A stretch of DNA of 64,000 bases, from contig NZ_KB905141.1 of the NCBI RefSeq assembly GCF_000378225.1, forward strand, positions 511,326 through 575,325, given 5' to 3'. Positions 1-64,000 of the stretch are shown one piece after another. The notes under the pieces were generated by a model. That model searched no databases. It was not told the origin of the DNA and saw only the letters and a program-made list of their open reading frames with translations. The DNA is from Methylophilus methylotrophus DSM 46235 = ATCC 53528 (GTDB taxonomy: Bacteria; Pseudomonadota; Gammaproteobacteria; Burkholderiales; Methylophilaceae). The position numbers and the translations under genes were made by a program. Position 1 is the first letter of the stretch. Each line of letters starts with the position of its first letter.

Positions 1-887
1 AGTTTCACCAGATTGGCGTGGAAGCGTTTGGCTTTGATGGGCCGGACGTGGATGCCGAACAAATCGTCATGCTGGCCCGCTTGTGGCAATCGCTGGGCAT
101 TGAAGATGTTGAATTACAGTTAAACAGTATTGGTGATGCAGATGAGCGTGCGCAATACCGCCAGACCTTGATTACTTACTTTGAACAGCATGCAGACTTG
201 CTGGATGAGGACGCCAAACGCCGTCTGCACAGCAATCCCCTGCGTATTCTCGATACAAAAAACCCACGTATGCAGGCCATATGCGAAGCTGCGCCAAAAC
301 TCATGGATTGCCTCAGTGACGCCTCCAAACAGCACTTCGCGCGCTTGTGTGCCCTGCTCGACCAGGCTGGGATTACTTATGTAATTAATCACCGCTTGGT
401 GCGCGGCCTGGATTATTACAACCGTACCGTATTTGAATGGGTCACCACCAAACTGGGTGCCCAGGGCACCATTGCCGGTGGCGGCCGCTATGACACTCTG
501 GTAGAGCGCATTGGCGGCAGTGCCACTCCAGCTTGTGGTTTTGGCATTGGCCTCGAGCGCGTGTTCCTGCTGATGCAGGAATATGGCGTCACCGCGAGCA
601 ACCAGCCCGACCTTTACCTGGTGAACGTGGGTGAGCTGGCAGAACAAAAAGCCTTTACTGTGGCCGAAAGCCTGCGTAGCATGGGGCTTAATGTGGTGTT
701 GCATGCCGGTGGTGGCAGCTTCAAGTCACAAATGAAAAAAGCAGATCGCAGTGGTGCCAGATTTGCCGCTATTCTAGGCGATGATGAAGCCGCTGCTGAT
801 GAACTCAGCCTGAAACCCATGCTGGGCCAGGGCGAGCAGGTACGTGTTAAACTTGACCAGGTATTGGGCATCGTTCATTGCAGCTAA
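1..887 (+). CDS. hisS: Histidyl-tRNA synthetase, C-terminal part (5' truncated by window edge)
   Basis: Class II aminoacyl-tRNA synthetase that charges tRNA-His in the cytoplasm. The reading frame is open from base 3, so the start lies outside the window; 294 codons are visible. Seen in order: the histidine-specific stretch LVRGLDYYNRTVFEW, the glycine-rich GGGRYD motif, class II motif 3 (GFGIGLERV), then a C-terminal anticodon-binding domain of about 95 residues. It heads a same-strand run leading to yfgM, bamB and der, the usual proteobacterial order, although three extra genes sit between hisS and yfgM here. A family match this clear leaves no real alternative. Confidence 0.97.
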   Translation, partial: FHQIGVEAFGFDGPDVDAEQIVMLARLWQSLGIEDVELQLNSIGDADERAQYRQTLITYFEQHADLLDEDAKRRLHSNPLRILDTKNPRMQAICEAAPKLMDCLSDASKQHFARLCALLDQAGITYVINHRLVRGLDYYNRTVFEWVTTKLGAQGTIAGGGRYDTLVERIGGSATPACGFGIGLERVFLLMQEYGVTASNQPDLYLVNVGELAEQKAFTVAESLRSMGLNVVLHAGGGSFKSQMKKADRSGARFAAILGDDEAAADELSLKPMLGQGEQVRVKLDQVLGIVHCS

Positions 888-911
888 TTGCTACCCGTGA
901 CAGGAGGCCAG

Positions 912-1667
912 ATGTCAGAGCAAAATCATTTTTTTAATGCCATGACGGCCCTGGGCCTGTTACTGGCTGTGGGCATGGCATCCGCAGCCTTTATTCTGGG
1001 TGTGCAGGCCAAACACGCTGTTTCCAGCCAGCAGTCCATCACCGTCAAAGGCCTGGCGGAAAAACCGGTCAAGGCTGACCGTGCGCAATGGACGATTAAT
1101 ATTGGCGTGGTTGCGCCTACACAAGCTGAAACCCTGCGTGCCATAGACCGTGAACGCGCCGTCCTGGCAAATTTTCTTGACCAGCAAGGCCTGGATTCAA
1201 GCATGCGAACGATAGACGTACAAACCCTGGGTCCTCACTACGAGGAAGAATATATCCATGATAGTCCGCGCCAGGTCCAGCGTGGCTTTGAAGGCTACCA
1301 GAGTGTGCATATCAGCACCACCGATCTCAAAAAAATCGCCGCAGCCAACCAGGCGATCTTGACCTTACGCGCCGATAATCATCCGGTGACCTCGCAACCA
1401 CCTGAATACCTGGTCAGCAATCTCGAAACCGTTAAAATGTCGCTGATTGCCGACGCCACCAAAAATGCACGTACGCGTGCCACCGAGTTTGTCAAACAGG
1501 ATGGCGTCAAGGTGGGCGTCATGAAATCTGCCAGCCAGGGCGCGTTTTATATCCTGCCTGCCACCGGCGGCGAAGACAGTGATAACAGCTATGGGGGCAT
1601 TTATGACAAATCCACCGTGGATAAAATTGCCCGTGTCGTGGTCACCGTGGTGTACAGCATAGAATGA
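912..1667 (+). CDS. SIMPL (DUF541) domain protein, membrane anchored
   Basis: Protein of 251 residues with one N-terminal hydrophobic segment (about residues 10-32) that could be an anchor or uncleaved signal, followed by a SIMPL/DUF541 domain. The domain call rests on the typical opening (SITVKGLAEKPVKADRA) and the end (KIARVVVTVVYSIE). The molecular role of such proteins is poorly known; they are usually periplasmic. ATG at 912 is preferred over an upstream in-frame TTG at 888 because AGGAGG lies at 902-907. The stop overlaps the next start by four bases (ATGA), so it is probably translated together with the ABC ATPase genes downstream. Confidence 0.85.
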   Translation: MSEQNHFFNAMTALGLLLAVGMASAAFILGVQAKHAVSSQQSITVKGLAEKPVKADRAQWTINIGVVAPTQAETLRAIDRERAVLANFLDQQGLDSSMRTIDVQTLGPHYEEEYIHDSPRQVQRGFEGYQSVHISTTDLKKIAAANQAILTLRADNHPVTSQPPEYLVSNLETVKMSLIADATKNARTRATEFVKQDGVKVGVMKSASQGAFYILPATGGEDSDNSYGGIYDKSTVDKIARVVVTVVYSIE

Positions 1668-2488
1668 GCGAAATCCTGCGTTTAGAAAAACTGACCATTA
1701 CACCGGCCCGTGCGCCAGAACGTAAACTGGTCAACAATGTCTCATTCACGCTGGCACGCGGAAAAACCACTTGTATCGTTGGCGAATCGGGCAGCGGCAA
1801 AAGCCTGACCGCGCTCAGTGTCATGCAACTGCTGTCACCACAATTGTGCATGCAAGGACACGTGTTCTTCCAGGGGCAAGATATCAGCCAGTTTAACGAT
1901 GCTGCCATGCAGCATCTGCGTGGCAGGCAAATGGCCATGATTTTCCAGGAGCCCATGACCTCGTTGAATCCGGTGCTGACCATAGGCTTCCAGATTGGCG
2001 AGCCTTTACAAACACACCTTGGGCTTAAAGGCCAGGCGCTCAAGCAAAAGGTGGCTGCATTATTAGAGCAAGTGGGGATAGATCCCGCGCGGGCAAATAG
2101 CTATCCGGACGAGCTGTCTGGCGGCCAGCGTCAACGTGTCATGATTGCCATGAGTATTGCCTGCGAACCAGCCTTACTCATTGCGGATGAACCAACCACA
2201 GCCCTGGATGTGACGGTGCAGGCGCAAGTATTACGCCTGCTGGATGAATTGAAGAGTCGAATGCAGATGGCCATGCTGTTTATCACGCACGATTTCGGTG
2301 TGGTGGCTGATATTGCCGATGAAGTCATCGTCATGTTCAGGGGTGAAGTGGTGGAAACTGGCAGTGTTGAACAGGTCTTGCAATCACCACAGCACCCTTA
2401 CACGCGTGCCCTGCTCGCCTGTGTGCCTGATGCCGAAGGCAAAAAAGTATTGCAACCCATGCGTTATGACTGGCTCACGCCTGCCTGA
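1664..2488 (+). CDS. Peptide-type ABC transporter ATP-binding protein (DppD/OppD class)
   Basis: ATPase subunit of the oligopeptide/nickel importer family, 274 residues. Walker A GESGSGKS at residues 40-47, Q-loop FQEPMTSLNP, signature LSGGQRQRV, Walker B LLIADEPT and a switch histidine (ITHDF) are all present. The C-terminal SPQHPYTRALLACVP segment is typical of the DppD/OppD group. It overlaps the SIMPL gene by four bases and is followed after ten bases by its partner ATPase. No permease or binding protein gene is next to the pair, so the substrate cannot be inferred. The two subunits resemble the two halves of fused YejF-type proteins. Confidence 0.9.
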   Translation: MSEILRLEKLTITPARAPERKLVNNVSFTLARGKTTCIVGESGSGKSLTALSVMQLLSPQLCMQGHVFFQGQDISQFNDAAMQHLRGRQMAMIFQEPMTSLNPVLTIGFQIGEPLQTHLGLKGQALKQKVAALLEQVGIDPARANSYPDELSGGQRQRVMIAMSIACEPALLIADEPTTALDVTVQAQVLRLLDELKSRMQMAMLFITHDFGVVADIADEVIVMFRGEVVETGSVEQVLQSPQHPYTRALLACVPDAEGKKVLQPMRYDWLTPA

Positions 2489-2498
2489 TGGAGCTTTC

Positions 2499-3308
2499 AT
2501 GTCCGATATCCTGCTGCAAGCACGTCACCTGAACAAAACCTATCATCAGCGCACTGGCACCCTAGGCCTGAACACACAAACTATCCATGCGCTGGACGAT
2601 GTCAGCCTGACACTGAAAAAAGGCACCACGCTAGCTGTGGTGGGTGAATCTGGCAGCGGCAAGTCGACACTGGCACGTGGTCTTATGCGCCTGCTGCCGC
2701 TAGATAGCGGAGAAGTGATATTCGATGGGCAGGATTTCCTGGCACTGGATAAACCTGCCCTGCGCTCCGCACGCCGGCATATGCAGATGGTATTCCAGGA
2801 TCCTTTTGCTTCGCTGAACCCCAGAATGCGGGTCGGTGAGATTATTGCTGAAGGCCTGGTCATACACGGTATCGGAAACAAATCACGGCAACAGGACATG
2901 GTCGTGCAAATGCTGGAAAAAGTCGGGCTGAAGGCAGAGGATGTACATAAATACCCGCACCAGTTTTCCGGCGGGCAACGCCAGCGTATAGGCATTGCGC
3001 GTGCACTGATATTGCAACCCAAACTGGTGGTATGCGACGAGCCGGTCTCGGCACTGGACGTTTCTGTACAGGCGCAAATCCTGCTATTGCTCAAGCAATT
3101 GCAGCAGGAAATGGGGCTCAGTTACCTCTTTATCACGCATGATTTACGCGTGGTCAGGCACATTGCGGACGAGGTACTGGTCATGCAAAAAGGCAAAGTA
3201 ATTGAGCAAGGAAGCGTAGAAACCATTTATAATGCTCCCCAACAAAAATATACCCAACAACTGCTTAGCGCGATTCCAGGCCATGGATTACGTGCAGTAG
3301 CAGCTTAA
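2499..3308 (+). CDS. Peptide-type ABC transporter ATP-binding protein (DppF/OppF class)
   Basis: Second ATPase of the pair, 269 residues. It has Walker A GESGSGKS, Q-loop FQDPFASLNPRM (the F-class form), signature FSGGQRQRI, Walker B LVVCDEPVSALD and ITHDL. The start at 2499 begins MSDILLQARHLNKTY, as is usual for the family; the same frame stays open upstream but there it only shadows the preceding gene. It probably forms a heterodimer with the 1664-2488 product beneath a two-permease channel encoded elsewhere. Position between hisS and yfgM is unusual. Confidence 0.9.
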   Translation: MSDILLQARHLNKTYHQRTGTLGLNTQTIHALDDVSLTLKKGTTLAVVGESGSGKSTLARGLMRLLPLDSGEVIFDGQDFLALDKPALRSARRHMQMVFQDPFASLNPRMRVGEIIAEGLVIHGIGNKSRQQDMVVQMLEKVGLKAEDVHKYPHQFSGGQRQRIGIARALILQPKLVVCDEPVSALDVSVQAQILLLLKQLQQEMGLSYLFITHDLRVVRHIADEVLVMQKGKVIEQGSVETIYNAPQQKYTQQLLSAIPGHGLRAVAA

Positions 3309-3347
3309 TCTCGACAAAACTCATATAAGAATACGCAGGAAAATTCA

Positions 3348-3986
3348 ATGGCATACGATTTGGAAGAACAGGAACAACTGGACGAGTTTAGAGCCTGGTG
3401 GAACAAAAATGGTAAATTGGTCACGCGACTGGTGATTGCTGCAGTGGTGGTATATGGTGGCTGGCAGGGTTATCAATCCTGGATGAACAGCAAGGCCACA
3501 GCAGCTTCAACAGCTTACCAAACGCTGGTGAGCACGTCATTGCTGGATGTAGACAGCAAAAAAGCCGAACAAATCAGCAAAGAGGCTGAAGCTATTGAAA
3601 AAGATTACAGCATGACCCCTTATGCTGGCCGTGCGGCACTGTTTGCAGCACATGCCCTACATGAAGCCAAACAGTCAGAAGCCGCCGAGAAACAATTGCG
3701 CTGGGCGCTGGCTGAAGCCAAGGAGCCTGCGATTAAACACATGGCCGCGATTGAGATTGCGGGCTTGCAGATTGAACGCAATGCGCTGGACGATGCTAAA
3801 AAAACTCTGGCAGCCATTGATGACAAAGGCTTTGACGGCATCAAGAATGCTTTACTGGGCGATATCTACATGGCCAACAAGCAGGAAAAAGAAGCCAAAG
3901 AGGCTTACAACAAAGCACTGTCAGGCCTGGACCCTGAAGGCAAACTCTTTTACCTGACCCAGCAAAAACTGGACGCACTGGGATAA
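3348..3986 (+). CDS. yfgM: YfgM family protein, Sec-translocon-associated TPR protein
   Basis: Inner-membrane protein of 212 residues with a short cytoplasmic N-terminus (MAYDLEEQEQLDEFRAWWNKNGK), one transmembrane segment at about residues 25-46, and a periplasmic tetratricopeptide-like helical domain. In E. coli YfgM associates with SecYEG and PpiD and helps hand over exported proteins. The length matches the family. It lies directly before bamB and der, the conserved order. The 39-base gap after the ABC gene shows no terminator. Confidence 0.92.
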   Translation: MAYDLEEQEQLDEFRAWWNKNGKLVTRLVIAAVVVYGGWQGYQSWMNSKATAASTAYQTLVSTSLLDVDSKKAEQISKEAEAIEKDYSMTPYAGRAALFAAHALHEAKQSEAAEKQLRWALAEAKEPAIKHMAAIEIAGLQIERNALDDAKKTLAAIDDKGFDGIKNALLGDIYMANKQEKEAKEAYNKALSGLDPEGKLFYLTQQKLDALG

Positions 3987-3992
3987 CCACCT

Positions 3993-5207
3993 ATGAAGTT
4001 TGACTTCCCTGCCCTGCGCTACCAGTCGCAATCACTCAAACATGTCACGCTCGCCGCCTTATGCCTGTTGGGTAGCGGGCTTTCTGCATGCACGGCTTTC
4101 AATGATGTGAAAACAAACCTCAGCGAAAGTATTTTTGGGGCAGAACCAGCCAACCCTCCTGTTGAACTGGAGGATATCAAGTCGTCCTATGAGACGCGGG
4201 TACTATGGTCTACCGATGTCGGCGAAGCTGGTCGCTTTAGCTATACACCTGTGCTGGCAGATAACCTGATTTATGCCGTCAATGTTGAAGGTAGCGTGAT
4301 GCAACTGTCAGCTGAAACCGGTAAAAAAGTCTGGGAAACCCAACTTGGCGAGCCCATCAGCAGTGGTGTGGGCTTGGGTGGCGGCCTGGTATTGGCTGGC
4401 ACCAGCAAAGGCCATTTGTACGCTTTAAATTTGAACGGCAAAAAACTGTGGAGTGCGATCCTGAGCAGTGAAATTCAGGGGCAACCACGCTATTATGATG
4501 GCACGGTCATCGTACGCACCAGTGACCACCATATTTACGGTATAGATGCCGCAGACGGCCGCCGTAAGTGGTCTTACGAGCGCGCAACCCCTTCCCTCTC
4601 CCTGAAAACACAGGCCGGTATTGTGGTTGACAGTGGTGCAGTCTATGCTGGGTTCCCGGGTGGAAAACTGATTGCCATAAGAGCAGACAACGGTAAACTG
4701 ATCTGGGAAGCCACAGTCGCACAACCTAAAGGCGTCACAGAAATCGAGCGGATTGCCGACATTACCAGCCTGCCGTTCGTTGATGGGCCATTGGTGTATG
4801 TGGTGGCGTATCAGGGGAAAGTGGCTGCGGTTGACCGCCAACGTGGGCAAATCGTTTGGAACCGTGACATTTCCAGTTATGTTGGTCTGACTGCGGACAA
4901 TAACAAAATCTACTTAAGCCATACCATAGGTTCCGTTTACTCACTCGATGCCAGCAACGGAAAAACGTTTTGGCGCCAGGGTAATCTGGGCTACCGTAAC
5001 CTGACCGTGCCATTGCCTTTAAGCAACATCGTTGCCGTGGGCGATCTCGAAGGTTATATCCATTTACTCAGCCAGGATGATGGCAGCTTTGTTGGTCGCT
5101 TGCAGTTGGGCTCCAAACCCATCATGTCACTGATTGCCGGCAGCAATGCCAACCAATTCTTTGCGCAATCGCGTGACGGCCACCTTTACGCAGTCACTTA
5201 TAAATAA
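3993..5207 (+). CDS. bamB: Outer membrane assembly lipoprotein BamB
   Basis: Eight-bladed beta-propeller lipoprotein of the BAM complex, which folds beta-barrel proteins into the outer membrane. The 404 residues begin with a lipoprotein signal ending in LSAC (Cys33), then repeated PQQ-like propeller blades (for example [42 protein letters not shown]). Despite the PQQ-like fold no dehydrogenase active site is present. The stop overlaps the der start by one base (TAATG), indicating translational coupling. Confidence 0.95.
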
Positions 5208-6643
5208 TGTTACCTACCATTGTCCTTGTTGGCCGACCTAACGTCGGCAAATCTACATTATTTAATCGTCTGACCAAATCACGCGATGCGCTGGTTGCAG
5301 ATTTGCCGGGCCTGACCCGCGACCGTCACTATGGTCGCGGCTTAGGCGCAAGCCAACCTTACCTGGTCATTGATACCGGTGGCTTCGAGCCAACGGCAGA
5401 CACAGGCATCCTCAAGGAAATGGCGAAGCAGACCCTGCTGGCGATTGATGAAGCCGATGTGATTATCTTCCTGGTGGATGCCCGTGCCGGCCTGACCCCA
5501 CAGGAATTCACCATTGCACAAACCCTGCGCAAGGCACAACGCCCTGTGCTGCTGGCAGTCAATAAAACAGAAGGCATGCGTAAGGCGATTGTCAGTGCCG
5601 ATTTTCATGAGCTTGGCATGGGTGAACCCTTGTCCATCTCATCTGCCCATGGTGAAGGCGTGCGTGACCTGATTGAGCTCGCACTGGAAACCATTAGCGA
5701 TAAAGAAATTGAGTCACCTGAACCCGCCAACCAGGACACCCCGAGAATTGCCATCGTTGGACGTCCGAATGTCGGTAAATCTACGCTGGTGAATGCTCTG
5801 CTGGGTGAAGACCGTGTGATTGCATTTGACCAGCCCGGTACCACGCGTGACTCGATTGAAATTTCACTCGAAAAAAATGGCAAGCAATACACCATTATCG
5901 ATACCGCCGGTGTACGCAAGCGCGGCAAGGTATTCGAAGCCGTAGAAAAATTTTCCGTCATTAAAACCATGCAGGCGATTGAAGATGCCAATGTGGCGAT
6001 CCTAGTCGTCGATGCTAAAGAAGGCATTACCGAACAGGATGCACATGTGGCTGCCTATATTGTCGATGCTGGCCGCGCGCTGGTGGTGGCCATCAACAAA
6101 TGGGATGGGCTGCAGGATGATGAACGGGAATGGATCAAGCGTGAGATTGACCGCAAACTGCAATTCCTGGACTTTGCCAAGTTCCACTACATTTCAGCGC
6201 TACGTAAAAAAGGCCTGAATGAATTGCTGGGCTCAGTCGACGTAGCGTTTAAAGCCGCGATGGCCAAATTGGCCACTCCACAACTGACGCGTGTGCTCGG
6301 TGAAGCCACCACACAGCATCAGCCACCGATTAGTAAAGGCATCCGCCCTAAATTGCGCTATGCACACCAGGGCGGCAGCAACCCGCCGATTGTGGTGGTC
6401 CATGGGAACCATGTCGATGGCGTCAAGGCCAGCTATACCCGCTACCTGGAAGGGGTTTTCCGCAAGGCCTTCCAACTGGTAGGGACACCATTACGCGTGC
6501 AGTACCACCAAGGTGAGAACCCGTTCGACAAACAGGAGGATGAACGTAAAAAAGGCGAAGGCCTGGTGACCATGCGTCGTCGCAAAAACGAAATGCGTGC
6601 CAAGCTGAAGCAACGTAACGAACAGAATAAAACCAAGAAATAA
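5207..6643 (+). CDS. der: GTPase Der (EngA), 50S ribosome assembly
   Basis: Double-domain GTPase needed for large-subunit maturation, 478 residues. Two G1 motifs are visible ([12 protein letters not shown] near the N-terminus and [12 protein letters not shown] near residue 185), each followed by a DTAG/DTGG motif and an NK(T/W)(E/D) motif. A KH-like domain follows from about residue 355, ending in a basic tail. It is the last gene of the hisS-to-der run and is followed by a perfect intrinsic terminator. Confidence 0.97.
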
Positions 6644-6650
6644 ATCTCAG

Positions 6651-6686
6651 GCAATAAAAAAGGGGCTAACGCCCCTTTTTTATTGC
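6651..6686. terminator. Bidirectional intrinsic terminator between der and sppA
   Basis: Perfect 16-base inverted repeat (arms 6651-6666 and 6671-6686, loop TAAC) whose GC core GGGGC/GCCCC is flanked by A6 and T6 tracts, so it can act on both strands. It serves the convergent der and sppA genes. Confidence 0.92.
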
Positions 6687-6698
6687 TAAATTTATCGC

Positions 6699-7679
6699 CT
6701 ATCTCAGGGACGGCAGCAGGTTTTTAGCACTTATGCCTAACTCTTGCGCCATGCTGGCCCCCAATTTCTTGGCGAAACGGTCAACAACAGTATCCTGATA
6801 AGTAAAATCAACGATTTCAGCCTGCTTGATCACTTCTCTTGCCACATATTCCGCACTCCCCTGCGCATCTGCCAAGCCCAATTTGATGCTTTCTTCACCG
6901 TTCCAGAACAATCCGCTAAAGATCTCTTCATTTTCTTTCAGGCGACTCCCGCGGCCTTCACGCACGACAGTGATAAATTGCTGATGAATCTGATCAAGCA
7001 TAGTTTGTGCAAAAGCCTGCTGTTTAGGATTAACAGGGGAGAAAGGATCCAGCATGCCTTTGTTTGAACCGGCCGTCAGTAGACGACGCTCAACCCCCAC
7101 CTTTTTCATGAGTTCGGTGAAGCCATAACCATCCATCAATACACCGATAGAACCGACGATACTGGCTTTATCGACAAAAATCTTGTCGGCAGCAACGGCA
7201 ATATAGTATCCGCCAGAAGCGCAAATATCTTCAACCACGGCATAGACCGGAATTTCTGGATGCAGTTTGCGCTGGCGGTGGATTTCATCATTGATGATTC
7301 CGGCCTGCACCGGGCTACCGCCAGGGCTGTTGATACGCAAAATAATCCCTTTAGTCCCTTTGTTGTCATAAGCATCGTTGAGGCTGCTAATGACTGCATC
7401 GGCATTAACCTGGCCGCCTGCTTCAATCACACCGGCAATATCAATGAGGGCGGTGTGTGCAGTCGACGAAGTCTTATTTTGCCCAACCACGCCCAACACC
7501 ACTAATAACAATAGCAATAGGAAAAGAAAGCTCAGGGATTTGAAAAAAACGGCCCAGCGTCTGGCTGCTTTCTGTTCCTGCAATCCAGCCAGTGCAATTT
7601 TCTCTAAGGTGCGCATTGCCCAATCGGGAGATTGCGTGGTGGATTTGGAGTCAGATGACTGCTGATGTTCTTCTTGCAT
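6699..7679 (-). CDS. sppA: Signal peptide peptidase SppA, short 36K form (S49 family)
   Basis: Membrane-anchored serine protease that degrades cleaved signal peptides. 326 residues: cytoplasmic N-terminus, transmembrane helix at about 46-66, then an S49 domain. Nucleophile Ser155 lies in ICASGGYYIA and the general base is Lys207 in AGSNKGMLDPFSP, the expected Ser-Lys dyad. The length fits the single-domain form found in many betaproteobacteria rather than the doubled E. coli enzyme. It is followed at a distance by Rieske, HAD and rluC genes on the same strand. Confidence 0.93.
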   Translation of the reverse strand: MQEEHQQSSDSKSTTQSPDWAMRTLEKIALAGLQEQKAARRWAVFFKSLSFLFLLLLLLVVLGVVGQNKTSSTAHTALIDIAGVIEAGGQVNADAVISSLNDAYDNKGTKGIILRINSPGGSPVQAGIINDEIHRQRKLHPEIPVYAVVEDICASGGYYIAVAADKIFVDKASIVGSIGVLMDGYGFTELMKKVGVERRLLTAGSNKGMLDPFSPVNPKQQAFAQTMLDQIHQQFITVVREGRGSRLKENEEIFSGLFWNGEESIKLGLADAQGSAEYVAREVIKQAEIVDFTYQDTVVDRFAKKLGASMAQELGISAKNLLPSLR

Positions 7680-7761
7680 AATTCAACTTTCGTCAATAAT
7701 TTTTGCTATTCTAACAATTATATCGGCTTGTTAACGCTCTATTTCCAACCTGAGTACAGAC

Positions 7762-8109
7762 TTAAAACTGATCCAGATGGACTTTGATAACGCCCGCCTC
7801 TTCTGTGACCGGAATCGGTGACAGGCTTTTTCCCTGACACGGCCCCATGACACAACGTCCGGTTTGGGGCGCATACATCGCACCATGTGTGGCACAGATG
7901 ATCCATTCCTGGGTCATATTAAAAAACTTGCCATGCTCCCAATCCAGCTCCACCGGCACATGTGCACAACGATTCACATACGCATAAGGCTTGCCTTCAA
8001 AGCGCACGACGAAACCGGTCGCATGCGGCCCAAGCACAGGCACAGCAAAACGCAAGCCATTCCCCTTTTCGAGCAAATCCTCACTGTTAAAGGTCACGGC
8101 ATCACTCAT
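7762..8109 (-). CDS. Rieske [2Fe-2S] ferredoxin-like protein
   Basis: Small soluble protein of 115 residues with a Rieske cluster motif: Cys48-x-His50 (NRCAHVPVEL) and Cys72-x2-His75 (ICATHGAMYAP). No signal peptide or membrane segment, so probably a cytoplasmic electron carrier of the NirD/BphF-like type. Two further cysteines (86 and 91) lie after the cluster region. Its start overlaps the stop of the HAD gene by four bases, so the two are co-translated. The redox partner is not evident. Confidence 0.9.
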   Translation of the reverse strand: MSDAVTFNSEDLLEKGNGLRFAVPVLGPHATGFVVRFEGKPYAYVNRCAHVPVELDWEHGKFFNMTQEWIICATHGAMYAPQTGRCVMGPCQGKSLSPIPVTEEAGVIKVHLDQF

Positions 8110-8759
8110 GTTTGCTCCAGTAGCCAGGCACTTAATGTTGCCACATCATCAAATATATAATCCGGGGAATACTGCTGTAAATGCTCGGCTGTTTGCGAGC
8201 CATAACTGACCCCCGCTGTGATGACCCCGGCATTTTTGCCCATTTGCATATCATATTGCGAGTCACCAATCATCAGTGTGCGTTCAGGCATGACCACCAG
8301 TTCGTCCATGAGCTCATCCAGCATTTGCGGATGTGGTTTGGAAAAACATTCATCCACCGTTTTGGTGGCATTGAAATATCGGGATAAACCCGAAAGCTGT
8401 AAGGCGGTATTCAGTCCACGCCGCCCCTTTCCTGTCGCGACGGCCTGTTTACATCCTTTTTTATCCACACTGGCAATCAGTTCAGCAATGCCAGCAAACA
8501 GTAATATGTTGTTTTCATTGGCATAATAATTACGGTTGTAATTCGTTGCCAGCGCTTGCGCCTGGAACTCCGGGAGATCTCCATACAGCACTTCAATCGA
8601 CTCACGCAAGCCCAAGCCAATAATACTGCGCGCCCGCGCTTCACTAAGGCCTGGCAAACCTGCTTGCTCTGCCGCCTTTATTAATGCCTGTGAAATCAGG
8701 CCCGTAGAGTCCGCGATCGTGCCATCCCAATCCCAAACCACTAAATCAAATTGTTTCAC
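8106..8759 (-). CDS. HAD-IA family phosphatase (phosphoglycolate phosphatase-like)
   Basis: 217-residue haloacid dehalogenase superfamily hydrolase. Motif I DWDGT holds the nucleophile Asp10 and acid/base Asp12; motif II is VATGKG, the motif III lysine lies in FSKPHPQM, and motif IV is MIGDSQYDM. An alpha-helical cap is inserted after motif I, as in subclass IA. Genes of this kind commonly follow rluC in betaproteobacteria. The substrate is unknown; Gph-type activity is only a similarity-based guess. Confidence 0.88.
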   Translation of the reverse strand: MKQFDLVVWDWDGTIADSTGLISQALIKAAEQAGLPGLSEARARSIIGLGLRESIEVLYGDLPEFQAQALATNYNRNYYANENNILLFAGIAELIASVDKKGCKQAVATGKGRRGLNTALQLSGLSRYFNATKTVDECFSKPHPQMLDELMDELVVMPERTLMIGDSQYDMQMGKNAGVITAGVSYGSQTAEHLQQYSPDYIFDDVATLSAWLLEQT

Positions 8760-8807
8760 TGAGTGACTTTCCTAACATTACTTTTATAAATAAATCTGTG
8801 CGCATCA

Positions 8808-9926
8808 CTACTTTACCAACTTAAGTTGACGTTGATGTTGCAGAAAACTCTCCAGTTCAATGGGCAGCGGCGCGACAAGATGCAAAGGCTCACCTGTTAA
8901 CGGATGCGCAATACGGGTTTCACTGGAATGCAGGAACATGCGCTTGAGGCCTTGTTTGCTTAATTGTTTATTAAGCGCAAAATCCCCATATTTATCATCC
9001 CCCAGAATTGGGAATCCCAAATGCGACAACTGCACACGTAACTGATGCGTACGGCCGGTAATCAGCTTCGCTTGCAGAAAACTGTAAGCACCCAAGTTTT
9101 CCCGCAGATAAAACCAGGTTTCAGAAACTTGTGTTTCGACCTCAAACTTGCCTTTGGCAGCATGACGCTTAGCGACAATACCCGTTGCTTTGAGTGATTT
9201 ACGTCCCCCTGGTTCAGTATTCAGCAAAGGTTCATCAACTACCTGTACGCGGCGCTCCCCCTCTTCTGTCACATACTTTTGCAGATCCAGGGTTACTTTC
9301 CTTTTACTCTCCTGCCATTGCCCTTGTACCAGCATCAGGTAACGTTTATCCATACGGTGATGCCGCATGGCATCATGCAGGGCTGTGAGTGCTGAACGTT
9401 TTTTGGCAATCATCAACACCCCTGAGGTTTCACGGTCCAAACGATGCACCAGCTCCAGGAACTTGGCTTGTGGACGCTCCAGGCGCAGTTGCTCAATGAC
9501 GCCAAGGCTGATACCACTGCCGCCATGAACCGCCATTCCGGCAGGCTTGTTCAGAGCCAGCATGGCATCATCTTCATAAATCACCTGCTCAGCCAACTTC
9601 ACTTTAATGTTACTTACAGATCGCTTGGCCGCAGTTTCTGCAATACGGATAGGTGGAACCCTGACTTCATCATCAAGTTGCAAACGGTATTCGGCGTCCA
9701 CCCGCTTCTTGTTTACGCGGACCTCACCACTACGCAAAATACGGTAAATATGGCTTTTGGGTACCCCTTTGAGCACCTTGGCCAGGTAGTTATCTATACG
9801 TTGTGTTTCCGAAGCCTCATCCACCCGCAAATGCGTCACGCGGTCACTGGCTGGCCGCTCTTCAGAGTCGCTTGCAGCGCTGGTCAGCGCTGGCGGCAAG
9901 GAGGTTGTTTGAAATTGTGAAGTCAT
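8808..9926 (-). CDS. rluC: 23S rRNA pseudouridine synthase RluC
   Basis: Converts uridines at 955, 2504 and 2580 (E. coli numbering) of 23S rRNA to pseudouridine. 372 residues: a roughly 30-residue low-complexity N-terminal extension, an S4 RNA-binding domain (GVPKSHIYRILRSGEVRVNKKRV), and an RsuA/RluA catalytic domain with Asp164 in HRLDRETSG. The subtype call to RluC rather than RluD rests on the GVPKSHIYR S4 motif and the divergent neighbour rne, the same pairing as in E. coli. Confidence 0.92.
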   Translation of the reverse strand: MTSQFQTTSLPPALTSAASDSEERPASDRVTHLRVDEASETQRIDNYLAKVLKGVPKSHIYRILRSGEVRVNKKRVDAEYRLQLDDEVRVPPIRIAETAAKRSVSNIKVKLAEQVIYEDDAMLALNKPAGMAVHGGSGISLGVIEQLRLERPQAKFLELVHRLDRETSGVLMIAKKRSALTALHDAMRHHRMDKRYLMLVQGQWQESKRKVTLDLQKYVTEEGERRVQVVDEPLLNTEPGGRKSLKATGIVAKRHAAKGKFEVETQVSETWFYLRENLGAYSFLQAKLITGRTHQLRVQLSHLGFPILGDDKYGDFALNKQLSKQGLKRMFLHSSETRIAHPLTGEPLHLVAPLPIELESFLQHQRQLKLVK

Positions 9927-10534
9927 AGTTGCAGGTCGTGCTTTGCTTTATCGGGACTTATGGATATACTGTCGAGATTCTGAATCAGCGGTCTTTCCGG
10001 CCATGGCGACAACATCGCGGTGCCGAACTCGAGATTACCATCGATCCCAGCCCCTGACATTCCGGGTCCAGATTTTTTCTGGCTCGCAATTGTATTCAGA
10101 ATCAAAAATTTTGGTGAATACCGCTCGCCATCAAGTAGCGATAATTAATTAGAAATGATTTAACCCGAAGCTCACGCAGAATAAACAAACAAATGAGCTC
10201 GGCGTTTGCCAAACCCGAATTTTAACGAAATTACCCTCTGTTTAGGGTTTTATTTTTGCAGTCAATGACGATGGACAAGACAGGTCACACAACCCTGCCA
10301 CGTACGCACTGCACCCTTGCAGAATCCGAGTATTCAGTAGCGAACGCGCTACTGCACTCAAGTGCACATTGATGCCTGCCATGTTGTGCTGAATCCCTAT
10401 TCGCCAGCATGAAAAAAGCCATTGCACATTATATGGTGACAAGCTGTCACTTCGTTATATTCTGGTGGTTGATTTATAACCCTGGCCCGCCCGGCACTGA
10501 TGACTATTCTGTGGCTTCGACTTAGGAGCCCTGC
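9927..10534 (+). promoter_or_regulatory. rluC-rne intergenic region with structured rne leader
   Basis: 608 bases without a credible gene. The right half, expected to be the 5' untranslated leader of rne, contains clear hairpins: CAGTAGCG-AACG-CGCTACTG at 10335-10354, GCAC-TCAA-GTGC at 10354-10365 (sharing one base with the first), and GTGACA-AGC-TGTCAC at 10436-10450. A weaker ACCCT/AGGGT stem followed by T-rich sequence lies at 10233-10256. E. coli rne has a long leader through which RNase E limits its own mRNA; a similar role here is inferred from position and structure only. Confidence 0.5.
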
Positions 10535-13225
10535 ATGAAAAGAATGTTGTTTAACGCAACGCAATCAGAAGAATTGCGCGTTGCGATTGTCGATGGACAA
10601 AAACTCATAGACCTGGATATTGAACACGCTGGTAAGGAACAACGTAAAAGCAATATCTACAAAGGCGTGATCACACGCATAGAACCCTCACTGGAAGCCG
10701 CGTTTGTCGATTATGGTACTGACAGACACGGCTTTTTGCCTTTTAAGGAAATCGCCCGTAGCTACTTTCAGGACAAGCCTGACCAAGGTCGCGCCCGTAT
10801 CCAGGATGTGATCAAGGAAGGTCAGGAAGTCATTGTCCAGGTAGACAAAGATGAGCGTGGCAGCAAAGGCGCCGCGCTGACCACCTTTATCTCCCTAGCT
10901 GGCCGTTATCTGGTGCTGATGCCAAACAACCCACGTGGCGGCGGTGTTTCCCGCCGCGTGGAAGGTGAAGAGCGCAACGAGTTGCGAGACACCATGGCGC
11001 AACTGGAAGTGCCTAACGGCATGAGCATTATTGCCCGCACGGCCGGTATTGGCCGGAGCGCAGAAGAACTGCAATGGGATCTGAACTACCTTTCCCAACT
11101 ATGGCAAGCCATTGAAGATGCCTCCAACTTCCAGCCTGGTGCTTACCTGATTTACCAGGAAAGCAGCCTGGTAATCCGTGCCATCCGCGATTATTTCAGT
11201 GCCGATATTGGCGAAATCCTGATTGATACTGCCGATGTACATGAGCAGGCTTTGCAGTTCATGAACCACGTGATGCCGGGCAATGTGACCCGGGTTAAAC
11301 TCTATCAAGACGAAATTCCGCTGTTCTCCCGCTTCCAGATCGAGCATCAGATCGAATCAGCGTTTGCGCGTGAAGTAAGACTGCCTTCCGGTGGCGCGAT
11401 TGTGATCGACCACACTGAAGCCCTGGTTTCAATCGACGTCAACTCTGGCCGCTCCATTAAAGGGGCTGATATTGAACAGACTGCATTCAACACCAACCTC
11501 GAAGCGGCTGAAGAAGTGGCGCGCCAGATGCGCCTGCGTGACCTGGGTGGCCTGGTGGTGATTGACTTTATTGACATGGAAAACCAGCGCAACCAGCGTG
11601 AAGTGGAAAACGCCTTGCGTGATGCCCTGCATCACGACCGCGCACGCGTCCAGATGGGTAAAATTTCCCGTTTTGGTTTGTTAGAATTGTCCCGCCAACG
11701 CTTGCGCCCTAGCCTGGGTGAAACCAACCACATGACCTGCCCACGTTGTAACGGTACCGGTCATATCCGTGGTATTGAATCCACTGCATTGCATATCTTG
11801 CGTATTACACAAGAAGAAGCGATGAAAGACAACAGCGCCATTATCCAGGTGCAATTGCCTGTGGAAGCGGCCACTTTCCTGCTTAACGAAAAACGTGCAG
11901 ACATTCATAAGATTGAGCAGCGTACAGGTGTGGAAGTCATCCTGATTCCTAACATCCATATGGAAACGCCAAATTACAACATCCTGCGTATCCGTCATGA
12001 TGATGTGAATGAAGAAACCACCCAGGCCAGCTATAAAATGGTGGACCTGCCTAGCGAGTCCGATTACCAGCACCGTTTGCAACAGGCTGCGGCACCAAGC
12101 AAGATTGAGGCTCTGGTGAAAGGGATTACCCCAGCGACTGCTGCACCGATTGTGGAGGAAAAACCGGCTGCGGCCCCTGCCACTGAAGCCAAAAAATCCT
12201 TCTTTGGTGTGATCAAGTCCTGGTTGGGCCTGGAAGAAAAAGAAGTAGTGCAAGAAGTTGAAAAACCAGCGCGCGAATCCAGGGAATCTGGCCGTGACCG
12301 CAACAAAAACCGTAACCGCCGAGACCGTGACCGCCAGCGTGAACGCAATCAAGAGCGTGGTGAGCGCCCAGCCAAAGAGGAAAACGCGCACAACAAACCA
12401 CGCCAGGAACGCCAGGCACAAGAAAAAGCAGTTCAAAAAGACAGACAAGAGCGTCAGCCAACGCAAGAAACTGCAAAAGTAGATCCAAACCAGCCTGTAT
12501 TGACTTCACAGGCAAACGAAAATAAACAGGAGCGTGGTGAACGCGGTAACCGCCGCAACCGTCATGGTCGCCGTGACCGCCGTCAGCGTGACGAATCCGC
12601 GCCACCTACAGCCGAAAGCGCGGTCAACACTCATACGCCTGTGGAAGCAGTGACCGCTGATGCTGCGCCAGTTACCTCAACTGAAATGGCTCCTGTCAAC
12701 ACAGAAACAGCAGCTAAAATGGAACCTGCGACTAAAGCCGCTGAGCCAGTGGTTGCGCAAGTGCCTGTTGCAGAGCCAGCAACAGAAAGCAGTGACACTA
12801 GCACTGCTGAAACAACTGCAACGCCAAGCGAAGAAAGTGCAACTGAGAAAAAAGCGCCGCGTAGCCGCTCACGCACCAGCAAAGCTAGCAAGGCGCGTGG
12901 CAAAACTGAAGCGCCCGCGATAGAACTGGTTGAAACAACCTCTACCGCCTCGACAGTGGAAACAACGACAGAAACAGAAACACCCAAAAAGAAACCAGCT
13001 CGCAAACGTAAACCTGCAACAAAAACAGCAGAAAGCGTTGCCGATGCAGGCATTCAATTGGTAGAAACCAAATCTGAACCTGTCGCAGCCCCATCTGCTG
13101 CAGCCTCTGGTACGGAAACACCAGCCAAGGCCAAAAAACCACGTAACGCTCCCAAGTGGAAAAAAGACGAAGCAGGTAATACAGCAGACACTGGCCTGGT
13201 GATGGTAGAAACGCAGAAAGACTAA
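10535..13225 (+). CDS. rne: Ribonuclease E
   Basis: Endoribonuclease of mRNA decay and rRNA/tRNA processing, 896 residues. The N-terminal catalytic half (about 1-510) includes an S1 domain with the 5'-sensor region, the catalytic aspartates Asp301 ([10 protein letters not shown]) and Asp344 (VVIDFIDME), and the zinc-link CPRC (Cys402 and Cys405) used for tetramer formation. The C-terminal part from about residue 520 is low complexity: Arg-rich blocks ([15 protein letters not shown] and similar), then Ala/Thr/Glu/Lys-rich sequence, as expected of the disordered degradosome scaffold. AGGAG lies eight bases before the ATG. A strong terminator follows. Confidence 0.96.
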
Positions 13226-13250
13226 ATCCTGACTGCGAGCAGCCGCAAAT

Positions 13251-13278
13251 AAAAAGAGGACCCTGTGGTCCTCTTTTT
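13251..13278 (+). terminator. rne terminator
   Basis: Inverted repeat AAAAAGAGGACC - CTGT - GGTCCTCTTTTT followed by more T residues, 25 bases after the rne stop codon. Confidence 0.92.
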
Positions 13279-13300
13279 TTGTCTCCTCTTACCCCCAAAG

Positions 13301-13373
13301 GCCAATAACCAGCACATTAGCCACTAGGAACCCGCCGCTGGTATTGGCTATTAACGTTCCTAATGAAATTAGG
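13301..13373 (+). other. Structured intergenic element upstream of glgA
   Basis: In the 318-base rne-glgA gap. GCCAATAACCAGC (13301-13313) is complementary, apart from one bulged base, to GCTGGTATTGGC (13337-13348). TAGGAAC (13325-13331), inside that loop, is complementary to GTTCCTA (13356-13362), an interleaved pseudoknot-like arrangement. A second hairpin CCTAAT-GAA-ATTAGG (13359-13373) would compete with the latter pairing. The words CACTAGGA and CCGCTGGTATTGG also occur, the second with one change, in the small RNA candidate at 21837-21957. Function unknown; a glgA leader element or dispersed repeat are both possible. Confidence 0.4.
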
Positions 13374-13543
13374 CCCTTAGAATTAAACCCAACCCGACAG
13401 TCTCCAGCGCACCCAAGTGCCTCATTGAAGCCAACCATCTGCCAAGATTTCAATTTAATGTCCTTCTAAAACAATAGCAGGCGATGTATCATAAGTTTAA
13501 AAAGTTTGAGTGCCGACCTTCCTGTTGATTTTAAGAGACTCCC

Positions 13544-14995
13544 TTGCGTTTACTATTTGTCACTTCAGAAATTTTCCCATTGATCAAAACAGGAGGCTTG
13601 GCAGATGTCAGCGGTGCATTACCCGCTGCACTTACCGCAACTGGCGTAGATGTACAGATTCTATTGCCCGCCTACCGTGGCATCCTTGCGCAATGTGATT
13701 CACCGCAGCACTTAGGCTCCTTGCAGGCCTTTCACGATATTCGTTGTGACATTTACCAGACTACCCTGCCCGGCACCCGCATCCCTTTACTGCTGATTGA
13801 CGACCTGGCACTCTATGACCGCTACGGCGGCCCTTACAACCACCCGATTTATGGTGACTGGCAAGATAATCCACTGCGTTTTGGTTTGCTATCCAAAGTT
13901 GCGGCGATGCTGTCCGTACCGAATATGCTGCAATCCTGGCTGCCGGATATCGTGCATTGCAATGACTGGCAAACCGGACTTGCACCCTACTATCTCAAGC
14001 AAATGGGTAGTATGGCCAAATCCGTTTTCAGTATCCACAACCTGGCTTTTCAGGGTAACTTTCATGCCGACTGGCGTTATCGCCTAACGCTCAATGAAGA
14101 GGACTTCCAGCCGGCGGGTTACGAGTTTTACGGTCACCTGTCATTCATGAAAGCAGGATTGTATTACGCGGATGCACTGTCGACAGTCAGCCCGACCTAC
14201 GCCAGAGAAATCCAGACTGAACACTTTGGATTTGGTTTCCAGGGGTTACTACAACATCGCGCCCATGATTTGACTGGCATACTGAATGGCATAGATACAG
14301 ACGTGTGGAATCCGTCCACCGATCCTTACCTGCCTAACAATTATGATGAAAAGACGCTCGCCAGCAAAAAGAATGTCAAAAAAGCATTACAAGTGGAATT
14401 AGGCTTACAGCCACTCGCTTCAGCCCCATTGCTTGGTGTAGTCAGTCGACTGACGCATCAAAAAGGGCTGGATATGCTGGTTGAGATTGCGCATGAGTTG
14501 CTTGCGACCGGCTGCCAGTTGGCGGTGTTAGGTAGCGGTGAACCAGCGTTGGAGCAGGAGTATCTGGCACTGATGCAGCAATATCCAGGGCAGGTCTCTG
14601 TCACCATCGGTTACAACGAGCCATTGTCTCACCGTATCATGGCTGGCACCGATATCTTTGTCATGCCTTCCCGTTTCGAACCATGTGGGCTGAACCAGAT
14701 GTACGGATTGCGATACGGCACTATTCCGGTCGTCGCCAACACTGGCGGCTTGGCAGATTCGGTGCAAGGCGGAGTCGTCCCTGACAAAGGATTGTTACCA
14801 ACCAACATGACAGGACTGGTAATGCCGGAAAATAATCCATGGACACTTTTGGTCACATTAAGGCAGGCATTGCAAATTTATGCCAATTCTCGTCAGTGGA
14901 AACAACTGCAAAAACAGGCCATGCAACGCGATGTCAGCTGGAAAACCAGCGCTCAACACTACCTCGAAATGTATCAAAAACTGCTTAATGTTTAA
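13544..14995 (+). CDS. glgA: Glycogen synthase (ADP-glucose type)
   Basis: GT5 family glucosyltransferase that extends alpha-1,4-glucan from ADP-glucose. 483 residues. The ADP-glucose-binding KTGGL motif is at residues 15-19, and the C-terminal GT-B half carries VVSRLTHQKGLD and the PSRFEPCGLNQMYGLRYG motif with its conserved glutamate. The start is a TTG at 13544 preceded by AAGAGA; the N-terminus MRLLFVTSEIFPLIKTGG fits the family exactly, so the rare start codon is accepted. It is not next to other glg genes. A terminator follows at 15097. Confidence 0.94.
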   Translation: MRLLFVTSEIFPLIKTGGLADVSGALPAALTATGVDVQILLPAYRGILAQCDSPQHLGSLQAFHDIRCDIYQTTLPGTRIPLLLIDDLALYDRYGGPYNHPIYGDWQDNPLRFGLLSKVAAMLSVPNMLQSWLPDIVHCNDWQTGLAPYYLKQMGSMAKSVFSIHNLAFQGNFHADWRYRLTLNEEDFQPAGYEFYGHLSFMKAGLYYADALSTVSPTYAREIQTEHFGFGFQGLLQHRAHDLTGILNGIDTDVWNPSTDPYLPNNYDEKTLASKKNVKKALQVELGLQPLASAPLLGVVSRLTHQKGLDMLVEIAHELLATGCQLAVLGSGEPALEQEYLALMQQYPGQVSVTIGYNEPLSHRIMAGTDIFVMPSRFEPCGLNQMYGLRYGTIPVVANTGGLADSVQGGVVPDKGLLPTNMTGLVMPENNPWTLLVTLRQALQIYANSRQWKQLQKQAMQRDVSWKTSAQHYLEMYQKLLNV

Positions 14996-15096
14996 TAAAC
15001 AAACACTTACAATTGACCAACAAAAAGTGAAGAAAAGTTGGCATGGAAGGTGCTTATTACCAAACAAGCTTCTCCAAAGCTAACTTCTCCTCCCTC

Positions 15097-15117
15097 AAGA
15101 CGCCAAATAGGCGTCTT
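15097..15117. terminator. Intrinsic terminator between glgA and orn
   Basis: AAGACGCC - AAATA - GGCGTCTT followed by a run of T residues; positioned between convergent glgA and orn, about 100 bases after glgA. Confidence 0.88.
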
Positions 15118-15137
15118 TTTTTTATGCAGATTTTTTC

Positions 15138-15731
15138 TCACTCCGTTTTGGCGGGTGGTGTCATGTTCAGGAAATGATCGCGGTAATACTTTAATTCATC
15201 AATGGATTCGTAAATATCTGCCAAGGCCTCATGGCGGCTGGCTTTTTTAAAACCTGCATAAATATCCGGGCGCCAGCGACGAGACAGTTCTTTGAAAACA
15301 CTCACATCCAGATTGCGGTAATGGAAGAACTGCTCCAGCCTGGGCATATAGCGGGCCATAAAACGCCTGTCCTGACAGATAGAGTTACCACACATCGGCG
15401 ACTTGCCGGCAGGGACATGTTCTTTGAGAAAGGCCAGCATGGCATCTGTGGCAGCCTCTTCATCCAGTGTAGAGGCCTTCACTTTGTCAATCAGCCCACT
15501 GCGACCGTGTGTCCCCTTATTCCAGGCATCCATGCCATCCAGGACCGCATCCGATTGATGCAAAACCAGCACAGGAGATTCAGCGATCACATTTAATTGT
15601 GCATCGGTGACTACGGCCGCCAATTCAAGAATGCGATCACTGTCAGGCAGCAACCCACTCATTTCCATATCCAGCCAGATTAAATTGTCCTGATTAGTTG
15701 CCAATTGTGTGCCTCTCGTCATGATTTCCAT
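15138..15731 (-). CDS. orn: Oligoribonuclease
   Basis: DEDDh 3'-5' exonuclease that degrades RNA dinucleotides and short oligomers. 197 residues from the first ATG; a second in-frame ATG nine bases later is also possible. Visible motifs are WLDMEMSGL (first two acidic metal ligands), [16 protein letters not shown] (third acidic ligand) and [13 protein letters not shown] (catalytic histidine and last aspartate). It is divergent from the M48 peptidase gene. Confidence 0.95.
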
Positions 15732-15825
15732 TAAAATGAAACATTATATGCAGTTCAGTGAACAAGGTGGAGTTAAATCCATCAAAATAGCATCCTGAAA
15801 TCAATTTAAAAACCACCTACTTCCT

Positions 15826-17073
15826 ATGTCCGGACTTTTTACTCAAATATTTGTGACGATAGTCATCATCACCCTTGCCGTACGCATTTGGCTCGGGTTG
15901 CGCCACATCCGCCACATTCAGCAGCACCGCAAACAAGTGCCTGTGGCGTTTAGCCACACCATCAGCCTGGAGGCACACCAGCGTGCTGCAGATTACACCA
16001 CGGCAAAGGTCAAGCTGCGTTTGAGTGAAACCCTGATAGAAACGGTTGTTTTACTGGCACTGACGCTGGGCGGTGTGTTGCAAATACTCGATCAAACCTG
16101 GCAACAATGGCTACCTGACCATGATATTATTCGTGGCGCCCTGGTCATTTGCTCGGCGATGCTGATTTCCAGTGTTGCGACATTGCCCTTTGATTACATC
16201 CAGACCTTCAATGTCGATGAAAAATTCGGGTTTAACAAAATGTCTCGCAGCATGTTTTTCTCTGATCTGGTCAAACATACGATTGTCGGCTTGTTGCTCG
16301 GTGGCCCGATTCTGTTTGTTGCGTTATTGCTCATGCAAGGGGCGGGCGACTGGTGGTGGCTTTACCTGTGGCTGATCTGGAGCGCGTTCAACCTGTTTAT
16401 GTTGGCAGTGTACCCGATCTGGATTGCGCCATTATTTAACAAATTCACGCCCATGCAGGATCAAACCCTTAAAGCGCGCATTGAAGCACTGTTGCATAAA
16501 TGCGGTTTTACCAGCCAGGGCCTGTTTGTCATGGATGGTTCTACACGTTCAGGCCATGGCAATGCCTATTTCACCGGTTTTGGTAAAAACAAACGTGTGG
16601 TCTTTTTTGATACCCTACTGGAAAAATTAAGTGCAGATGAAATAGAGGCAGTCCTGGCACACGAGCTGGGACACTTCAAGCATCAGCACGTCATCAAACG
16701 CATTGTGATGATGTTTGGCTTGAGTTTGCTCGGATTAGCGCTGCTGGGCTATCTGATCAAGCAGGAATGGTTCTTCACAGGCTTAGGCGTTGCCGAAGCC
16801 AGCAACCATATGGCCTTACTGCTGTTTGTATTGGTGTCACCGGTCTTTATGTTTATCCTGCGCCCGCTCTTGGCCGCGTATTCACGGACCAATGAATTTG
16901 AAGCAGATCACTATGCAGCACAACAATCTAGACCGCAGTTCCTGATTGATGCTCTGGTCAAGCTGTACCGCGATAATGCCTCTACACTGACCCCTGATCC
17001 ACTGCATTCAGCATTTTATGATTCGCATCCGCCTGCCAGCCTGCGCATCGCCAAATTGCAGACTTACGCATGA
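15826..17073 (+). CDS. M48 family integral-membrane metallopeptidase (Ste24-like)
   Basis: 415-residue multi-pass membrane zinc protease. The HELGH zinc motif is at residues 279-283 and the third ligand glutamate lies in RTNEFEADHYAA, the Ste24/CAAX-protease-1 arrangement. Several hydrophobic segments flank the catalytic region, and the N-terminal M48 extension (DYTTAKVKLRLSETLIET) matches the Ste24 group better than HtpX. Bacterial members probably act in membrane-protein quality control. The stop overlaps the start of the cytochrome gene by four bases. Confidence 0.9.
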   Translation: MSGLFTQIFVTIVIITLAVRIWLGLRHIRHIQQHRKQVPVAFSHTISLEAHQRAADYTTAKVKLRLSETLIETVVLLALTLGGVLQILDQTWQQWLPDHDIIRGALVICSAMLISSVATLPFDYIQTFNVDEKFGFNKMSRSMFFSDLVKHTIVGLLLGGPILFVALLLMQGAGDWWWLYLWLIWSAFNLFMLAVYPIWIAPLFNKFTPMQDQTLKARIEALLHKCGFTSQGLFVMDGSTRSGHGNAYFTGFGKNKRVVFFDTLLEKLSADEIEAVLAHELGHFKHQHVIKRIVMMFGLSLLGLALLGYLIKQEWFFTGLGVAEASNHMALLLFVLVSPVFMFILRPLLAAYSRTNEFEADHYAAQQSRPQFLIDALVKLYRDNASTLTPDPLHSAFYDSHPPASLRIAKLQTYA

Positions 17074-17369
17074 AACAACGCTTGCTGACAGCCAGTTTTT
17101 TCGCACTTGCCACCTTCACGGCAAGTGCAGCAGACAACACGCTGCAGTCAGGTAAAAAACTGGTCGAAACCCACTGTATCAGTTGCCATGCCAGTAGTTT
17201 TGGCGGGGATGGGAGCGGTATTTATACGCGAGAATACCGCAAAGTACGTTCTTTCAATGGCTTAAAAGCACAAGTCACCAACTGCAATACCATGCTCAAC
17301 CTTAAATGGTTTGATGATGAAGAGCAGCAAGTGGTACAGTACCTCAATCACACTTACTATCATTTCTAG
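17070..17369 (+). CDS. Small periplasmic monohaem cytochrome c-like protein
   Basis: 99 residues with a signal peptide (cleavage probably after Ala20 or Ala21) and one haem c site CISCH (Cys36, Cys39, His40). Met75 in NTMLNL is a candidate axial ligand. A further cysteine, Cys72, lies close by. Size and the C-terminal WFDDEEQQVVQYLNHTYY pattern resemble class I cytochromes found beside orn and rsgA in related bacteria. Redox partner unknown. It overlaps the M48 gene by four bases and ends one base before rsgA, so the three form a tight operon. Confidence 0.85.
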   Translation: MKQRLLTASFFALATFTASAADNTLQSGKKLVETHCISCHASSFGGDGSGIYTREYRKVRSFNGLKAQVTNCNTMLNLKWFDDEEQQVVQYLNHTYYHF

Positions 17370-17370
17370 C

Positions 17371-18246
17371 ATGCCGCATGAAGGTCTCATTGTCGCTGCC
17401 TACGGCAAGCGCTATAACGTAGAATTGCCTGATGGCCGCATTCTTAGCTGTGTGACTCGCGGTAAAAAAGTCGACAACGCGGCGGGTGACCACGTGACAG
17501 TCACACTGACTGCCAATAACCAGGGCGTCATTGAAAAAACGGCTAAACGCCAGACCCTGCTCTATCGCAGCAATGCCTACAAAAGCAAGATACTGGCGGC
17601 CAATGTCACGCAGATACTGATCGTTCTTGCCACCCAACCCAGCTTTTATGAGGACTTGCTAAATCGTTGCCTGATTGCAGCCGAGGCGGCCGGAATTCGG
17701 GCAGTAATTATCCTCAACAAATGTGACCTGCCTAATCCGCAAGCGCTGCAAAAACTGCAGCAATATGCAGCGCTGGGTTACCTTACCCTGCAACTGAATG
17801 CGACGGAATCCGTTGATTGCTTAAGACCTTTACTTGAGGGACACACCAGCGTCCTTGTCGGCCAGTCTGGCATGGGTAAATCAACGATTATTAATAGCCT
17901 GCTGCCAGAAGCACGCAGCAAAACACAGGAAATCAGCGCTACGCTGGACAGCGGCAAACATACAACGACAGCGACGCATTTGTATCACCTGGATAGCGAT
18001 AGCGCGATTATTGACTCGCCCGGTTTACAAGAATTCGGGTTATACCATATTGAAGAAGCAGAGCTGGAGTATGCGTTTGTCGAATTTAGGCCGTTTATCG
18101 GTCATTGTAAATTCAACAATTGCACCCATACTCACGAACCAGGCTGTGTCATTCTGCAGGCCTTGGCTGACGGTCAGATTGCACCTGAACGCCATCAGAT
18201 ATTCCTGCAAATCCGTGCTGAAAATTCTGTACAGCTTTACGGCTAA
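17371..18246 (+). CDS. rsgA: Ribosome small-subunit GTPase RsgA
   Basis: Circularly permuted GTPase acting late in 30S maturation. 291 residues: N-terminal OB-fold, NKCD (G4) at about 116-119 preceding the G1 motif GQSGMGKS at 164-171, then DSPG, and a C-terminal zinc-binding Cys/His cluster (GHCKFNNCTHTHEPGC). The ATG at 17371, one base after the cytochrome stop, gives the normal N-terminus; the frame is open further upstream but would run inside the cytochrome gene. Confidence 0.95.
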   Translation: MPHEGLIVAAYGKRYNVELPDGRILSCVTRGKKVDNAAGDHVTVTLTANNQGVIEKTAKRQTLLYRSNAYKSKILAANVTQILIVLATQPSFYEDLLNRCLIAAEAAGIRAVIILNKCDLPNPQALQKLQQYAALGYLTLQLNATESVDCLRPLLEGHTSVLVGQSGMGKSTIINSLLPEARSKTQEISATLDSGKHTTTATHLYHLDSDSAIIDSPGLQEFGLYHIEEAELEYAFVEFRPFIGHCKFNNCTHTHEPGCVILQALADGQIAPERHQIFLQIRAENSVQLYG

Positions 18247-18292
18247 CTTCGCACTTTTCTTCCCTAAGCTTCCAAACCTTGCCTGATAAAAC

Positions 18293-18320
18293 AAAACACC
18301 CTGCCGGAGCAGGGTGTTTT
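18293..18320. terminator. Bidirectional terminator between rsgA and xoxF
   Basis: AAAACACCCTGC - CGGA - GCAGGGTGTTTT with T-rich and A-rich flanks; lies between convergent rsgA and xoxF. Confidence 0.92.
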
Positions 18321-18363
18321 TTAGTCAACGTGCGTTTACACGCAATTTGAAAAGATTCTCAAA

Positions 18364-20235
18364 TTACAGGGCAAACACGTTCAATGCACCGCCGCCAGGA
18401 GCAGCGTTGTACTTGGTCAACTCTTTGTAGCCACCAGCAGCACCCAGTGCGTCGGTGTCAGTCGTCATACCCAGGTTCATCGCAACGCCAGCCCAACCGC
18501 CGATACCGGACAAGATACCTACGTATTGCTTGCCTTTGTTACCATAGGTGAATGCGTTACCAATGGCACCTGAACCCACTTGGAACTTCCACAGCTCTTT
18601 ACCGGATTTCGCATCCACAGCCTTGAACCAGCGGTCCAGGGTACCGTAGAACACCAGGTCAGAGGCAGTCGTCAATGCACCGCTCCAGGCAGAGAACTTC
18701 TCTTTGTTGTACCAGACTTTTTTGTTGGTCATTGGGTCGTAAGCACCGAAACCACCCATCACGCCGTCTGGACCAGCAAACATGGTCAGTGTCGCACCAA
18801 CCCATGGTTGACCAGCAACGTATTTGGACTCAACTGGCTCGTATGTCATACACACGTGGTTCAGTGGAGAGTACATCAGACCAGTTTTTGGAGAGTAAGC
18901 AGCTGGCTGTTGGTCTTTAGTACCCAAAGCCGCTGGGCAGATACCCTTGGCGTTGTAATCCTGGTGAGTAGAATAACGGCCGTCTTTGTTAGGCACGCCT
19001 GTTTTCAGGTCTACATCACTTGCCCAGTTAACGAATGGATGCACTTTTTCAGCAGCGATCAGTGTACCAGTCACCGCATTCCAAGTGTAAGCAAAACCGT
19101 TACGGTCATGGTGCCATGCGTATGTTTTGCCACCTTTGTCGAACAGGATCACTTCATTGACGCCGTCGTAGTCCCACTCATCATGTGGCGTCATTTGCAT
19201 CGCCCATTTAGCCACACCAGTGTCCAAATCACGCGCAGTTACAGTCATAGACCATTTGTTGTCGCCTGGTCGTACATCTGGGTTCCATACGGATGGGTTA
19301 CCTGCACCGTAGTAAACCAGGTTTGTACGTGCATCATATGGCCACCAGCCCCATACAGAACCGCCACCATGTTGCCAGCCGTCTTTAATTGCTTGTGGTT
19401 TCAACCAAGTACGTGTACCCAGCTCTTTTTCGCCACCCTTGATCTGGTCAGCAGACAGACGCTTAAATGAACCACCCTCTTTGTTGCCACCGTTTACGTC
19501 CTGGTAAACAGAAAGCGCGTTGTACAGTGGGTTATCTTTGTTTGTGTTAGCGTCGTGCAATGTTTCAGCATCTGGGCCTGTGGAATACGCTTTCCATGCC
19601 AGAGCGCCGTCTTTCAGGTTGTATGCAGCGATAAAGCAACGTACGCCGAATTCAGCACCTGAACAACCGGTCAATACTTTGTCTTTGATCACATGTGGCG
19701 CGTTGGTGTTAGTTGCACCGACTTTTGGATCAGTGTTTTTAACTTCCCAGATTTTTTTGCCATCTTTAGCATCCAGAGCAACCAGCAAGCCGTCATTCTG
19801 TTGCAGGAATATCTTGCCGTCGCCAAAACCAAGGCCACGTGTCACGTTGTCACAGCACAATACTGCCTGAACGCTTGGGTCTTGTTTAGGGAAATAGGAC
19901 CAGACAATTTTCTGGTTATCGTTTAAATCCAAGGCATACACATTGTTTGGGAAAGCAGTCACGATATACATCATGTTGCCTAAAACAATGGGGGAGCCCT
20001 CGTGACCACGGTTAACGCCAGTGGCGAATGTCCAGGCCATTTTCAGGTTTTTAATATTGCCCTTATTGATTTGTGCCAGGGCGCTGTAGCCTTGGTTGTT
20101 GTGCTGACCGCGTGGATGCACCCAGTTATTTGAGTCTTTCATCGCAGCTTCTTGGTCAGCTGCAGCAAAAGCCAATACAGGCAGGGCCAGCGCAACGCTA
20201 GCAGCAATGCCGAAAGCTGTTTTGGTTTTGATCAT
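18364..20235 (-). CDS. xoxF: Lanthanide-dependent PQQ methanol dehydrogenase XoxF
   Basis: Periplasmic quinoprotein oxidising methanol and passing electrons to a cytochrome c. 623 residues from ATG 20235, preceded by GGAG; upstream in-frame codons lack a ribosome site. A signal peptide ends near LPVLAFA. Adjacent cysteines 127-128 (VLCCDNVTRG) are the PQQ-associated vicinal pair. Metal/PQQ residues by alignment in mind: Glu195 (SGAEFG), Asn313 (GAGNPS), catalytic Asp355, and Asp357 in DYDGVNE. That extra aspartate marks lanthanide (XoxF) enzymes; calcium MxaF has alanine there. An insertion around residues 240-290 lengthens it, which I associate with clade XoxF4 of Methylophilaceae (inference). 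No xoxG or xoxJ lies beside it. Confidence 0.96.
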   Translation of the reverse strand: MIKTKTAFGIAASVALALPVLAFAAADQEAAMKDSNNWVHPRGQHNNQGYSALAQINKGNIKNLKMAWTFATGVNRGHEGSPIVLGNMMYIVTAFPNNVYALDLNDNQKIVWSYFPKQDPSVQAVLCCDNVTRGLGFGDGKIFLQQNDGLLVALDAKDGKKIWEVKNTDPKVGATNTNAPHVIKDKVLTGCSGAEFGVRCFIAAYNLKDGALAWKAYSTGPDAETLHDANTNKDNPLYNALSVYQDVNGGNKEGGSFKRLSADQIKGGEKELGTRTWLKPQAIKDGWQHGGGSVWGWWPYDARTNLVYYGAGNPSVWNPDVRPGDNKWSMTVTARDLDTGVAKWAMQMTPHDEWDYDGVNEVILFDKGGKTYAWHHDRNGFAYTWNAVTGTLIAAEKVHPFVNWASDVDLKTGVPNKDGRYSTHQDYNAKGICPAALGTKDQQPAAYSPKTGLMYSPLNHVCMTYEPVESKYVAGQPWVGATLTMFAGPDGVMGGFGAYDPMTNKKVWYNKEKFSAWSGALTTASDLVFYGTLDRWFKAVDAKSGKELWKFQVGSGAIGNAFTYGNKGKQYVGILSGIGGWAGVAMNLGMTTDTDALGAAGGYKELTKYNAAPGGGALNVFAL

Positions 20236-20259
20236 AGTATATCTCCAAAGATAAATCAC

Positions 20260-20275
20260 AAGATTGCAATCTTGA
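20260..20275. promoter_or_regulatory. 16-bp perfect palindrome in the xoxF upstream/leader region
   Basis: CAAGATTGCAATCTTG, a perfect palindrome 25 bp upstream of the xoxF start codon and just before its ribosome-binding site. Suited to a dimeric regulator or a short leader hairpin. The binding protein is unknown; the adjacent MocR-like regulator is one candidate. AATTGCATT occurs twice more in the same intergenic region (20287 and 20461). Confidence 0.5.
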
Positions 20276-20525
20276 GCATGAAGGAAAATTGCATTGTGCT
20301 TAAGTTATCGCTGGTACTAGGATCCCAGTGAGCCGGATGTTACTTTTTAATACATCTATTAAGCGAATGTAACTGTAATATAAATATCCTCCTACGACAC
20401 CCAGCCAGATTGCGGTTTTATTCATGGGCCAGATAGGGATTTTTTCCTAAAACTTTATGGAATTGCATTTTTTTTGTATCATTCCATCATCGAAGGCCAT
20501 GTCCTAGTATGCCCTTCAGGTAACC

Positions 20526-20552
20526 GTAACGCCCTACAGCGAGAGGCGTTAC
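20526..20552. promoter_or_regulatory. Inverted repeat just upstream of the MocR-like regulator gene
   Basis: GTAACGCC (20526-20533) and GGCGTTAC (20545-20552), perfect 8-base arms spaced by 11, ending 33 bases before the GTG start of the regulator. Placement fits an autoregulatory operator or a leader hairpin. The rest of the 350-base xoxF-regulator gap shows no gene. Confidence 0.45.
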
Positions 20553-20585
20553 CCGCTTACTTGATTAACAAGGTAGATACTGGCC

Positions 20586-21677
20586 GTGCTAAGACCCTGG
20601 CATTATTCTCTGGTTCTGGATAAGAATTCGCCCTCCTCTATCCACCAACAACTGACCGAACATTTCCGCAGCATGATTGAAGGTGGATCCTGGCTGGGGG
20701 GTAGCGCCCTGCCCAGTTCCCGCGATATTGCCCAGCGCCTGGGCATCAACCGAAAAACCGTTTCACGGGTGTATGAAGAGCTGGCTGCTCAAGGACTTAT
20801 TTATACGCAGCCCAAACGAGGCACGTTTGTTTCTGAAAATCCGCATCACATTCTTTTAGCTCCGCAAAGTGCGGCGAATGCCTCCTCTGTTACAAACACT
20901 GTGGCCAGCAGTATTCAGCAATTAATACAAAAGGCCTGTATTTACCACTTCCGTCGCGTAGCCTTGCATATACACAAGCTGCGTCCGCAAGATTATGATG
21001 TCACTGGCTTATTCGACCTGAAACATATGCTGGCGAACTTGCTGGCGCATGAACGGCGTTACCTGGTCTCGCCAGAACATATTGCCTGTGGCCATTGGCC
21101 CGCCCTACAAACAGCACTGGTCCATAGCCTCAATCTTGGTCAAGGGTATTTGCTGATTGATCATACCGTCAGCCCTGTTTTGGAGTTGCGCCTGAGAAGA
21201 CAAGGCGTCGCGGTCCTGCGCCTACCGGAAATGAATATCGGACAAGTGAGACTCTTTATTGAACAGGTTGAAAAATATTGCATCAATTACCCGGTAGCCG
21301 CTATCTGGTGTGATAGCGCCAGCCTCATTCAGCAGCAACAGGCTGAAACTGAACAAGCCCTGTTGTTGCAAAAACTGTTTGACTACCATCTTTTACTGAT
21401 TGACGATCAGCGTCATCGCCTCCCTGATCTGCAAGACGACATGCCTTTGTCAACCAAATACGCGAAAAGTTACTTGCTCGGCAGCTTGTATGGCAACCAT
21501 TGCGATATGTTTAACCTGACTTATGTCGCCAGCAATTTAGGGTTCAGCGAGGATTTTCTGAATGAATTAAATGAAGAGCATCAACCGGCATTGCTTAATA
21601 TGCTGGCGCAAAGCGAACTGATCAAACGAGGCGAATATAAAAAACTGTTGTCAACCATTCAACGCTTGTTGCCATAA
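20586..21677 (+). CDS. GntR/MocR-like transcriptional regulator with degenerate aminotransferase domain
   Basis: 363 residues from a GTG start preceded by AAGGTAG. The N-terminal winged helix (about 10-80; LPSSRDIAQRLGINRKTVSRVYEEL) is clearly GntR family. The rest resembles a shortened, degenerate fold-type-I aminotransferase domain as in MocR proteins, which normally run to 450-500 residues. Where MocR proteins carry the PLP lysine in a G-T-x-SK motif, this one reads YLLGSLYGNHCDMFNLTY, without lysine, so PLP binding by a Schiff base is unlikely. It diverges from xoxF and is a candidate regulator of it; that link is inference from position. Confidence 0.8.
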   Translation: MLRPWHYSLVLDKNSPSSIHQQLTEHFRSMIEGGSWLGGSALPSSRDIAQRLGINRKTVSRVYEELAAQGLIYTQPKRGTFVSENPHHILLAPQSAANASSVTNTVASSIQQLIQKACIYHFRRVALHIHKLRPQDYDVTGLFDLKHMLANLLAHERRYLVSPEHIACGHWPALQTALVHSLNLGQGYLLIDHTVSPVLELRLRRQGVAVLRLPEMNIGQVRLFIEQVEKYCINYPVAAIWCDSASLIQQQQAETEQALLLQKLFDYHLLLIDDQRHRLPDLQDDMPLSTKYAKSYLLGSLYGNHCDMFNLTYVASNLGFSEDFLNELNEEHQPALLNMLAQSELIKRGEYKKLLSTIQRLLP

Positions 21678-21717
21678 ATCTCATCTTCGGCTGAAAACAA
21701 CCAAAAAGATAAAATAC

Positions 21718-21733
21718 TGGTTATTAACAACCA
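21718..21733. promoter_or_regulatory. Upstream inverted repeat, possible enhancer site for sigma-54 activator
   Basis: TGGTTATTAACAACCA is a palindrome except for one base pair and lies about 103-118 bases upstream of the predicted start of the small RNA at 21836/21837. That is a typical distance for the enhancer bound by a sigma-54 activator. It does not match the NtrC consensus, so the activator is not identified. Confidence 0.4.
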
Positions 21734-21809
21734 CCAAAAATTCAGGATAAATTCCTATTTACACAAAAAATACACTTCCAAGTCAATCACTTAAACTCAC
21801 CAAACATCA

Positions 21810-21825
21810 TGGCACGTTAAATGCT
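21810..21825 (+). promoter_or_regulatory. Sigma-54 (-24/-12) promoter
   Basis: TGGCACGTTAAATGCT matches the RpoN consensus TGGCACG-N4-TTGCW at every defined position except one (A for the first T of TTGC). GG and GC have the required spacing. The expected transcript start is 21836-21837, which is exactly the first base of the GGGAGTG arm of the RNA structure downstream. Confidence 0.7.
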
Positions 21826-21836
21826 GTTGAATCATT

Positions 21837-21957
21837 GGGAGTGAGCTATCACTAGGACCGATACCAGCTGACTGCATATCCGCTGGTATCGGGGTAGACA
21901 CTCCCTCACTTGCATATTGATCTCATGCAAAAAAGGCACCGCATTGCGGTGCCTTTT
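21837..21957 (+). ncRNA. Predicted structured small RNA with its own promoter and terminator
   Basis: About 121 nt, no open reading frame. Hairpin 1 has an outer stem GGGAGTG/CACTCCC (21837-21843 with 21899-21905) and an inner stem CCGATACCAGC/GCTGGTATCGG (21858-21868 with 21882-21892), joined by an asymmetric internal loop containing CACTAGGA. Hairpin 2 is TTGCAT/ATGCAA (21910-21915 with 21925-21930). Hairpin 3 is the terminator. Promoter start, structure and terminator define a compact unit between the MocR-like gene and the LanPepSY-like gene. I do not recognise a known family. CTAGGAC in the internal loop is complementary to the LanPepSY leader mRNA. An unrecognised riboswitch-like or protein-binding RNA is an alternative. 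Confidence 0.65.
21931..21957. terminator. Intrinsic terminator of the small RNA, also facing the LanPepSY-like gene
   Basis: AAAAGGCACCGC - ATT - GCGGTGCCTTTT, perfect 12-base arms, with T-rich sequence on the plus-strand side and A-rich on the other, so it can end transcripts from both directions. Confidence 0.93.
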
Positions 21958-22013
21958 GCTTTTGAGTATCACCGACTGCAGGGAACGACAGCCGCATCAC
22001 TCCACCGGTCAAT

Positions 22014-22541
22014 TTACTCCTGACCGATTTGATACACTTCGTAGCTGGTCTCTACGATTTTACCGCTGGTAGCATCCACTTCGACTTTTACTTCTTCGTT
22101 GTCGGCTTCCAGAATATCAAATTCGTAAGATGCTTTGCCATCTGGCTCGAGCTCATATTCAACTTCAACCACTTTGCCAGGATGCGCTGCAAGTGCAGTG
22201 GCCTTGGCGTCTTCTTCAGTCACTTTAGCCAGTGCTTTGAATCTTTCGTCATCCACCGAAACTTCTTCTTCTACTTCTGTAATCTTGCCTGTTTTTGCAT
22301 TGCACTCGATATCCCATGCTTTGCCATCGTTGGATTGCACATCAAATTCGTATACTAATTGCTTACGCTCTGACTTGGCTTCCACCTTGACAATTTTGCC
22401 GTCGTGTTTGGACAAGGCTGCTTTCACGCACTTACCCAAGCTGTCGTAAGCCTTTGGCTTGATGGTTTCATGGTCAGCGAATGCCTGACCGGACAACAAA
22501 CCGCATACCGCGGCTACCAGAATTGACGCTTTAACTTGCAT
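22014..22541 (-). CDS. Periplasmic tandem-PepSY protein, LanPepSY-like (candidate lanthanide binder)
   Basis: 175 residues from ATG 22541, which follows AAGGAG; the frame is open further upstream but lacks a ribosome site. Signal peptide MQVKASILVAAVCGLLSGQAFA, then two PepSY repeats: about 33-92 (LVYEFDV and NAKTGKITEVE) and 107-166 (ASYEFDI and DATSGKIVETS). The mature protein is very rich in Glu and Asp, and Cys38 and Cys80 could pair. LanPepSY, a two-PepSY periplasmic protein that binds lanthanide ions, is known from Methylobacillus flagellatus. Architecture, acidity and proximity to xoxF support orthology, but I could not align the two. Other PepSY proteins inhibit proteases or bind calcium. 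Confidence 0.8.
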   Translation of the reverse strand: MQVKASILVAAVCGLLSGQAFADHETIKPKAYDSLGKCVKAALSKHDGKIVKVEAKSERKQLVYEFDVQSNDGKAWDIECNAKTGKITEVEEEVSVDDERFKALAKVTEEDAKATALAAHPGKVVEVEYELEPDGKASYEFDILEADNEEVKVEVDATSGKIVETSYEVYQIGQE

Positions 22542-22664
22542 AATGATCTCCTTGTTTAAAGTCATGAATGAAAGTAATGAAACAGGCGCTAGGACGCCAT
22601 ATTCCAAAATCCACAACGCTGAGAAGAATATCAAAAACGCGATATGCTTTTGAAAATATTACAC

Positions 22665-22676
22665 TTTGTTAACAAA
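22665..22676. promoter_or_regulatory. 12-bp palindrome upstream of the LanPepSY-like gene
   Basis: TTTGTTAACAAA, perfect palindrome about 124 bases upstream of the LanPepSY-like start codon and 43 bases after the thyA stop. Possible operator; an AT-rich palindrome this short can occur by chance. Confidence 0.25.
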
Positions 22677-22718
22677 ATGGTTAAAAACAGCCATTCTGGT
22701 CGCTGCTAAGCAGCTGGA

Positions 22719-23513
22719 CTACACGGCCACTGGCGCCTTAATGGCGGGATAGGGATCGTAATTTTCCAGCGTAAAATCCTCAAACTTAAAGGCAAAAATG
22801 TCTTTCACGGCAGGATTAATACGCATCACAGGCAAAGCACGCGGTGTACGGGACAACTGCTCTTTTACCTGCTCCATATGGTTGCTGTAAATATGCGCAT
22901 CCCCCAGGGTGTGTACGAAGTCGCCCAGTTGCAAATCGCAAACTTGTGCCACCATCATGGTTAACAAGGCATATGAAGCGATGTTGAATGGGACGCCAAG
23001 GAAAATATCTGCACTGCGTTGATACAATTGGCAGGAAAGCTTGCCATCAGCCACATAAAACTGAAAAAAAGCATGGCATGGTGGCAGCTTCATGCGTTCA
23101 ACATCCGCCACATTCCAGGCAGACACGATTAAACGACGCGAATCCGGTGTCTTTTTGATCTGGTTAATCACTTGTGTGATCTGGTCAATGTGCGAACCAT
23201 CCGGCTTGGGCCAGTTACGCCATTGATAGCCGTAGACCGGTCCGAGGTTGCCTTGCTCATCCGCCCATTCGTCCCAGATACTGACACCATTTTCTTTCAG
23301 GTATGCAATATTGGTGCTGCCCTGCAAGAACCATAACAGTTCATGAATAATGGATTTTAAATGCACCTTCTTGGTGGTCAGTAAAGGAAACCCTTCCGCC
23401 AGATTAAAGCGCATCTGATAACCAAATACCGACATCGTGCCGGTGCCTGTGCGATCTGTTTTGATGTGACCATGCGCAAGTACGTGGTTCAATAGATCAT
23501 GATACTGTTGCAT
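22719..23513 (-). CDS. thyA: Thymidylate synthase
   Basis: Makes dTMP from dUMP using methylene-tetrahydrofolate. 264 residues, the same as the E. coli enzyme, with nucleophile Cys146 in [11 protein letters not shown], folate/dUMP residues in [18 protein letters not shown] and the C-terminal [10 protein letters not shown]. It follows thrC with a short gap on the same strand. Confidence 0.97.
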
Positions 23514-23541
23514 GTAGCACTCCTCAATCAGTTACTCAGAT

Positions 23542-24975
23542 TCATGTGTTAGCAGCAATAAAGGCTTTAATCGCATCGACGCTCACATCCATCACCGTGG
23601 ATTTCTGTGGCAGGTCCTCCAGGCCAACCAGGCTGGCCGGACGCTCAGGCACTTCACCCAGCGCTTCCACAATCGCATCTTCAAATTTGGCCGGCAATGC
23701 CGTTTCCAATACCAGCATGGGCACATTCGGCTGACGGTGTTCGAGGGCGACTTTCAAGCCATCGGCAGTATGCGTATCAATGGTCACGCCATATTTTTCT
23801 TTGGTAGTGCGTATGGTTTGCATGCGGTTGGCATGGTTACTATGGCCGGAAACAAAACCAAAGTCAGCCACTTTTTCAAAATAACCGTCTGCATTCAGGT
23901 CAAACTTGCCACCATGATCCACCGCGGTCCACAATTCACGCACACGGGCACTGTCCTGACCGACGAGGTCATAGACAAAGCGCTCAAAGTTGGAGGCTTT
24001 GCTGATATCCATGGACGGGCTGGAGGTATGATAAGTATTGGCTGAACCACGCGGCGCATAAACGCCAGTATTAAAAAACTCATCCAGCACATCGTTTTCA
24101 TTGGTTGCCACCACCAGCTGGTCAATCGGTAAACCCATCATGCGTGCAATGTGCCCGGCACAGATGTTACCAAAGTTGCCACTAGGCACAGTAAAACTGA
24201 CTTTCTGGCTGTTGTTAGTCGTCACAGCCAAGTAACCTTTGAAATAGTAAATAATCTGGGCAGCAATACGACCCCAGTTAATGGAGTTCACCGCGCCGAT
24301 TTTGTATTGGGCTTTAAAGTTATGATCATTAGAAACGGCCTTGACCATATCCTGCGCATCATCGAAGACACCTTTCACCGCAATATTGAAAATATTGTCG
24401 TCTTGCAGGCTGAACATTTGGGCGGTCTGGAAACGGCTCATCTTCTGGTATGGCGACAGCATGAACACACGCACACCTTTTTTACCGCGCATCGCATACT
24501 CAGCCGCAGAGCCGGTATCACCAGAAGTAGCACCCAGGATATTAGTGGTTTGGCCAGTTTTGGTCAGTACGTATTCAAACAGATTGCCCAGTAACTGCAT
24601 CGCCATGTCTTTAAAGGCTAATGTTGGGCCGTTAGACAGGCTAAGCAGGTAGAGGTTATCTTCTAGCTTGAGCGTAGGCGTAATGTCTTCGGCATTCTGG
24701 CCTGCGCGTACATATTGGTACACGTCTGCGCGGTAGGTTTTATCAATAATCGCTTTCAGGTCTGCGTGGGGAATATCACTGTCATCGACCAGCCTGGACA
24801 AGATTGCAAAAGCCAGTTCGCGATAATTCATGCCACGCATGGCATTCAAATCTGCATCACTGAATTGCGGATATTGCTCAGGCAGATACAAGCCGCCGTC
24901 AGGCGCGAGGCCGCCCAGCAAGATTTCACTAAATGTTAAAGCAGGCGACTGCCCGCGGGTACTGATATATTTCAT
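23542..24975 (-). CDS. thrC: Threonine synthase
   Basis: PLP enzyme converting O-phosphohomoserine to threonine. 477 residues, the long (yeast/Pseudomonas-type) form; the PLP lysine lies in GPTLAFKDMAMQ, and the phosphate-binding loop in ATSGDTGSAAEYAM. It lies 38 bases downstream of hom, the preceding enzyme of the pathway, and is probably co-transcribed with it. Confidence 0.96.
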   Translation of the reverse strand: MKYISTRGQSPALTFSEILLGGLAPDGGLYLPEQYPQFSDADLNAMRGMNYRELAFAILSRLVDDSDIPHADLKAIIDKTYRADVYQYVRAGQNAEDITPTLKLEDNLYLLSLSNGPTLAFKDMAMQLLGNLFEYVLTKTGQTTNILGATSGDTGSAAEYAMRGKKGVRVFMLSPYQKMSRFQTAQMFSLQDDNIFNIAVKGVFDDAQDMVKAVSNDHNFKAQYKIGAVNSINWGRIAAQIIYYFKGYLAVTTNNSQKVSFTVPSGNFGNICAGHIARMMGLPIDQLVVATNENDVLDEFFNTGVYAPRGSANTYHTSSPSMDISKASNFERFVYDLVGQDSARVRELWTAVDHGGKFDLNADGYFEKVADFGFVSGHSNHANRMQTIRTTKEKYGVTIDTHTADGLKVALEHRQPNVPMLVLETALPAKFEDAIVEALGEVPERPASLVGLEDLPQKSTVMDVSVDAIKAFIAANT

Positions 24976-25013
24976 TGTATTAAACTCTTTGAATTAAGCC
25001 TGCCCGTCATATG

Positions 25014-26333
25014 TTAGCGTGACAGCGCTTCCATCCGGATTTTGATGACGGTGCCGGCAATCGCAGGCAACGCTTCAATCCTGGTAATGGCTGCATCCAT
25101 GGTTTTTTCCTGCGTGATATGGGTCAGAATGACAATGTCTGCCTCAGCCTCACCTTCCTGAGGCTCTTTTTGCAGCATGGCATCAATCGAAATCTGCAAG
25201 TCGGCCAGGATCTTGGTCACATCCGCCATCACCCCTGGTTTATCAGAGGCATGCAGCCGCAGGTAATAGGCTGACTGCACTTCGGCAATCGGCAAGACGG
25301 GTAGCACTTGCTGCTGGTCTAACTGATAACCGAGGTAAGGCACGCGTTGCCCGGCTGTCGTGCCTTGCAAACGGGCAATATCCACCAGGTCGGCGACCAC
25401 GGCACTCGCCGTCGGCTCAGCACCTGCGCCAGCCCCGTAATACAGGGTGGGGCCAACCGCATCCCCCTTCACAACCACGGCATTCATGGCGCCATCCACA
25501 TTGGCAATCAGGCGCTTTTCCGGAATCAGGGTTGGATGCACACGCAATTCAACGCCCGCCTCTGTTTTTTTGCTGATGCCAAGTAACTTGACGCGGTAGC
25601 CGAGCTCTTCAGCGTATTGGATATCCTGCGTCGTCAGTTTGGTAATCCCTTCGGTATACGCATGTTCAAACTGCATGGGCATGCCAAACGCAATACTGGC
25701 CATGATGGTAAGCTTGTGCGCAGCATCCACACCTTCAACATCAAAGGTGGGATCCGCTTCGGCATAACCCAGGCGTTGTGCTTCCTTGAGCACATCGGCA
25801 AACGCCAGGCCTTTGTCGCGCATCTCGGTCAAGATAAAGTTGGTTGTACCGTTGATAATGCCAGCCACCCATTCAATTCTGTTGGCGCTCAAGCCTTCAC
25901 GCAAAGCCTTGATAATGGGGATGCCACCTGCCACTGCCGCTTCAAACGCAACAATCACGCCCTTTTCGGCCGCTGCCTTGAAAATTTCGTTGCCATGCAC
26001 GGCCAGCAAAGCTTTGTTCGCAGTAACCACATGTTTGCCATTGGCAATGGCTTTTAACACTAATTCTTTAGCAATGGTATAGCCACCGATCAATTCAACG
26101 ACGACATCAATCTCCGGATTATCCACCACGGCAAATGCATCGTCCGTCAACGCCACCTGACCACCGGTGACCTGCCTGGCCAGTTCCAGGTTACGGTCAG
26201 CCACCTGCACAATGCGTATATTGCCGCCAATCCGGCGCGAGATATCCGCCTGGTTACGCGTGATGACGGTATAAGTACCGCCACCAACTGTGCCTATGCC
26301 TAACAAACCTACTTTTAATTCTTTCATACTCAT
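25014..26333 (-). CDS. hom: Homoserine dehydrogenase
   Basis: NAD(P)H-dependent reduction of aspartate semialdehyde to homoserine. 439 residues: Rossmann motif GLLGIGTVGGGTY, catalytic domain (EGVDAAHKLTIMASIAFG) and a C-terminal ACT domain from about residue 350 (SDKPGVMADVTKILADLQISIDAM), which implies feedback control by threonine. Either of two ATGs six bases apart could start it. It forms the alaA-hom-thrC run on the minus strand. Confidence 0.96.
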   Translation of the reverse strand: MSMKELKVGLLGIGTVGGGTYTVITRNQADISRRIGGNIRIVQVADRNLELARQVTGGQVALTDDAFAVVDNPEIDVVVELIGGYTIAKELVLKAIANGKHVVTANKALLAVHGNEIFKAAAEKGVIVAFEAAVAGGIPIIKALREGLSANRIEWVAGIINGTTNFILTEMRDKGLAFADVLKEAQRLGYAEADPTFDVEGVDAAHKLTIMASIAFGMPMQFEHAYTEGITKLTTQDIQYAEELGYRVKLLGISKKTEAGVELRVHPTLIPEKRLIANVDGAMNAVVVKGDAVGPTLYYGAGAGAEPTASAVVADLVDIARLQGTTAGQRVPYLGYQLDQQQVLPVLPIAEVQSAYYLRLHASDKPGVMADVTKILADLQISIDAMLQKEPQEGEAEADIVILTHITQEKTMDAAITRIEALPAIAGTVIKIRMEALSR

Positions 26334-26381
26334 ACTCTACGTTGATGGCAGCCCTAAAGCTCACCTTATTTTGAATGTGCT

Positions 26382-27608
26382 TTATTTTGCATGCTTCTTA
26401 CGATAGCTATCCAGGTAGCGGCCTATGCGTGTCATCGCCTCGGTCAGGTCATCCACATTAGGCAGGAACACTACCCTGAAATGATCAGGCGCTTTCCAGT
26501 TAAAGCCCGTGCCTTGAACCAGCAGTACTTTTTCTTCCAGCAATAAGTCGAGGATAAACTGCTGATCATCTTCGATCGGATACATCGCTGGATCCAACTT
26601 TGGAAACAGATACATGGCTGCAGCTGGCTTGACACAAGTCACGCCCGGCATGGAAGTGAGCATGTCGTAAGCCAGGTCACGCTGCTTGCACAAGCGGCCA
26701 CTGGGCGCGACCAGGTCATTAATACTCTGGTAACCGCCTAGTGCTGTCTGAATCGCCAGTTGCCCGGGCACATTGGCACACAAACGCATGGAGGCCAGCA
26801 TATTGAGGCCTTCGATATAATCCTTGGCATCCTTTTTATCGCCGGAGATAATCATCCAGCCTGAGCGGTAGCCACAGGCGCGGTAATTTTTGGACAAGCC
26901 GTTAAAGGTCACAAACAGCACATCGTCAGCCAGCGACGCGATGGACGTATGCGTGTTACCGTCATACAACACCTTGTCGTAAATCTCGTCGGCAAAAATC
27001 ACCAGGCTATGATGACGCGCAATCTCGATAATGCCTTCCAGCGTTTCTTTGGGATACAAGGCACCGGTCGGATTGTTAGGATTGATAATCACGATACCTT
27101 TGGTATTGGCCGTGATCTTGTTCTCAATATCCTTGAGGTCTGGCAGCCAGCCGGACTGCTCGTCACAGACGTAATGACGCGCCGTACCACCTGCCAGGTT
27201 CACTGCAGCGGTCCACAACGGATAATCCGGCATGGGCACCAGAATCTGGTCACCATTATTGAGCAAGCCCTGCATGGCCATCACAATGAGTTCAGACACA
27301 CCATTACCGATAATGATGTCGTCTATGGTCACCCCGGCAATGTTTTTTTGCTGGGTGTAATGCATAATCGCTTTGCGCGCCGCGAACAATCCTTTGGAAT
27401 CGGTATAACCCGAGGCCTGGTCCATATTATGGATCACGTCCTGGACAATTTCTTCGGGGGCATTAAAACCGAACGGCATGGGGTTGCCGATATTCAACTT
27501 GATAATGCGTTGCCCATCCTCTTCCATCTGGCGCGCACGTTGTAGGACAGGGCCGCGGATGTCGTAACAGACATTACTGAGTTTGCTGGATTTATTGACT
27601 GGCTGCAT
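26382..27608 (-). CDS. alaA: Alanine-synthesising aminotransferase AlaA
   Basis: Class I PLP aminotransferase, 408 residues. The N-terminus (KSSKLSNVCYDIRGPVLQ), LNIGNPMPFGF and IGNGVSELIVMAMQGLLN closely resemble E. coli AlaA (YfbQ), which transfers the amino group from glutamate to pyruvate. The PLP lysine lies in NGLSKNYRACGYRSGW. It precedes hom by 48 bases on the same strand. Broader substrate range (for example valine) cannot be excluded. Confidence 0.88.
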   Translation of the reverse strand: MQPVNKSSKLSNVCYDIRGPVLQRARQMEEDGQRIIKLNIGNPMPFGFNAPEEIVQDVIHNMDQASGYTDSKGLFAARKAIMHYTQQKNIAGVTIDDIIIGNGVSELIVMAMQGLLNNGDQILVPMPDYPLWTAAVNLAGGTARHYVCDEQSGWLPDLKDIENKITANTKGIVIINPNNPTGALYPKETLEGIIEIARHHSLVIFADEIYDKVLYDGNTHTSIASLADDVLFVTFNGLSKNYRACGYRSGWMIISGDKKDAKDYIEGLNMLASMRLCANVPGQLAIQTALGGYQSINDLVAPSGRLCKQRDLAYDMLTSMPGVTCVKPAAAMYLFPKLDPAMYPIEDDQQFILDLLLEEKVLLVQGTGFNWKAPDHFRVVFLPNVDDLTEAMTRIGRYLDSYRKKHAK

Positions 27609-27700
27609 CGCTCATTAACAAACACATCTTGCGTGTGTTAAGCTCTTAAAGTAAAACTTTCATTCTACCTGCAAACCCTTGCTACATCAATGAACCTTAG

Positions 27701-27715
27701 GACCTGAGTCAGGTC
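27701..27715. promoter_or_regulatory. 15-bp inverted repeat between alaA and the Mth938-domain gene
   Basis: GACCTGA-G-TCAGGTC, perfect 7-base arms around one base, in the 161-base divergent promoter region. A candidate operator for either gene; no regulator is assigned. Confidence 0.35.
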
Positions 27716-27769
27716 AGCTTGGAAAGACATCACAAGCAATGAACACTTCGTATCTGCCCTTGATATCTT

Positions 27770-28153
27770 ATGAAATTACACCTGCATACCAGTGATCAAC
27801 AATATCAAATCAATGGCGTGGATCATGACGCCGTCATCATTAATCGCCAGCGTTATGAACAAGCTGTGATTGTCAGTGAACAGGCTTGCAGTTCCGGTTG
27901 GTTCCAGGGGCCTTGGGAAGCGCTGGACGCGCAATCATTGGCACCCATCCTCGAGTTTAAACCGGAGGTGGTGTTACTAGGAACAGGCGATAAACAACGC
28001 TTTATCCATCCCAGGCAGATACAAGCATTTTTGTCTGACAACATTGCGGTGGAATGCATGACCACGGCAGCCGCTTGCCGTACGTTTAATATCCTGACGG
28101 CTGAAGGTCGCAAAGTCGTCGCAGCGCTGTTACTGGAAAAGCATCTGGGTTAA
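27770..28153 (+). CDS. Mth938-like (DUF498) domain protein
   Basis: 127-residue single-domain protein of the MTH938/DUF498 superfamily, related to mammalian NDUFAF3. Visible: VSEQACSSGWFQGPWEAL, PEVVLLGTGDKQRF and the C-terminal MTTAAACRTFNILTAEGRKVVAALLL. Bacterial function is not established. No signal peptide. The end lies seven bases from the convergent lipoprotein gene. Confidence 0.85.
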   Translation: MKLHLHTSDQQYQINGVDHDAVIINRQRYEQAVIVSEQACSSGWFQGPWEALDAQSLAPILEFKPEVVLLGTGDKQRFIHPRQIQAFLSDNIAVECMTTAAACRTFNILTAEGRKVVAALLLEKHLG

Positions 28154-28160
28154 GTAATAA

Positions 28161-28706
28161 TTATTGCGGCTTAAGGGTGACCTGCAGGCCATTGGCTGTG
28201 ACTTGAAAATCTGTCGGTTGATAGTGACGTCCTGCATAACTTAAATCTTCAGGCTTCACCTCATACAATACCAATTGGTTGAGCCACTTACTGCCAATAT
28301 CCTTGGTGATCTGCTGCACTAGGCCGTTCCATTGGCTATTGGCTCCATCCAGTTGAAAAGAATCCACTTCCGGCTGATCCAGTACAACGGCATTTCGCGC
28401 CTGGTCAAACTTCAGCAGCCCCGACAATCCCAGCTTACCTGTTGCAGCATTAGCCAGCAAATCACTCTGCACATTGGCATCCATCAAGGTATGAATCCTG
28501 CCTGAAGCAGGGTCTATGGACACTAGGGCATTGGATAACTGAATATGAAACACTTTCATGAACGTGAATGGCTTGGCCAGTTTGCTGTTTAATTTTTGCT
28601 GCAACTCTGCAGTATTCATGCTTAGCCTGCGTTCACCCATGCTCGCACAATGCGCTAGCAATGCAGCCAGCAAAACCAGCAATAAATAATTTTTTAAAAG
28701 ACGCAT
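28161..28706 (-). CDS. DUF1439 (YceB-like) lipoprotein
   Basis: 181 residues from ATG 28706. A lipoprotein signal with basic start (MRLLKNYLLL) ends in a lipobox (LLAHC, Cys20). The mature part resembles YceB/DUF1439 lipoproteins, a tubular lipid-binding-like fold, with a long internal stretch (FKMVF-type and VSIDPASGRIHTLMDANVQSDLLANA). Role unknown; probably attached to the outer membrane. Seventeen further upstream codons are in frame but would spoil the signal. Confidence 0.75.
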   Translation of the reverse strand: MRLLKNYLLLVLLAALLAHCASMGERRLSMNTAELQQKLNSKLAKPFTFMKVFHIQLSNALVSIDPASGRIHTLMDANVQSDLLANAATGKLGLSGLLKFDQARNAVVLDQPEVDSFQLDGANSQWNGLVQQITKDIGSKWLNQLVLYEVKPEDLSYAGRHYQPTDFQVTANGLQVTLKPQ

Positions 28707-28783
28707 TTGTAAGCCTTGGTTAACACTTGCAACGTTCGACAAAAATTGACATGACAAGTGCCGTCTACGATAAGATCAAAAAA

Positions 28784-29272
28784 ATGAAAAATAAACCCTA
28801 CGCACAATCCGGCTTTACCCTGGTCGAAATGGTCGTTGTGATATTGATTTTATCAGCGCTGGCAATCACTGCCTATGCGCGTATTGCCCATATTGACGTT
28901 CAGGCAAGACAAGCGTCTCTACAGTCATTTAAAGCAACTGTGGTTTCTGTCGCCACCATGGCCAAAGGCGTCTGCATGTCTGACCCACAATGTGCCGGCA
29001 ATCAACCCACCTCTTCAGCCGCCATTGAAGGCAATACCATTTACTTCAGTCACGGCTATCCGATGGGCTGGCGGGGCAATCAAGATGGCACAGGGACTTT
29101 GCAGCAGCTGCTAGAAGTCGGCAATTTTTCTGTGCAACCTTCACTGTCCGATAACAACCGCGCCATCTACTACCTGCAGGGCGCGAGGGATGCCAGCCGT
29201 TGCAAACTCGAATACACCATCTCCACCAGCACGTCAGGCCTGACCGTCAGCATTGATGATAGCGGCTGTTAG
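28784..29272 (+). CDS. Type IV pilin/pseudopilin-like protein
   Basis: 162 residues with a class III (prepilin) signal: short basic leader, then G10 cleaved before FTLVEMVVVILILSALAITAYARI, including the conserved Glu5 of the mature protein. The C-terminal half holds two cysteines near the end region (SRCKLEYT and DDSGC), possibly a disulfide loop as in pilins. The start is uncertain: ATG at 28784 gives a normal leader of ten residues, whereas 28751 adds eleven. TTGACA at 28746 and TAAGAT at 28771 are promoter-like but 19 bases apart. No pilus assembly genes are nearby. Confidence 0.82.
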   Translation: MKNKPYAQSGFTLVEMVVVILILSALAITAYARIAHIDVQARQASLQSFKATVVSVATMAKGVCMSDPQCAGNQPTSSAAIEGNTIYFSHGYPMGWRGNQDGTGTLQQLLEVGNFSVQPSLSDNNRAIYYLQGARDASRCKLEYTISTSTSGLTVSIDDSGC

Positions 29273-29289
29273 CTAGCCAGGCAAAACAA

Positions 29290-29317
29290 AGGCCATGTGC
29301 TTGTAAACACATGGCCT
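29290..29317. terminator. Inverted repeat between pilin-like gene and fabB
   Basis: AGGCCATGTG - CTTGTAAA - CACATGGCCT, perfect 10-base arms between convergent genes; the T tract is weak, so termination efficiency is uncertain. Confidence 0.65.
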
Positions 29318-29347
29318 GCTCATTTCAAAGCACCAAAAATGCGGCGC

Positions 29348-30574
29348 CTACAGATGCCTGGTCGACAAGGTCAAAGTCGCATTGGTACCGCCAAAACCAA
29401 AACTGTTGGAGAGCGCCGTTTGCAGTTTGGTTGAGGTGATTGGCGTACGCACAATATTCAAGCCTTCAGCAGCCGGATCCAGGTTATCAATATTGGCAGA
29501 GGCTGCAATAAAGCCATGTTGCATCATGAGCAAGGTATAAATCGCCTCGTTCACGCCAGCCGCGCCCAAAGCATGTCCTGACAACGACTTGGTGGAAGCA
29601 ATGGCTGTTCTGCTATTGCTGCCGAATACGGTCCGAATCGCTTCGAGCTCCTTGGTATCACCCACTGGCGTACTGGTGCCATGTGTGTTGATATAATCAA
29701 TTTCTTCCGGGTTTATGCCTTGCAAGGCCTGCTGCATACAGCGAACAGCCCCCTCCCCGCTCGGAGCCACCATGTCATAGCCATCCGAAGTCGCACCATA
29801 GCCCACTACTTCAGCATAGATATGGGCACCACGTGCCTTGGCATGCTCATACTCTTCAAGTACGACAATGCCGCCGCCGCCGGAAATGACAAAACCATCA
29901 CGATCCGCATCGTAGGTACGTGAAGCCTTTTCTGGCGTGTCGTTATATTTGCTGGACAATGCTCCCATGGCATCAAACAAGTAGCTCATGGTCCAGTGTT
30001 CTTCTTCACCACCGCCAGCAAATACAATGTCCTGCTTGTTTAGTTGGATTTGTTCTACGCCAGCGCCTATGCAATGCGCACTGGTTGAACAGGCAGAACT
30101 GATTCCGTAATTGACGCCTTTGATCTTGGCGCCAGTGGCCAGGCAAGCGGCAATGCCACTACTCATGGTTTTGGTCACCATATAAGGTCCGACACGGCGG
30201 ATCCCTTTTTCTGCCAGCGTATTGGTACCTTCGAGCATGCTTTCGGTAGAAGTTCCACCTGCACCGACAATCAGGCCGGTACGCACGTTGGATACGAGTT
30301 CCTCTGGCAGACCTGCATCAGCAATGGCTTCCTGCATGGCCAGCCAGGCATAAGCATGGCCTTTAGCCATAAAACGCAACAGTTTGCGATCTATCAGAGC
30401 CTCAACATCTAGATTTTTAATTGACCCGGCCACATGCGAACGCAAACCGCGCTCGGCATATTCCGGTTGATAGGTAATACCGGAGCGGCCTGCCTTGAGG
30501 CTGTCCAGTACTTCCTGTTTGTTATTACCAAGACTTGATACGATACCAAATCCTGTAATCACTACGCGACGCAT
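29348..30574 (-). CDS. fabB: 3-oxoacyl-ACP synthase I (FabB)
   Basis: Condensing enzyme of fatty-acid elongation needed for unsaturated chains. 408 residues, Cys-His-His triad: Cys162 ([12 protein letters not shown]), histidines in [12 protein letters not shown] and [11 protein letters not shown]. Twelve bases downstream of fabA, the classical fabA-fabB operon, which supports FabB rather than FabF. Confidence 0.95.
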
Positions 30575-30586
30575 TGCGCCTCCTTA

Positions 30587-31102
30587 CTAGAAATTGTCCG
30601 TGGTGGTAAATAACCCAACACGTAAATCACTGGCATTATAAATCTCACGGCCATCCACTTCCATACGTGCATCCGCGATACCCATCACCAATTTGCGCAT
30701 AATCACACGTTTCAAATCAATGTGGTAGCGCACAAGCTTGGCCGTTGGCAGCACCTGCCCTGTAAACTTAACTTCACCAGAGCCCAAGGCACGGCCGCGT
30801 CCGGGACCACCCTTCCAGCCCAAAAAGAAACCAACAAGTTGCCACATGGCATCCAGTCCCAGGCAGCCGGGCATGACAGGGTCACCGGTAAAATGACATT
30901 CAAAAAACCATAAATCCGGACGAATATCGAGTTCTGCAATAATTTCGCCCTGGCCGTATTTACCACCTTCGTCTGAAATTTTAACAATACGATCAAACAT
31001 CAGCATCGGTGGCAGTGGCAATTGCGCGTTACCTTCGCCAAACATCTCGCCGCGGCCGCAAGCCAACAACTCCTCTTTACTGAAACTACTTTTACTAGTC
31101 AT
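30587..31102 (-). CDS. fabA: 3-hydroxydecanoyl-ACP dehydratase/isomerase (FabA)
   Basis: Introduces the double bond at the C10 stage of fatty-acid synthesis by dehydration and trans-2 to cis-3 isomerisation. 171 residues with catalytic His70 ([14 protein letters not shown]) and Asp84 (LGLDAMWQL), the same positions as in E. coli. Operon with fabB. Confidence 0.96.
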
Positions 31103-31214
31103 GTATTTTTAGATTTTTAGTATAAAACAATATTTTCGCCGGAAATTACGTTTAGTGAAAGCTTTTTGTCATGAAAACACTATACTGACCTGTATACATT
31201 TAATGGAAACATAG

Positions 31215-31246
31215 GTAAAATTCCTCAAATTGTTACGGAATTTTAC
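31215..31246. promoter_or_regulatory. Inverted repeat in the fabA-mxaR divergent promoter region
   Basis: GTAAAATTCC (31215-31224) and GGAATTTTAC (31237-31246), perfect 10-base arms spaced by 12. A second palindrome AATTGCGCAATT lies at 31302-31313. Both are candidate operators for the mxaRSACKL-like operon or fabA; the regulator is unknown. No gene is visible in this 264-base gap. Confidence 0.45.
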
Positions 31247-31366
31247 ATATTGAAAAATATCGCAGAAGCAAGGTTTCAATGATAATCTGTGACAACTTTG
31301 CAATTGCGCAATTACAATTTAGTTACAACTTACCTTCAATAATGATACTACGTCAGGAAATCAGGA

Positions 31367-32383
31367 ATGCATGATCAACAATTAGCCGATTGGCGTGCAC
31401 AAGCACTAAAACTTGAGTCAGAAGTGAATAAAGTCGTGGTAGGTCAGCAGAATCCTGTCCGCCTGATCACGATTGCCGTATTTGCACGGGGCCATGTGTT
31501 ACTGGAAGGCGATGTGGGCGTGGGCAAGACCACCTTGTTGCGTGCCTTCACCCGCGGCATCGGTGGTGGCTATCAACGTATTGAAGGCACCATTGACCTG
31601 ATGCCAAATGACCTGGTCTACCACACCTATTTGGGCGAAGATGGTAAACCCCATGTCAGCCCTGGTCCATTGTTAATGTCCGGCCAGGACCTGTCTATCT
31701 TCTTTTTCAACGAGATTAACCGCGCGCGTCCACAAGTGCACTCCCTGATGTTGCGTGTGATGGCAGAACGCACCCTGACGGCGTTTAACAAAGAACACTA
31801 TTTCCCGCACATGCTGGTATTTGCTGACCGCAACCAGGTGGAAAGAGAAGAAACCTTTGATATTCCATCTGCGGCGCGTGACCGCTTCATGATGGAAATC
31901 CCGATTGTCGTGCCGCCAGCGCACGATATTATGGAGTCATTGATTTTTGATACCCGTTTCCATGATGTTGATCAGTTGATTACCAATGTAGAACAAGACA
32001 TCCTGAAATTTGATCAGCTCAACAGCTTTGCCAAAGTGATCCAGGAAAACATTACCGCCAGCCCTGCCCTGCGCAAATATGCCCTGAACCTGTGGCTGGC
32101 AACCAAAGATCCACTGGCTTATGGCATCAAGGTTTCCAATGTCGATATGAAGCGCCTGGTATTATCAGGTGCCAGCCCGCGTGGTATGGGTATGCTGTTA
32201 CGCGCTGCGCGTGTCAACGCCTGGCTGAACGAGCGCGATGCCGTCGTCCCTGAGGATATCCACGCTGTATTCCATGAGACGATTGCTCACCGCCTGGTAT
32301 TCAGTCCGGTCTACGAAATGCGCCGTACAGAAATCGCACGTGAAATGCTGTCTGGCATCGTCAATGCTGTTGCAGCCCCTTAA
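31367..32383 (+). CDS. mxaR: MoxR-family AAA+ ATPase, MxaR-like
   Basis: 338 residues. Walker A GDVGVGKT at 48-55, Walker B region DLSIFFFNEINRARP, and the sensor and lid features of MoxR proteins. MoxR ATPases work with von Willebrand-factor-A proteins as chaperones that mature or insert cofactors; in methylotrophs MxaR heads mxaRSACKL, needed for active methanol dehydrogenase. The gene order that follows makes the MxaR assignment likely. The start ATG follows AGGA closely. Confidence 0.88.
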   Translation: MHDQQLADWRAQALKLESEVNKVVVGQQNPVRLITIAVFARGHVLLEGDVGVGKTTLLRAFTRGIGGGYQRIEGTIDLMPNDLVYHTYLGEDGKPHVSPGPLLMSGQDLSIFFFNEINRARPQVHSLMLRVMAERTLTAFNKEHYFPHMLVFADRNQVEREETFDIPSAARDRFMMEIPIVVPPAHDIMESLIFDTRFHDVDQLITNVEQDILKFDQLNSFAKVIQENITASPALRKYALNLWLATKDPLAYGIKVSNVDMKRLVLSGASPRGMGMLLRAARVNAWLNERDAVVPEDIHAVFHETIAHRLVFSPVYEMRRTEIAREMLSGIVNAVAAP

Positions 32384-32402
32384 GTAAATCGACTGTTTCC
32401 CT

Positions 32403-33260
32403 ATGGATTACATCAAGGAATTCAGCTACCACATCAGCTGGCGTTCACGCTCACGCCGCCCTGGTCGCCACAAAAGCAACCAGCGCGGCATGGGCATGGA
32501 GTTTCGGGGGCATACGACCTTATTGTCCTATCCTGACCCACGCCGGATTGATATACGCCAGACCATACGCGACCCCATGGAACAGGTGTATGTGCGCATT
32601 TTCAACCAGAAAAGTGCAACGCCAGTCTTTGTGCTTTGCGATCTTTCTGGTTCCATGCAATACGGGGTCCCTCATACCAAACTGACCACCGCAGCGGAGA
32701 TCACGCGCTCAGTCGCACAGTCAGCCACGCGTAACGGCGACCCGGTGGCGTTTGTCGGTTTTGATGATGAGTTACGTGACGAATGGCTGAGTACCCTCTC
32801 AGCCAGGCCACATAATATGCTGGATCTGGCAGCTCGGCTGGAAAATCATTTGCCGAATGAAGTCGGGGCTGGTGCACTGATCCATAGTGCCAGCTTGCTA
32901 CCGCGCGAACGTGCATTGATTTTTATGGTGTCTGATTTTCATATGCCTCTTGAGCAACTGGAAGAAGCGTTGTTGCTGATGTTGCGCCATCACATTGTGC
33001 CCGTCGTGCTCTGGAACAGTTCCGAATACAAAGACCTGCCGGAATTTGGAGTCACCAGTATCAATGACCCGGAAACCGGGGAACGTCGTACCTTGTTCCT
33101 GCGCGCCGCCTATCGTCAACGTATCCTGGATACCTTTGCCGCGCGCCGCCAGGCTATTGAAGATATTTTTATGAAATTTGATATGCAGCCCTTTTTTGTG
33201 GAAGACACGTTTGACGCCGATTTACTGTCCGACTATTTCCATCAATATGTGACTGTGTGA
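32403..33260 (+). CDS. mxaS: DUF58/vWA protein, MxaS-like
   Basis: 285-residue soluble DUF58 protein. The N-terminal ISWRSRSRRPGRHKSNQRGMG segment and a von Willebrand A fold with MIDAS motif DLSGS (Asp80, Ser82, Ser84) are visible. DUF58 proteins are usual partners of MoxR ATPases; this one is second in the operon, as MxaS is in known clusters. Twelve bases separate it from mxaA. Confidence 0.85.
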   Translation: MDYIKEFSYHISWRSRSRRPGRHKSNQRGMGMEFRGHTTLLSYPDPRRIDIRQTIRDPMEQVYVRIFNQKSATPVFVLCDLSGSMQYGVPHTKLTTAAEITRSVAQSATRNGDPVAFVGFDDELRDEWLSTLSARPHNMLDLAARLENHLPNEVGAGALIHSASLLPRERALIFMVSDFHMPLEQLEEALLLMLRHHIVPVVLWNSSEYKDLPEFGVTSINDPETGERRTLFLRAAYRQRILDTFAARRQAIEDIFMKFDMQPFFVEDTFDADLLSDYFHQYVTV

Positions 33261-33272
33261 GGAAAGCGATTG

Positions 33273-34250
33273 ATGAAAGCGCCTAAATCCCTGTTCTCTT
33301 GCCTGTTGGCAATCACATTGGCCTTTACCACCTTGCCAGTCACCGCAGATGTGGTATTGCCAAGCGTAGACAGCAAATACGTTTCCATCCGGGAAATCAA
33401 CCCTACCCGTGACGCCGGCTATGTGGTGGGCGACAAGCTGGAGCGCACGATTATCCTGACAGTGAAAAAGCCTTATGAGCTGATTGAGGAGTCCCTGCCC
33501 ATTGTGGGCTACGAGCACCGTTACCGTGGACAGGTGTCAGGCATAGAACTGGCCAATATCAGCACTGAGGAGGAAAGCTTTTCTGATCGCAGTGTGCATA
33601 AAATTCATCTGACTTATCAGGTATTCAAGTCTGGCCGTGTGGCGAAGCCTGCCATCTTGCGGGGCGAGATTGTGAAACTGCGCCATAATGGCAAAACCGA
33701 AATTCGGCAAGTGCGCTTTCCATCATTCAATTTCAGAACATCGCCTTTATCCGTTTACGGTGAAGTGAACCTGAAAAACGAAATGAGTCCATTCATTCCA
33801 CCGTTCACCATCAGCACTGTCAGAGAGTATCAGATCATCAAAGTGGCAGCCGGTGTACTTGTGCTGAGCCTGCTCGGGTTGCTGTATATCCTGGGAGCCC
33901 ATACCTGGCTGCCACGCATGGGAGGTGCATTTGCCAAGGCTTACCGCAAGGTAGGGCATTTGCCAGAGAATGCTGAAGGGTTGCAGCAATCTATCAACGT
34001 GATACATCAGGCGATCCACCAAGTGGCCGGACACAGTGTATTCAGCAATAACATAGACCAATTTTTACAGGAAAAACCTGCCTACCAGCCTGCCAAGCCA
34101 GAAATCGAGCGTTTCTTTAGCTTGTCACGCCAGGTCTTTTTTGATACCAAAACCCCATTAGAACTGGGAATGCCAGCAAAACAGTGGTTGCGCACCTTCT
34201 GCCGCCACATGCGTGATTGCGAACGTGGTCTGATACCAGAGGTGAAATAG
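33273..34250 (+). CDS. mxaA: MxaA-like methanol dehydrogenase maturation protein
   Basis: 325 residues from the ATG at 33273; GAGGAAAG is correctly spaced before it, and a TTG directly upstream is not preferred. Signal peptide to about residue 25 (TLPVTADVV), a periplasmic beta-rich domain, one transmembrane segment at about 192-212 (IIKVAAGVLVLSLLGLLYIL) and a cytoplasmic C-terminal region. Mutants in mxaA, K and L in Methylobacterium make dehydrogenase lacking calcium, so a metal-insertion role is the family expectation; the protein itself shows no obvious metal motif. Confidence 0.8.
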   Translation: MKAPKSLFSCLLAITLAFTTLPVTADVVLPSVDSKYVSIREINPTRDAGYVVGDKLERTIILTVKKPYELIEESLPIVGYEHRYRGQVSGIELANISTEEESFSDRSVHKIHLTYQVFKSGRVAKPAILRGEIVKLRHNGKTEIRQVRFPSFNFRTSPLSVYGEVNLKNEMSPFIPPFTISTVREYQIIKVAAGVLVLSLLGLLYILGAHTWLPRMGGAFAKAYRKVGHLPENAEGLQQSINVIHQAIHQVAGHSVFSNNIDQFLQEKPAYQPAKPEIERFFSLSRQVFFDTKTPLELGMPAKQWLRTFCRHMRDCERGLIPEVK

Positions 34251-34254
34251 CATC

Positions 34255-35241
34255 ATGGCATTCAATCACCCCTGGTTACTCTGGGCCATTCCGCTGGCGT
34301 TATTGCCACTGCTGCTGGAGCGCTCACATAGCAAACATTACTCATGGATAGGCCTGCTACCACCTGACCCGCTTTCCAGCCTGATCGGCCTGCTGTTAAA
34401 AATACTGGCTGCGCTGAGTATTCTGTTCGTCATTCTTGGCCTGGCAGGTCCACATACACTGGAACAACAGGTGCAGCGGACCGGGATTGGCGCACAGATC
34501 GGCCTGGTACTGGACCGCAGCGCCAGTATGGATGACCAGTTTGTCGGCGACAAGGATGGCCATATCGGTGAAACCAAGTCGGTGGCCGCAGCGCGTATCA
34601 TCACCAACTTTATTCAAAGTCGTAAAAACGACATGATGGGGGTCATTACCTTCAGTAACTCTGCCATGTATGTATTACCACTTACCGAGAATAAAGAAGC
34701 TGTCCTGTCTGCTGTGCAGGCTACGGCAGGTAATTCGCTGTTCCAGACCAATATTGGTGGCGGTCTGACCAGTGCGGTGGAACTGTTCAAGAATGTCCCA
34801 GACTCAGGTTCACGCGCCATTATCCTGATTTCGGATGGTGCTGGCCGTGTCAGTGACATGGTGCAACAGAAATTACGTGACTGGTTGCAGCGTTATAACA
34901 TCGGCCTGTACTGGATTGTCTTGCGCCAGCCGGGCGGCATCACGATTTTTGACCCGAAATATACCGAAAGCGGTTATGACGGTAACATGCCGACTGAAGT
35001 CATCCTCTATCAATACTTCCAGACATTACGCACGCCATTCAACGCCTATGAGGCCTCTGACCCGAAGTCCCTTGAAGCCGCGATTGCCGACATTAACAGT
35101 AAAGAAAAAAAACCGATTCAATATATGGAAAAAATCCCCGGCCATGATTACACCAACGTGTGTTACTGGATTGCAATCATCATGATTGCCATTCTGCTGG
35201 CTGTTAAATATCTGGAGATCAACACATGGCGCTCAGCGTAA
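34255..35241 (+). CDS. mxaC: vWA-domain membrane protein, MxaC-like
   Basis: 328 residues: N-terminal membrane segments (about 5-22 and 44-64), a von Willebrand A domain with complete MIDAS DRSAS (Asp87, Ser89, Ser91), and a C-terminal transmembrane helix (CYWIAIIMIAILLAVKYL). This is the BatA-like topology with the vWA domain facing the periplasm. It overlaps mxaK by 16 bases. Confidence 0.85.
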   Translation: MAFNHPWLLWAIPLALLPLLLERSHSKHYSWIGLLPPDPLSSLIGLLLKILAALSILFVILGLAGPHTLEQQVQRTGIGAQIGLVLDRSASMDDQFVGDKDGHIGETKSVAAARIITNFIQSRKNDMMGVITFSNSAMYVLPLTENKEAVLSAVQATAGNSLFQTNIGGGLTSAVELFKNVPDSGSRAIILISDGAGRVSDMVQQKLRDWLQRYNIGLYWIVLRQPGGITIFDPKYTESGYDGNMPTEVILYQYFQTLRTPFNAYEASDPKSLEAAIADINSKEKKPIQYMEKIPGHDYTNVCYWIAIIMIAILLAVKYLEINTWRSA

Positions 35242-35765
35242 AAAAACTGGTCATCGGCCTGATAGTAATAGCGGTGGCTGCTACCGCCGCTATCCTCTAC
35301 ACATGGCAACGCATTGAGCAGGCAGACGCTTTTAACCAGGCCATTCTATCGGCAAAAACACCCCAGACTGACCTGCAAAGCTTTGAAGCAAAATATGCAG
35401 TTGCTTACTGGCTAGCCAAACATGAACGTTACAAGGAGGCCACATTGCTGTTCGCCAAGCTGATCGACGGCTCAACGCCTACTCAACGCGCAGCCATTCT
35501 GCACAATATTGGAAACATTTTTTTCCTGAAAGCCATTCAGGTCACCGGTGGCAATGACAACAGCACACGCGATGAGGTGGAATACCTGCTGACACAGGCT
35601 GCCAGCTCTTATAAAAACGCCCTCAAGGCAGATAATAGTCATTGGGGCACACGTCGTAACTACGATCGTGTCATGAGCCTGTTACCGGAGAAACCCACAC
35701 CAGGCGTAGGTGAATCAGAGAACCCAGGCCTGATCATGGGCAACATTCCAAACGGTCTGCCTTAA
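35226..35765 (+). CDS. mxaK: MxaK-like membrane-anchored TPR protein
   Basis: 179 residues with an N-terminal transmembrane anchor (about 7-27) and helical repeats resembling TPR, including the sequence HWGTRRNYDRVMSLLPE typical of MxaK and related BatC-type partners. It starts inside the end of mxaC. Expected role is as partner of the vWA proteins in methanol dehydrogenase metal insertion. Confidence 0.8.
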   Translation: MALSVKKLVIGLIVIAVAATAAILYTWQRIEQADAFNQAILSAKTPQTDLQSFEAKYAVAYWLAKHERYKEATLLFAKLIDGSTPTQRAAILHNIGNIFFLKAIQVTGGNDNSTRDEVEYLLTQAASSYKNALKADNSHWGTRRNYDRVMSLLPEKPTPGVGESENPGLIMGNIPNGLP

Positions 35766-35810
35766 TCAGAAGTTTATTAGAACGTCCATTCACATCATTA
35801 ACTTGCACTT

Positions 35811-36842
35811 ATGAATATCTGGCTCAGACGGTTTATCAAACATAGAGACTCTGCCTTGCTGGCACTGGCATTGGTCTTTTTGCTGGCGGCGATTCTGCGT
35901 CCGAGCATTCCGTTCAAACACAACATTTATACCTACCTGCTGGTAGCAGATATCTCGCAAAGTATGAATGCGTCGGACATGACTTTACGCGGTAAAAAAG
36001 TCACGCGGCTGGAATACATGCAGAACATGATGCATGAGATTGTGGCTTCGCTCCCCTGTGATACCAAAGTCAGCATTGGCCTGTTTGCCGGTAACTCTGT
36101 CGCAGCGATGTATGCCCCCATCGAAGTCTGCAAGAACTTTGCGGCGATTCAGGACACGATTGAACACCTGGACTGGCGCATGGCCTGGTCAGGCAACAGC
36201 CGTTTGCGTGAAAGCCTGTTCGTGACGGCAAAAGTGGTCCGTGGCATGTCTGAACCTGCCCAAGTCGTGTATTTTACCGATGGTGAAGAAGCCCCTAAAC
36301 TGCACGCCTTCAACACGAAAAGCCTGGAAGAGTTTCAGGGCGGTAACGACTGGATATTTGTCGGCATCGGTACTGAAGAAGGCGTGGCTATTCCCAAACT
36401 GAGTGAAGATAACCAGGTGATTGGCTACTGGTCAAATGAGAGTTTTGCCATGCAGCCGGGCATTGCGCAGATTTCAGAAAGCACATTGGGGGTGCGTGAT
36501 GATAACGTCGCCACCGGCGAACATGACCGCTATATTTCCAAACTCGCTTCTGAGTATATGGAAAGCCTGACTCAAGAGATTGGTGCTAAATACGTTAAAG
36601 GCGACAGCACCTACCATGTATTACAGGCCATGAAATCACAGCCTCCGGCAAGGCGTGATATTGCGCCATTACCACTAAGCTGGATATTCGCCACCCTGGC
36701 TGGGCTGTGCGTGCTTGGCATGTATGCCAGCAGGCATCCAATGCGTCAAATAAAACAAAATCTCAAGATTTACCGTCAGGAAATCAAGTCCAGACTATTC
36801 ACTAAAAACGAGGCTGTCGCACACGACAATCATTTTCAGTAA
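35811..36842 (+). CDS. mxaL: vWA-domain membrane protein, MxaL-like (first copy)
   Basis: 343 residues: N-terminal membrane segment (about 14-30), von Willebrand A domain with intact MIDAS DISQS (Asp47, Ser49, Ser51), a C-terminal transmembrane segment (SWIFATLAGLCVLGMYA) and a cytoplasmic tail ending SxxVAHDNHF. It follows mxaK by 45 bases and is followed by a close paralogue, evidently a tandem duplication. Confidence 0.82.
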   Translation: MNIWLRRFIKHRDSALLALALVFLLAAILRPSIPFKHNIYTYLLVADISQSMNASDMTLRGKKVTRLEYMQNMMHEIVASLPCDTKVSIGLFAGNSVAAMYAPIEVCKNFAAIQDTIEHLDWRMAWSGNSRLRESLFVTAKVVRGMSEPAQVVYFTDGEEAPKLHAFNTKSLEEFQGGNDWIFVGIGTEEGVAIPKLSEDNQVIGYWSNESFAMQPGIAQISESTLGVRDDNVATGEHDRYISKLASEYMESLTQEIGAKYVKGDSTYHVLQAMKSQPPARRDIAPLPLSWIFATLAGLCVLGMYASRHPMRQIKQNLKIYRQEIKSRLFTKNEAVAHDNHFQ

Positions 36843-36901
36843 ACAAAAACGCCCACCCTCTGTCATCCTAGGCCAGTGATGGGGCCATAAGAGAGTTGAC
36901 C

Positions 36902-37936
36902 ATGAAAAAACAATGGCTTAGGTACTGGCTGCACCATCGCGACACCCTGTTATTGGTCCTGGCGTTAATTTTCCTTCTAGGCGCAGTCCTGAGACCCAGT
37001 ATTCCAGTCAAGCGCAACATTCACACCTACTTCCTCATTGCAGACGTGACACAGAGCATGAATGCCAAGGATATGGCCCTCAACAACCATACCGTCAGCC
37101 GGCTGGACTATACCAAACGCATGATACACGACATTGTCGCCCAACTGCCCTGCCACACCCGCATAAGCATCGGCATCTTTGCCGGTGATGCAGTGGCGGC
37201 CCTGTATACCCCAATGCAAGTCTGCCAGCATTTTTCTGCCATTCATGAAACCATAGAGCACCTGGACTGGCGCATGGCCTGGACCGGTAATAGCCAGTTG
37301 CGCGAAAGTCTGGTGATCACTGCCAAACTGTTACGCCAGATGCCTGAAGCAACCAAAGCCGTGTATTTTACCGATGGTGATGAAGCGCCCCTGCTACACG
37401 CCTTCAATACACGCAACCTCAAAGACTTTCAGGGCGGTGAAGGCTGGTTTTTTGTGGGGATAGGGAGCGATCAAGGCGTGGGCATTCCCAAGCTGACGGA
37501 GGATAACCAGATGATCGGTTACTGGTCGAATGAAAGCTTTGCCGTTCAACCAAATATTGCACAAGTAACGGCCAGCAAAAGCAGTGGTCGCGATGACAGC
37601 GTAGCTGTCTCGGAATATGACCGCTTCATTTCCAAGCGTGCCTCAGGCTACCTGCAAAAACTGTCAGAGGAGATTGGCGCACAATACCTGGATGGAGATG
37701 ACCCACATACCGTGCTCAAAACCATACAAAGCCGCGAATCCCCTCGACACGAAATTGTTGCCTACTCTATAGACTGGCTACTCGCTACTGTAGCTGGACT
37801 ATGCATTCTGGGCACAGGCATCAGCCGCGACTCACTCCGTCACCTCAGACACAGGTTCAAACTTTATCGTAATGATGTCAGAACCAGATTTTTTGCGCGC
37901 AGTGAATCGGTAGCGCATGACAATCACTTTTCCTGA
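36902..37936 (+). CDS. vWA-domain membrane protein, MxaL-like (second copy)
   Basis: 344 residues from ATG 36902, preceded by AAGAGAG. It is similar to the preceding gene product over its whole length (shared HNI/RNI-TY, EHLDWRMAW, LTEDNQ-IGYWSNESFA and the C-terminal SVAHDNHF). Its MIDAS reads DVTQS (Asp48, Thr50, Ser52), with Thr replacing the first Ser of the usual DxSxS, which may alter metal binding. No mxaD-like gene follows; the next gene is on the other strand. Confidence 0.8.
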   Translation: MKKQWLRYWLHHRDTLLLVLALIFLLGAVLRPSIPVKRNIHTYFLIADVTQSMNAKDMALNNHTVSRLDYTKRMIHDIVAQLPCHTRISIGIFAGDAVAALYTPMQVCQHFSAIHETIEHLDWRMAWTGNSQLRESLVITAKLLRQMPEATKAVYFTDGDEAPLLHAFNTRNLKDFQGGEGWFFVGIGSDQGVGIPKLTEDNQMIGYWSNESFAVQPNIAQVTASKSSGRDDSVAVSEYDRFISKRASGYLQKLSEEIGAQYLDGDDPHTVLKTIQSRESPRHEIVAYSIDWLLATVAGLCILGTGISRDSLRHLRHRFKLYRNDVRTRFFARSESVAHDNHFS

Positions 37937-37986
37937 CTGATGTGTCACTCACTCAAGCATCCTCATCCACGGTACTGCTCTTGAAT

Positions 37987-38478
37987 CTAAGTCTCAAACT
38001 TGAGCCCCCAGCGTAACCATACACGCAAAGCGCTGAGTGATTGTTTGCCCGCATGATCAGGCAAGATCAATAATCGACATGGCAATAGCCAGCGATGCCA
38101 ATGGATGACATCAGTCTCCTCTACATTCAATGGTGACTGGAACTGTACATGCAAAACCATACACCATGGATGTACCACTGTATCTGGTAACACGTTCACT
38201 TTCCAGACTTGCCCCAGGGTATTTACCAACGTCATCTCGCCATAAACATCTACCCTGAGCGATTGGACACTTAATCGCCAGCCTGTTGCTAATTGCCGGC
38301 TAAAACTCCAAAGACAAGCCAGCAGATAGATCGCTGTCAGCGCTACACTCCACTGCCAGGGCAAGCAATACCAAACTGAACTCAGCACAAGCATTGAAAA
38401 TACCACACACCAACCCCATAAAAAATTGGAAGGGTGAAAGGAAATTTCAATTTCAGTTGGTAAAATAGGTTTTTTCAT
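37987..38478 (-). CDS. YgfX-family membrane protein
   Basis: 163 residues with two transmembrane segments (about 19-36 and 41-58), then a soluble domain ending in LLILPDHAGKQSLSALRVWLRWG, the hallmark C-terminus of YgfX/CptA proteins. In E. coli YgfX is encoded beside ygfZ and sdhE and was proposed to act as a toxin on cytoskeletal proteins; here it diverges from ygfZ, and no sdhE is adjacent. The call rests on C-terminal motif plus context. Confidence 0.72.
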   Translation of the reverse strand: MKKPILPTEIEISFHPSNFLWGWCVVFSMLVLSSVWYCLPWQWSVALTAIYLLACLWSFSRQLATGWRLSVQSLRVDVYGEMTLVNTLGQVWKVNVLPDTVVHPWCMVLHVQFQSPLNVEETDVIHWHRWLLPCRLLILPDHAGKQSLSALRVWLRWGLKFET

Positions 38479-38539
38479 TGTGCATCGATGAGTACATACT
38501 CAGTATTCAGCCATGCGCCATCCTCAAGGAATCGCATTT

Positions 38540-39544
38540 ATGTCTAGCATCGCATGGCAACAATTTTTAATCTCCCAGGGAGCGCAGTTTAATGCGCAGG
38601 CAGAAGCCTCGTTTGCAGCGCCTGATATTCCGGCACCGGCACAGTTGTTTGATCTGTCTACGCTTGGGATGATTGCAATCAGTGGCGCAGACGCCCTCAC
38701 CTTTCTGCAAGGCCAATTCACTAATGATATCAAGCAAGTCGGCCAAGCAGCGCAGTTCACAGGCTACTGTACGGCAAAAGGTCGCTTGTTGGCATTGTTT
38801 TATGCATTCAGCATGAACGATGTGATCTACCTGCAATGTCCCAGGACATTAATTCCAGACCTGGTCAAACGTTTGCGTATGTTTGTCTTGCGCAGCAAAG
38901 TGGTGGTGGAAGACGTCAGTGAGCAATTCGTCATTCTTGGTCTGGCAAGTACCGAGTCAGCCGCGCCTATCCAGCATTTACCATTACATCCGCATGAAAC
39001 CAGTCAAACAGCACTAGGGACAGTGATCCGGTTAACAGATAGCCATGGCAAACAAAGGGCCCAACTTATCGTGCCTGCAGAGCAAGCAGAACAGGCCTGG
39101 AAAACACTGAGTGCATCATTCAGTCCGGCAAGTAGCAGCACATGGGAAGTATTGGATATCCAGGCAGGTATTCCACAAGTGTACCCGGCAACCAAAGAGC
39201 AGTTTGTCCCGCAAATGATCAACCTGGATGCATTGAACGGCATCAACTTTAAAAAAGGCTGCTACACCGGCCAGGAAATCGTGGCACGCACGCATTACCT
39301 AGGCAAAGTCAAACGCCGTACCCTGCTGGCGCAAGTCGTAGCAGGCGATCAGGCTCCGCAAGCCGGTGACGTGATGCACGATGCCAACCAACAGGAAGCC
39401 GGACAACTGGTGCGCGTCGCTCCTGCAACAGACCAGGGCTACTGGGTACTGGCTGAATGCCGTCTCGAAGCGAAAGAAGCTGGCGCGATTACCTGGCAAG
39501 GCCAGCCATTACTATTCAAAGAATTACCTTATGCCTTACCATAA
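38540..39544 (+). CDS. ygfZ: tRNA-modifying/Fe-S maintenance protein YgfZ
   Basis: Folate-binding GcvT-like protein supporting Fe-S enzymes such as MiaB. 334 residues from ATG 38540, which has AAGGA at 38526-38530. The diagnostic motif KKGCYTGQEIVART with its functional cysteine is present. An in-frame upstream start at 38513 would add nine residues and lacks a ribosome site. A perfect terminator follows. Confidence 0.92.
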   Translation: MSSIAWQQFLISQGAQFNAQAEASFAAPDIPAPAQLFDLSTLGMIAISGADALTFLQGQFTNDIKQVGQAAQFTGYCTAKGRLLALFYAFSMNDVIYLQCPRTLIPDLVKRLRMFVLRSKVVVEDVSEQFVILGLASTESAAPIQHLPLHPHETSQTALGTVIRLTDSHGKQRAQLIVPAEQAEQAWKTLSASFSPASSSTWEVLDIQAGIPQVYPATKEQFVPQMINLDALNGINFKKGCYTGQEIVARTHYLGKVKRRTLLAQVVAGDQAPQAGDVMHDANQQEAGQLVRVAPATDQGYWVLAECRLEAKEAGAITWQGQPLLFKELPYALP

Positions 39545-39551
39545 AAATAGC

Positions 39552-39592
39552 GCACAATAAAAAAGGCGCTTGAAGCGCCTTTTTTATTGTGC
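39552..39592. terminator. Bidirectional terminator shared by ygfZ and ftsB
   Basis: Perfect 19-base arms (39552-39570 and 39574-39592, loop TGA) with core AAAAAAGGCGCT/AGCGCCTTTTTT. The last codons and the stop of ftsB on the minus strand lie inside the right arm. Confidence 0.93.
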
Positions 39593-40024
39593 ATGCAGAG
39601 TGGGAACCGGTGCAGCAAGGTTTGACTCCAGCGGTTTTCCGGTTGCTAATTTTGGATCCATCTGTTGGCGATCAAGCGGTTTGCCCTCAAGCTGTTTTTC
39701 GACTGTAGGCTTGGCTTCCAGTGGTGAAGTAGGCTTATTAGTGACTGGCTGTTTATTCTGTATCACCTGGTAAAACACTTCATCCTGTTTCACCAGCCCG
39801 AGCTCGCTACGGGCACGCTCTTCAATCGCCGATTGCCCCTGTTTCAGGTCACGCACCTCGGCTCGTAGTGTTTCATTGCGTTGCCGGTAGTACTCATTGC
39901 GTTTTTCGTGCGTTTCGATCTGCTGGGAATATTGCCAGACCCGCAACCAACCACCCTTGCCCAGCCACAATGGATATTGCAGCAGGGCAATCAGGACTAC
40001 AAATACGACCGTCAGTTTACGCAC
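39584..40024 (-). CDS. ftsB: Cell division protein FtsB
   Basis: Bitopic divisome protein that works with FtsQ and FtsL. 146 residues: transmembrane helix at about 4-20 (VVFVVLIALLQYPLWLG), coiled coil at about 30-65 (ETHEKRNEYYRQRNETLRAE), the conserved ERARSELGLVKQDEVFYQV motif, then a C-terminal proline/lysine-rich extension of about 50 residues, longer than in E. coli (103 residues). It follows eno, a common betaproteobacterial order. Confidence 0.92.
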   Translation of the reverse strand: MRKLTVVFVVLIALLQYPLWLGKGGWLRVWQYSQQIETHEKRNEYYRQRNETLRAEVRDLKQGQSAIEERARSELGLVKQDEVFYQVIQNKQPVTNKPTSPLEAKPTVEKQLEGKPLDRQQMDPKLATGKPLESNLAAPVPTLHAQ

Positions 40025-40054
40025 ATTCGCCTATGCCAATTCAATGCACCAGAC

Positions 40055-41341
<1,287 letters not shown>

Positions 41342-41456
41342 TTATTTTCCTTTTTAAGTCAAATTCAAAAACGTTTTTTAGCCGCCGATCAACGCAATTG
41401 TTTTTATACAGTCTGCATTTATCTGTGTATAACGGCGGTGGAAAGAATTTAGTTTT

Positions 41457-42296
41457 TTACAATGTTTGTTCTGCAAAACCGGCACGCTTAACCAGTTTGT
41501 CGAGGTCGACCAGCAGATGCAGTAAATCTTCCATTTTGCCTAATGGCCAGGCGTTAGGACCGTCCGACAAGGCTTTGCTTGGATCCGGATGCGTTTCCAT
41601 AAAGACGCCTGCGATACCGCTGGCGACGGCTGCGCGCGCCAACACTGGTACGAACTCACGTTGGCCACCACTTTTCTCGCCCTGCCCGCCTGGTTGCTGT
41701 ACCGAGTGAGTGGCATCAAACACCACCGGGCAGTTGGTTTCGCGCATAATGGCCAGGCCGCGCATATCAGAGACCAGCGTGTTGTAACCAAAAGAAGCAC
41801 CACGCTCGCACACCATGATATTGTCAGCCCCCCCGTTGGCTTCTTTGGCCTTGTTGACCACCTGCTTCATGTCTCCGGGAGCCAAAAATTGGCCCTTTTT
41901 GATATTCACAGGCTTGCCGGATTGTGCACAGGCAACAATAAAGTCAGTCTGGCGGCACAGGAAAGCCGGCGTTTGTAACACATCCACCACGGCCGCCACG
42001 TGCGGCACTTGCTCTTCGGTGTGTACATCGGTCAGGATAGGGACGCCAATTTGCGCACGTACTTCGTCCAGAATTTTCAGACCCTCTTCCATGCCAAAGC
42101 CACGGAAGGTTTTAGTCGAGCTACGGTTGGCTTTGTCGTATGAAGACTTATAAATAAACGGTACGCCAACATGTGCCGCCATTTCTTTCAACTGACCAGC
42201 CGTATCAATGGCCATCTGTTTGGACTCAATGACGCAAGGACCCGCAATTAAAAACAACGGATGCTCCAGACCTACGTCAAAACCACATAATTTCAT
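41457..42296 (-). CDS. kdsA: 3-deoxy-D-manno-octulosonate 8-phosphate synthase
   Basis: Condenses arabinose 5-phosphate and phosphoenolpyruvate to make KDO 8-phosphate for lipopolysaccharide. 279 residues with [22 protein letters not shown], and the KDO8PS-type [15 protein letters not shown] and [12 protein letters not shown] motifs. Eighteen bases after pyrG. Confidence 0.96.
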
Positions 42297-42313
42297 GAAT
42301 ATTCCTTAATTTA

Positions 42314-43975
<1,662 letters not shown>

Positions 43976-44085
43976 TTACAGACGGGAGAACATTTTACCG
44001 TAAAGCCCCCTCGCCCACAATGAACGCAATGGAGAATTTCTGTGGAAGACTCGCCAATCCAGCCTGCCAAGCATACAATTCAGGC

Positions 44086-44925
44086 ATGATTACTTATGAA
44101 TCCAATGCCCCTTCACTATGGCAATCACTGCTACCAAAACCCGACGCAACCAGCCATAAGTATAGCCGCGGTTACGTATTGATATACGGCGGCTACCCAA
44201 CAACAGGCGCAGCAAGACTAGCTGCATTTGCAGCCGCGAGGACCGGGGCAGGCATGACTGCGATTGCCGTCCCCGAGATCGCCTTAGCGATTTATGCCAG
44301 CCATCTACTGAGCATCATGGCCAAGCCATATTCAACAGCAGCGCAATTAGACGCGCTGATCACTGATAAAAGGGTGGGCGCTTTTTTAATTGGTCCGGGT
44401 GCAGGTGTAACCGAAGAAACTCAGCACAGCACAATCGCGATGTTACGCACAGAAAATCCTGTCGTGATTGATGCAGATGCGTTGACCGTATTTGCAAAAC
44501 AGGCCACGCTTCTGAAGACTTCAATAGTAGCGCCCTGCATCCTGACGCCGCACGACGGCGAATTTGAACGCATGTTTGGCACCTCCCCTGGCAGCCAACT
44601 CCATGAGCGTATTCAGCATACCTTATGGGCAGCAGCACAAACGGGCGCAGTCGTGTTACTAAAAGGCGCACAAACGGTAATTGCCTCGCCCAATGGCCGT
44701 GTGATTGTCAATGAACACGCGCCTGCCACATTGGCAACTGCTGGGGCAGGAGATGTATTGGCCGGCATCATTACCGGCCTGCTGGCGCAAGGCATGCCAG
44801 CGCTGGAGGCCGCCGCAACTGGCTGTTGGATACATAGTGAAGCAGCGAGAATGTTCGGGATTGGACTGATTGCGGAGGATATTCCGGAATATATCCCGGC
44901 AGTGCTAGCGCAGTTGATGGCCTAA
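44086..44925 (+). CDS. nnrD: ADP/ATP-dependent NAD(P)H-hydrate dehydratase
   Basis: Repairs hydrated NAD(P)H. 279 residues from ATG 44086; an in-frame start 66 bases upstream is possible but would add an unusual N-terminus. Ribokinase-like fold with GGYPTTGAARLAAFAAARTGAGMT, a GPGAG motif, CILTPHDGEFERMFG and the signature LATAGAGDVLAGIITGLLAQG. The epimerase (NnrE) half of bifunctional YjeF proteins is absent, so an epimerase should be encoded elsewhere. Confidence 0.9.
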   Translation: MITYESNAPSLWQSLLPKPDATSHKYSRGYVLIYGGYPTTGAARLAAFAAARTGAGMTAIAVPEIALAIYASHLLSIMAKPYSTAAQLDALITDKRVGAFLIGPGAGVTEETQHSTIAMLRTENPVVIDADALTVFAKQATLLKTSIVAPCILTPHDGEFERMFGTSPGSQLHERIQHTLWAAAQTGAVVLLKGAQTVIASPNGRVIVNEHAPATLATAGAGDVLAGIITGLLAQGMPALEAAATGCWIHSEAARMFGIGLIAEDIPEYIPAVLAQLMA

Positions 44926-44933
44926 AAGGCCTT

Positions 44934-45389
44934 TTATCGCTCGCGCGCCTTGTTTTTGAGCAACTGGCTTTGCTCGCGCTTCCAGTCTTTTTCGCGCTCA
45001 ACATCACGCTTATCATGCTGTTTTTTGCCTTTGGCCAGGCCAATCTGCACCTTGATACGGCCACGCGTAAAATGCATATCTAGCGGCACGATTGTATAGC
45101 CGGAGCGCTCAACTTTACCAATCAGCTTGGCAATTTCTTCATTGTGCAGCAACAATTTACGCGTACGAATCGCATCAGGGCGGACATGGGTAGACGCCGA
45201 ACCTAGTGGCGTGATGTGACAGCCTATCAGGTAAATTTCGCCGCGCATGATGACCACATAGGCCTCTTTCAAGTTAATGCGGTTGTCGCGAATGGCTTTG
45301 ACTTCCCATCCCTCGAGCACAATACCGGCCTCGTATTTTTCTTCGATAAAGTAGTCAAAAAACGCTTTTTTATTTTGCGCGATGGTCAT
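44934..45389 (-). CDS. smpB: SsrA-binding protein SmpB
   Basis: Partner of tmRNA in trans-translation. 151 residues from ATG 45389, giving [17 protein letters not shown] as usual; a TTG fifteen bases upstream is less likely. [16 protein letters not shown], the [16 protein letters not shown] core and a lysine/arginine-rich C-terminal tail are present. It diverges from ratA. No tmRNA gene was seen in the window. Confidence 0.96.
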
Positions 45390-45470
45390 AACGCTGGTGT
45401 GCAAGCTTAAATCACTTAAAATAGCATTTTAACCCAAAACCCCGCTTCATTCCGGTACGATTGATTCTCC

Positions 45471-45905
45471 ATGGCACAAGTAGAAAAAACCGTTTTAGTG
45501 ATGCATTCCTGCGCAACCATGTTTCAACTGGTAGACGCGGTGGAAGATTACCCAAGTTTTTTGCCGTGGTGCGGCGGCAGTGAGCTGATTGAACGCACGG
45601 AGGAAATCACACAGGCCACCATCCACATACGCTACCACGGGTTGCAACAACATTTTACGACGCGCAATCACAAACAGTTTCCCAACCGTATGGACATTAC
45701 GCTGGTAGATGGGCCTTTCAAGCAACTGACCGGTCACTGGCACTTCACCGCTTTGCGGGAGGACGCCTGCAAAATTGAGTTCAAACTGGAATATGTGTTT
45801 GCCAACAGCCTGGTAGAACGCATCATTTCGCCGGTATTCAGCCATATCGCCAACACCTTTGTCGATAGCTTTGTGAAGCAGGCCGACAAACTGCTCTTGA
45901 AATAA
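45471..45905 (+). CDS. ratA: RatA/Coq10 (START-like) family protein
   Basis: 144-residue single-domain polyketide-cyclase/START fold protein. The N-terminus VEKTVLVMHSCATMFQLVDAVEDYPSFLPWC is typical of RatA. In E. coli it was described as a toxin blocking 70S assembly; homologues bind ubiquinone, and either role is possible. Position beside smpB and followed by rnfH is conserved. Confidence 0.9.
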   Translation: MAQVEKTVLVMHSCATMFQLVDAVEDYPSFLPWCGGSELIERTEEITQATIHIRYHGLQQHFTTRNHKQFPNRMDITLVDGPFKQLTGHWHFTALREDACKIEFKLEYVFANSLVERIISPVFSHIANTFVDSFVKQADKLLLK

Positions 45906-45909
45906 GCAC

Positions 45910-46233
45910 ATGCAGCCAGTCAAGCCTGACACCATCACAGTGGAAGTTGCCTACGCCCTACCCCATGTGCAAAGCCTTATCACATTGCAGGTCGCGCAAG
46001 GGACGACCGCCCTGCAAGCGATCTTGCAATCAGGGATTCTGGAAAAACATCAGGAAATTTCCTTAGCAACAATCACTTTGGGAATCTTTGGCACGAAAGT
46101 CTCAGCCGATAGGCTTTTGCAGGCAATGGATCGTGTGGAGATTTATCGGCCACTGCGAGCAAATCCCAAGGAAGCCAGACGGCAGCGCATTGCTGCCAAA
46201 AATGGGAAACTTAAAACAAAACAATTAAAGTGA
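45910..46233 (+). CDS. rnfH: RnfH family ubiquitin-like protein (RatB)
   Basis: 107-residue beta-grasp protein: VEVAYALPHVQSLITLQVAQGTTA, LGIFGTKVSADRLLQAMDRVEIYRPLRANPKEARRQR-type ending with a basic tail. Four bases after ratA, its usual partner. Historically proposed as antitoxin RatB, but the function is unproven. Confidence 0.88.
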   Translation: MQPVKPDTITVEVAYALPHVQSLITLQVAQGTTALQAILQSGILEKHQEISLATITLGIFGTKVSADRLLQAMDRVEIYRPLRANPKEARRQRIAAKNGKLKTKQLK

Positions 46234-46247
46234 TTGACGCGTTTGGG

Positions 46248-46724
46248 TTACTCAGGTGGACAATTTTCGTCAATCTCCTGCTGCGCCCGCGCCAACCCCT
46301 CCCTGATCTGGTCATCAGTTAAAAATTCCCTCTGCCCTTCTTCATTGACATTTTGCATACGGCCACCTACCGCATAATTGCGGTAATTACTACGCGCAGC
46401 AGCACAATTTTGGGCTTTCTGGCGTTCCTGCATCGCTTTCAAAGCCTCGGCTTCCGGGGAGGGAGTGACTGCTTCACGATTTTCCACAGGCTTCTTGTTG
46501 GCGGGTACGGTGTCCTCATGCTGATATGCATCGGAGCGTGTCAACGGAATATCATTGGGCACAGTGGCTGCCTTGATTTTTTGCGTACCTGTCCCCGTGT
46601 TTTTGGGGGGCACATCCGAATAATTCATGACGCCTTTTTCATCACGCCATTTATAAATTTCAGCCCCTGCTGACTGAATGCAACACAGTGCCAACGCCAA
46701 CAGCAGCTTTAAAGTCATTTTCAT
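46248..46724 (-). CDS. DUF4124 domain periplasmic protein
   Basis: 159 residues from ATG 46724, which follows GGAAAAG. Signal peptide (LKLLLALALCCIQSAGA), then the DUF4124 motif EIYKWRDEKGVMNYSDVPP, a low-complexity Glu/Pro/Lys middle, and a C-terminal Cys-containing helical region (QNCAAARSNYRNYAVGG). Common and uncharacterised in betaproteobacteria. Confidence 0.85.
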   Translation of the reverse strand: MKMTLKLLLALALCCIQSAGAEIYKWRDEKGVMNYSDVPPKNTGTGTQKIKAATVPNDIPLTRSDAYQHEDTVPANKKPVENREAVTPSPEAEALKAMQERQKAQNCAAARSNYRNYAVGGRMQNVNEEGQREFLTDDQIREGLARAQQEIDENCPPE

Positions 46725-46811
46725 CAATCTTTTCCATCCGCACTTACGAAAACATCCATGCATAAACCATGCCAAACATCTTCACATCCCTAGCAAAAAA
46801 TGCAAAACGCT

Positions 46812-46840
46812 TTGTCAAGGCAAAGTGAAATCGGTATAAT
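46812..46840 (+). promoter_or_regulatory. Sigma-70 promoter of guaB
   Basis: TTGTCA (46812-46817), 17-base spacer, TATAAT (46835-46840), predicted start near 46847, then AAGGA at 46856 before the guaB ATG at 46866. Confidence 0.75.
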
Positions 46841-46856
46841 TATATTTTGGAGATAA

Positions 46857-48326
<1,470 letters not shown>

Positions 48327-48364
48327 CACGTATTGAAAAACGCAACTTAATCTATTTTAATCCA

Positions 48365-48437
48365 AGCCACAGAGGACACCGAGATCACAGAGAAAAGCCT
48401 TCTCTAAGACTCTGTGTCCTCTGTGCACTCTGTGGCT
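48365..48437. repeat. Imperfect inverted repeat (CACAGAG-type) between guaB and guaA
   Basis: Left arm 48365-48392 and right arm 48410-48437, 28 bases each, matching at 23 positions, made of CACAGAG/CTCTGTG units, with a 17-base loop. The right arm ends six bases before the guaA ATG. Similar CACAGAG-rich elements are scattered in several bacterial genomes. It could form a large mRNA hairpin controlling guaA translation or act as an intercistronic stabiliser. Confidence 0.8.
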
Positions 48438-48443
48438 AAACAA

Positions 48444-50051
48444 ATGTCTCATTCAAAAATCCTGATTCTAGATTTCGGCTCCCAGGTCACCCAACTGATT
48501 GCACGCCGTGTGCGCGAAGCGCATGTGTATTGCGAAATTCATCCTTGTGATGTTTCAGATGAATTTGTACGTAACTTTGGTGCCGATGGCATCGTATTAA
48601 GCGGCAGTCATGCCAGCGTTTATGAAGAAGAAACAGACAAAGCACCACAAGCAGTATTTGAACTTGGTGTACCGGTCTTAGGCATCTGCTATGGCATGCA
48701 AACCATGGCGCAGCAACTGGGCGGCAAGGTGGAAGCTGGTCACAAACGTGAATTCGGCTATGCCCAGGTACGCGCACGGGGCCACTCTGCCCTGTTCCGA
48801 GATATCCAAGATGCGACTAATGCTGAAGGTCACGGCCTGATTGATGTATGGATGAGTCACGGCGATAAAGTCACCGAGTTGCCACAAGGTTTTAAAGTGA
48901 TTGCCAGCAATGAGACTACGCCTATTGCGGCAATGGCTGATGAAGATCGCCGTTTTTATGCTGTACAGTTCCACCCGGAAGTGACACATACTAAACAAGG
49001 CCAGGCCATGTTGGAACGCTTTGTACTGGAAATTTGCGGCGCAAAAGCGGACTGGATCATGGGTGACTATATCACCGAAGCCGTGGCAAAGATCAAGGCT
49101 CAAGTTGGCGACGAAGAAGTGATTTTGGGCTTGTCTGGTGGTGTGGATTCATCTGTGGCTGCCGCTTTGATTCACCGTGCCATTGGTGACCAGCTCACCT
49201 GTGTGTTTGTTGACCACGGCCTGTTGCGCCTCAATGAAGGCGACATGGTCATGGACATGTTCGCCGGCCGCTTACATGCCAACGTGATCCGTGTGGATGC
49301 CACAGAACAGTTTATGGGTAAACTGGCGGGAGTGAGCGACCCGGAAGCCAAACGCAAGATTATCGGTGCCGAATTTGTTGAAGTATTTAAAGCCGAAGCC
49401 GCTAAACTCAAAGCCAGTGGCGCAGGTCACAAAGGCGCTACTTTCCTCGCCCAAGGTACCATTTATCCTGATGTGATTGAATCCGGCGGTGCCAAGTCTA
49501 AAAAAGCCGTCACCATCAAGAGCCACCACAACGTTGGCGGCCTGCCTGAGCAGTTAGGTCTGAAGCTGCTCGAGCCGCTGCGTGACCTGTTCAAGGACGA
49601 AGTACGCGAGCTTGGCGTCGCGTTAGGTTTGCCGCGCGAGATGGTTTACCGTCACCCCTTCCCCGGTCCAGGCCTGGGCGTGCGCATCCTCGGCGAAGTC
49701 AAACGCGAATATGCCTTATTGCTGCAACGCGCCGATGCCATCTTTATTGAAGAGTTACGTAATACGGTAGACGCAGCCACCGGTAAAACCTGGTATGACC
49801 TGACCAGTCAGGCTTTTACCGTATTCCTGCCAGTGAAATCAGTGGGCGTGATGGGCGATGGCCGTACCTATGACTATGTGGTTGCGTTGCGCGCGGTCGT
49901 GACCAGCGATTTTATGACCGCTCACTGGGCAGAATTACCTTACAGCCTGCTGGGCAAAGTCTCCAACCGCATTATTAACGAAGTACGCGGCATCAACCGG
50001 GTTGTGTATGACATTTCCGGCAAACCTCCGGCTACCATTGAGTGGGAATAA
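48444..50051 (+). CDS. guaA: GMP synthase (glutamine-hydrolysing)
   Basis: Converts XMP to GMP. 535 residues from ATG 48444 ([14 protein letters not shown]). The frame is open upstream through the inverted repeat, but the family N-terminus favours this start; no strong ribosome site is visible, which is odd given the hairpin immediately before. Amidotransferase Cys in [14 protein letters not shown]-loop LSGGVDSSV in the synthetase domain, and the C-terminal dimerisation domain ending PPATIEWE. Confidence 0.96.
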
Positions 50052-50095
50052 CTTTAATTCATTTAGCAATCTCATTTAATTAAGAGAACAAGACG

Positions 50096-51115
50096 ATGAG
50101 CACAAAATCCATTATCCTCACCGGCGATCGCCCAACTGGCCCGTTACATCTTGGGCATTTTGTCGGCAGTTTGCGCAACCGTGTCAAATACCAGCATGAA
50201 TACAAGCAATATGTGATGCTGGCCGATGCACAAGCACTGACCGATAACATGGATGATATTGATAAAGTGCACCGGAACGTGGTGGAAGTGGCGCTGGATT
50301 ACCTGGCGGTGGGCATAGACCCTAAACTGTCGACAATTTTCATCCAGTCACAAGTACCTGAGCTGACTGAACTGGCGTTTTACTACCTGAACCTGGTGAC
50401 CGTGGCGCGCCTGGAACGCAACCCGACCGTCAAGGAAGAAATCCGCCTGCGTGATTTTGAGCGCGATATTCCCGCTGGTTTCCTCACTTATCCTGTGAGC
50501 CAGGCGGCGGACATTACTGCGTTTAAAGCGACACTGGTGCCGGTTGGCGAAGACCAGATTCCGATGATTGAGCAAACCAACGAGATTGTACGCCGCTTCA
50601 ATCGCACCTATAAAAATGCGAGCACCAAACAGGAGATCCTGGTCGAAACCAAGGCCCTGGTGCCAGAATTAGGCCGTCTGCCAGGCATTGATGGCAAAGC
50701 CAAAATGAGTAAGTCTCTGGGTAACGTGATAAATCTCGGTGCGACAGCGGATGAAGTGACCAAGGCGGTAAAACGCGTCTATACCGACCCGTTGCACCTC
50801 AAGATTGAGGATCCTGGCCATGTCGAAGGCAATATCGCATTTACCTACCTGGACGCATTTGATACGGATAAAGACGCTGTGGCCGAACTGAAAGCACACT
50901 ACACCCGCGGTGGTCTGGCAGACAGCATTGTCAAAAAACGCCTGGAAGCGGTATTGCAGGAAATGCTGGAACCTATCCGCACACGTAGAGCCGAACTGGC
51001 TGATGACAAAGGCTATATCCTGCAATTGCTGCGTGAAGGTACAGAGCAAGCCCGCGAAGTCGCTGCACAAACCATGAGTGAGGTCCGCGCAGCCTTGGGC
51101 CTGACCTATTTTTAG
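50096..51115 (+). CDS. trpS: Tryptophanyl-tRNA synthetase
   Basis: Class Ic aminoacyl-tRNA synthetase, 339 residues. HIGH-like motif in [18 protein letters not shown] motif [10 protein letters not shown], and the tryptophan/dimer region ADAQALTDN. It follows guaA by 44 bases on the same strand. Confidence 0.96.
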
Positions 51116-51132
51116 GCGAAATTAAACACAAC

Positions 51133-51630
51133 ATGAGTCGCGGATTTGTAAAAGAGGATGATCTGGAGCTGGCAGGAACAGACCTGCCTGAACGCCCAAT
51201 CAGCCCGCATGCAAACTATGTGACGCCTGACGGCTTGCAACAATTACAACAATCTGTCAAGACACTGGAAACGCAGCGTCACGAATTTACCGCGCGCAAG
51301 GAAGACCCTAACGCGCAGCAAAAGCTGGCTGAGATAGACCGCGACTTGCGTTACCTGATTGCCAGGCTGGAGTCGGCCCAGTTGGTGGACCCCTCGCAGC
51401 AACCGCGTCATACCGTGCTCTTTGGCGCGACAGTCACTGTCGAGGACGAAGAAGGCGAACAACAGTCGTTCAAAATTGTCGGGGAAGATGAAGCCGACAT
51501 CGCGCAACATAAAGTCAGTTATGTCTCCCCACTGGCTAAAGCATTGCTAGGCCGTAAAGTTGGCGACAGCACACTATGGCAACGACCGGCTGGGGCAATG
51601 CAGCTGGACATTTTAACCATTGAATATTGA
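51133..51630 (+). CDS. greB: Transcription elongation factor GreB
   Basis: Rescues backtracked RNA polymerase by stimulating transcript cleavage. 165 residues: N-terminal coiled coil (about 35-80, with the acidic tip region NAQQKLAEIDRDLRYL) and a C-terminal FKBP-like domain (VTVEDEEGEQQSFKIVGEDEAD, SPLAKALLGRKVGD). An N-terminal extension before NYVTPDGLQQL favours GreB-type over GreA. Confidence 0.88.
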   Translation: MSRGFVKEDDLELAGTDLPERPISPHANYVTPDGLQQLQQSVKTLETQRHEFTARKEDPNAQQKLAEIDRDLRYLIARLESAQLVDPSQQPRHTVLFGATVTVEDEEGEQQSFKIVGEDEADIAQHKVSYVSPLAKALLGRKVGDSTLWQRPAGAMQLDILTIEY

Positions 51631-51642
51631 ATTAAAGGCATC

Positions 51643-52245
51643 ATGAACGTATCACAAGCCATACAGGAACGCCGTTCGATCAAAGCGTACGATCCCAGTC
51701 ATCGCATGACAGAAGCTGAAATACAGCAACTGTTGTCATTGGCGATGCTATCACCCACCGCTTTCAACATTCAGCACTGGCGTTTTGTGGTCGTGACTGA
51801 TCCGGTGTTACGTCACCAGATTCGTGCAGTCAGCTGGAACCAGGCACAAGTCACAGATGCTTCGCTGTTGATTATCCTGACAGCAGACTTAAAAGCATGG
51901 GAAAAAGATCCGGCGCGTTATTGGGTCAATGCCCCGCAACAGGTAAGTGACTACCTGGTCAAGGCGATACATGACTACTATACCGATCACCCACAAGCTG
52001 AGCGCGACGAGGGTATGCGTTCATGCGGTATGGCGGCTATGGCCCTTATGCTGGCTGCCAAGGAAATGGGCTACGACACTTGCCCTATGGATGGTTTTGA
52101 TTTTGATGCAGTGGCAAAACTCATCAACCTGCCTGCAGACCATGTACCAGTGATGTTTGTGGTAGTGGGCAAAGCCCTGGAAGAAGCCAAACCTCGCGGT
52201 GGCCAGTTACCCATGAATGAAGTCGTGATTTACAACACATTTTAA
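51643..52245 (+). CDS. Nitroreductase family FMN oxidoreductase
   Basis: 200-residue protein with FMN-binding RRSIKAYDPSHRMTEAE, SPTAFNIQHWRFVVV and SCGMAAMALMLAAKEMGYDTCPMDGFD, typical of the NfnB/YodC-like nitroreductase group. The physiological substrate is unknown. Twelve bases after greB. Confidence 0.9.
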   Translation: MNVSQAIQERRSIKAYDPSHRMTEAEIQQLLSLAMLSPTAFNIQHWRFVVVTDPVLRHQIRAVSWNQAQVTDASLLIILTADLKAWEKDPARYWVNAPQQVSDYLVKAIHDYYTDHPQAERDEGMRSCGMAAMALMLAAKEMGYDTCPMDGFDFDAVAKLINLPADHVPVMFVVVGKALEEAKPRGGQLPMNEVVIYNTF

Positions 52246-52338
52246 TCATCGCCGCTTATGAATGATGGCCTTTTGCAGGCTTACTAAGAAATATTTTCCC
52301 TGCGTTAATGCGCAGCAAAACTTTTAAGAAGGTTGTTC

Positions 52339-53934
52339 ATGTTAATTGCAAACAATATCACCATGCAGTTTGGCTCTAAGCCCCTGTTTGAAAACGTGTC
52401 TGTCAAGTTTGGTGACGGTAATCGTTATGGCTTGATTGGTGCCAACGGCTGTGGCAAATCCACATTTATGAAGATACTGGCAGGCGTACTCGAGCCTACT
52501 AGCGGCAACGTCAGCCTGGACCCTAACGAGCGTATGGCCTTCCTGAAACAGGACCAGTTTGCTTACGAAGACCAGCGTGTGCTGGATGTGGTAATGATGG
52601 GTCACGAGCAAATGTGGAATGCGATGAAAGAGCGTGACGCTATTTATGCCAACCTCGAAGCCACTGAAGATGACTACATGCGTGCAGCAGAGCTTGAAGG
52701 CGTGTTTGCCGAGTATGACGGCTATACAGCTGAAGCGCGTGCAGGCGAGCTGTTACTGGGCGTCGGCATTCCTATTGAGCAGCATAACGGTCTCATGAGC
52801 GCTGTAGCGCCTGGCTGGAAGCTGCGCGTATTGCTGGTGCAGGCCTTATTTGCCAATCCAGACGTGTTATTGCTGGATGAACCAACCAACAACCTCGACA
52901 TCAATACCATCCGCTGGCTGGAAGACGTAGTCAATAATCGTGACTGCACCATGGTCATCATTTCGCATGACCGCCACTTCCTGAATCAGGTCTGTACGCA
53001 TACCTGCGACATGGATTACGGCAAAATTACTTCCTACCCTGGCAACTATGACGACTATATGGAAGCGAGCATTGCAGCCCGTAACCAGCAAGCCAAGGAT
53101 AACGCCAAGGCCAAGCAACAGATTGCCGACTTGCAGGACTTTGTACGCCGTTTCTCTGCCAACGCGTCTAAAGCAAAACAGGCCACCAGCCGTGCCAAGC
53201 AGATCGAAAAAATCAAGGTTGAAGAATTCAAGCCTTCCAGCCGTCAGTATCCATTTATCCGCTTTGAATTTGACGACAGGGAAAAGCTGCACCGTAATGC
53301 CGTAGAACTCAAAAAACTGGGTCACGGTTTTGATAAACCACTATTCAACAATGTCGAAATGATTTTCGAAGCCGGGGAAAAAGTCGCCATTATTGGTGAA
53401 AACGGCATCGGTAAAACAACCTTCCTGCGCTGCTTAGCTGGTGATTTGCAACCTAAGCATGGCGAAGTGAAATGGGCAGAAAAAGCCAAGCTTGGCTATT
53501 TTGCGCAAGACCATGAATACGAGTTTGAAAAAGGTGAAGACCTGTTCGAGTGGATGACCGCGCAGCGCCAGCAAGGGGATGATGACAACACTGTGCGCAG
53601 CATGTTGGGCCGTTTGCTGTTCCCGACTGAAGCGACCAAGAAGTCCGTCAAAGTCCTCTCCGGTGGTGAAAAAGGCCGTATGCTGTATGGCAAGCTGATG
53701 TTGGCCAAAACCAATGTATTGTTGATGGATGAACCAACTAACCACATGGATATGGAGTCTATCGAAGCGCTAAACACCGCGTTGGATAAATACAAAGGGA
53801 CCTTGTTCTTTGTCAGCCACGACCGTGAATTCGTCAGCTCGATCGCCACGCGTATTATTGAAATCAAGGCCGATGGCATTGTCGACTTTACAGGTAATTA
53901 CGAGGACTACCTCGCCAGCCAAGGCATCGCATAA
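52339..53934 (+). CDS. ybiT: ABC-F family ATPase YbiT
   Basis: Ribosome-associated ABC-F protein, 531 residues, no membrane segment. ATG 52339 ([16 protein letters not shown]) follows AAGAAGG. Two ABC domains: Walker A GANGCGKS and GENGIGKT, Walker [12 protein letters not shown] and [11 protein letters not shown], joined by the charged linker (about 235-310). The first domain begins almost like E. coli YbiT ([14 protein letters not shown]), and its signature region ([11 protein letters not shown]) also resembles it. Role in resolving stalled ribosomes is inferred from the family. Confidence 0.93.
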
Positions 53935-53982
53935 TCTCACTAATCAGCGATACATTCCGTTACACAGCCAGTATGATCAGAC

Positions 53983-54007
53983 AAACACCCGATACATTCG
54001 GGTGTTT
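53983..54007 (+). terminator. ybiT terminator
   Basis: AAACACCCGA - TACAT - TCGGGTGTTT, perfect 10-base arms followed by T, 48 bases after the ybiT stop. Confidence 0.8.
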
Positions 54008-54053
54008 TGATGTCACCATTGCAATGTTGCAATGATGATTGAAAGGAAACATC

Positions 54054-54503
54054 ATGAAACTGAAAAAACTGGCATTGGCAGGACTTCTGGTATTGGTGTG
54101 TGGCACCGCTTTTGCTGAGCATGGCCCGGGTTGCGGTAAAGGCAAATTTGATCATGCAAAATGGCAGGAACACCGCCTAGAGCATTTTGAAAAACACCAG
54201 GACAAATTGCACACGATTTTGCAATTAAGTAACGCACAGGAAGCTGCCTGGAAGACTTATCAGGCACAAATCAAACCTCAGGATAAAGCTGAACATCCTG
54301 ACGTCGCAGAGCTGAATAAACTCAATACCCTACAACGCCTGGACAAAATGGAAGCTTGGGATAAAGAGCGTGATTTGCGTCAAGCTGAGCGAGCCAAAGC
54401 GATTCGTACTTTCTATGCGCAATTGAACGATGCACAGAAAAAAGCCTTTGATGAAAATGCATTTCCCCAGCATCCCCGTCATGACAAACCACATCACGAA
54501 TAA
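54054..54503 (+). CDS. Spy/CpxP-like periplasmic protein, His-rich
   Basis: 149 residues from ATG 54054 (GGAAA upstream). Signal peptide to Ala20/21, then an all-helical LTXXQ-like region: ILQLSNAQEAAWKTYQ and FYAQLNDAQKKAFDEN. Histidines cluster at both ends of the mature protein (EHGPGCGKGKFDHAKWQEH and QHPRHDKPHHE), with Cys27, suggesting metal binding. Spy and CpxP are envelope-stress chaperones controlled by two-component systems, and one lies directly downstream. Confidence 0.78.
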   Translation: MKLKKLALAGLLVLVCGTAFAEHGPGCGKGKFDHAKWQEHRLEHFEKHQDKLHTILQLSNAQEAAWKTYQAQIKPQDKAEHPDVAELNKLNTLQRLDKMEAWDKERDLRQAERAKAIRTFYAQLNDAQKKAFDENAFPQHPRHDKPHHE

Positions 54504-54525
54504 ACCACGTTGGTTTGATAAATAC

Positions 54526-54546
54526 AACCGGCCACAACGGCCGGTT
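54526..54546 (+). terminator. Terminator after the Spy-like gene
   Basis: AACCGGCC - ACAAC - GGCCGGTT followed by TTT; lies between the Spy-like gene and the response regulator, so the two may be separate or attenuated transcripts. Confidence 0.82.
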
Positions 54547-54584
54547 TTTGTGCTCAAATACTCAATTTAAAGCCAGAGATTTTT

Positions 54585-55355
54585 ATGAATGACGGCCATT
54601 CCGAGACACATGTACTGGTAGTAGACGACGATGATGCGATTCGTGACCTGTTGTGTGATTTTCTGCAGGACAATCAGCTGAACACCCATCAGGCAGCCAA
54701 TCATGCACAAATGTGGCTGGCCTTGCAGCAACAAACACCAGACGTGATCATTCTCGATATCAATATGCCGCAACGCAACGGCATAGAACTGTGCCGAGAG
54801 CTGCGTGAATCTCCCAAGTATCGCCTGCTGCCCATTATCATGTTGACAGCACGCACCAGCTCCCTGGATACCATCATGGGCCTGGAAACCGGGGCTGATG
54901 ACTACGTAGCCAAACCTTTTGAGCCCCTGGAACTCTTGTCCCGCATCCGTAGTGTGATTCGCCGCTCTCGCATGCAATCAGACTATCACGCCGGCAAAAA
55001 AGCCAGTGATGACGCGGTTGACAGTGGCATTCTGCGTGTCATTGAGTTTAACGAGTGGAAACTGGATATCCAAAACCGCACCTTGATAGACCAGAGCAAT
55101 ACCAGCATTCCGCTCTCCAATGCCGAGTTTAAATTCCTGCGCTACATGTTGTTACATGCCAACCGCACCTTGAGCCGTGATCAACTTATGGAAGAAATGC
55201 ATGGACGTGAAGCCGGACCATTTGACAGATCAATAGACTTACAGATCAGTAGGTTAAGACAGAAACTTGAAGTGGATAGTAAGAATCCATCCATGATCAA
55301 AACATTGCGTAATGAAGGTTATTTACTCACCGCTGATGTCCGCTACCTTAAATAA
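54585..55355 (+). CDS. OmpR-family response regulator
   Basis: 256 residues. Receiver domain with acidic pocket (VVDDDD), phosphoacceptor Asp58 (VIILDINMP), switch Thr in MLTARTSS and Lys in VAKPFEP; winged-helix DNA-binding domain from about residue 150 (LSRDQLMEEMHGREAGPFDRSIDLQISRLRQKLE). Nine bases before the histidine kinase gene. Likely to control the adjacent Spy-like gene, by analogy with CpxR or BaeR; not shown by sequence. Confidence 0.92.
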   Translation: MNDGHSETHVLVVDDDDAIRDLLCDFLQDNQLNTHQAANHAQMWLALQQQTPDVIILDINMPQRNGIELCRELRESPKYRLLPIIMLTARTSSLDTIMGLETGADDYVAKPFEPLELLSRIRSVIRRSRMQSDYHAGKKASDDAVDSGILRVIEFNEWKLDIQNRTLIDQSNTSIPLSNAEFKFLRYMLLHANRTLSRDQLMEEMHGREAGPFDRSIDLQISRLRQKLEVDSKNPSMIKTLRNEGYLLTADVRYLK

Positions 55356-55364
55356 GAGCAATCC

Positions 55365-56752
55365 ATGATTAAAAAATTATTGGGCGCAATGTCGGTCCGC
55401 ATCTTCCTCATTGCTATCATCGGTATCCTGCTGACAGCTACCGTGGTCAGCATGTTGGGACAACGCGACTTCCGCGAAAACGAGACACGCATGCGCGACC
55501 AGTTTGCCTTTGACCGAATTGAAAGCATGATCCGCATCCTGGAAGCGACCGTCCCCGAAAAACGTGCCGAGATACAAGACGTATTCAAGCGCATGGGCAG
55601 TCATGTCACCATCGGCGTACAACCACCACAAAATGCGCCTGTGCTGCCAGCGGAACTCGCCAACCTCAACAACCTGTTGGTGCCAGAAGTCGCAGATTTG
55701 ATCAGCCTGTCGAAACCCAGCCATTGCGCACCACGCAGAGGTCCGCCACCGCCACCCCCTTCTGCGTTTGGCAGCCCGCCGCCTCCACGCCCGCACGGTC
55801 AGTGCCTGGCAATCTATACGCATTTAGAAGACAGCACGCCCATATTGATTGAAGTGCATTATGGCAGCCATCGTCCGCCAGGCGGACCGCCACACGAACG
55901 CAACCCAATGGCTATCTTGCTCGCATTGCTTGGGCTGATCAGCATTATCTGGGCGGTGGCTTATGTTGCGACCCAGCCCTTGCGCAAACTGGCAAATGCG
56001 GCGCTGCAACTGGCACATAACATTGAGCATCCGCCTTTAGCAGAAAACGAAGGCTCAACCGAAGTACGCCATGCTGCTAAAGCCTTTAACGAAATGCAAC
56101 GCAGCATCCTCAAGCATATCCAGGAGCGAGGTTTTATTCTCGGTGCGATTGCGCACGACCTGCAACCCCCCCTCACCCGTTTACGGCTAAGGCTGGAAAA
56201 AGTCAAAGACCAGGAACTCAAGCAAGGCCTGATCAAAGACCTGACTGCCACACAGGAAATGGTCCGTGAGGGCCTGGACTTTGCCAGGTTATGTGGCGAG
56301 AACATCCATAAAAGCAAAATTGACCTGACAGCGCTGGCCACGGCTGTATGTGATGATTTTGAAGAAGCTGGGGTTACTATCGAGAGCCAATTATCCACGC
56401 AATCAATCACGATATGGGGTTCTGCACACTTGCTCACTCGTTGCCTGACCAATTTACTGAATAACGCCACCGCGTATGCGAAAACACCAAAGCTCTCTCT
56501 CTCTACGCTGAGGACAAACAAGTCATTTGCATCATTTCCGACGATGGCCCTGGCATCCCTGAGCAGGAACTTAGCAACGTACTGGAACCGTTCCGCAGGG
56601 TAGAAGACTCGCGCTCGCGTCAGACAGGCGGCACCGGGCTGGGTCTTTCAATTGCGCGGATGATTGTTGAAAAGCATGGCGGCAAGCTATCATTAAGCAA
56701 CAAGCCACTGCCCGCTACAGGCCTGGTGGTTGAAATCAGGCTACCACTGTAA
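55365..56752 (+). pseudogene. EnvZ/CpxA-type sensor histidine kinase, frameshifted at a (CT)6 tract
   Basis: Two transmembrane segments (about 11-31 and 182-203) flank a periplasmic sensor with two proline runs (PPPPPP and PPPP) between Cys121 and Cys147, plus several histidines. HAMP, H-box His264 (IAHDLQPPLTRLR) and N-box (TNLLNNATAYA) follow. As written the frame leaves the family at 56493-56504 and stops at 56603 after 412 residues. The other frame continues with DDGPGIPEQ and GGTGLGLSIARM to a stop at 56750-56752. Removing one CT unit joins them into a 461-residue kinase (PKLSLYAEDKQV at the joint). Inactive ATP domain, phase-variable gene, or sequencing error are all possible. Confidence 0.88.
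56493..56504 (+). repeat. (CT)6 dinucleotide tract causing the kinase frameshift
   Basis: Six CT units inside the coding sequence at kinase codon 377. With five units the downstream ATP-binding motifs come into frame; with six they do not. Short dinucleotide tracts like this can slip during replication. Confidence 0.85.
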
Positions 56753-56852
56753 TCACGCCAATCGAGATAGATTTTTGTTGAATGGCATAGGGGCCACAGT
56801 GTAGACTAGCGCCCTTGCCGAAGCTTGTGTTTACCGGCGCAAGACAGCATCA

Positions 56853-56943
56853 GGAGAAGTGGCAGAGCTGGTTGAATGTACCTGACTCGAAATCAGGCAT
56901 ACGTGAGAGCGTATCGGGGGTTCGAATCCCCCCTTCTCCGCCA
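56853..56943 (+). tRNA. tRNA-Ser (anticodon CGA)
   Basis: Acceptor arms GGAGAAG (56853-56859) and CTTCTCC (56933-56939), discriminator G, encoded CCA at 56941-56943. Anticodon stem CCTGA/TCAGG around loop CTCGAAA gives anticodon CGA at 56888-56890, reading UCG. A long variable arm (ATACGTGAGAGCGTAT) is typical of serine tRNA, and the T loop TTCGAAT is intact. Confidence 0.96.
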
Positions 56944-57012
56944 GACATCAAAAAGTAGTTAAATCTTGGATTAAGCTTCTGTTTAAACACAATGTACATG
57001 GAGAGTAGTCAA

Positions 57013-57399
57013 TTACTCAACATCCAGTCGGCTGATCGTTTGCTTAAAGGTATCGACTGAAAAATCAGCGGCGGAGATGCAGCTTTCAATATCAATTTCA
57101 TTGTCACTTATATCAATGTAGCCCATTCCCCATTCATCATATAACCTGCCTTCCTGATGACCCGTCAGTACCACAATGATGTTTTTGTGGCGTTTATCGC
57201 GCTGAATGTTATGCCATAGCACATCAACAGTTTCTTCCTCCCCTTCAAAGTATTGGGTGAAATTGAGCCCATCAAATAACAATACCCCTGTAATGCCATG
57301 AATACTGTTCTCTGTTCTGGCCGTTCTGACAATAGCGGGGACAGCCATCACGTCGTAATGCTCCTGGTTCAGAACACTTGTGTACAAAACAAATTTCAT
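57013..57399 (-). CDS. BLUF-domain blue-light photoreceptor (single domain)
   Basis: 128 residues, nearly all BLUF domain. The flavin-photocycle residues are in place: Tyr6 (VLYTS), Asn31 (RTENSIHGITG), Gln49 (NFTQYFEG), with Trp90 and Met92 (DEWGMGY). A C-terminal helical tail follows from about residue 100. No output domain, so it probably signals by protein-protein contact, as in other short BLUF proteins. Neighbours (tRNA-Ser, hpt) give no clue. The first ATG gives the normal domain start. Confidence 0.92.
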   Translation of the reverse strand: MKFVLYTSVLNQEHYDVMAVPAIVRTARTENSIHGITGVLLFDGLNFTQYFEGEEETVDVLWHNIQRDKRHKNIIVVLTGHQEGRLYDEWGMGYIDISDNEIDIESCISAADFSVDTFKQTISRLDVE

Positions 57400-57729
57400 T
57401 GGCAGCCTTTAGTTTTTTTGATGTTTTAGGATAGTAGCAGTTTTGCGCAAAGCAATTGTAATAAATCTACTGAACATTCCATCTAGTTGTAAGGCGCTAT
57501 TTGATAGCACACAGGAATTGAGTAGGAATGCTGCCGTTTTACAGATGTCGATGGAGTTGATTTTGGCATTACCCGAAATAGCTGGCTATCGGGGACACGG
57601 GCAGCAATATTGAAAAAAGTATTTTTCCGTCGCGCAAGACTTAAATTTAGACAGACATAGCAATAGCTGCTCATGATGACTAAGATACCCCACTGTGAGC
57701 AGTCATGGCAGTTGATAAAGTAAGAAGCG
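57400..57729. other. Intergenic region without recognisable genes
   Basis: 330 bases between the BLUF gene and hpt. An open frame on the minus strand here has no family features and overlaps hpt. I see no convincing terminator, tRNA or operator. Confidence 0.5.
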
Positions 57730-58275
57730 CTAGGTGAGTGCGCGGATTTCTGGCAAGTTCCGCCACCAGCCATACACGTCCATGCCACAACCAAATACGT
57801 AGCGGTTTGGCACTATCAGGCCCACCACATCCGCCTGTAAGGGTTTTTGCAGGCCATTATCTTTTTCTGTGAGTACAGCCGTCACAACTTGGAGGGCACC
57901 CGCTTCACGGCAATACTGCACGACAGCCGCCAATGTGACCCCTTCGTCGAGAATATCATCAAGCACAATCACTGTTTGCCCGGCAAGGTCCAGCTCAGGC
58001 TGTTTGCTCCAGACAATTTCATGACCCGCTGTTCCCTGGTAACGGTTGGCTTGCAAATAATCAAGCCGGGCTGGTAACGACAAGCGGCTCATCAGCTGCC
58101 CAGCCAGATATAGCCCGCCACGCATGACGCATAGCAGCACAACAGATTCTGCATTCACGTTCTGTTGCAATTGGATAGCCATGCGGTTGATGGCGGCATT
58201 GACTTCCGATGCTGTAAACACGACATCAGAATGCGCCATCCAGAATGATGGCGCCTGGTTCTGGGGTGCGGACAT
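57730..58275 (-). CDS. hpt: Hypoxanthine-guanine phosphoribosyltransferase
   Basis: Purine salvage enzyme, 181 residues, with the PRPP-binding motif VIVLDDILDEGVTL, VVLLCVMRGGLYLAGQL near the N-terminus and the substrate-end region IVPNRYVFGCGMDVYGWWRNLPEI. Six bases downstream of galU on the same strand. Related xanthine phosphoribosyltransferases are excluded by motif and length only provisionally. Confidence 0.9.
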   Translation of the reverse strand: MSAPQNQAPSFWMAHSDVVFTASEVNAAINRMAIQLQQNVNAESVVLLCVMRGGLYLAGQLMSRLSLPARLDYLQANRYQGTAGHEIVWSKQPELDLAGQTVIVLDDILDEGVTLAAVVQYCREAGALQVVTAVLTEKDNGLQKPLQADVVGLIVPNRYVFGCGMDVYGWWRNLPEIRALT

Positions 58276-58280
58276 AAGGA

Positions 58281-59150
58281 TTAGACGTTGAGTGTTTTCA
58301 GGTAAGCTCTAAAGCTATCTGCAATTTCCGGATGTTTCAGTGCCAGCTCAACGTTTGCCTGCATAAAGCCCAGCTTGCTGCCGCAATCATAACGCTTACC
58401 TTTGTAACGATAGGCTTTTACCTTTTCATATTGCATAAGGGCGGAAATACCGTCAGTGAGTTGAATCTCGCCGCCCTTGCCTGGTTTAACATGTTCCAGG
58501 CAATCAAAAATACGTGGACTCAGCACATACCGGCCTACCACTGCCAGGTTAGAAGGCGCCTCTTCCGGTTTTGGTTTTTCCACCATGCCCTTAACTTCAA
58601 GCAGGTCATCCGTTTCTGCAATTGCATCCACTACCCCATAGCTGCTCGTTTCTTCAGGAGCCACTGTTTCAATCCCCAGAATGGAGCACTGATGTTGATC
58701 ATACACATCAACCATTTGCTTGGTGATGGAGACATCACCACACAACAGGTCATCCGCCAGCAACACGGCAAAGGGCTCATCACCCACCACTGGTTTGGCA
58801 CATAACACCGCATGCCCCAAACCCAGGGCTTGCGACTGGCGGATAAACACGCAGCTCACACCTTTAGGCAAAATGCTGTGCACGATGTCCAGCAGCTTTT
58901 GTTTGCCTGCCGCTTCGAGCTCGGCTTCCAGTTCATAGGCCTTATCAAAATGGTCGGCAATCGAGCGTTTATTACGTCCAGTGATAAAAATCAGCTCAGT
59001 CGCGCCAGCGGCAATGGCTTCTTCAGCGGCGTATTGAATCAGCGGTTTATCCACGACAGGCAGCATTTCCTTGGGACTGGCTTTGGTCGCCGGTAAAAAA
59101 CGCGTACCAAGTCCAGCTACAGGGAAGACTGCTTTTGTAATTTTTTTCAT
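58281..59150 (-). CDS. galU: UTP-glucose-1-phosphate uridylyltransferase
   Basis: Makes UDP-glucose for envelope polysaccharides. 289 residues with the nucleotide-binding [25 protein letters not shown] start, the AVLLADDLL region, [13 protein letters not shown] and [13 protein letters not shown]. Typical GalU length. Confidence 0.96.
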
Positions 59151-59233
59151 GGTCGTATCCTAAAAATTAAAAGTAATTATAAAAAATATGCGGGCAGTCA
59201 TATAACTAAAATATCATTCGATAGTCATCTGAC

Positions 59234-59500
59234 TTAAATTATAAATATAGATTTCAATTTTAATAAAAGAACTGTGCTGGCGAGAATCGCCGTGATTGCA
59301 TTTGCAATAATCACTGGCCAATCCTGGATCAAAATGCCGTAGATAAACCAAAGCACCACACCTGTGGTAAAAATGAGGTACATGGGCAAGGAAATTCCGC
59401 TTAAATCCCGGGTACGCCAAGACTGGATTACTTGTGGCACGAATGCAAGCGTTGTGCAAACGGCTGCCACTGAGCCAATACAGGTATTCAACACACTCAT
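59234..59500 (-). CDS. SemiSWEET sugar transporter
   Basis: 88 residues with three transmembrane helices and the PQ motif (FVPQV, Pro22-Gln23), followed by [23 protein letters not shown] as in bacterial SemiSWEETs, which dimerise to carry sugars down a gradient. The start ATG overlaps the uvrB stop by three bases (ATGA arrangement), so it is translationally coupled to the DNA-repair gene, an unusual partner. Confidence 0.9.
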
Positions 59501-61530
59501 TTCAAATCTTCTACTTCGGCACCAAATGCCTGTAACTTAAGTTTTTTCAACTGGTCGCGATATTGGGCTGCCTTCTCGAACTCCAGGTTCTTGGCCGCAT
59601 CGTGCATGGCTTTTTCGATGCGCTTGAGTTCTTTGGTCAGCGCCTTCTCGCTCATGCTTTCATAGGTCGCTTGCTCTTGCGCGGCCTTACGCTCACGCTG
59701 TGCTTCGTCTTTATCATAAACGCCTTCAATAATATCCTTGATGCGCTTGGTCACACCTTTAGGGGTGATGCCATGCTCGGCGTTAAACGCCAGCTGAATT
59801 TTACGTCTGCGATCCGCTTCATCCATGGCCAGCTTCATGCTGCGCGTGATGCTATTGGCATAAAAAATCACCTTGCCGTTCAAGTTACGAGCCGCCCGCC
59901 CTGCTGTCTGGATCAATGAGCGCTCGGAGCGGAGAAAACCTTCTTTATCCGCATCCAGCACAGCCACCAGCGAGACTTCTGGGATATCCAGGCCCTCACG
60001 CAGCAGGTTAATCCCCACTAGCACATCAAATTCGCCCAAGCGCAAATCACGGATAATTTCAACGCGTTCTACCGTATCGATATCACTGTGTAAGTAACGC
60101 ACCTTCACACCATGTTCGCTTAGGTAATCCGTCAGGTCTTCAGCCATACGCTTGGTGAGCGTAGTCGCCAGCACGCGTTCGCCGACTTCTACACGCAACT
60201 TGATCTCGCCAAGCAAGTCATCTACCTGGGTATCAGCCGGTTTCACGGTGATTTCAGGATCCACCAATCCGGTGGGGCGCGCAATCATCTCCACCACTTG
60301 CTGCTGATGCTCTTTTTCATAATTAGCGGGGGTGGCAGAGACAAAAACGCATTGCCGCATGATGCGCTCAAACTCTTCAAACTTAAGTGGCCGGTTATCC
60401 ATGGCCGACGGCAGGCGCCAGCCATAATCCACCAGGTTTGCCTTGCGTGAACGGTCACCCAGATACATGCCCCCAATTTGCGGGACTGTGACATGGCTCT
60501 CGTCAATGATCATCAGCGCCTGTTCTGGCAGGTAATCAATCAGCGTCGGCGGTGGATCACCCGGGTTGCGACCGGTCAGATGACGGCTATAGTTTTCAAT
60601 GCCCTTGCAAAAGCCGATTTCATTGAGCATTTCGAGGTCAAACCGGGTACGCTGCTCTATGCGCTGCGCTTCTACCAGTTTATTTTCACTCAGGAAAAAA
60701 CTCACGCGTTGGCGCAGTTCTTCCTTAATCGTCTCCATCGCACGCACAGTGGCTTCTCGCGCAGTCACATAATGGCTGGAAGGAAAAATACGGAAGTTGT
60801 GAATCTTGTTAAACACCTGGCCCGTGAGCGGATCAAACAGCTGTATCGTGTCGATTTCATCATCAAACAGGCTGATACGCACGGCGGTTTCACTGTTTTC
60901 TGAAGGAAACACATCAATAATATCGCCACGCACGCGGAAGCAACCGCGGCCAAAGTCAAAATCATTGCGGTCGTATTGCATGGCAATCAGGTGCGCCACA
61001 ATGTCTTTTTGCGAGATCTTTTTACCCTGATGGATATGCAGGACCATGCCATGGTATTCCCCAGGGTCACCAATACCATAAATCGCCGACACCGTTGCCA
61101 CGATCACGGCATCTTCACGTTCCAGCAAGGCTTTGGTCGCAGACAAACGCATCTGCTCAATATGGTCGTTAATGCTGGAATCTTTTTCGATAAACAGGTC
61201 GCGCGAAGGCACATAGGCTTCGGGCTGGTAGTAGTCATAGTAGCTCACAAAATACTCGACCGCATTATTGGGGAAAAACTCCCTGAACTCGCTGTAAAGC
61301 TGTGCGGCCAGTGTCTTGTTGGGTGCCATGACAATCGCTGGTTTACCTGTACGGGCAATCACGTTAGCCATGGTGTAGGTTTTGCCGGAGCCAGTGACTC
61401 CCAGCAGGGTCTGAAACTTCAAGCCGTCATGAATGCCCTGCGTCAATTTTTCAATCGCTTGCGGCTGGTCACCAGCAGGCGGAAAAGGCTGGTGCAATTC
61501 ATATTTACTGCCAGGGAAAGTGACGATCAC
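59497..61530 (-). CDS. uvrB: Excinuclease ABC subunit B
   Basis: Damage-verification helicase of nucleotide excision repair. 677 residues from a GTG start. Walker A GVTGSGKT at 44-51, the beta-hairpin region [12 protein letters not shown], helicase motifs ([33 protein letters not shown]) and a C-terminal UVR domain ([16 protein letters not shown]). Confidence 0.97.
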
Positions 61531-61685
61531 GAAAACAATCTGGAAACAAGAATAGTATGAGCTCTATTTTAACTGTTTTTGCCATCTCAGGCGTATGATT
61601 TACATTCTTGCTACTTGATTTGCGCATGAACTTTTACCACAAGAACCAGTCAGTTCATCAATAATAAAACGACCCAAGGGATCAC

Positions 61686-62696
61686 GTGAGACATTTTCTA
61701 CTAGCATTGCTGGCAGTGGCCGCGTCTACTGCACACGCTTTCGACCAACAGGCATTGATGGAGTCTTACTCTGGCGTTGTCATGATACGTGGGTACAATC
61801 AGGATGGTGGCATGGCCTATGGCTCTGGCGTCGTTGTGGCAGAAAATGCCGTGGTGACTAACTGCCATGTCATGCGTGCCACCAAACAACCCTGGGTTTC
61901 ACGTGGTGAAGACAGTTATTCCATTACTGCAGTACGCGCAGATGCCTGGCATGATCTCTGCCTAGTCACCACCCACAATTTGCCATTCAAGCCAGTGCCT
62001 CGCGGCAACAGTCTGTCACTGACACGGGGACAGGAAATTACAGCGATTGGTCACTCCAATGGTGCTCCCGCCCCACTCACTTCCAGAGGGGAAATACAGG
62101 GCCTATATTCCACCCCTTCCGGCAATATGATACGTAGTAGCGCAAAGTTCCTGATGGGCGCCAGCGGTAGCGGCTTGTTCGACATGCAAGGCAGACTGGT
62201 TGGGATTAATACCTTTAAAACCGCTGGTCGCGGTGGCAGCATACACTTCGCCCTGCCGGTTGAATGGCTGGAAACCTTGGAAAAAATGCCGGCAAGTAGC
62301 GATTTTCCTATCACCGGCAAAGCCCTGTGGGAAGAAGATGAGGACAAGAAACCTTTTTATATGCGGGCAGCAGTACCCGAATCGCGCCAGGATTGGGTAA
62401 CGCTGGAAAAAATAAGCACGCTGTGGACACAGCAAGAAGTCAGCAGTGCAGACGCGTGGTTTAGCCTGGGCTTGTCACAACAATCGTTAAAACACTTTGA
62501 AGCCGCCGCCATCTCTTTTGATAAAGCAGTTGCACTAGACAACCAATTTGTAGAAGCCTGGTTCAGGCGTGGTGAAGTGGCACAACTGCTGGGCGACGTG
62601 CAAACCGTACACACGGTAGAAACGCGGCTGCAACAAATTGATCCCTTACTGGTCACGGCTTACCAGGCGTATCTTGGTTGTGGACCAGACTGCTAA
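61686..62696 (+). CDS. Secreted trypsin-like serine protease with C-terminal TPR
   Basis: 336 residues from a GTG start. Signal peptide to Ala18 (AASTAHA), then a trypsin/HtrA-like domain with triad His61 (TNCHVM), Asp90 (WHDLCLV) and Ser160 (GASGSGLF). The C-terminal third has one or two tetratricopeptide units (AWFSLGLSQQSLKHFEAAAISFDKAV). No PDZ domain. Periplasmic location is expected. Cys60 and Cys92 flank the active site and could form a disulfide. It sits between uvrB and an aspC-type gene; substrate unknown. Confidence 0.85.
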   Translation: MRHFLLALLAVAASTAHAFDQQALMESYSGVVMIRGYNQDGGMAYGSGVVVAENAVVTNCHVMRATKQPWVSRGEDSYSITAVRADAWHDLCLVTTHNLPFKPVPRGNSLSLTRGQEITAIGHSNGAPAPLTSRGEIQGLYSTPSGNMIRSSAKFLMGASGSGLFDMQGRLVGINTFKTAGRGGSIHFALPVEWLETLEKMPASSDFPITGKALWEEDEDKKPFYMRAAVPESRQDWVTLEKISTLWTQQEVSSADAWFSLGLSQQSLKHFEAAAISFDKAVALDNQFVEAWFRRGEVAQLLGDVQTVHTVETRLQQIDPLLVTAYQAYLGCGPDC

Positions 62697-62849
62697 AAAT
62701 AACGCTTTCACTGTTGGTCTTGAAAAACACTCTTTGCAGCTTCCACAGCCGGGTGTTTTTGCGTAGAATATCGCGTTTTTCATTTTTTTGCAGGCTGCAT
62801 TCATGCATCGCCTGCCCGAGCAAAATACGACCTCTACAAGGAAGCAATC

Positions 62850-64000
62850 TTGAGCCAAGCTGCCGCCAGCGTGCTGTCTGCGCGCGTGTTATCGATTAAA
62901 GAATCCCCCACTCTGGCCATTACTGCCAAAGCGGCTAAATACAAGTCAGAAGGCCGCCCGATTATTGGCTTGGCCGCCGGCGAGCCTGACTTTGATACGC
63001 CCCAGCATATTAAAGATGCCGCCAAAGCAGCGATTGATGCAGGCTATACCAAATACACACCGGTCAGCGGCATCCCTGCCCTGAAAAAAGCCATCGTCAA
63101 CAAATTCAAGAACGAAAACGGTTTTGACTATGCCGTGAACGAAGTGATTGTCGGCGTCGGCGGCAAGCAGACCATTTTCAACCTTTGTCTGGCCGTGTTG
63201 AATCCTGGCGACGAAGTGATTGTGCCCGCCCCTTACTGGGTCAGCTATGCCGATATCGCCATGGTGGCCGAGGCCAAACCAGTGATTATCGAGTGCGGTA
63301 TTGAGCAAGGCTTCAAACTGTTGCCAGCCCAGCTGGAATCCGCCATCACTGCGAAGACCAAACTGGTGATGTTTAACTCCCCTTCCAACCCCACCGGCGC
63401 CGTATATACCTTGGACGAATTAAAAGCGCTAGGTGAGGTATTGCTAAAACACCCGCACGTACTGGTCGCAACAGACGACATGTACGAGCACGTCAACCTC
63501 ACTGGCGAAAAATTCCATAACATCCTCAATGCTGCCCCGGGCCTTAAAGACCGCTGCATAGTTTTGAATGGCGTTTCCAAAGCCTACTCAATGACAGGCT
63601 GGCGCATTGGTTACGCGGCAGGTCCTGCTTATATCATCAAGGCCATGGAAATCCTGCAAAGCCAGTCAACCAGTAATCCGGCTTCTATTTCACAATATGC
63701 AGCAGAAGCCGCCTTGAGCGGCTCGCAAGACTGTATCAAGCCTATGGTGGCGGCCTTCCGCGAGCGCCACAAATATGTGGTTGACCGCTTTAATGCCATT
63801 CCTGGCTTAAGTTGCCTAATGGCAGGTGGCGCATTTTATGCATTTCCGGATGCACGCCAAGCCATTACCAATCTGCATCAAGCGGGCAAAATCAAGGAGA
63901 TGACAGATATGGCCCTGGCAGAATACCTGCTTGAAGAACACAATGTCGCCGTGGTGCCTGGCTCTGCGTTTGGTGCTGAAGGTTACTTCCGCATCTCGTT
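62850..64000 (+). CDS. aspC: Aspartate aminotransferase (class I PLP), 3' truncated by window edge
   Basis: Starts at TTG 62850, with AAGGAAG five bases upstream; the N-terminus SQAAASVLSARVLSIKESPTL matches the bacterial aspartate aminotransferase I-gamma group. Visible: GEPDFDTPQHI, the PLP-phosphate region VGGKQTIFN, MFNSPSNPTGAVY, PLP lysine in NGVSKAYSMTGWRIGYAAG, and the closing AEYLLEEHNVAVVPGSAFG before the sequence ends. About 383 codons are present of an expected 395-400. Aspartate/prephenate aminotransferase activity is also possible. Confidence 0.92.
   Translation, partial: MSQAAASVLSARVLSIKESPTLAITAKAAKYKSEGRPIIGLAAGEPDFDTPQHIKDAAKAAIDAGYTKYTPVSGIPALKKAIVNKFKNENGFDYAVNEVIVGVGGKQTIFNLCLAVLNPGDEVIVPAPYWVSYADIAMVAEAKPVIIECGIEQGFKLLPAQLESAITAKTKLVMFNSPSNPTGAVYTLDELKALGEVLLKHPHVLVATDDMYEHVNLTGEKFHNILNAAPGLKDRCIVLNGVSKAYSMTGWRIGYAAGPAYIIKAMEILQSQSTSNPASISQYAAEAALSGSQDCIKPMVAAFRERHKYVVDRFNAIPGLSCLMAGGAFYAFPDARQAITNLHQAGKIKEMTDMALAEYLLEEHNVAVVPGSAFGAEGYFRIS

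Follow-up and report, generated by a model that had tools for sequence, protein, structure and literature searches.

Next to a xoxF gene, the genome of Methylophilus methylotrophus DSM 46235 carries a predicted sigma-54-dependent small-RNA gene of Methylophilus, which apparently belongs to a conserved and undescribed small-RNA family of the Methylophilaceae. Our favoured reading, held with moderate confidence, is that this RNA acts in trans and represses xoxF-B and a PepSY gene by base pairing, within a metal-economy response that most likely concerns lanthanides. At the level of the sequence, this reading builds on the anatomy of the gene, its conservation, its complementarity to two gene starts, one co-change of RNA and target, and a dyad and sigma-54-like sites that it shares with other genes.

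Anatomy and neighbourhood of the small-RNA gene

The initial annotation of the analysed stretch of 64,000 nucleotides (hereafter the window) had proposed a compact small-RNA unit under sigma-54 control, with a transcript of about 121 nt, located beside xoxF and a PepSY gene and belonging to no known RNA family, and our sequence analysis bears out each of these points (Table 1). From the position of the RpoN site, +1 is predicted at 21836, and the fold of 21837-21960 reaches -59.7 kcal/mol (z -7.5), which none of 200 shuffles equalled. The predicted fold places a weak UGCAU/AUGCA hairpin between the 5' hairpin and the intrinsic terminator ending at 21957; the region shows no enrichment of terminator-like sites in general (2 found vs 2.8 expected). 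No Rfam family was found at the small-RNA locus at gathering score and nothing usable at relaxed thresholds, the best sub-threshold match being STnc40 on the opposite strand (E 0.028, largely terminator-driven).

Table 1. Features of the small-RNA gene, its neighbourhood and related loci (window positions unless a contig is named)
Feature	Position	Strand	Remark
Small-RNA gene	21836..21957	+	predicted transcript ~121-122 nt; fold z -7.5, homologues
RpoN (-24/-12) promoter TGGCACGTTAAATGC	21810..21824	+	strict form in 24/29 loci
Upstream dyad TGGTTATTAACAACCA	21718..21733	+	presumed enhancer site of sigma-54 activator
GGA-N5-TCC box AGGATAAATTCCTAT	21744..21758	+	
5' hairpin (long; P1, P2, 7-nt bulge, P3)	21837..21905	+	fold, alignment
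Helix P1	21837-21843/21899-21905	+	part of 5' hairpin
Helix P2	21846-21850/21893-21897	+	part of 5' hairpin
Helix P3	from 21858/21892	+	part of 5' hairpin
Bulge ACTAGGA	21851..21857	+	invariant; second predicted pairing surface, to CCUAG sites
Seed ACTTGCATATTGATCTC	21908..21924	+	complement of SD/start of xoxF-B and (1 mismatch) PepSY
Intrinsic terminator	21931..21957	+	12-bp stem
xoxF-A	18364..20235	-	PQQ methanol dehydrogenase
TCCTAGT upstream of xoxF-A	20316..20322	-	
GntR/MocR-like regulator	20586..21677	+	between xoxF and RNA
PepSY gene	22014..22541	-	175 aa, two PepSY stretches, LanPepSY-like
SD/start of PepSY	22534..22550	-	complement of seed (16/17)
PepSY leader hairpin GGCG-TCCTAG-CGCC	22585..22598	-	
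Second RNA copy, own genome	C6:159654-159788		
xoxF-C, third xoxF	G000:C5:122940-124781		72% identical to window's xoxF

The neighbourhood recurs in relatives. Of 18 Methylophilus genomes, 17 have a xoxF start about 2 kb away from the RNA and in the same contig (G079, the exception, is fragmented). So do 9 of 12 small-RNA genomes of g18/g19, the ones in which xoxF was sought; in G138, G139 and G156, RNA and xoxF are on different contigs. Within ~1.5 kb, a PepSY gene with a complementary start is convergent to the RNA at 14 of 15 Methylophilus loci (miss G068); in the 8-kb loci of G066, G069 and G078, the start-pattern search returned a complementary-type start at xoxF only. LanPepSY itself is described, in the available text of the source, as a periplasmic protein of ~19 kDa with two PepSY domains that binds lanthanides (PMC12482762). 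The GntR/MocR-like regulator is without a recognised aminotransferase domain.

Conservation, distribution and a second copy

A DNA search detected the segment in 15 of 187 Methylophilaceae genomes, all of them Methylophilus. More diverged relatives were recovered with a model of the full RNA (R1), many weak matches of which covered the terminator only and were excluded by eye, and a covariance model of the core (R2) placed relatives in 34 of the 187 genomes and 3 of 24 genera (Methylophilus 18/22, g18 13, g19 3). Spread beyond the Methylophilaceae was rejected: an order-wide sample of 399 genomes, searched with stricter filters, yielded five genomes with matches, three of them clear and from Methylophilus and two weak and from elsewhere.

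The stems are kept in these homologues, as is the promoter described below; the initial annotation had named the loss of either as the observation that would speak against the gene. P2 pairs in all 150 cells of a 30-row core alignment, and three of its five pairs have changed on both sides. For the 7-pair structure, one of 500 shuffles and none of the slid controls had a covariation score as high, and the number of pair types is ordinary (336/500 shuffles). The bulge ACUAGGA is invariant in 30/30 core rows, which were chosen by a pattern containing the motif (one locus was dropped by this selection), and it recurs in 7/7 further R2 matches fetched later, R2 itself rewarding the motif.

In most Methylophilus genomes the RNA is present twice, the second copy sharing the bulge and having a seed that differs little; further such loci lie at G064:C1:747745 and G066:C1:1580929. 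None of 13 second-copy loci has an RpoN site. A GGA-N5-TCC box stands ~50 nt upstream of the second RNA, and similar boxes upstream of xoxF-A, xoxF-B and the first RNA suggest a second shared regulator.

Promoter and upstream elements

Within the window, TGGCACGNNNNNTGCT is matched exactly at the RpoN site of the small RNA and nowhere else. With up to two mismatches, the RpoN pattern has 30 matches in the window vs 27.9 expected; since such matches are no rarer than chance, the site alone proves little, and the case for the promoter therefore rests on conservation. TGG[CT]A[CT]-N5-[AT]TGC is kept ~40 nt before the core motif in 24 of 29 homologous loci, and the five loci without the strict site (G107, G132, G127, G148 and G130) retain the GG and GC elements, as judged by eye. 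The inverted repeat to which the initial annotation had drawn attention is the dyad TGGTTATTAACAACCA, ~92 bp before the RpoN site. Related forms of it are kept across three genera; the inspected g18 and g19 loci have versions close to GGTTG-N4-CAACC, often in tandem.

Sigma-54 control could also mean that the same base-pairing RNA reports nitrogen or carbon status through an NtrC-type activator and shifts methanol oxidation from XoxF to MxaF. An NtrC-like protein does appear, by eye, among the six full enhancer-binding proteins of the genome, but the dyad does not resemble the NtrC site and is found before TonB-receptor genes, and we consider this signal unlikely. It would agree with a study of Methylophilus whose available text reports strong expression of mxaFI with nitrate and more xoxF with ammonium (PMC5723320). 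mxaF was rejected as a target, its starts differing from the seed target by eye, and the RpoN pattern was found in none of 16 stretches of 1 kb (one containing Ns).

Sigma-54 also marks the third xoxF copy: xoxF-C keeps the site TGGCAC-N5-TTGCA in 15/15 aligned rows and is adjoined by an enhancer-binding protein gene (C5:121165). An activator common to xoxF-C and the RNA was rejected, as xoxF-C has a different upstream motif.

Predicted pairing with the starts of xoxF-B and PepSY

The segment ACUUGCAUAUUGAUCUC of the RNA is the full complement of the SD/start region of xoxF-B, GAGATCAATATGCAAGT. The 15-letter pattern GAGATCANTATGCAAG is matched exactly at three places in the 2.86-Mb genome, namely in the RNA and at the starts of PepSY and xoxF-B; the one match with a single mismatch opens only a 40-aa frame. 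Matches with two mismatches include some apparent gene starts, e.g. that of a ribosomal-protein-like gene, and further targets are therefore possible; matches to the seed target with three mismatches are common (123 vs 20 in the reversed control), because the seed target resembles a ribosome site.

The xoxF-B target site is identical in 14/14 small-RNA genomes compared. When each RNA is set against its own xoxF-B, all 17 positions form Watson-Crick pairs in eight genomes, with one G-U in two and one mismatch in four. Pairing with the own PepSY start is imperfect at all 14 loci, with one mismatch at one, two at 11 (two of these also containing one G-U) and three at two. The start of xoxF-A has no seed match, so that of the two predicted pairing surfaces it offers only the bulge site. 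We regard the xoxF target sites as well supported and the PepSY site as weaker but consistent, as far as sequence comparison goes. In G063, the starts of two extra xoxF copies depart from the seed target by one mismatch and by two, respectively.

RNA and target have changed together in G066, G069 and G078, where xoxF-B AATATG has become AACATG and RNA ATTGATC has become GTTGATC; these three genomes form one clade, and the co-change is probably a single event. Own pairs have mean energies of -28.2 kcal/mol in these genomes and -26.4 kcal/mol in the main group, and the main RNA on the changed mRNA gives -22.5 kcal/mol. The reverse swap, the changed RNA on the unchanged target, still pairs at -27.1 kcal/mol, and the co-change thus passes through a tolerated G-U. 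Of 2000 shuffled seeds, not one equalled the observed xoxF-B or PepSY energies. Energy alone would not have singled out the targets: PepSY ranks first of 62 ORFs in the window (-25.3, next -23.9), and this ranking is not decisive.

The invariant bulge and its CCUAG sites

The bulge ACUAGGA is complementary to CCUAG sites in xoxF, PepSY and TonB-receptor leaders. CCTAG occurs upstream of xoxF-A in 14/14 rows, upstream of xoxF-B in 13 of 15 aligned rows (misses G073 and G063) and in 13 of 14 PepSY leaders (G059 has TTCTAG). The hairpin that holds it in the PepSY leaders is strong and varies in its stem; those of the xoxF leaders are weak, and CCTAG is fully unpaired in 8 of 14 xoxF-A and 5 of 15 xoxF-B rows.

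Within ~170 nt, CCTAG accompanies 25 of 26 xoxF genes beside the RNA (miss G172) vs 3 of 20 in genomes without a detected RNA (Fisher p 1e-8, for genomes that are related and groups that differ in xoxF type). The three are G125, whose contig starts before the expected RNA, G109, and G070, which is 88% complete. This count covers xoxF genes with enough upstream sequence; it left out G138 (partial), G139 (no upstream sequence) and 7 + 11 xoxF genes whose start was not located. Other xoxF copies of the g18/g19 small-RNA genomes carry no CCTAG (0/7). In the own genome, TCCTAG-N35-65-GGAGAT has three matches vs four in the reversed control, a count not above chance; the point is the identity of the matched genes, two of which are PepSY and xoxF-B.

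CCUAG and the start-site match might instead be DNA- or protein-binding elements, with the RNA binding a protein such as CsrA at the GGA of its bulge. An invariant GGA in an unpaired bulge would suit such a role, as would the persistence of CCTAG in xoxF-B of G070, where the RNA was not found. Protein-titrating RNAs, however, carry several GGA sites and this RNA has a single one, and protein binding would leave the 17-nt start-codon complementarity and its co-change unexplained, which makes it very improbable.

A dyad shared with TonB-receptor genes

Across eight genomes, TGGTTGNNNNCAACC has 38 forward and 29 reverse matches vs 4 and 6 in the reversed control, palindromes being scored on both strands. 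Seven of 15 inspected dyad loci precede genes with a TonB-receptor plug domain. Downstream of the dyad, at 100-133 nt, each of the seven has GG-N8-TTGC, a pattern chosen after reading the receptor loci and expected 0.14 times per 260 nt at even base use. CCTAG lies near the start codon in five of the seven, TCTAGG in one, and the own receptor has neither. Among the other inspected loci, one precedes a PepSY gene (G127, where no RpoN-like pattern was found), one precedes a FecI/FecR-like pair, one is flanked by genes for a MoxR-like ATPase (by eye) and a FabA-like protein, and one is ambiguous; four matches in the own genome are in or near unrelated genes. At G148:C6:47120, a dyad and a sigma-54-like site stand before a gene for a MoxR-like AAA ATPase (by eye). 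The own genome has nine loci with a sigma-54-activator domain, including the six full enhancer-binding proteins; the dyad occurs at none of these nine fetched loci, and no activator could be linked to it in this way.

The regulon might serve the economy of iron or PQQ rather than of lanthanides. The best partial models of the receptors are FecA for the own receptor and PqqU for that of one relative, both far below cut-off, and the FecI/FecR-like pair carries the dyad; the predicted targets, by contrast, include no iron proteins: one is xoxF, the lanthanide enzyme, and the other is LanPepSY-like. We find an iron or PQQ signal quite improbable.

Proposed mechanism

For the lanthanide-related RNA that we favour, an enhancer-binding protein would bind the TGGTTG-N4-CAACC-type dyad, and sigma-54 RNA polymerase would then make the RNA. 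Its ACUUGCAUAUUGAUCUC segment would pair with the SD and start codon of the xoxF-B and PepSY mRNAs and block translation; since this pairing lies over the ribosome site, repression of XoxF-B and PepSY is predicted. The bulge would provide a second contact, with CCUAG in xoxF-A, xoxF-B, PepSY and some TonB-receptor leaders. Metal uptake would go up and metal-using proteins down.

As the dyad is found before TonB-receptor genes too, a metal-economy response of this kind explains the pattern most simply, and we regard it as plausible. XoxF is a lanthanide enzyme and LanPepSY a lanthanide-binding protein according to the available text of PMC12482762, and lanthanide shortage is for this reason the signal we favour. 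Transcription, repression, the activator and lanthanide as the metal are all what we infer from these patterns. More tentatively, lanthanide shortage may act through a sigma-54 activator that induces both lanthanide-uptake TonB receptors and the RNA, which would shut off XoxF and PepSY by pairing and use the bulge as a family-wide second seed; this would be the first lanthanide-sparing RNA. If true, it would constitute an RNA-based economy response for rare-earth metals.

Comparison with known systems

A literature search of titles and abstract starts, which covered few subscription papers, returned no description of such an RNA. CrcZ/CrcY and NrsZ are sigma-54 small RNAs of pseudomonads that act by protein titration. 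The Methylophilus RNA resembles them in being short and, by prediction, sigma-54-driven. It differs in its complementarity to target sites, and CrcZ-like titration found no support, given the lack of an Rfam match and the single A-run (by eye). Of the original interpretation, the sigma-54 small RNA is upheld, and the likeness to CrcZ/NrsZ is not supported; the evidence favours a metal-uptake regulon and pairing with the mRNAs of xoxF, PepSY and TonB receptors.

A closer parallel in predicted function are the iron-sparing small RNAs RyhB and PrrF, with which the RNA would share a place in a metal-uptake regulon and a mode of action, pairing with mRNAs of metal proteins at their ribosome sites. 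These are controlled by Fur, whereas sigma-54 and an enhancer-type activator are predicted here, together with xoxF/PepSY targets and a structured bulge as second seed; the RNA has no sequence relation to them (no Rfam match).

Among lanthanide-switch regulators, MxbDM, MxcQE, MxaYB and PedSR determine the choice of methanol or ethanol dehydrogenase; the regulators of lanthanide/calcium methanol dehydrogenase choice named in the available text of PMC11845868 are proteins, and the same text calls for more work on this choice. Unlike these protein regulators, the Methylophilus RNA would act on mRNA. Predicted to pair at xoxF and PepSY starts, it would add a post-transcriptional layer to dehydrogenase choice, and the methanol dehydrogenase switch in Methylophilaceae would become directly testable.
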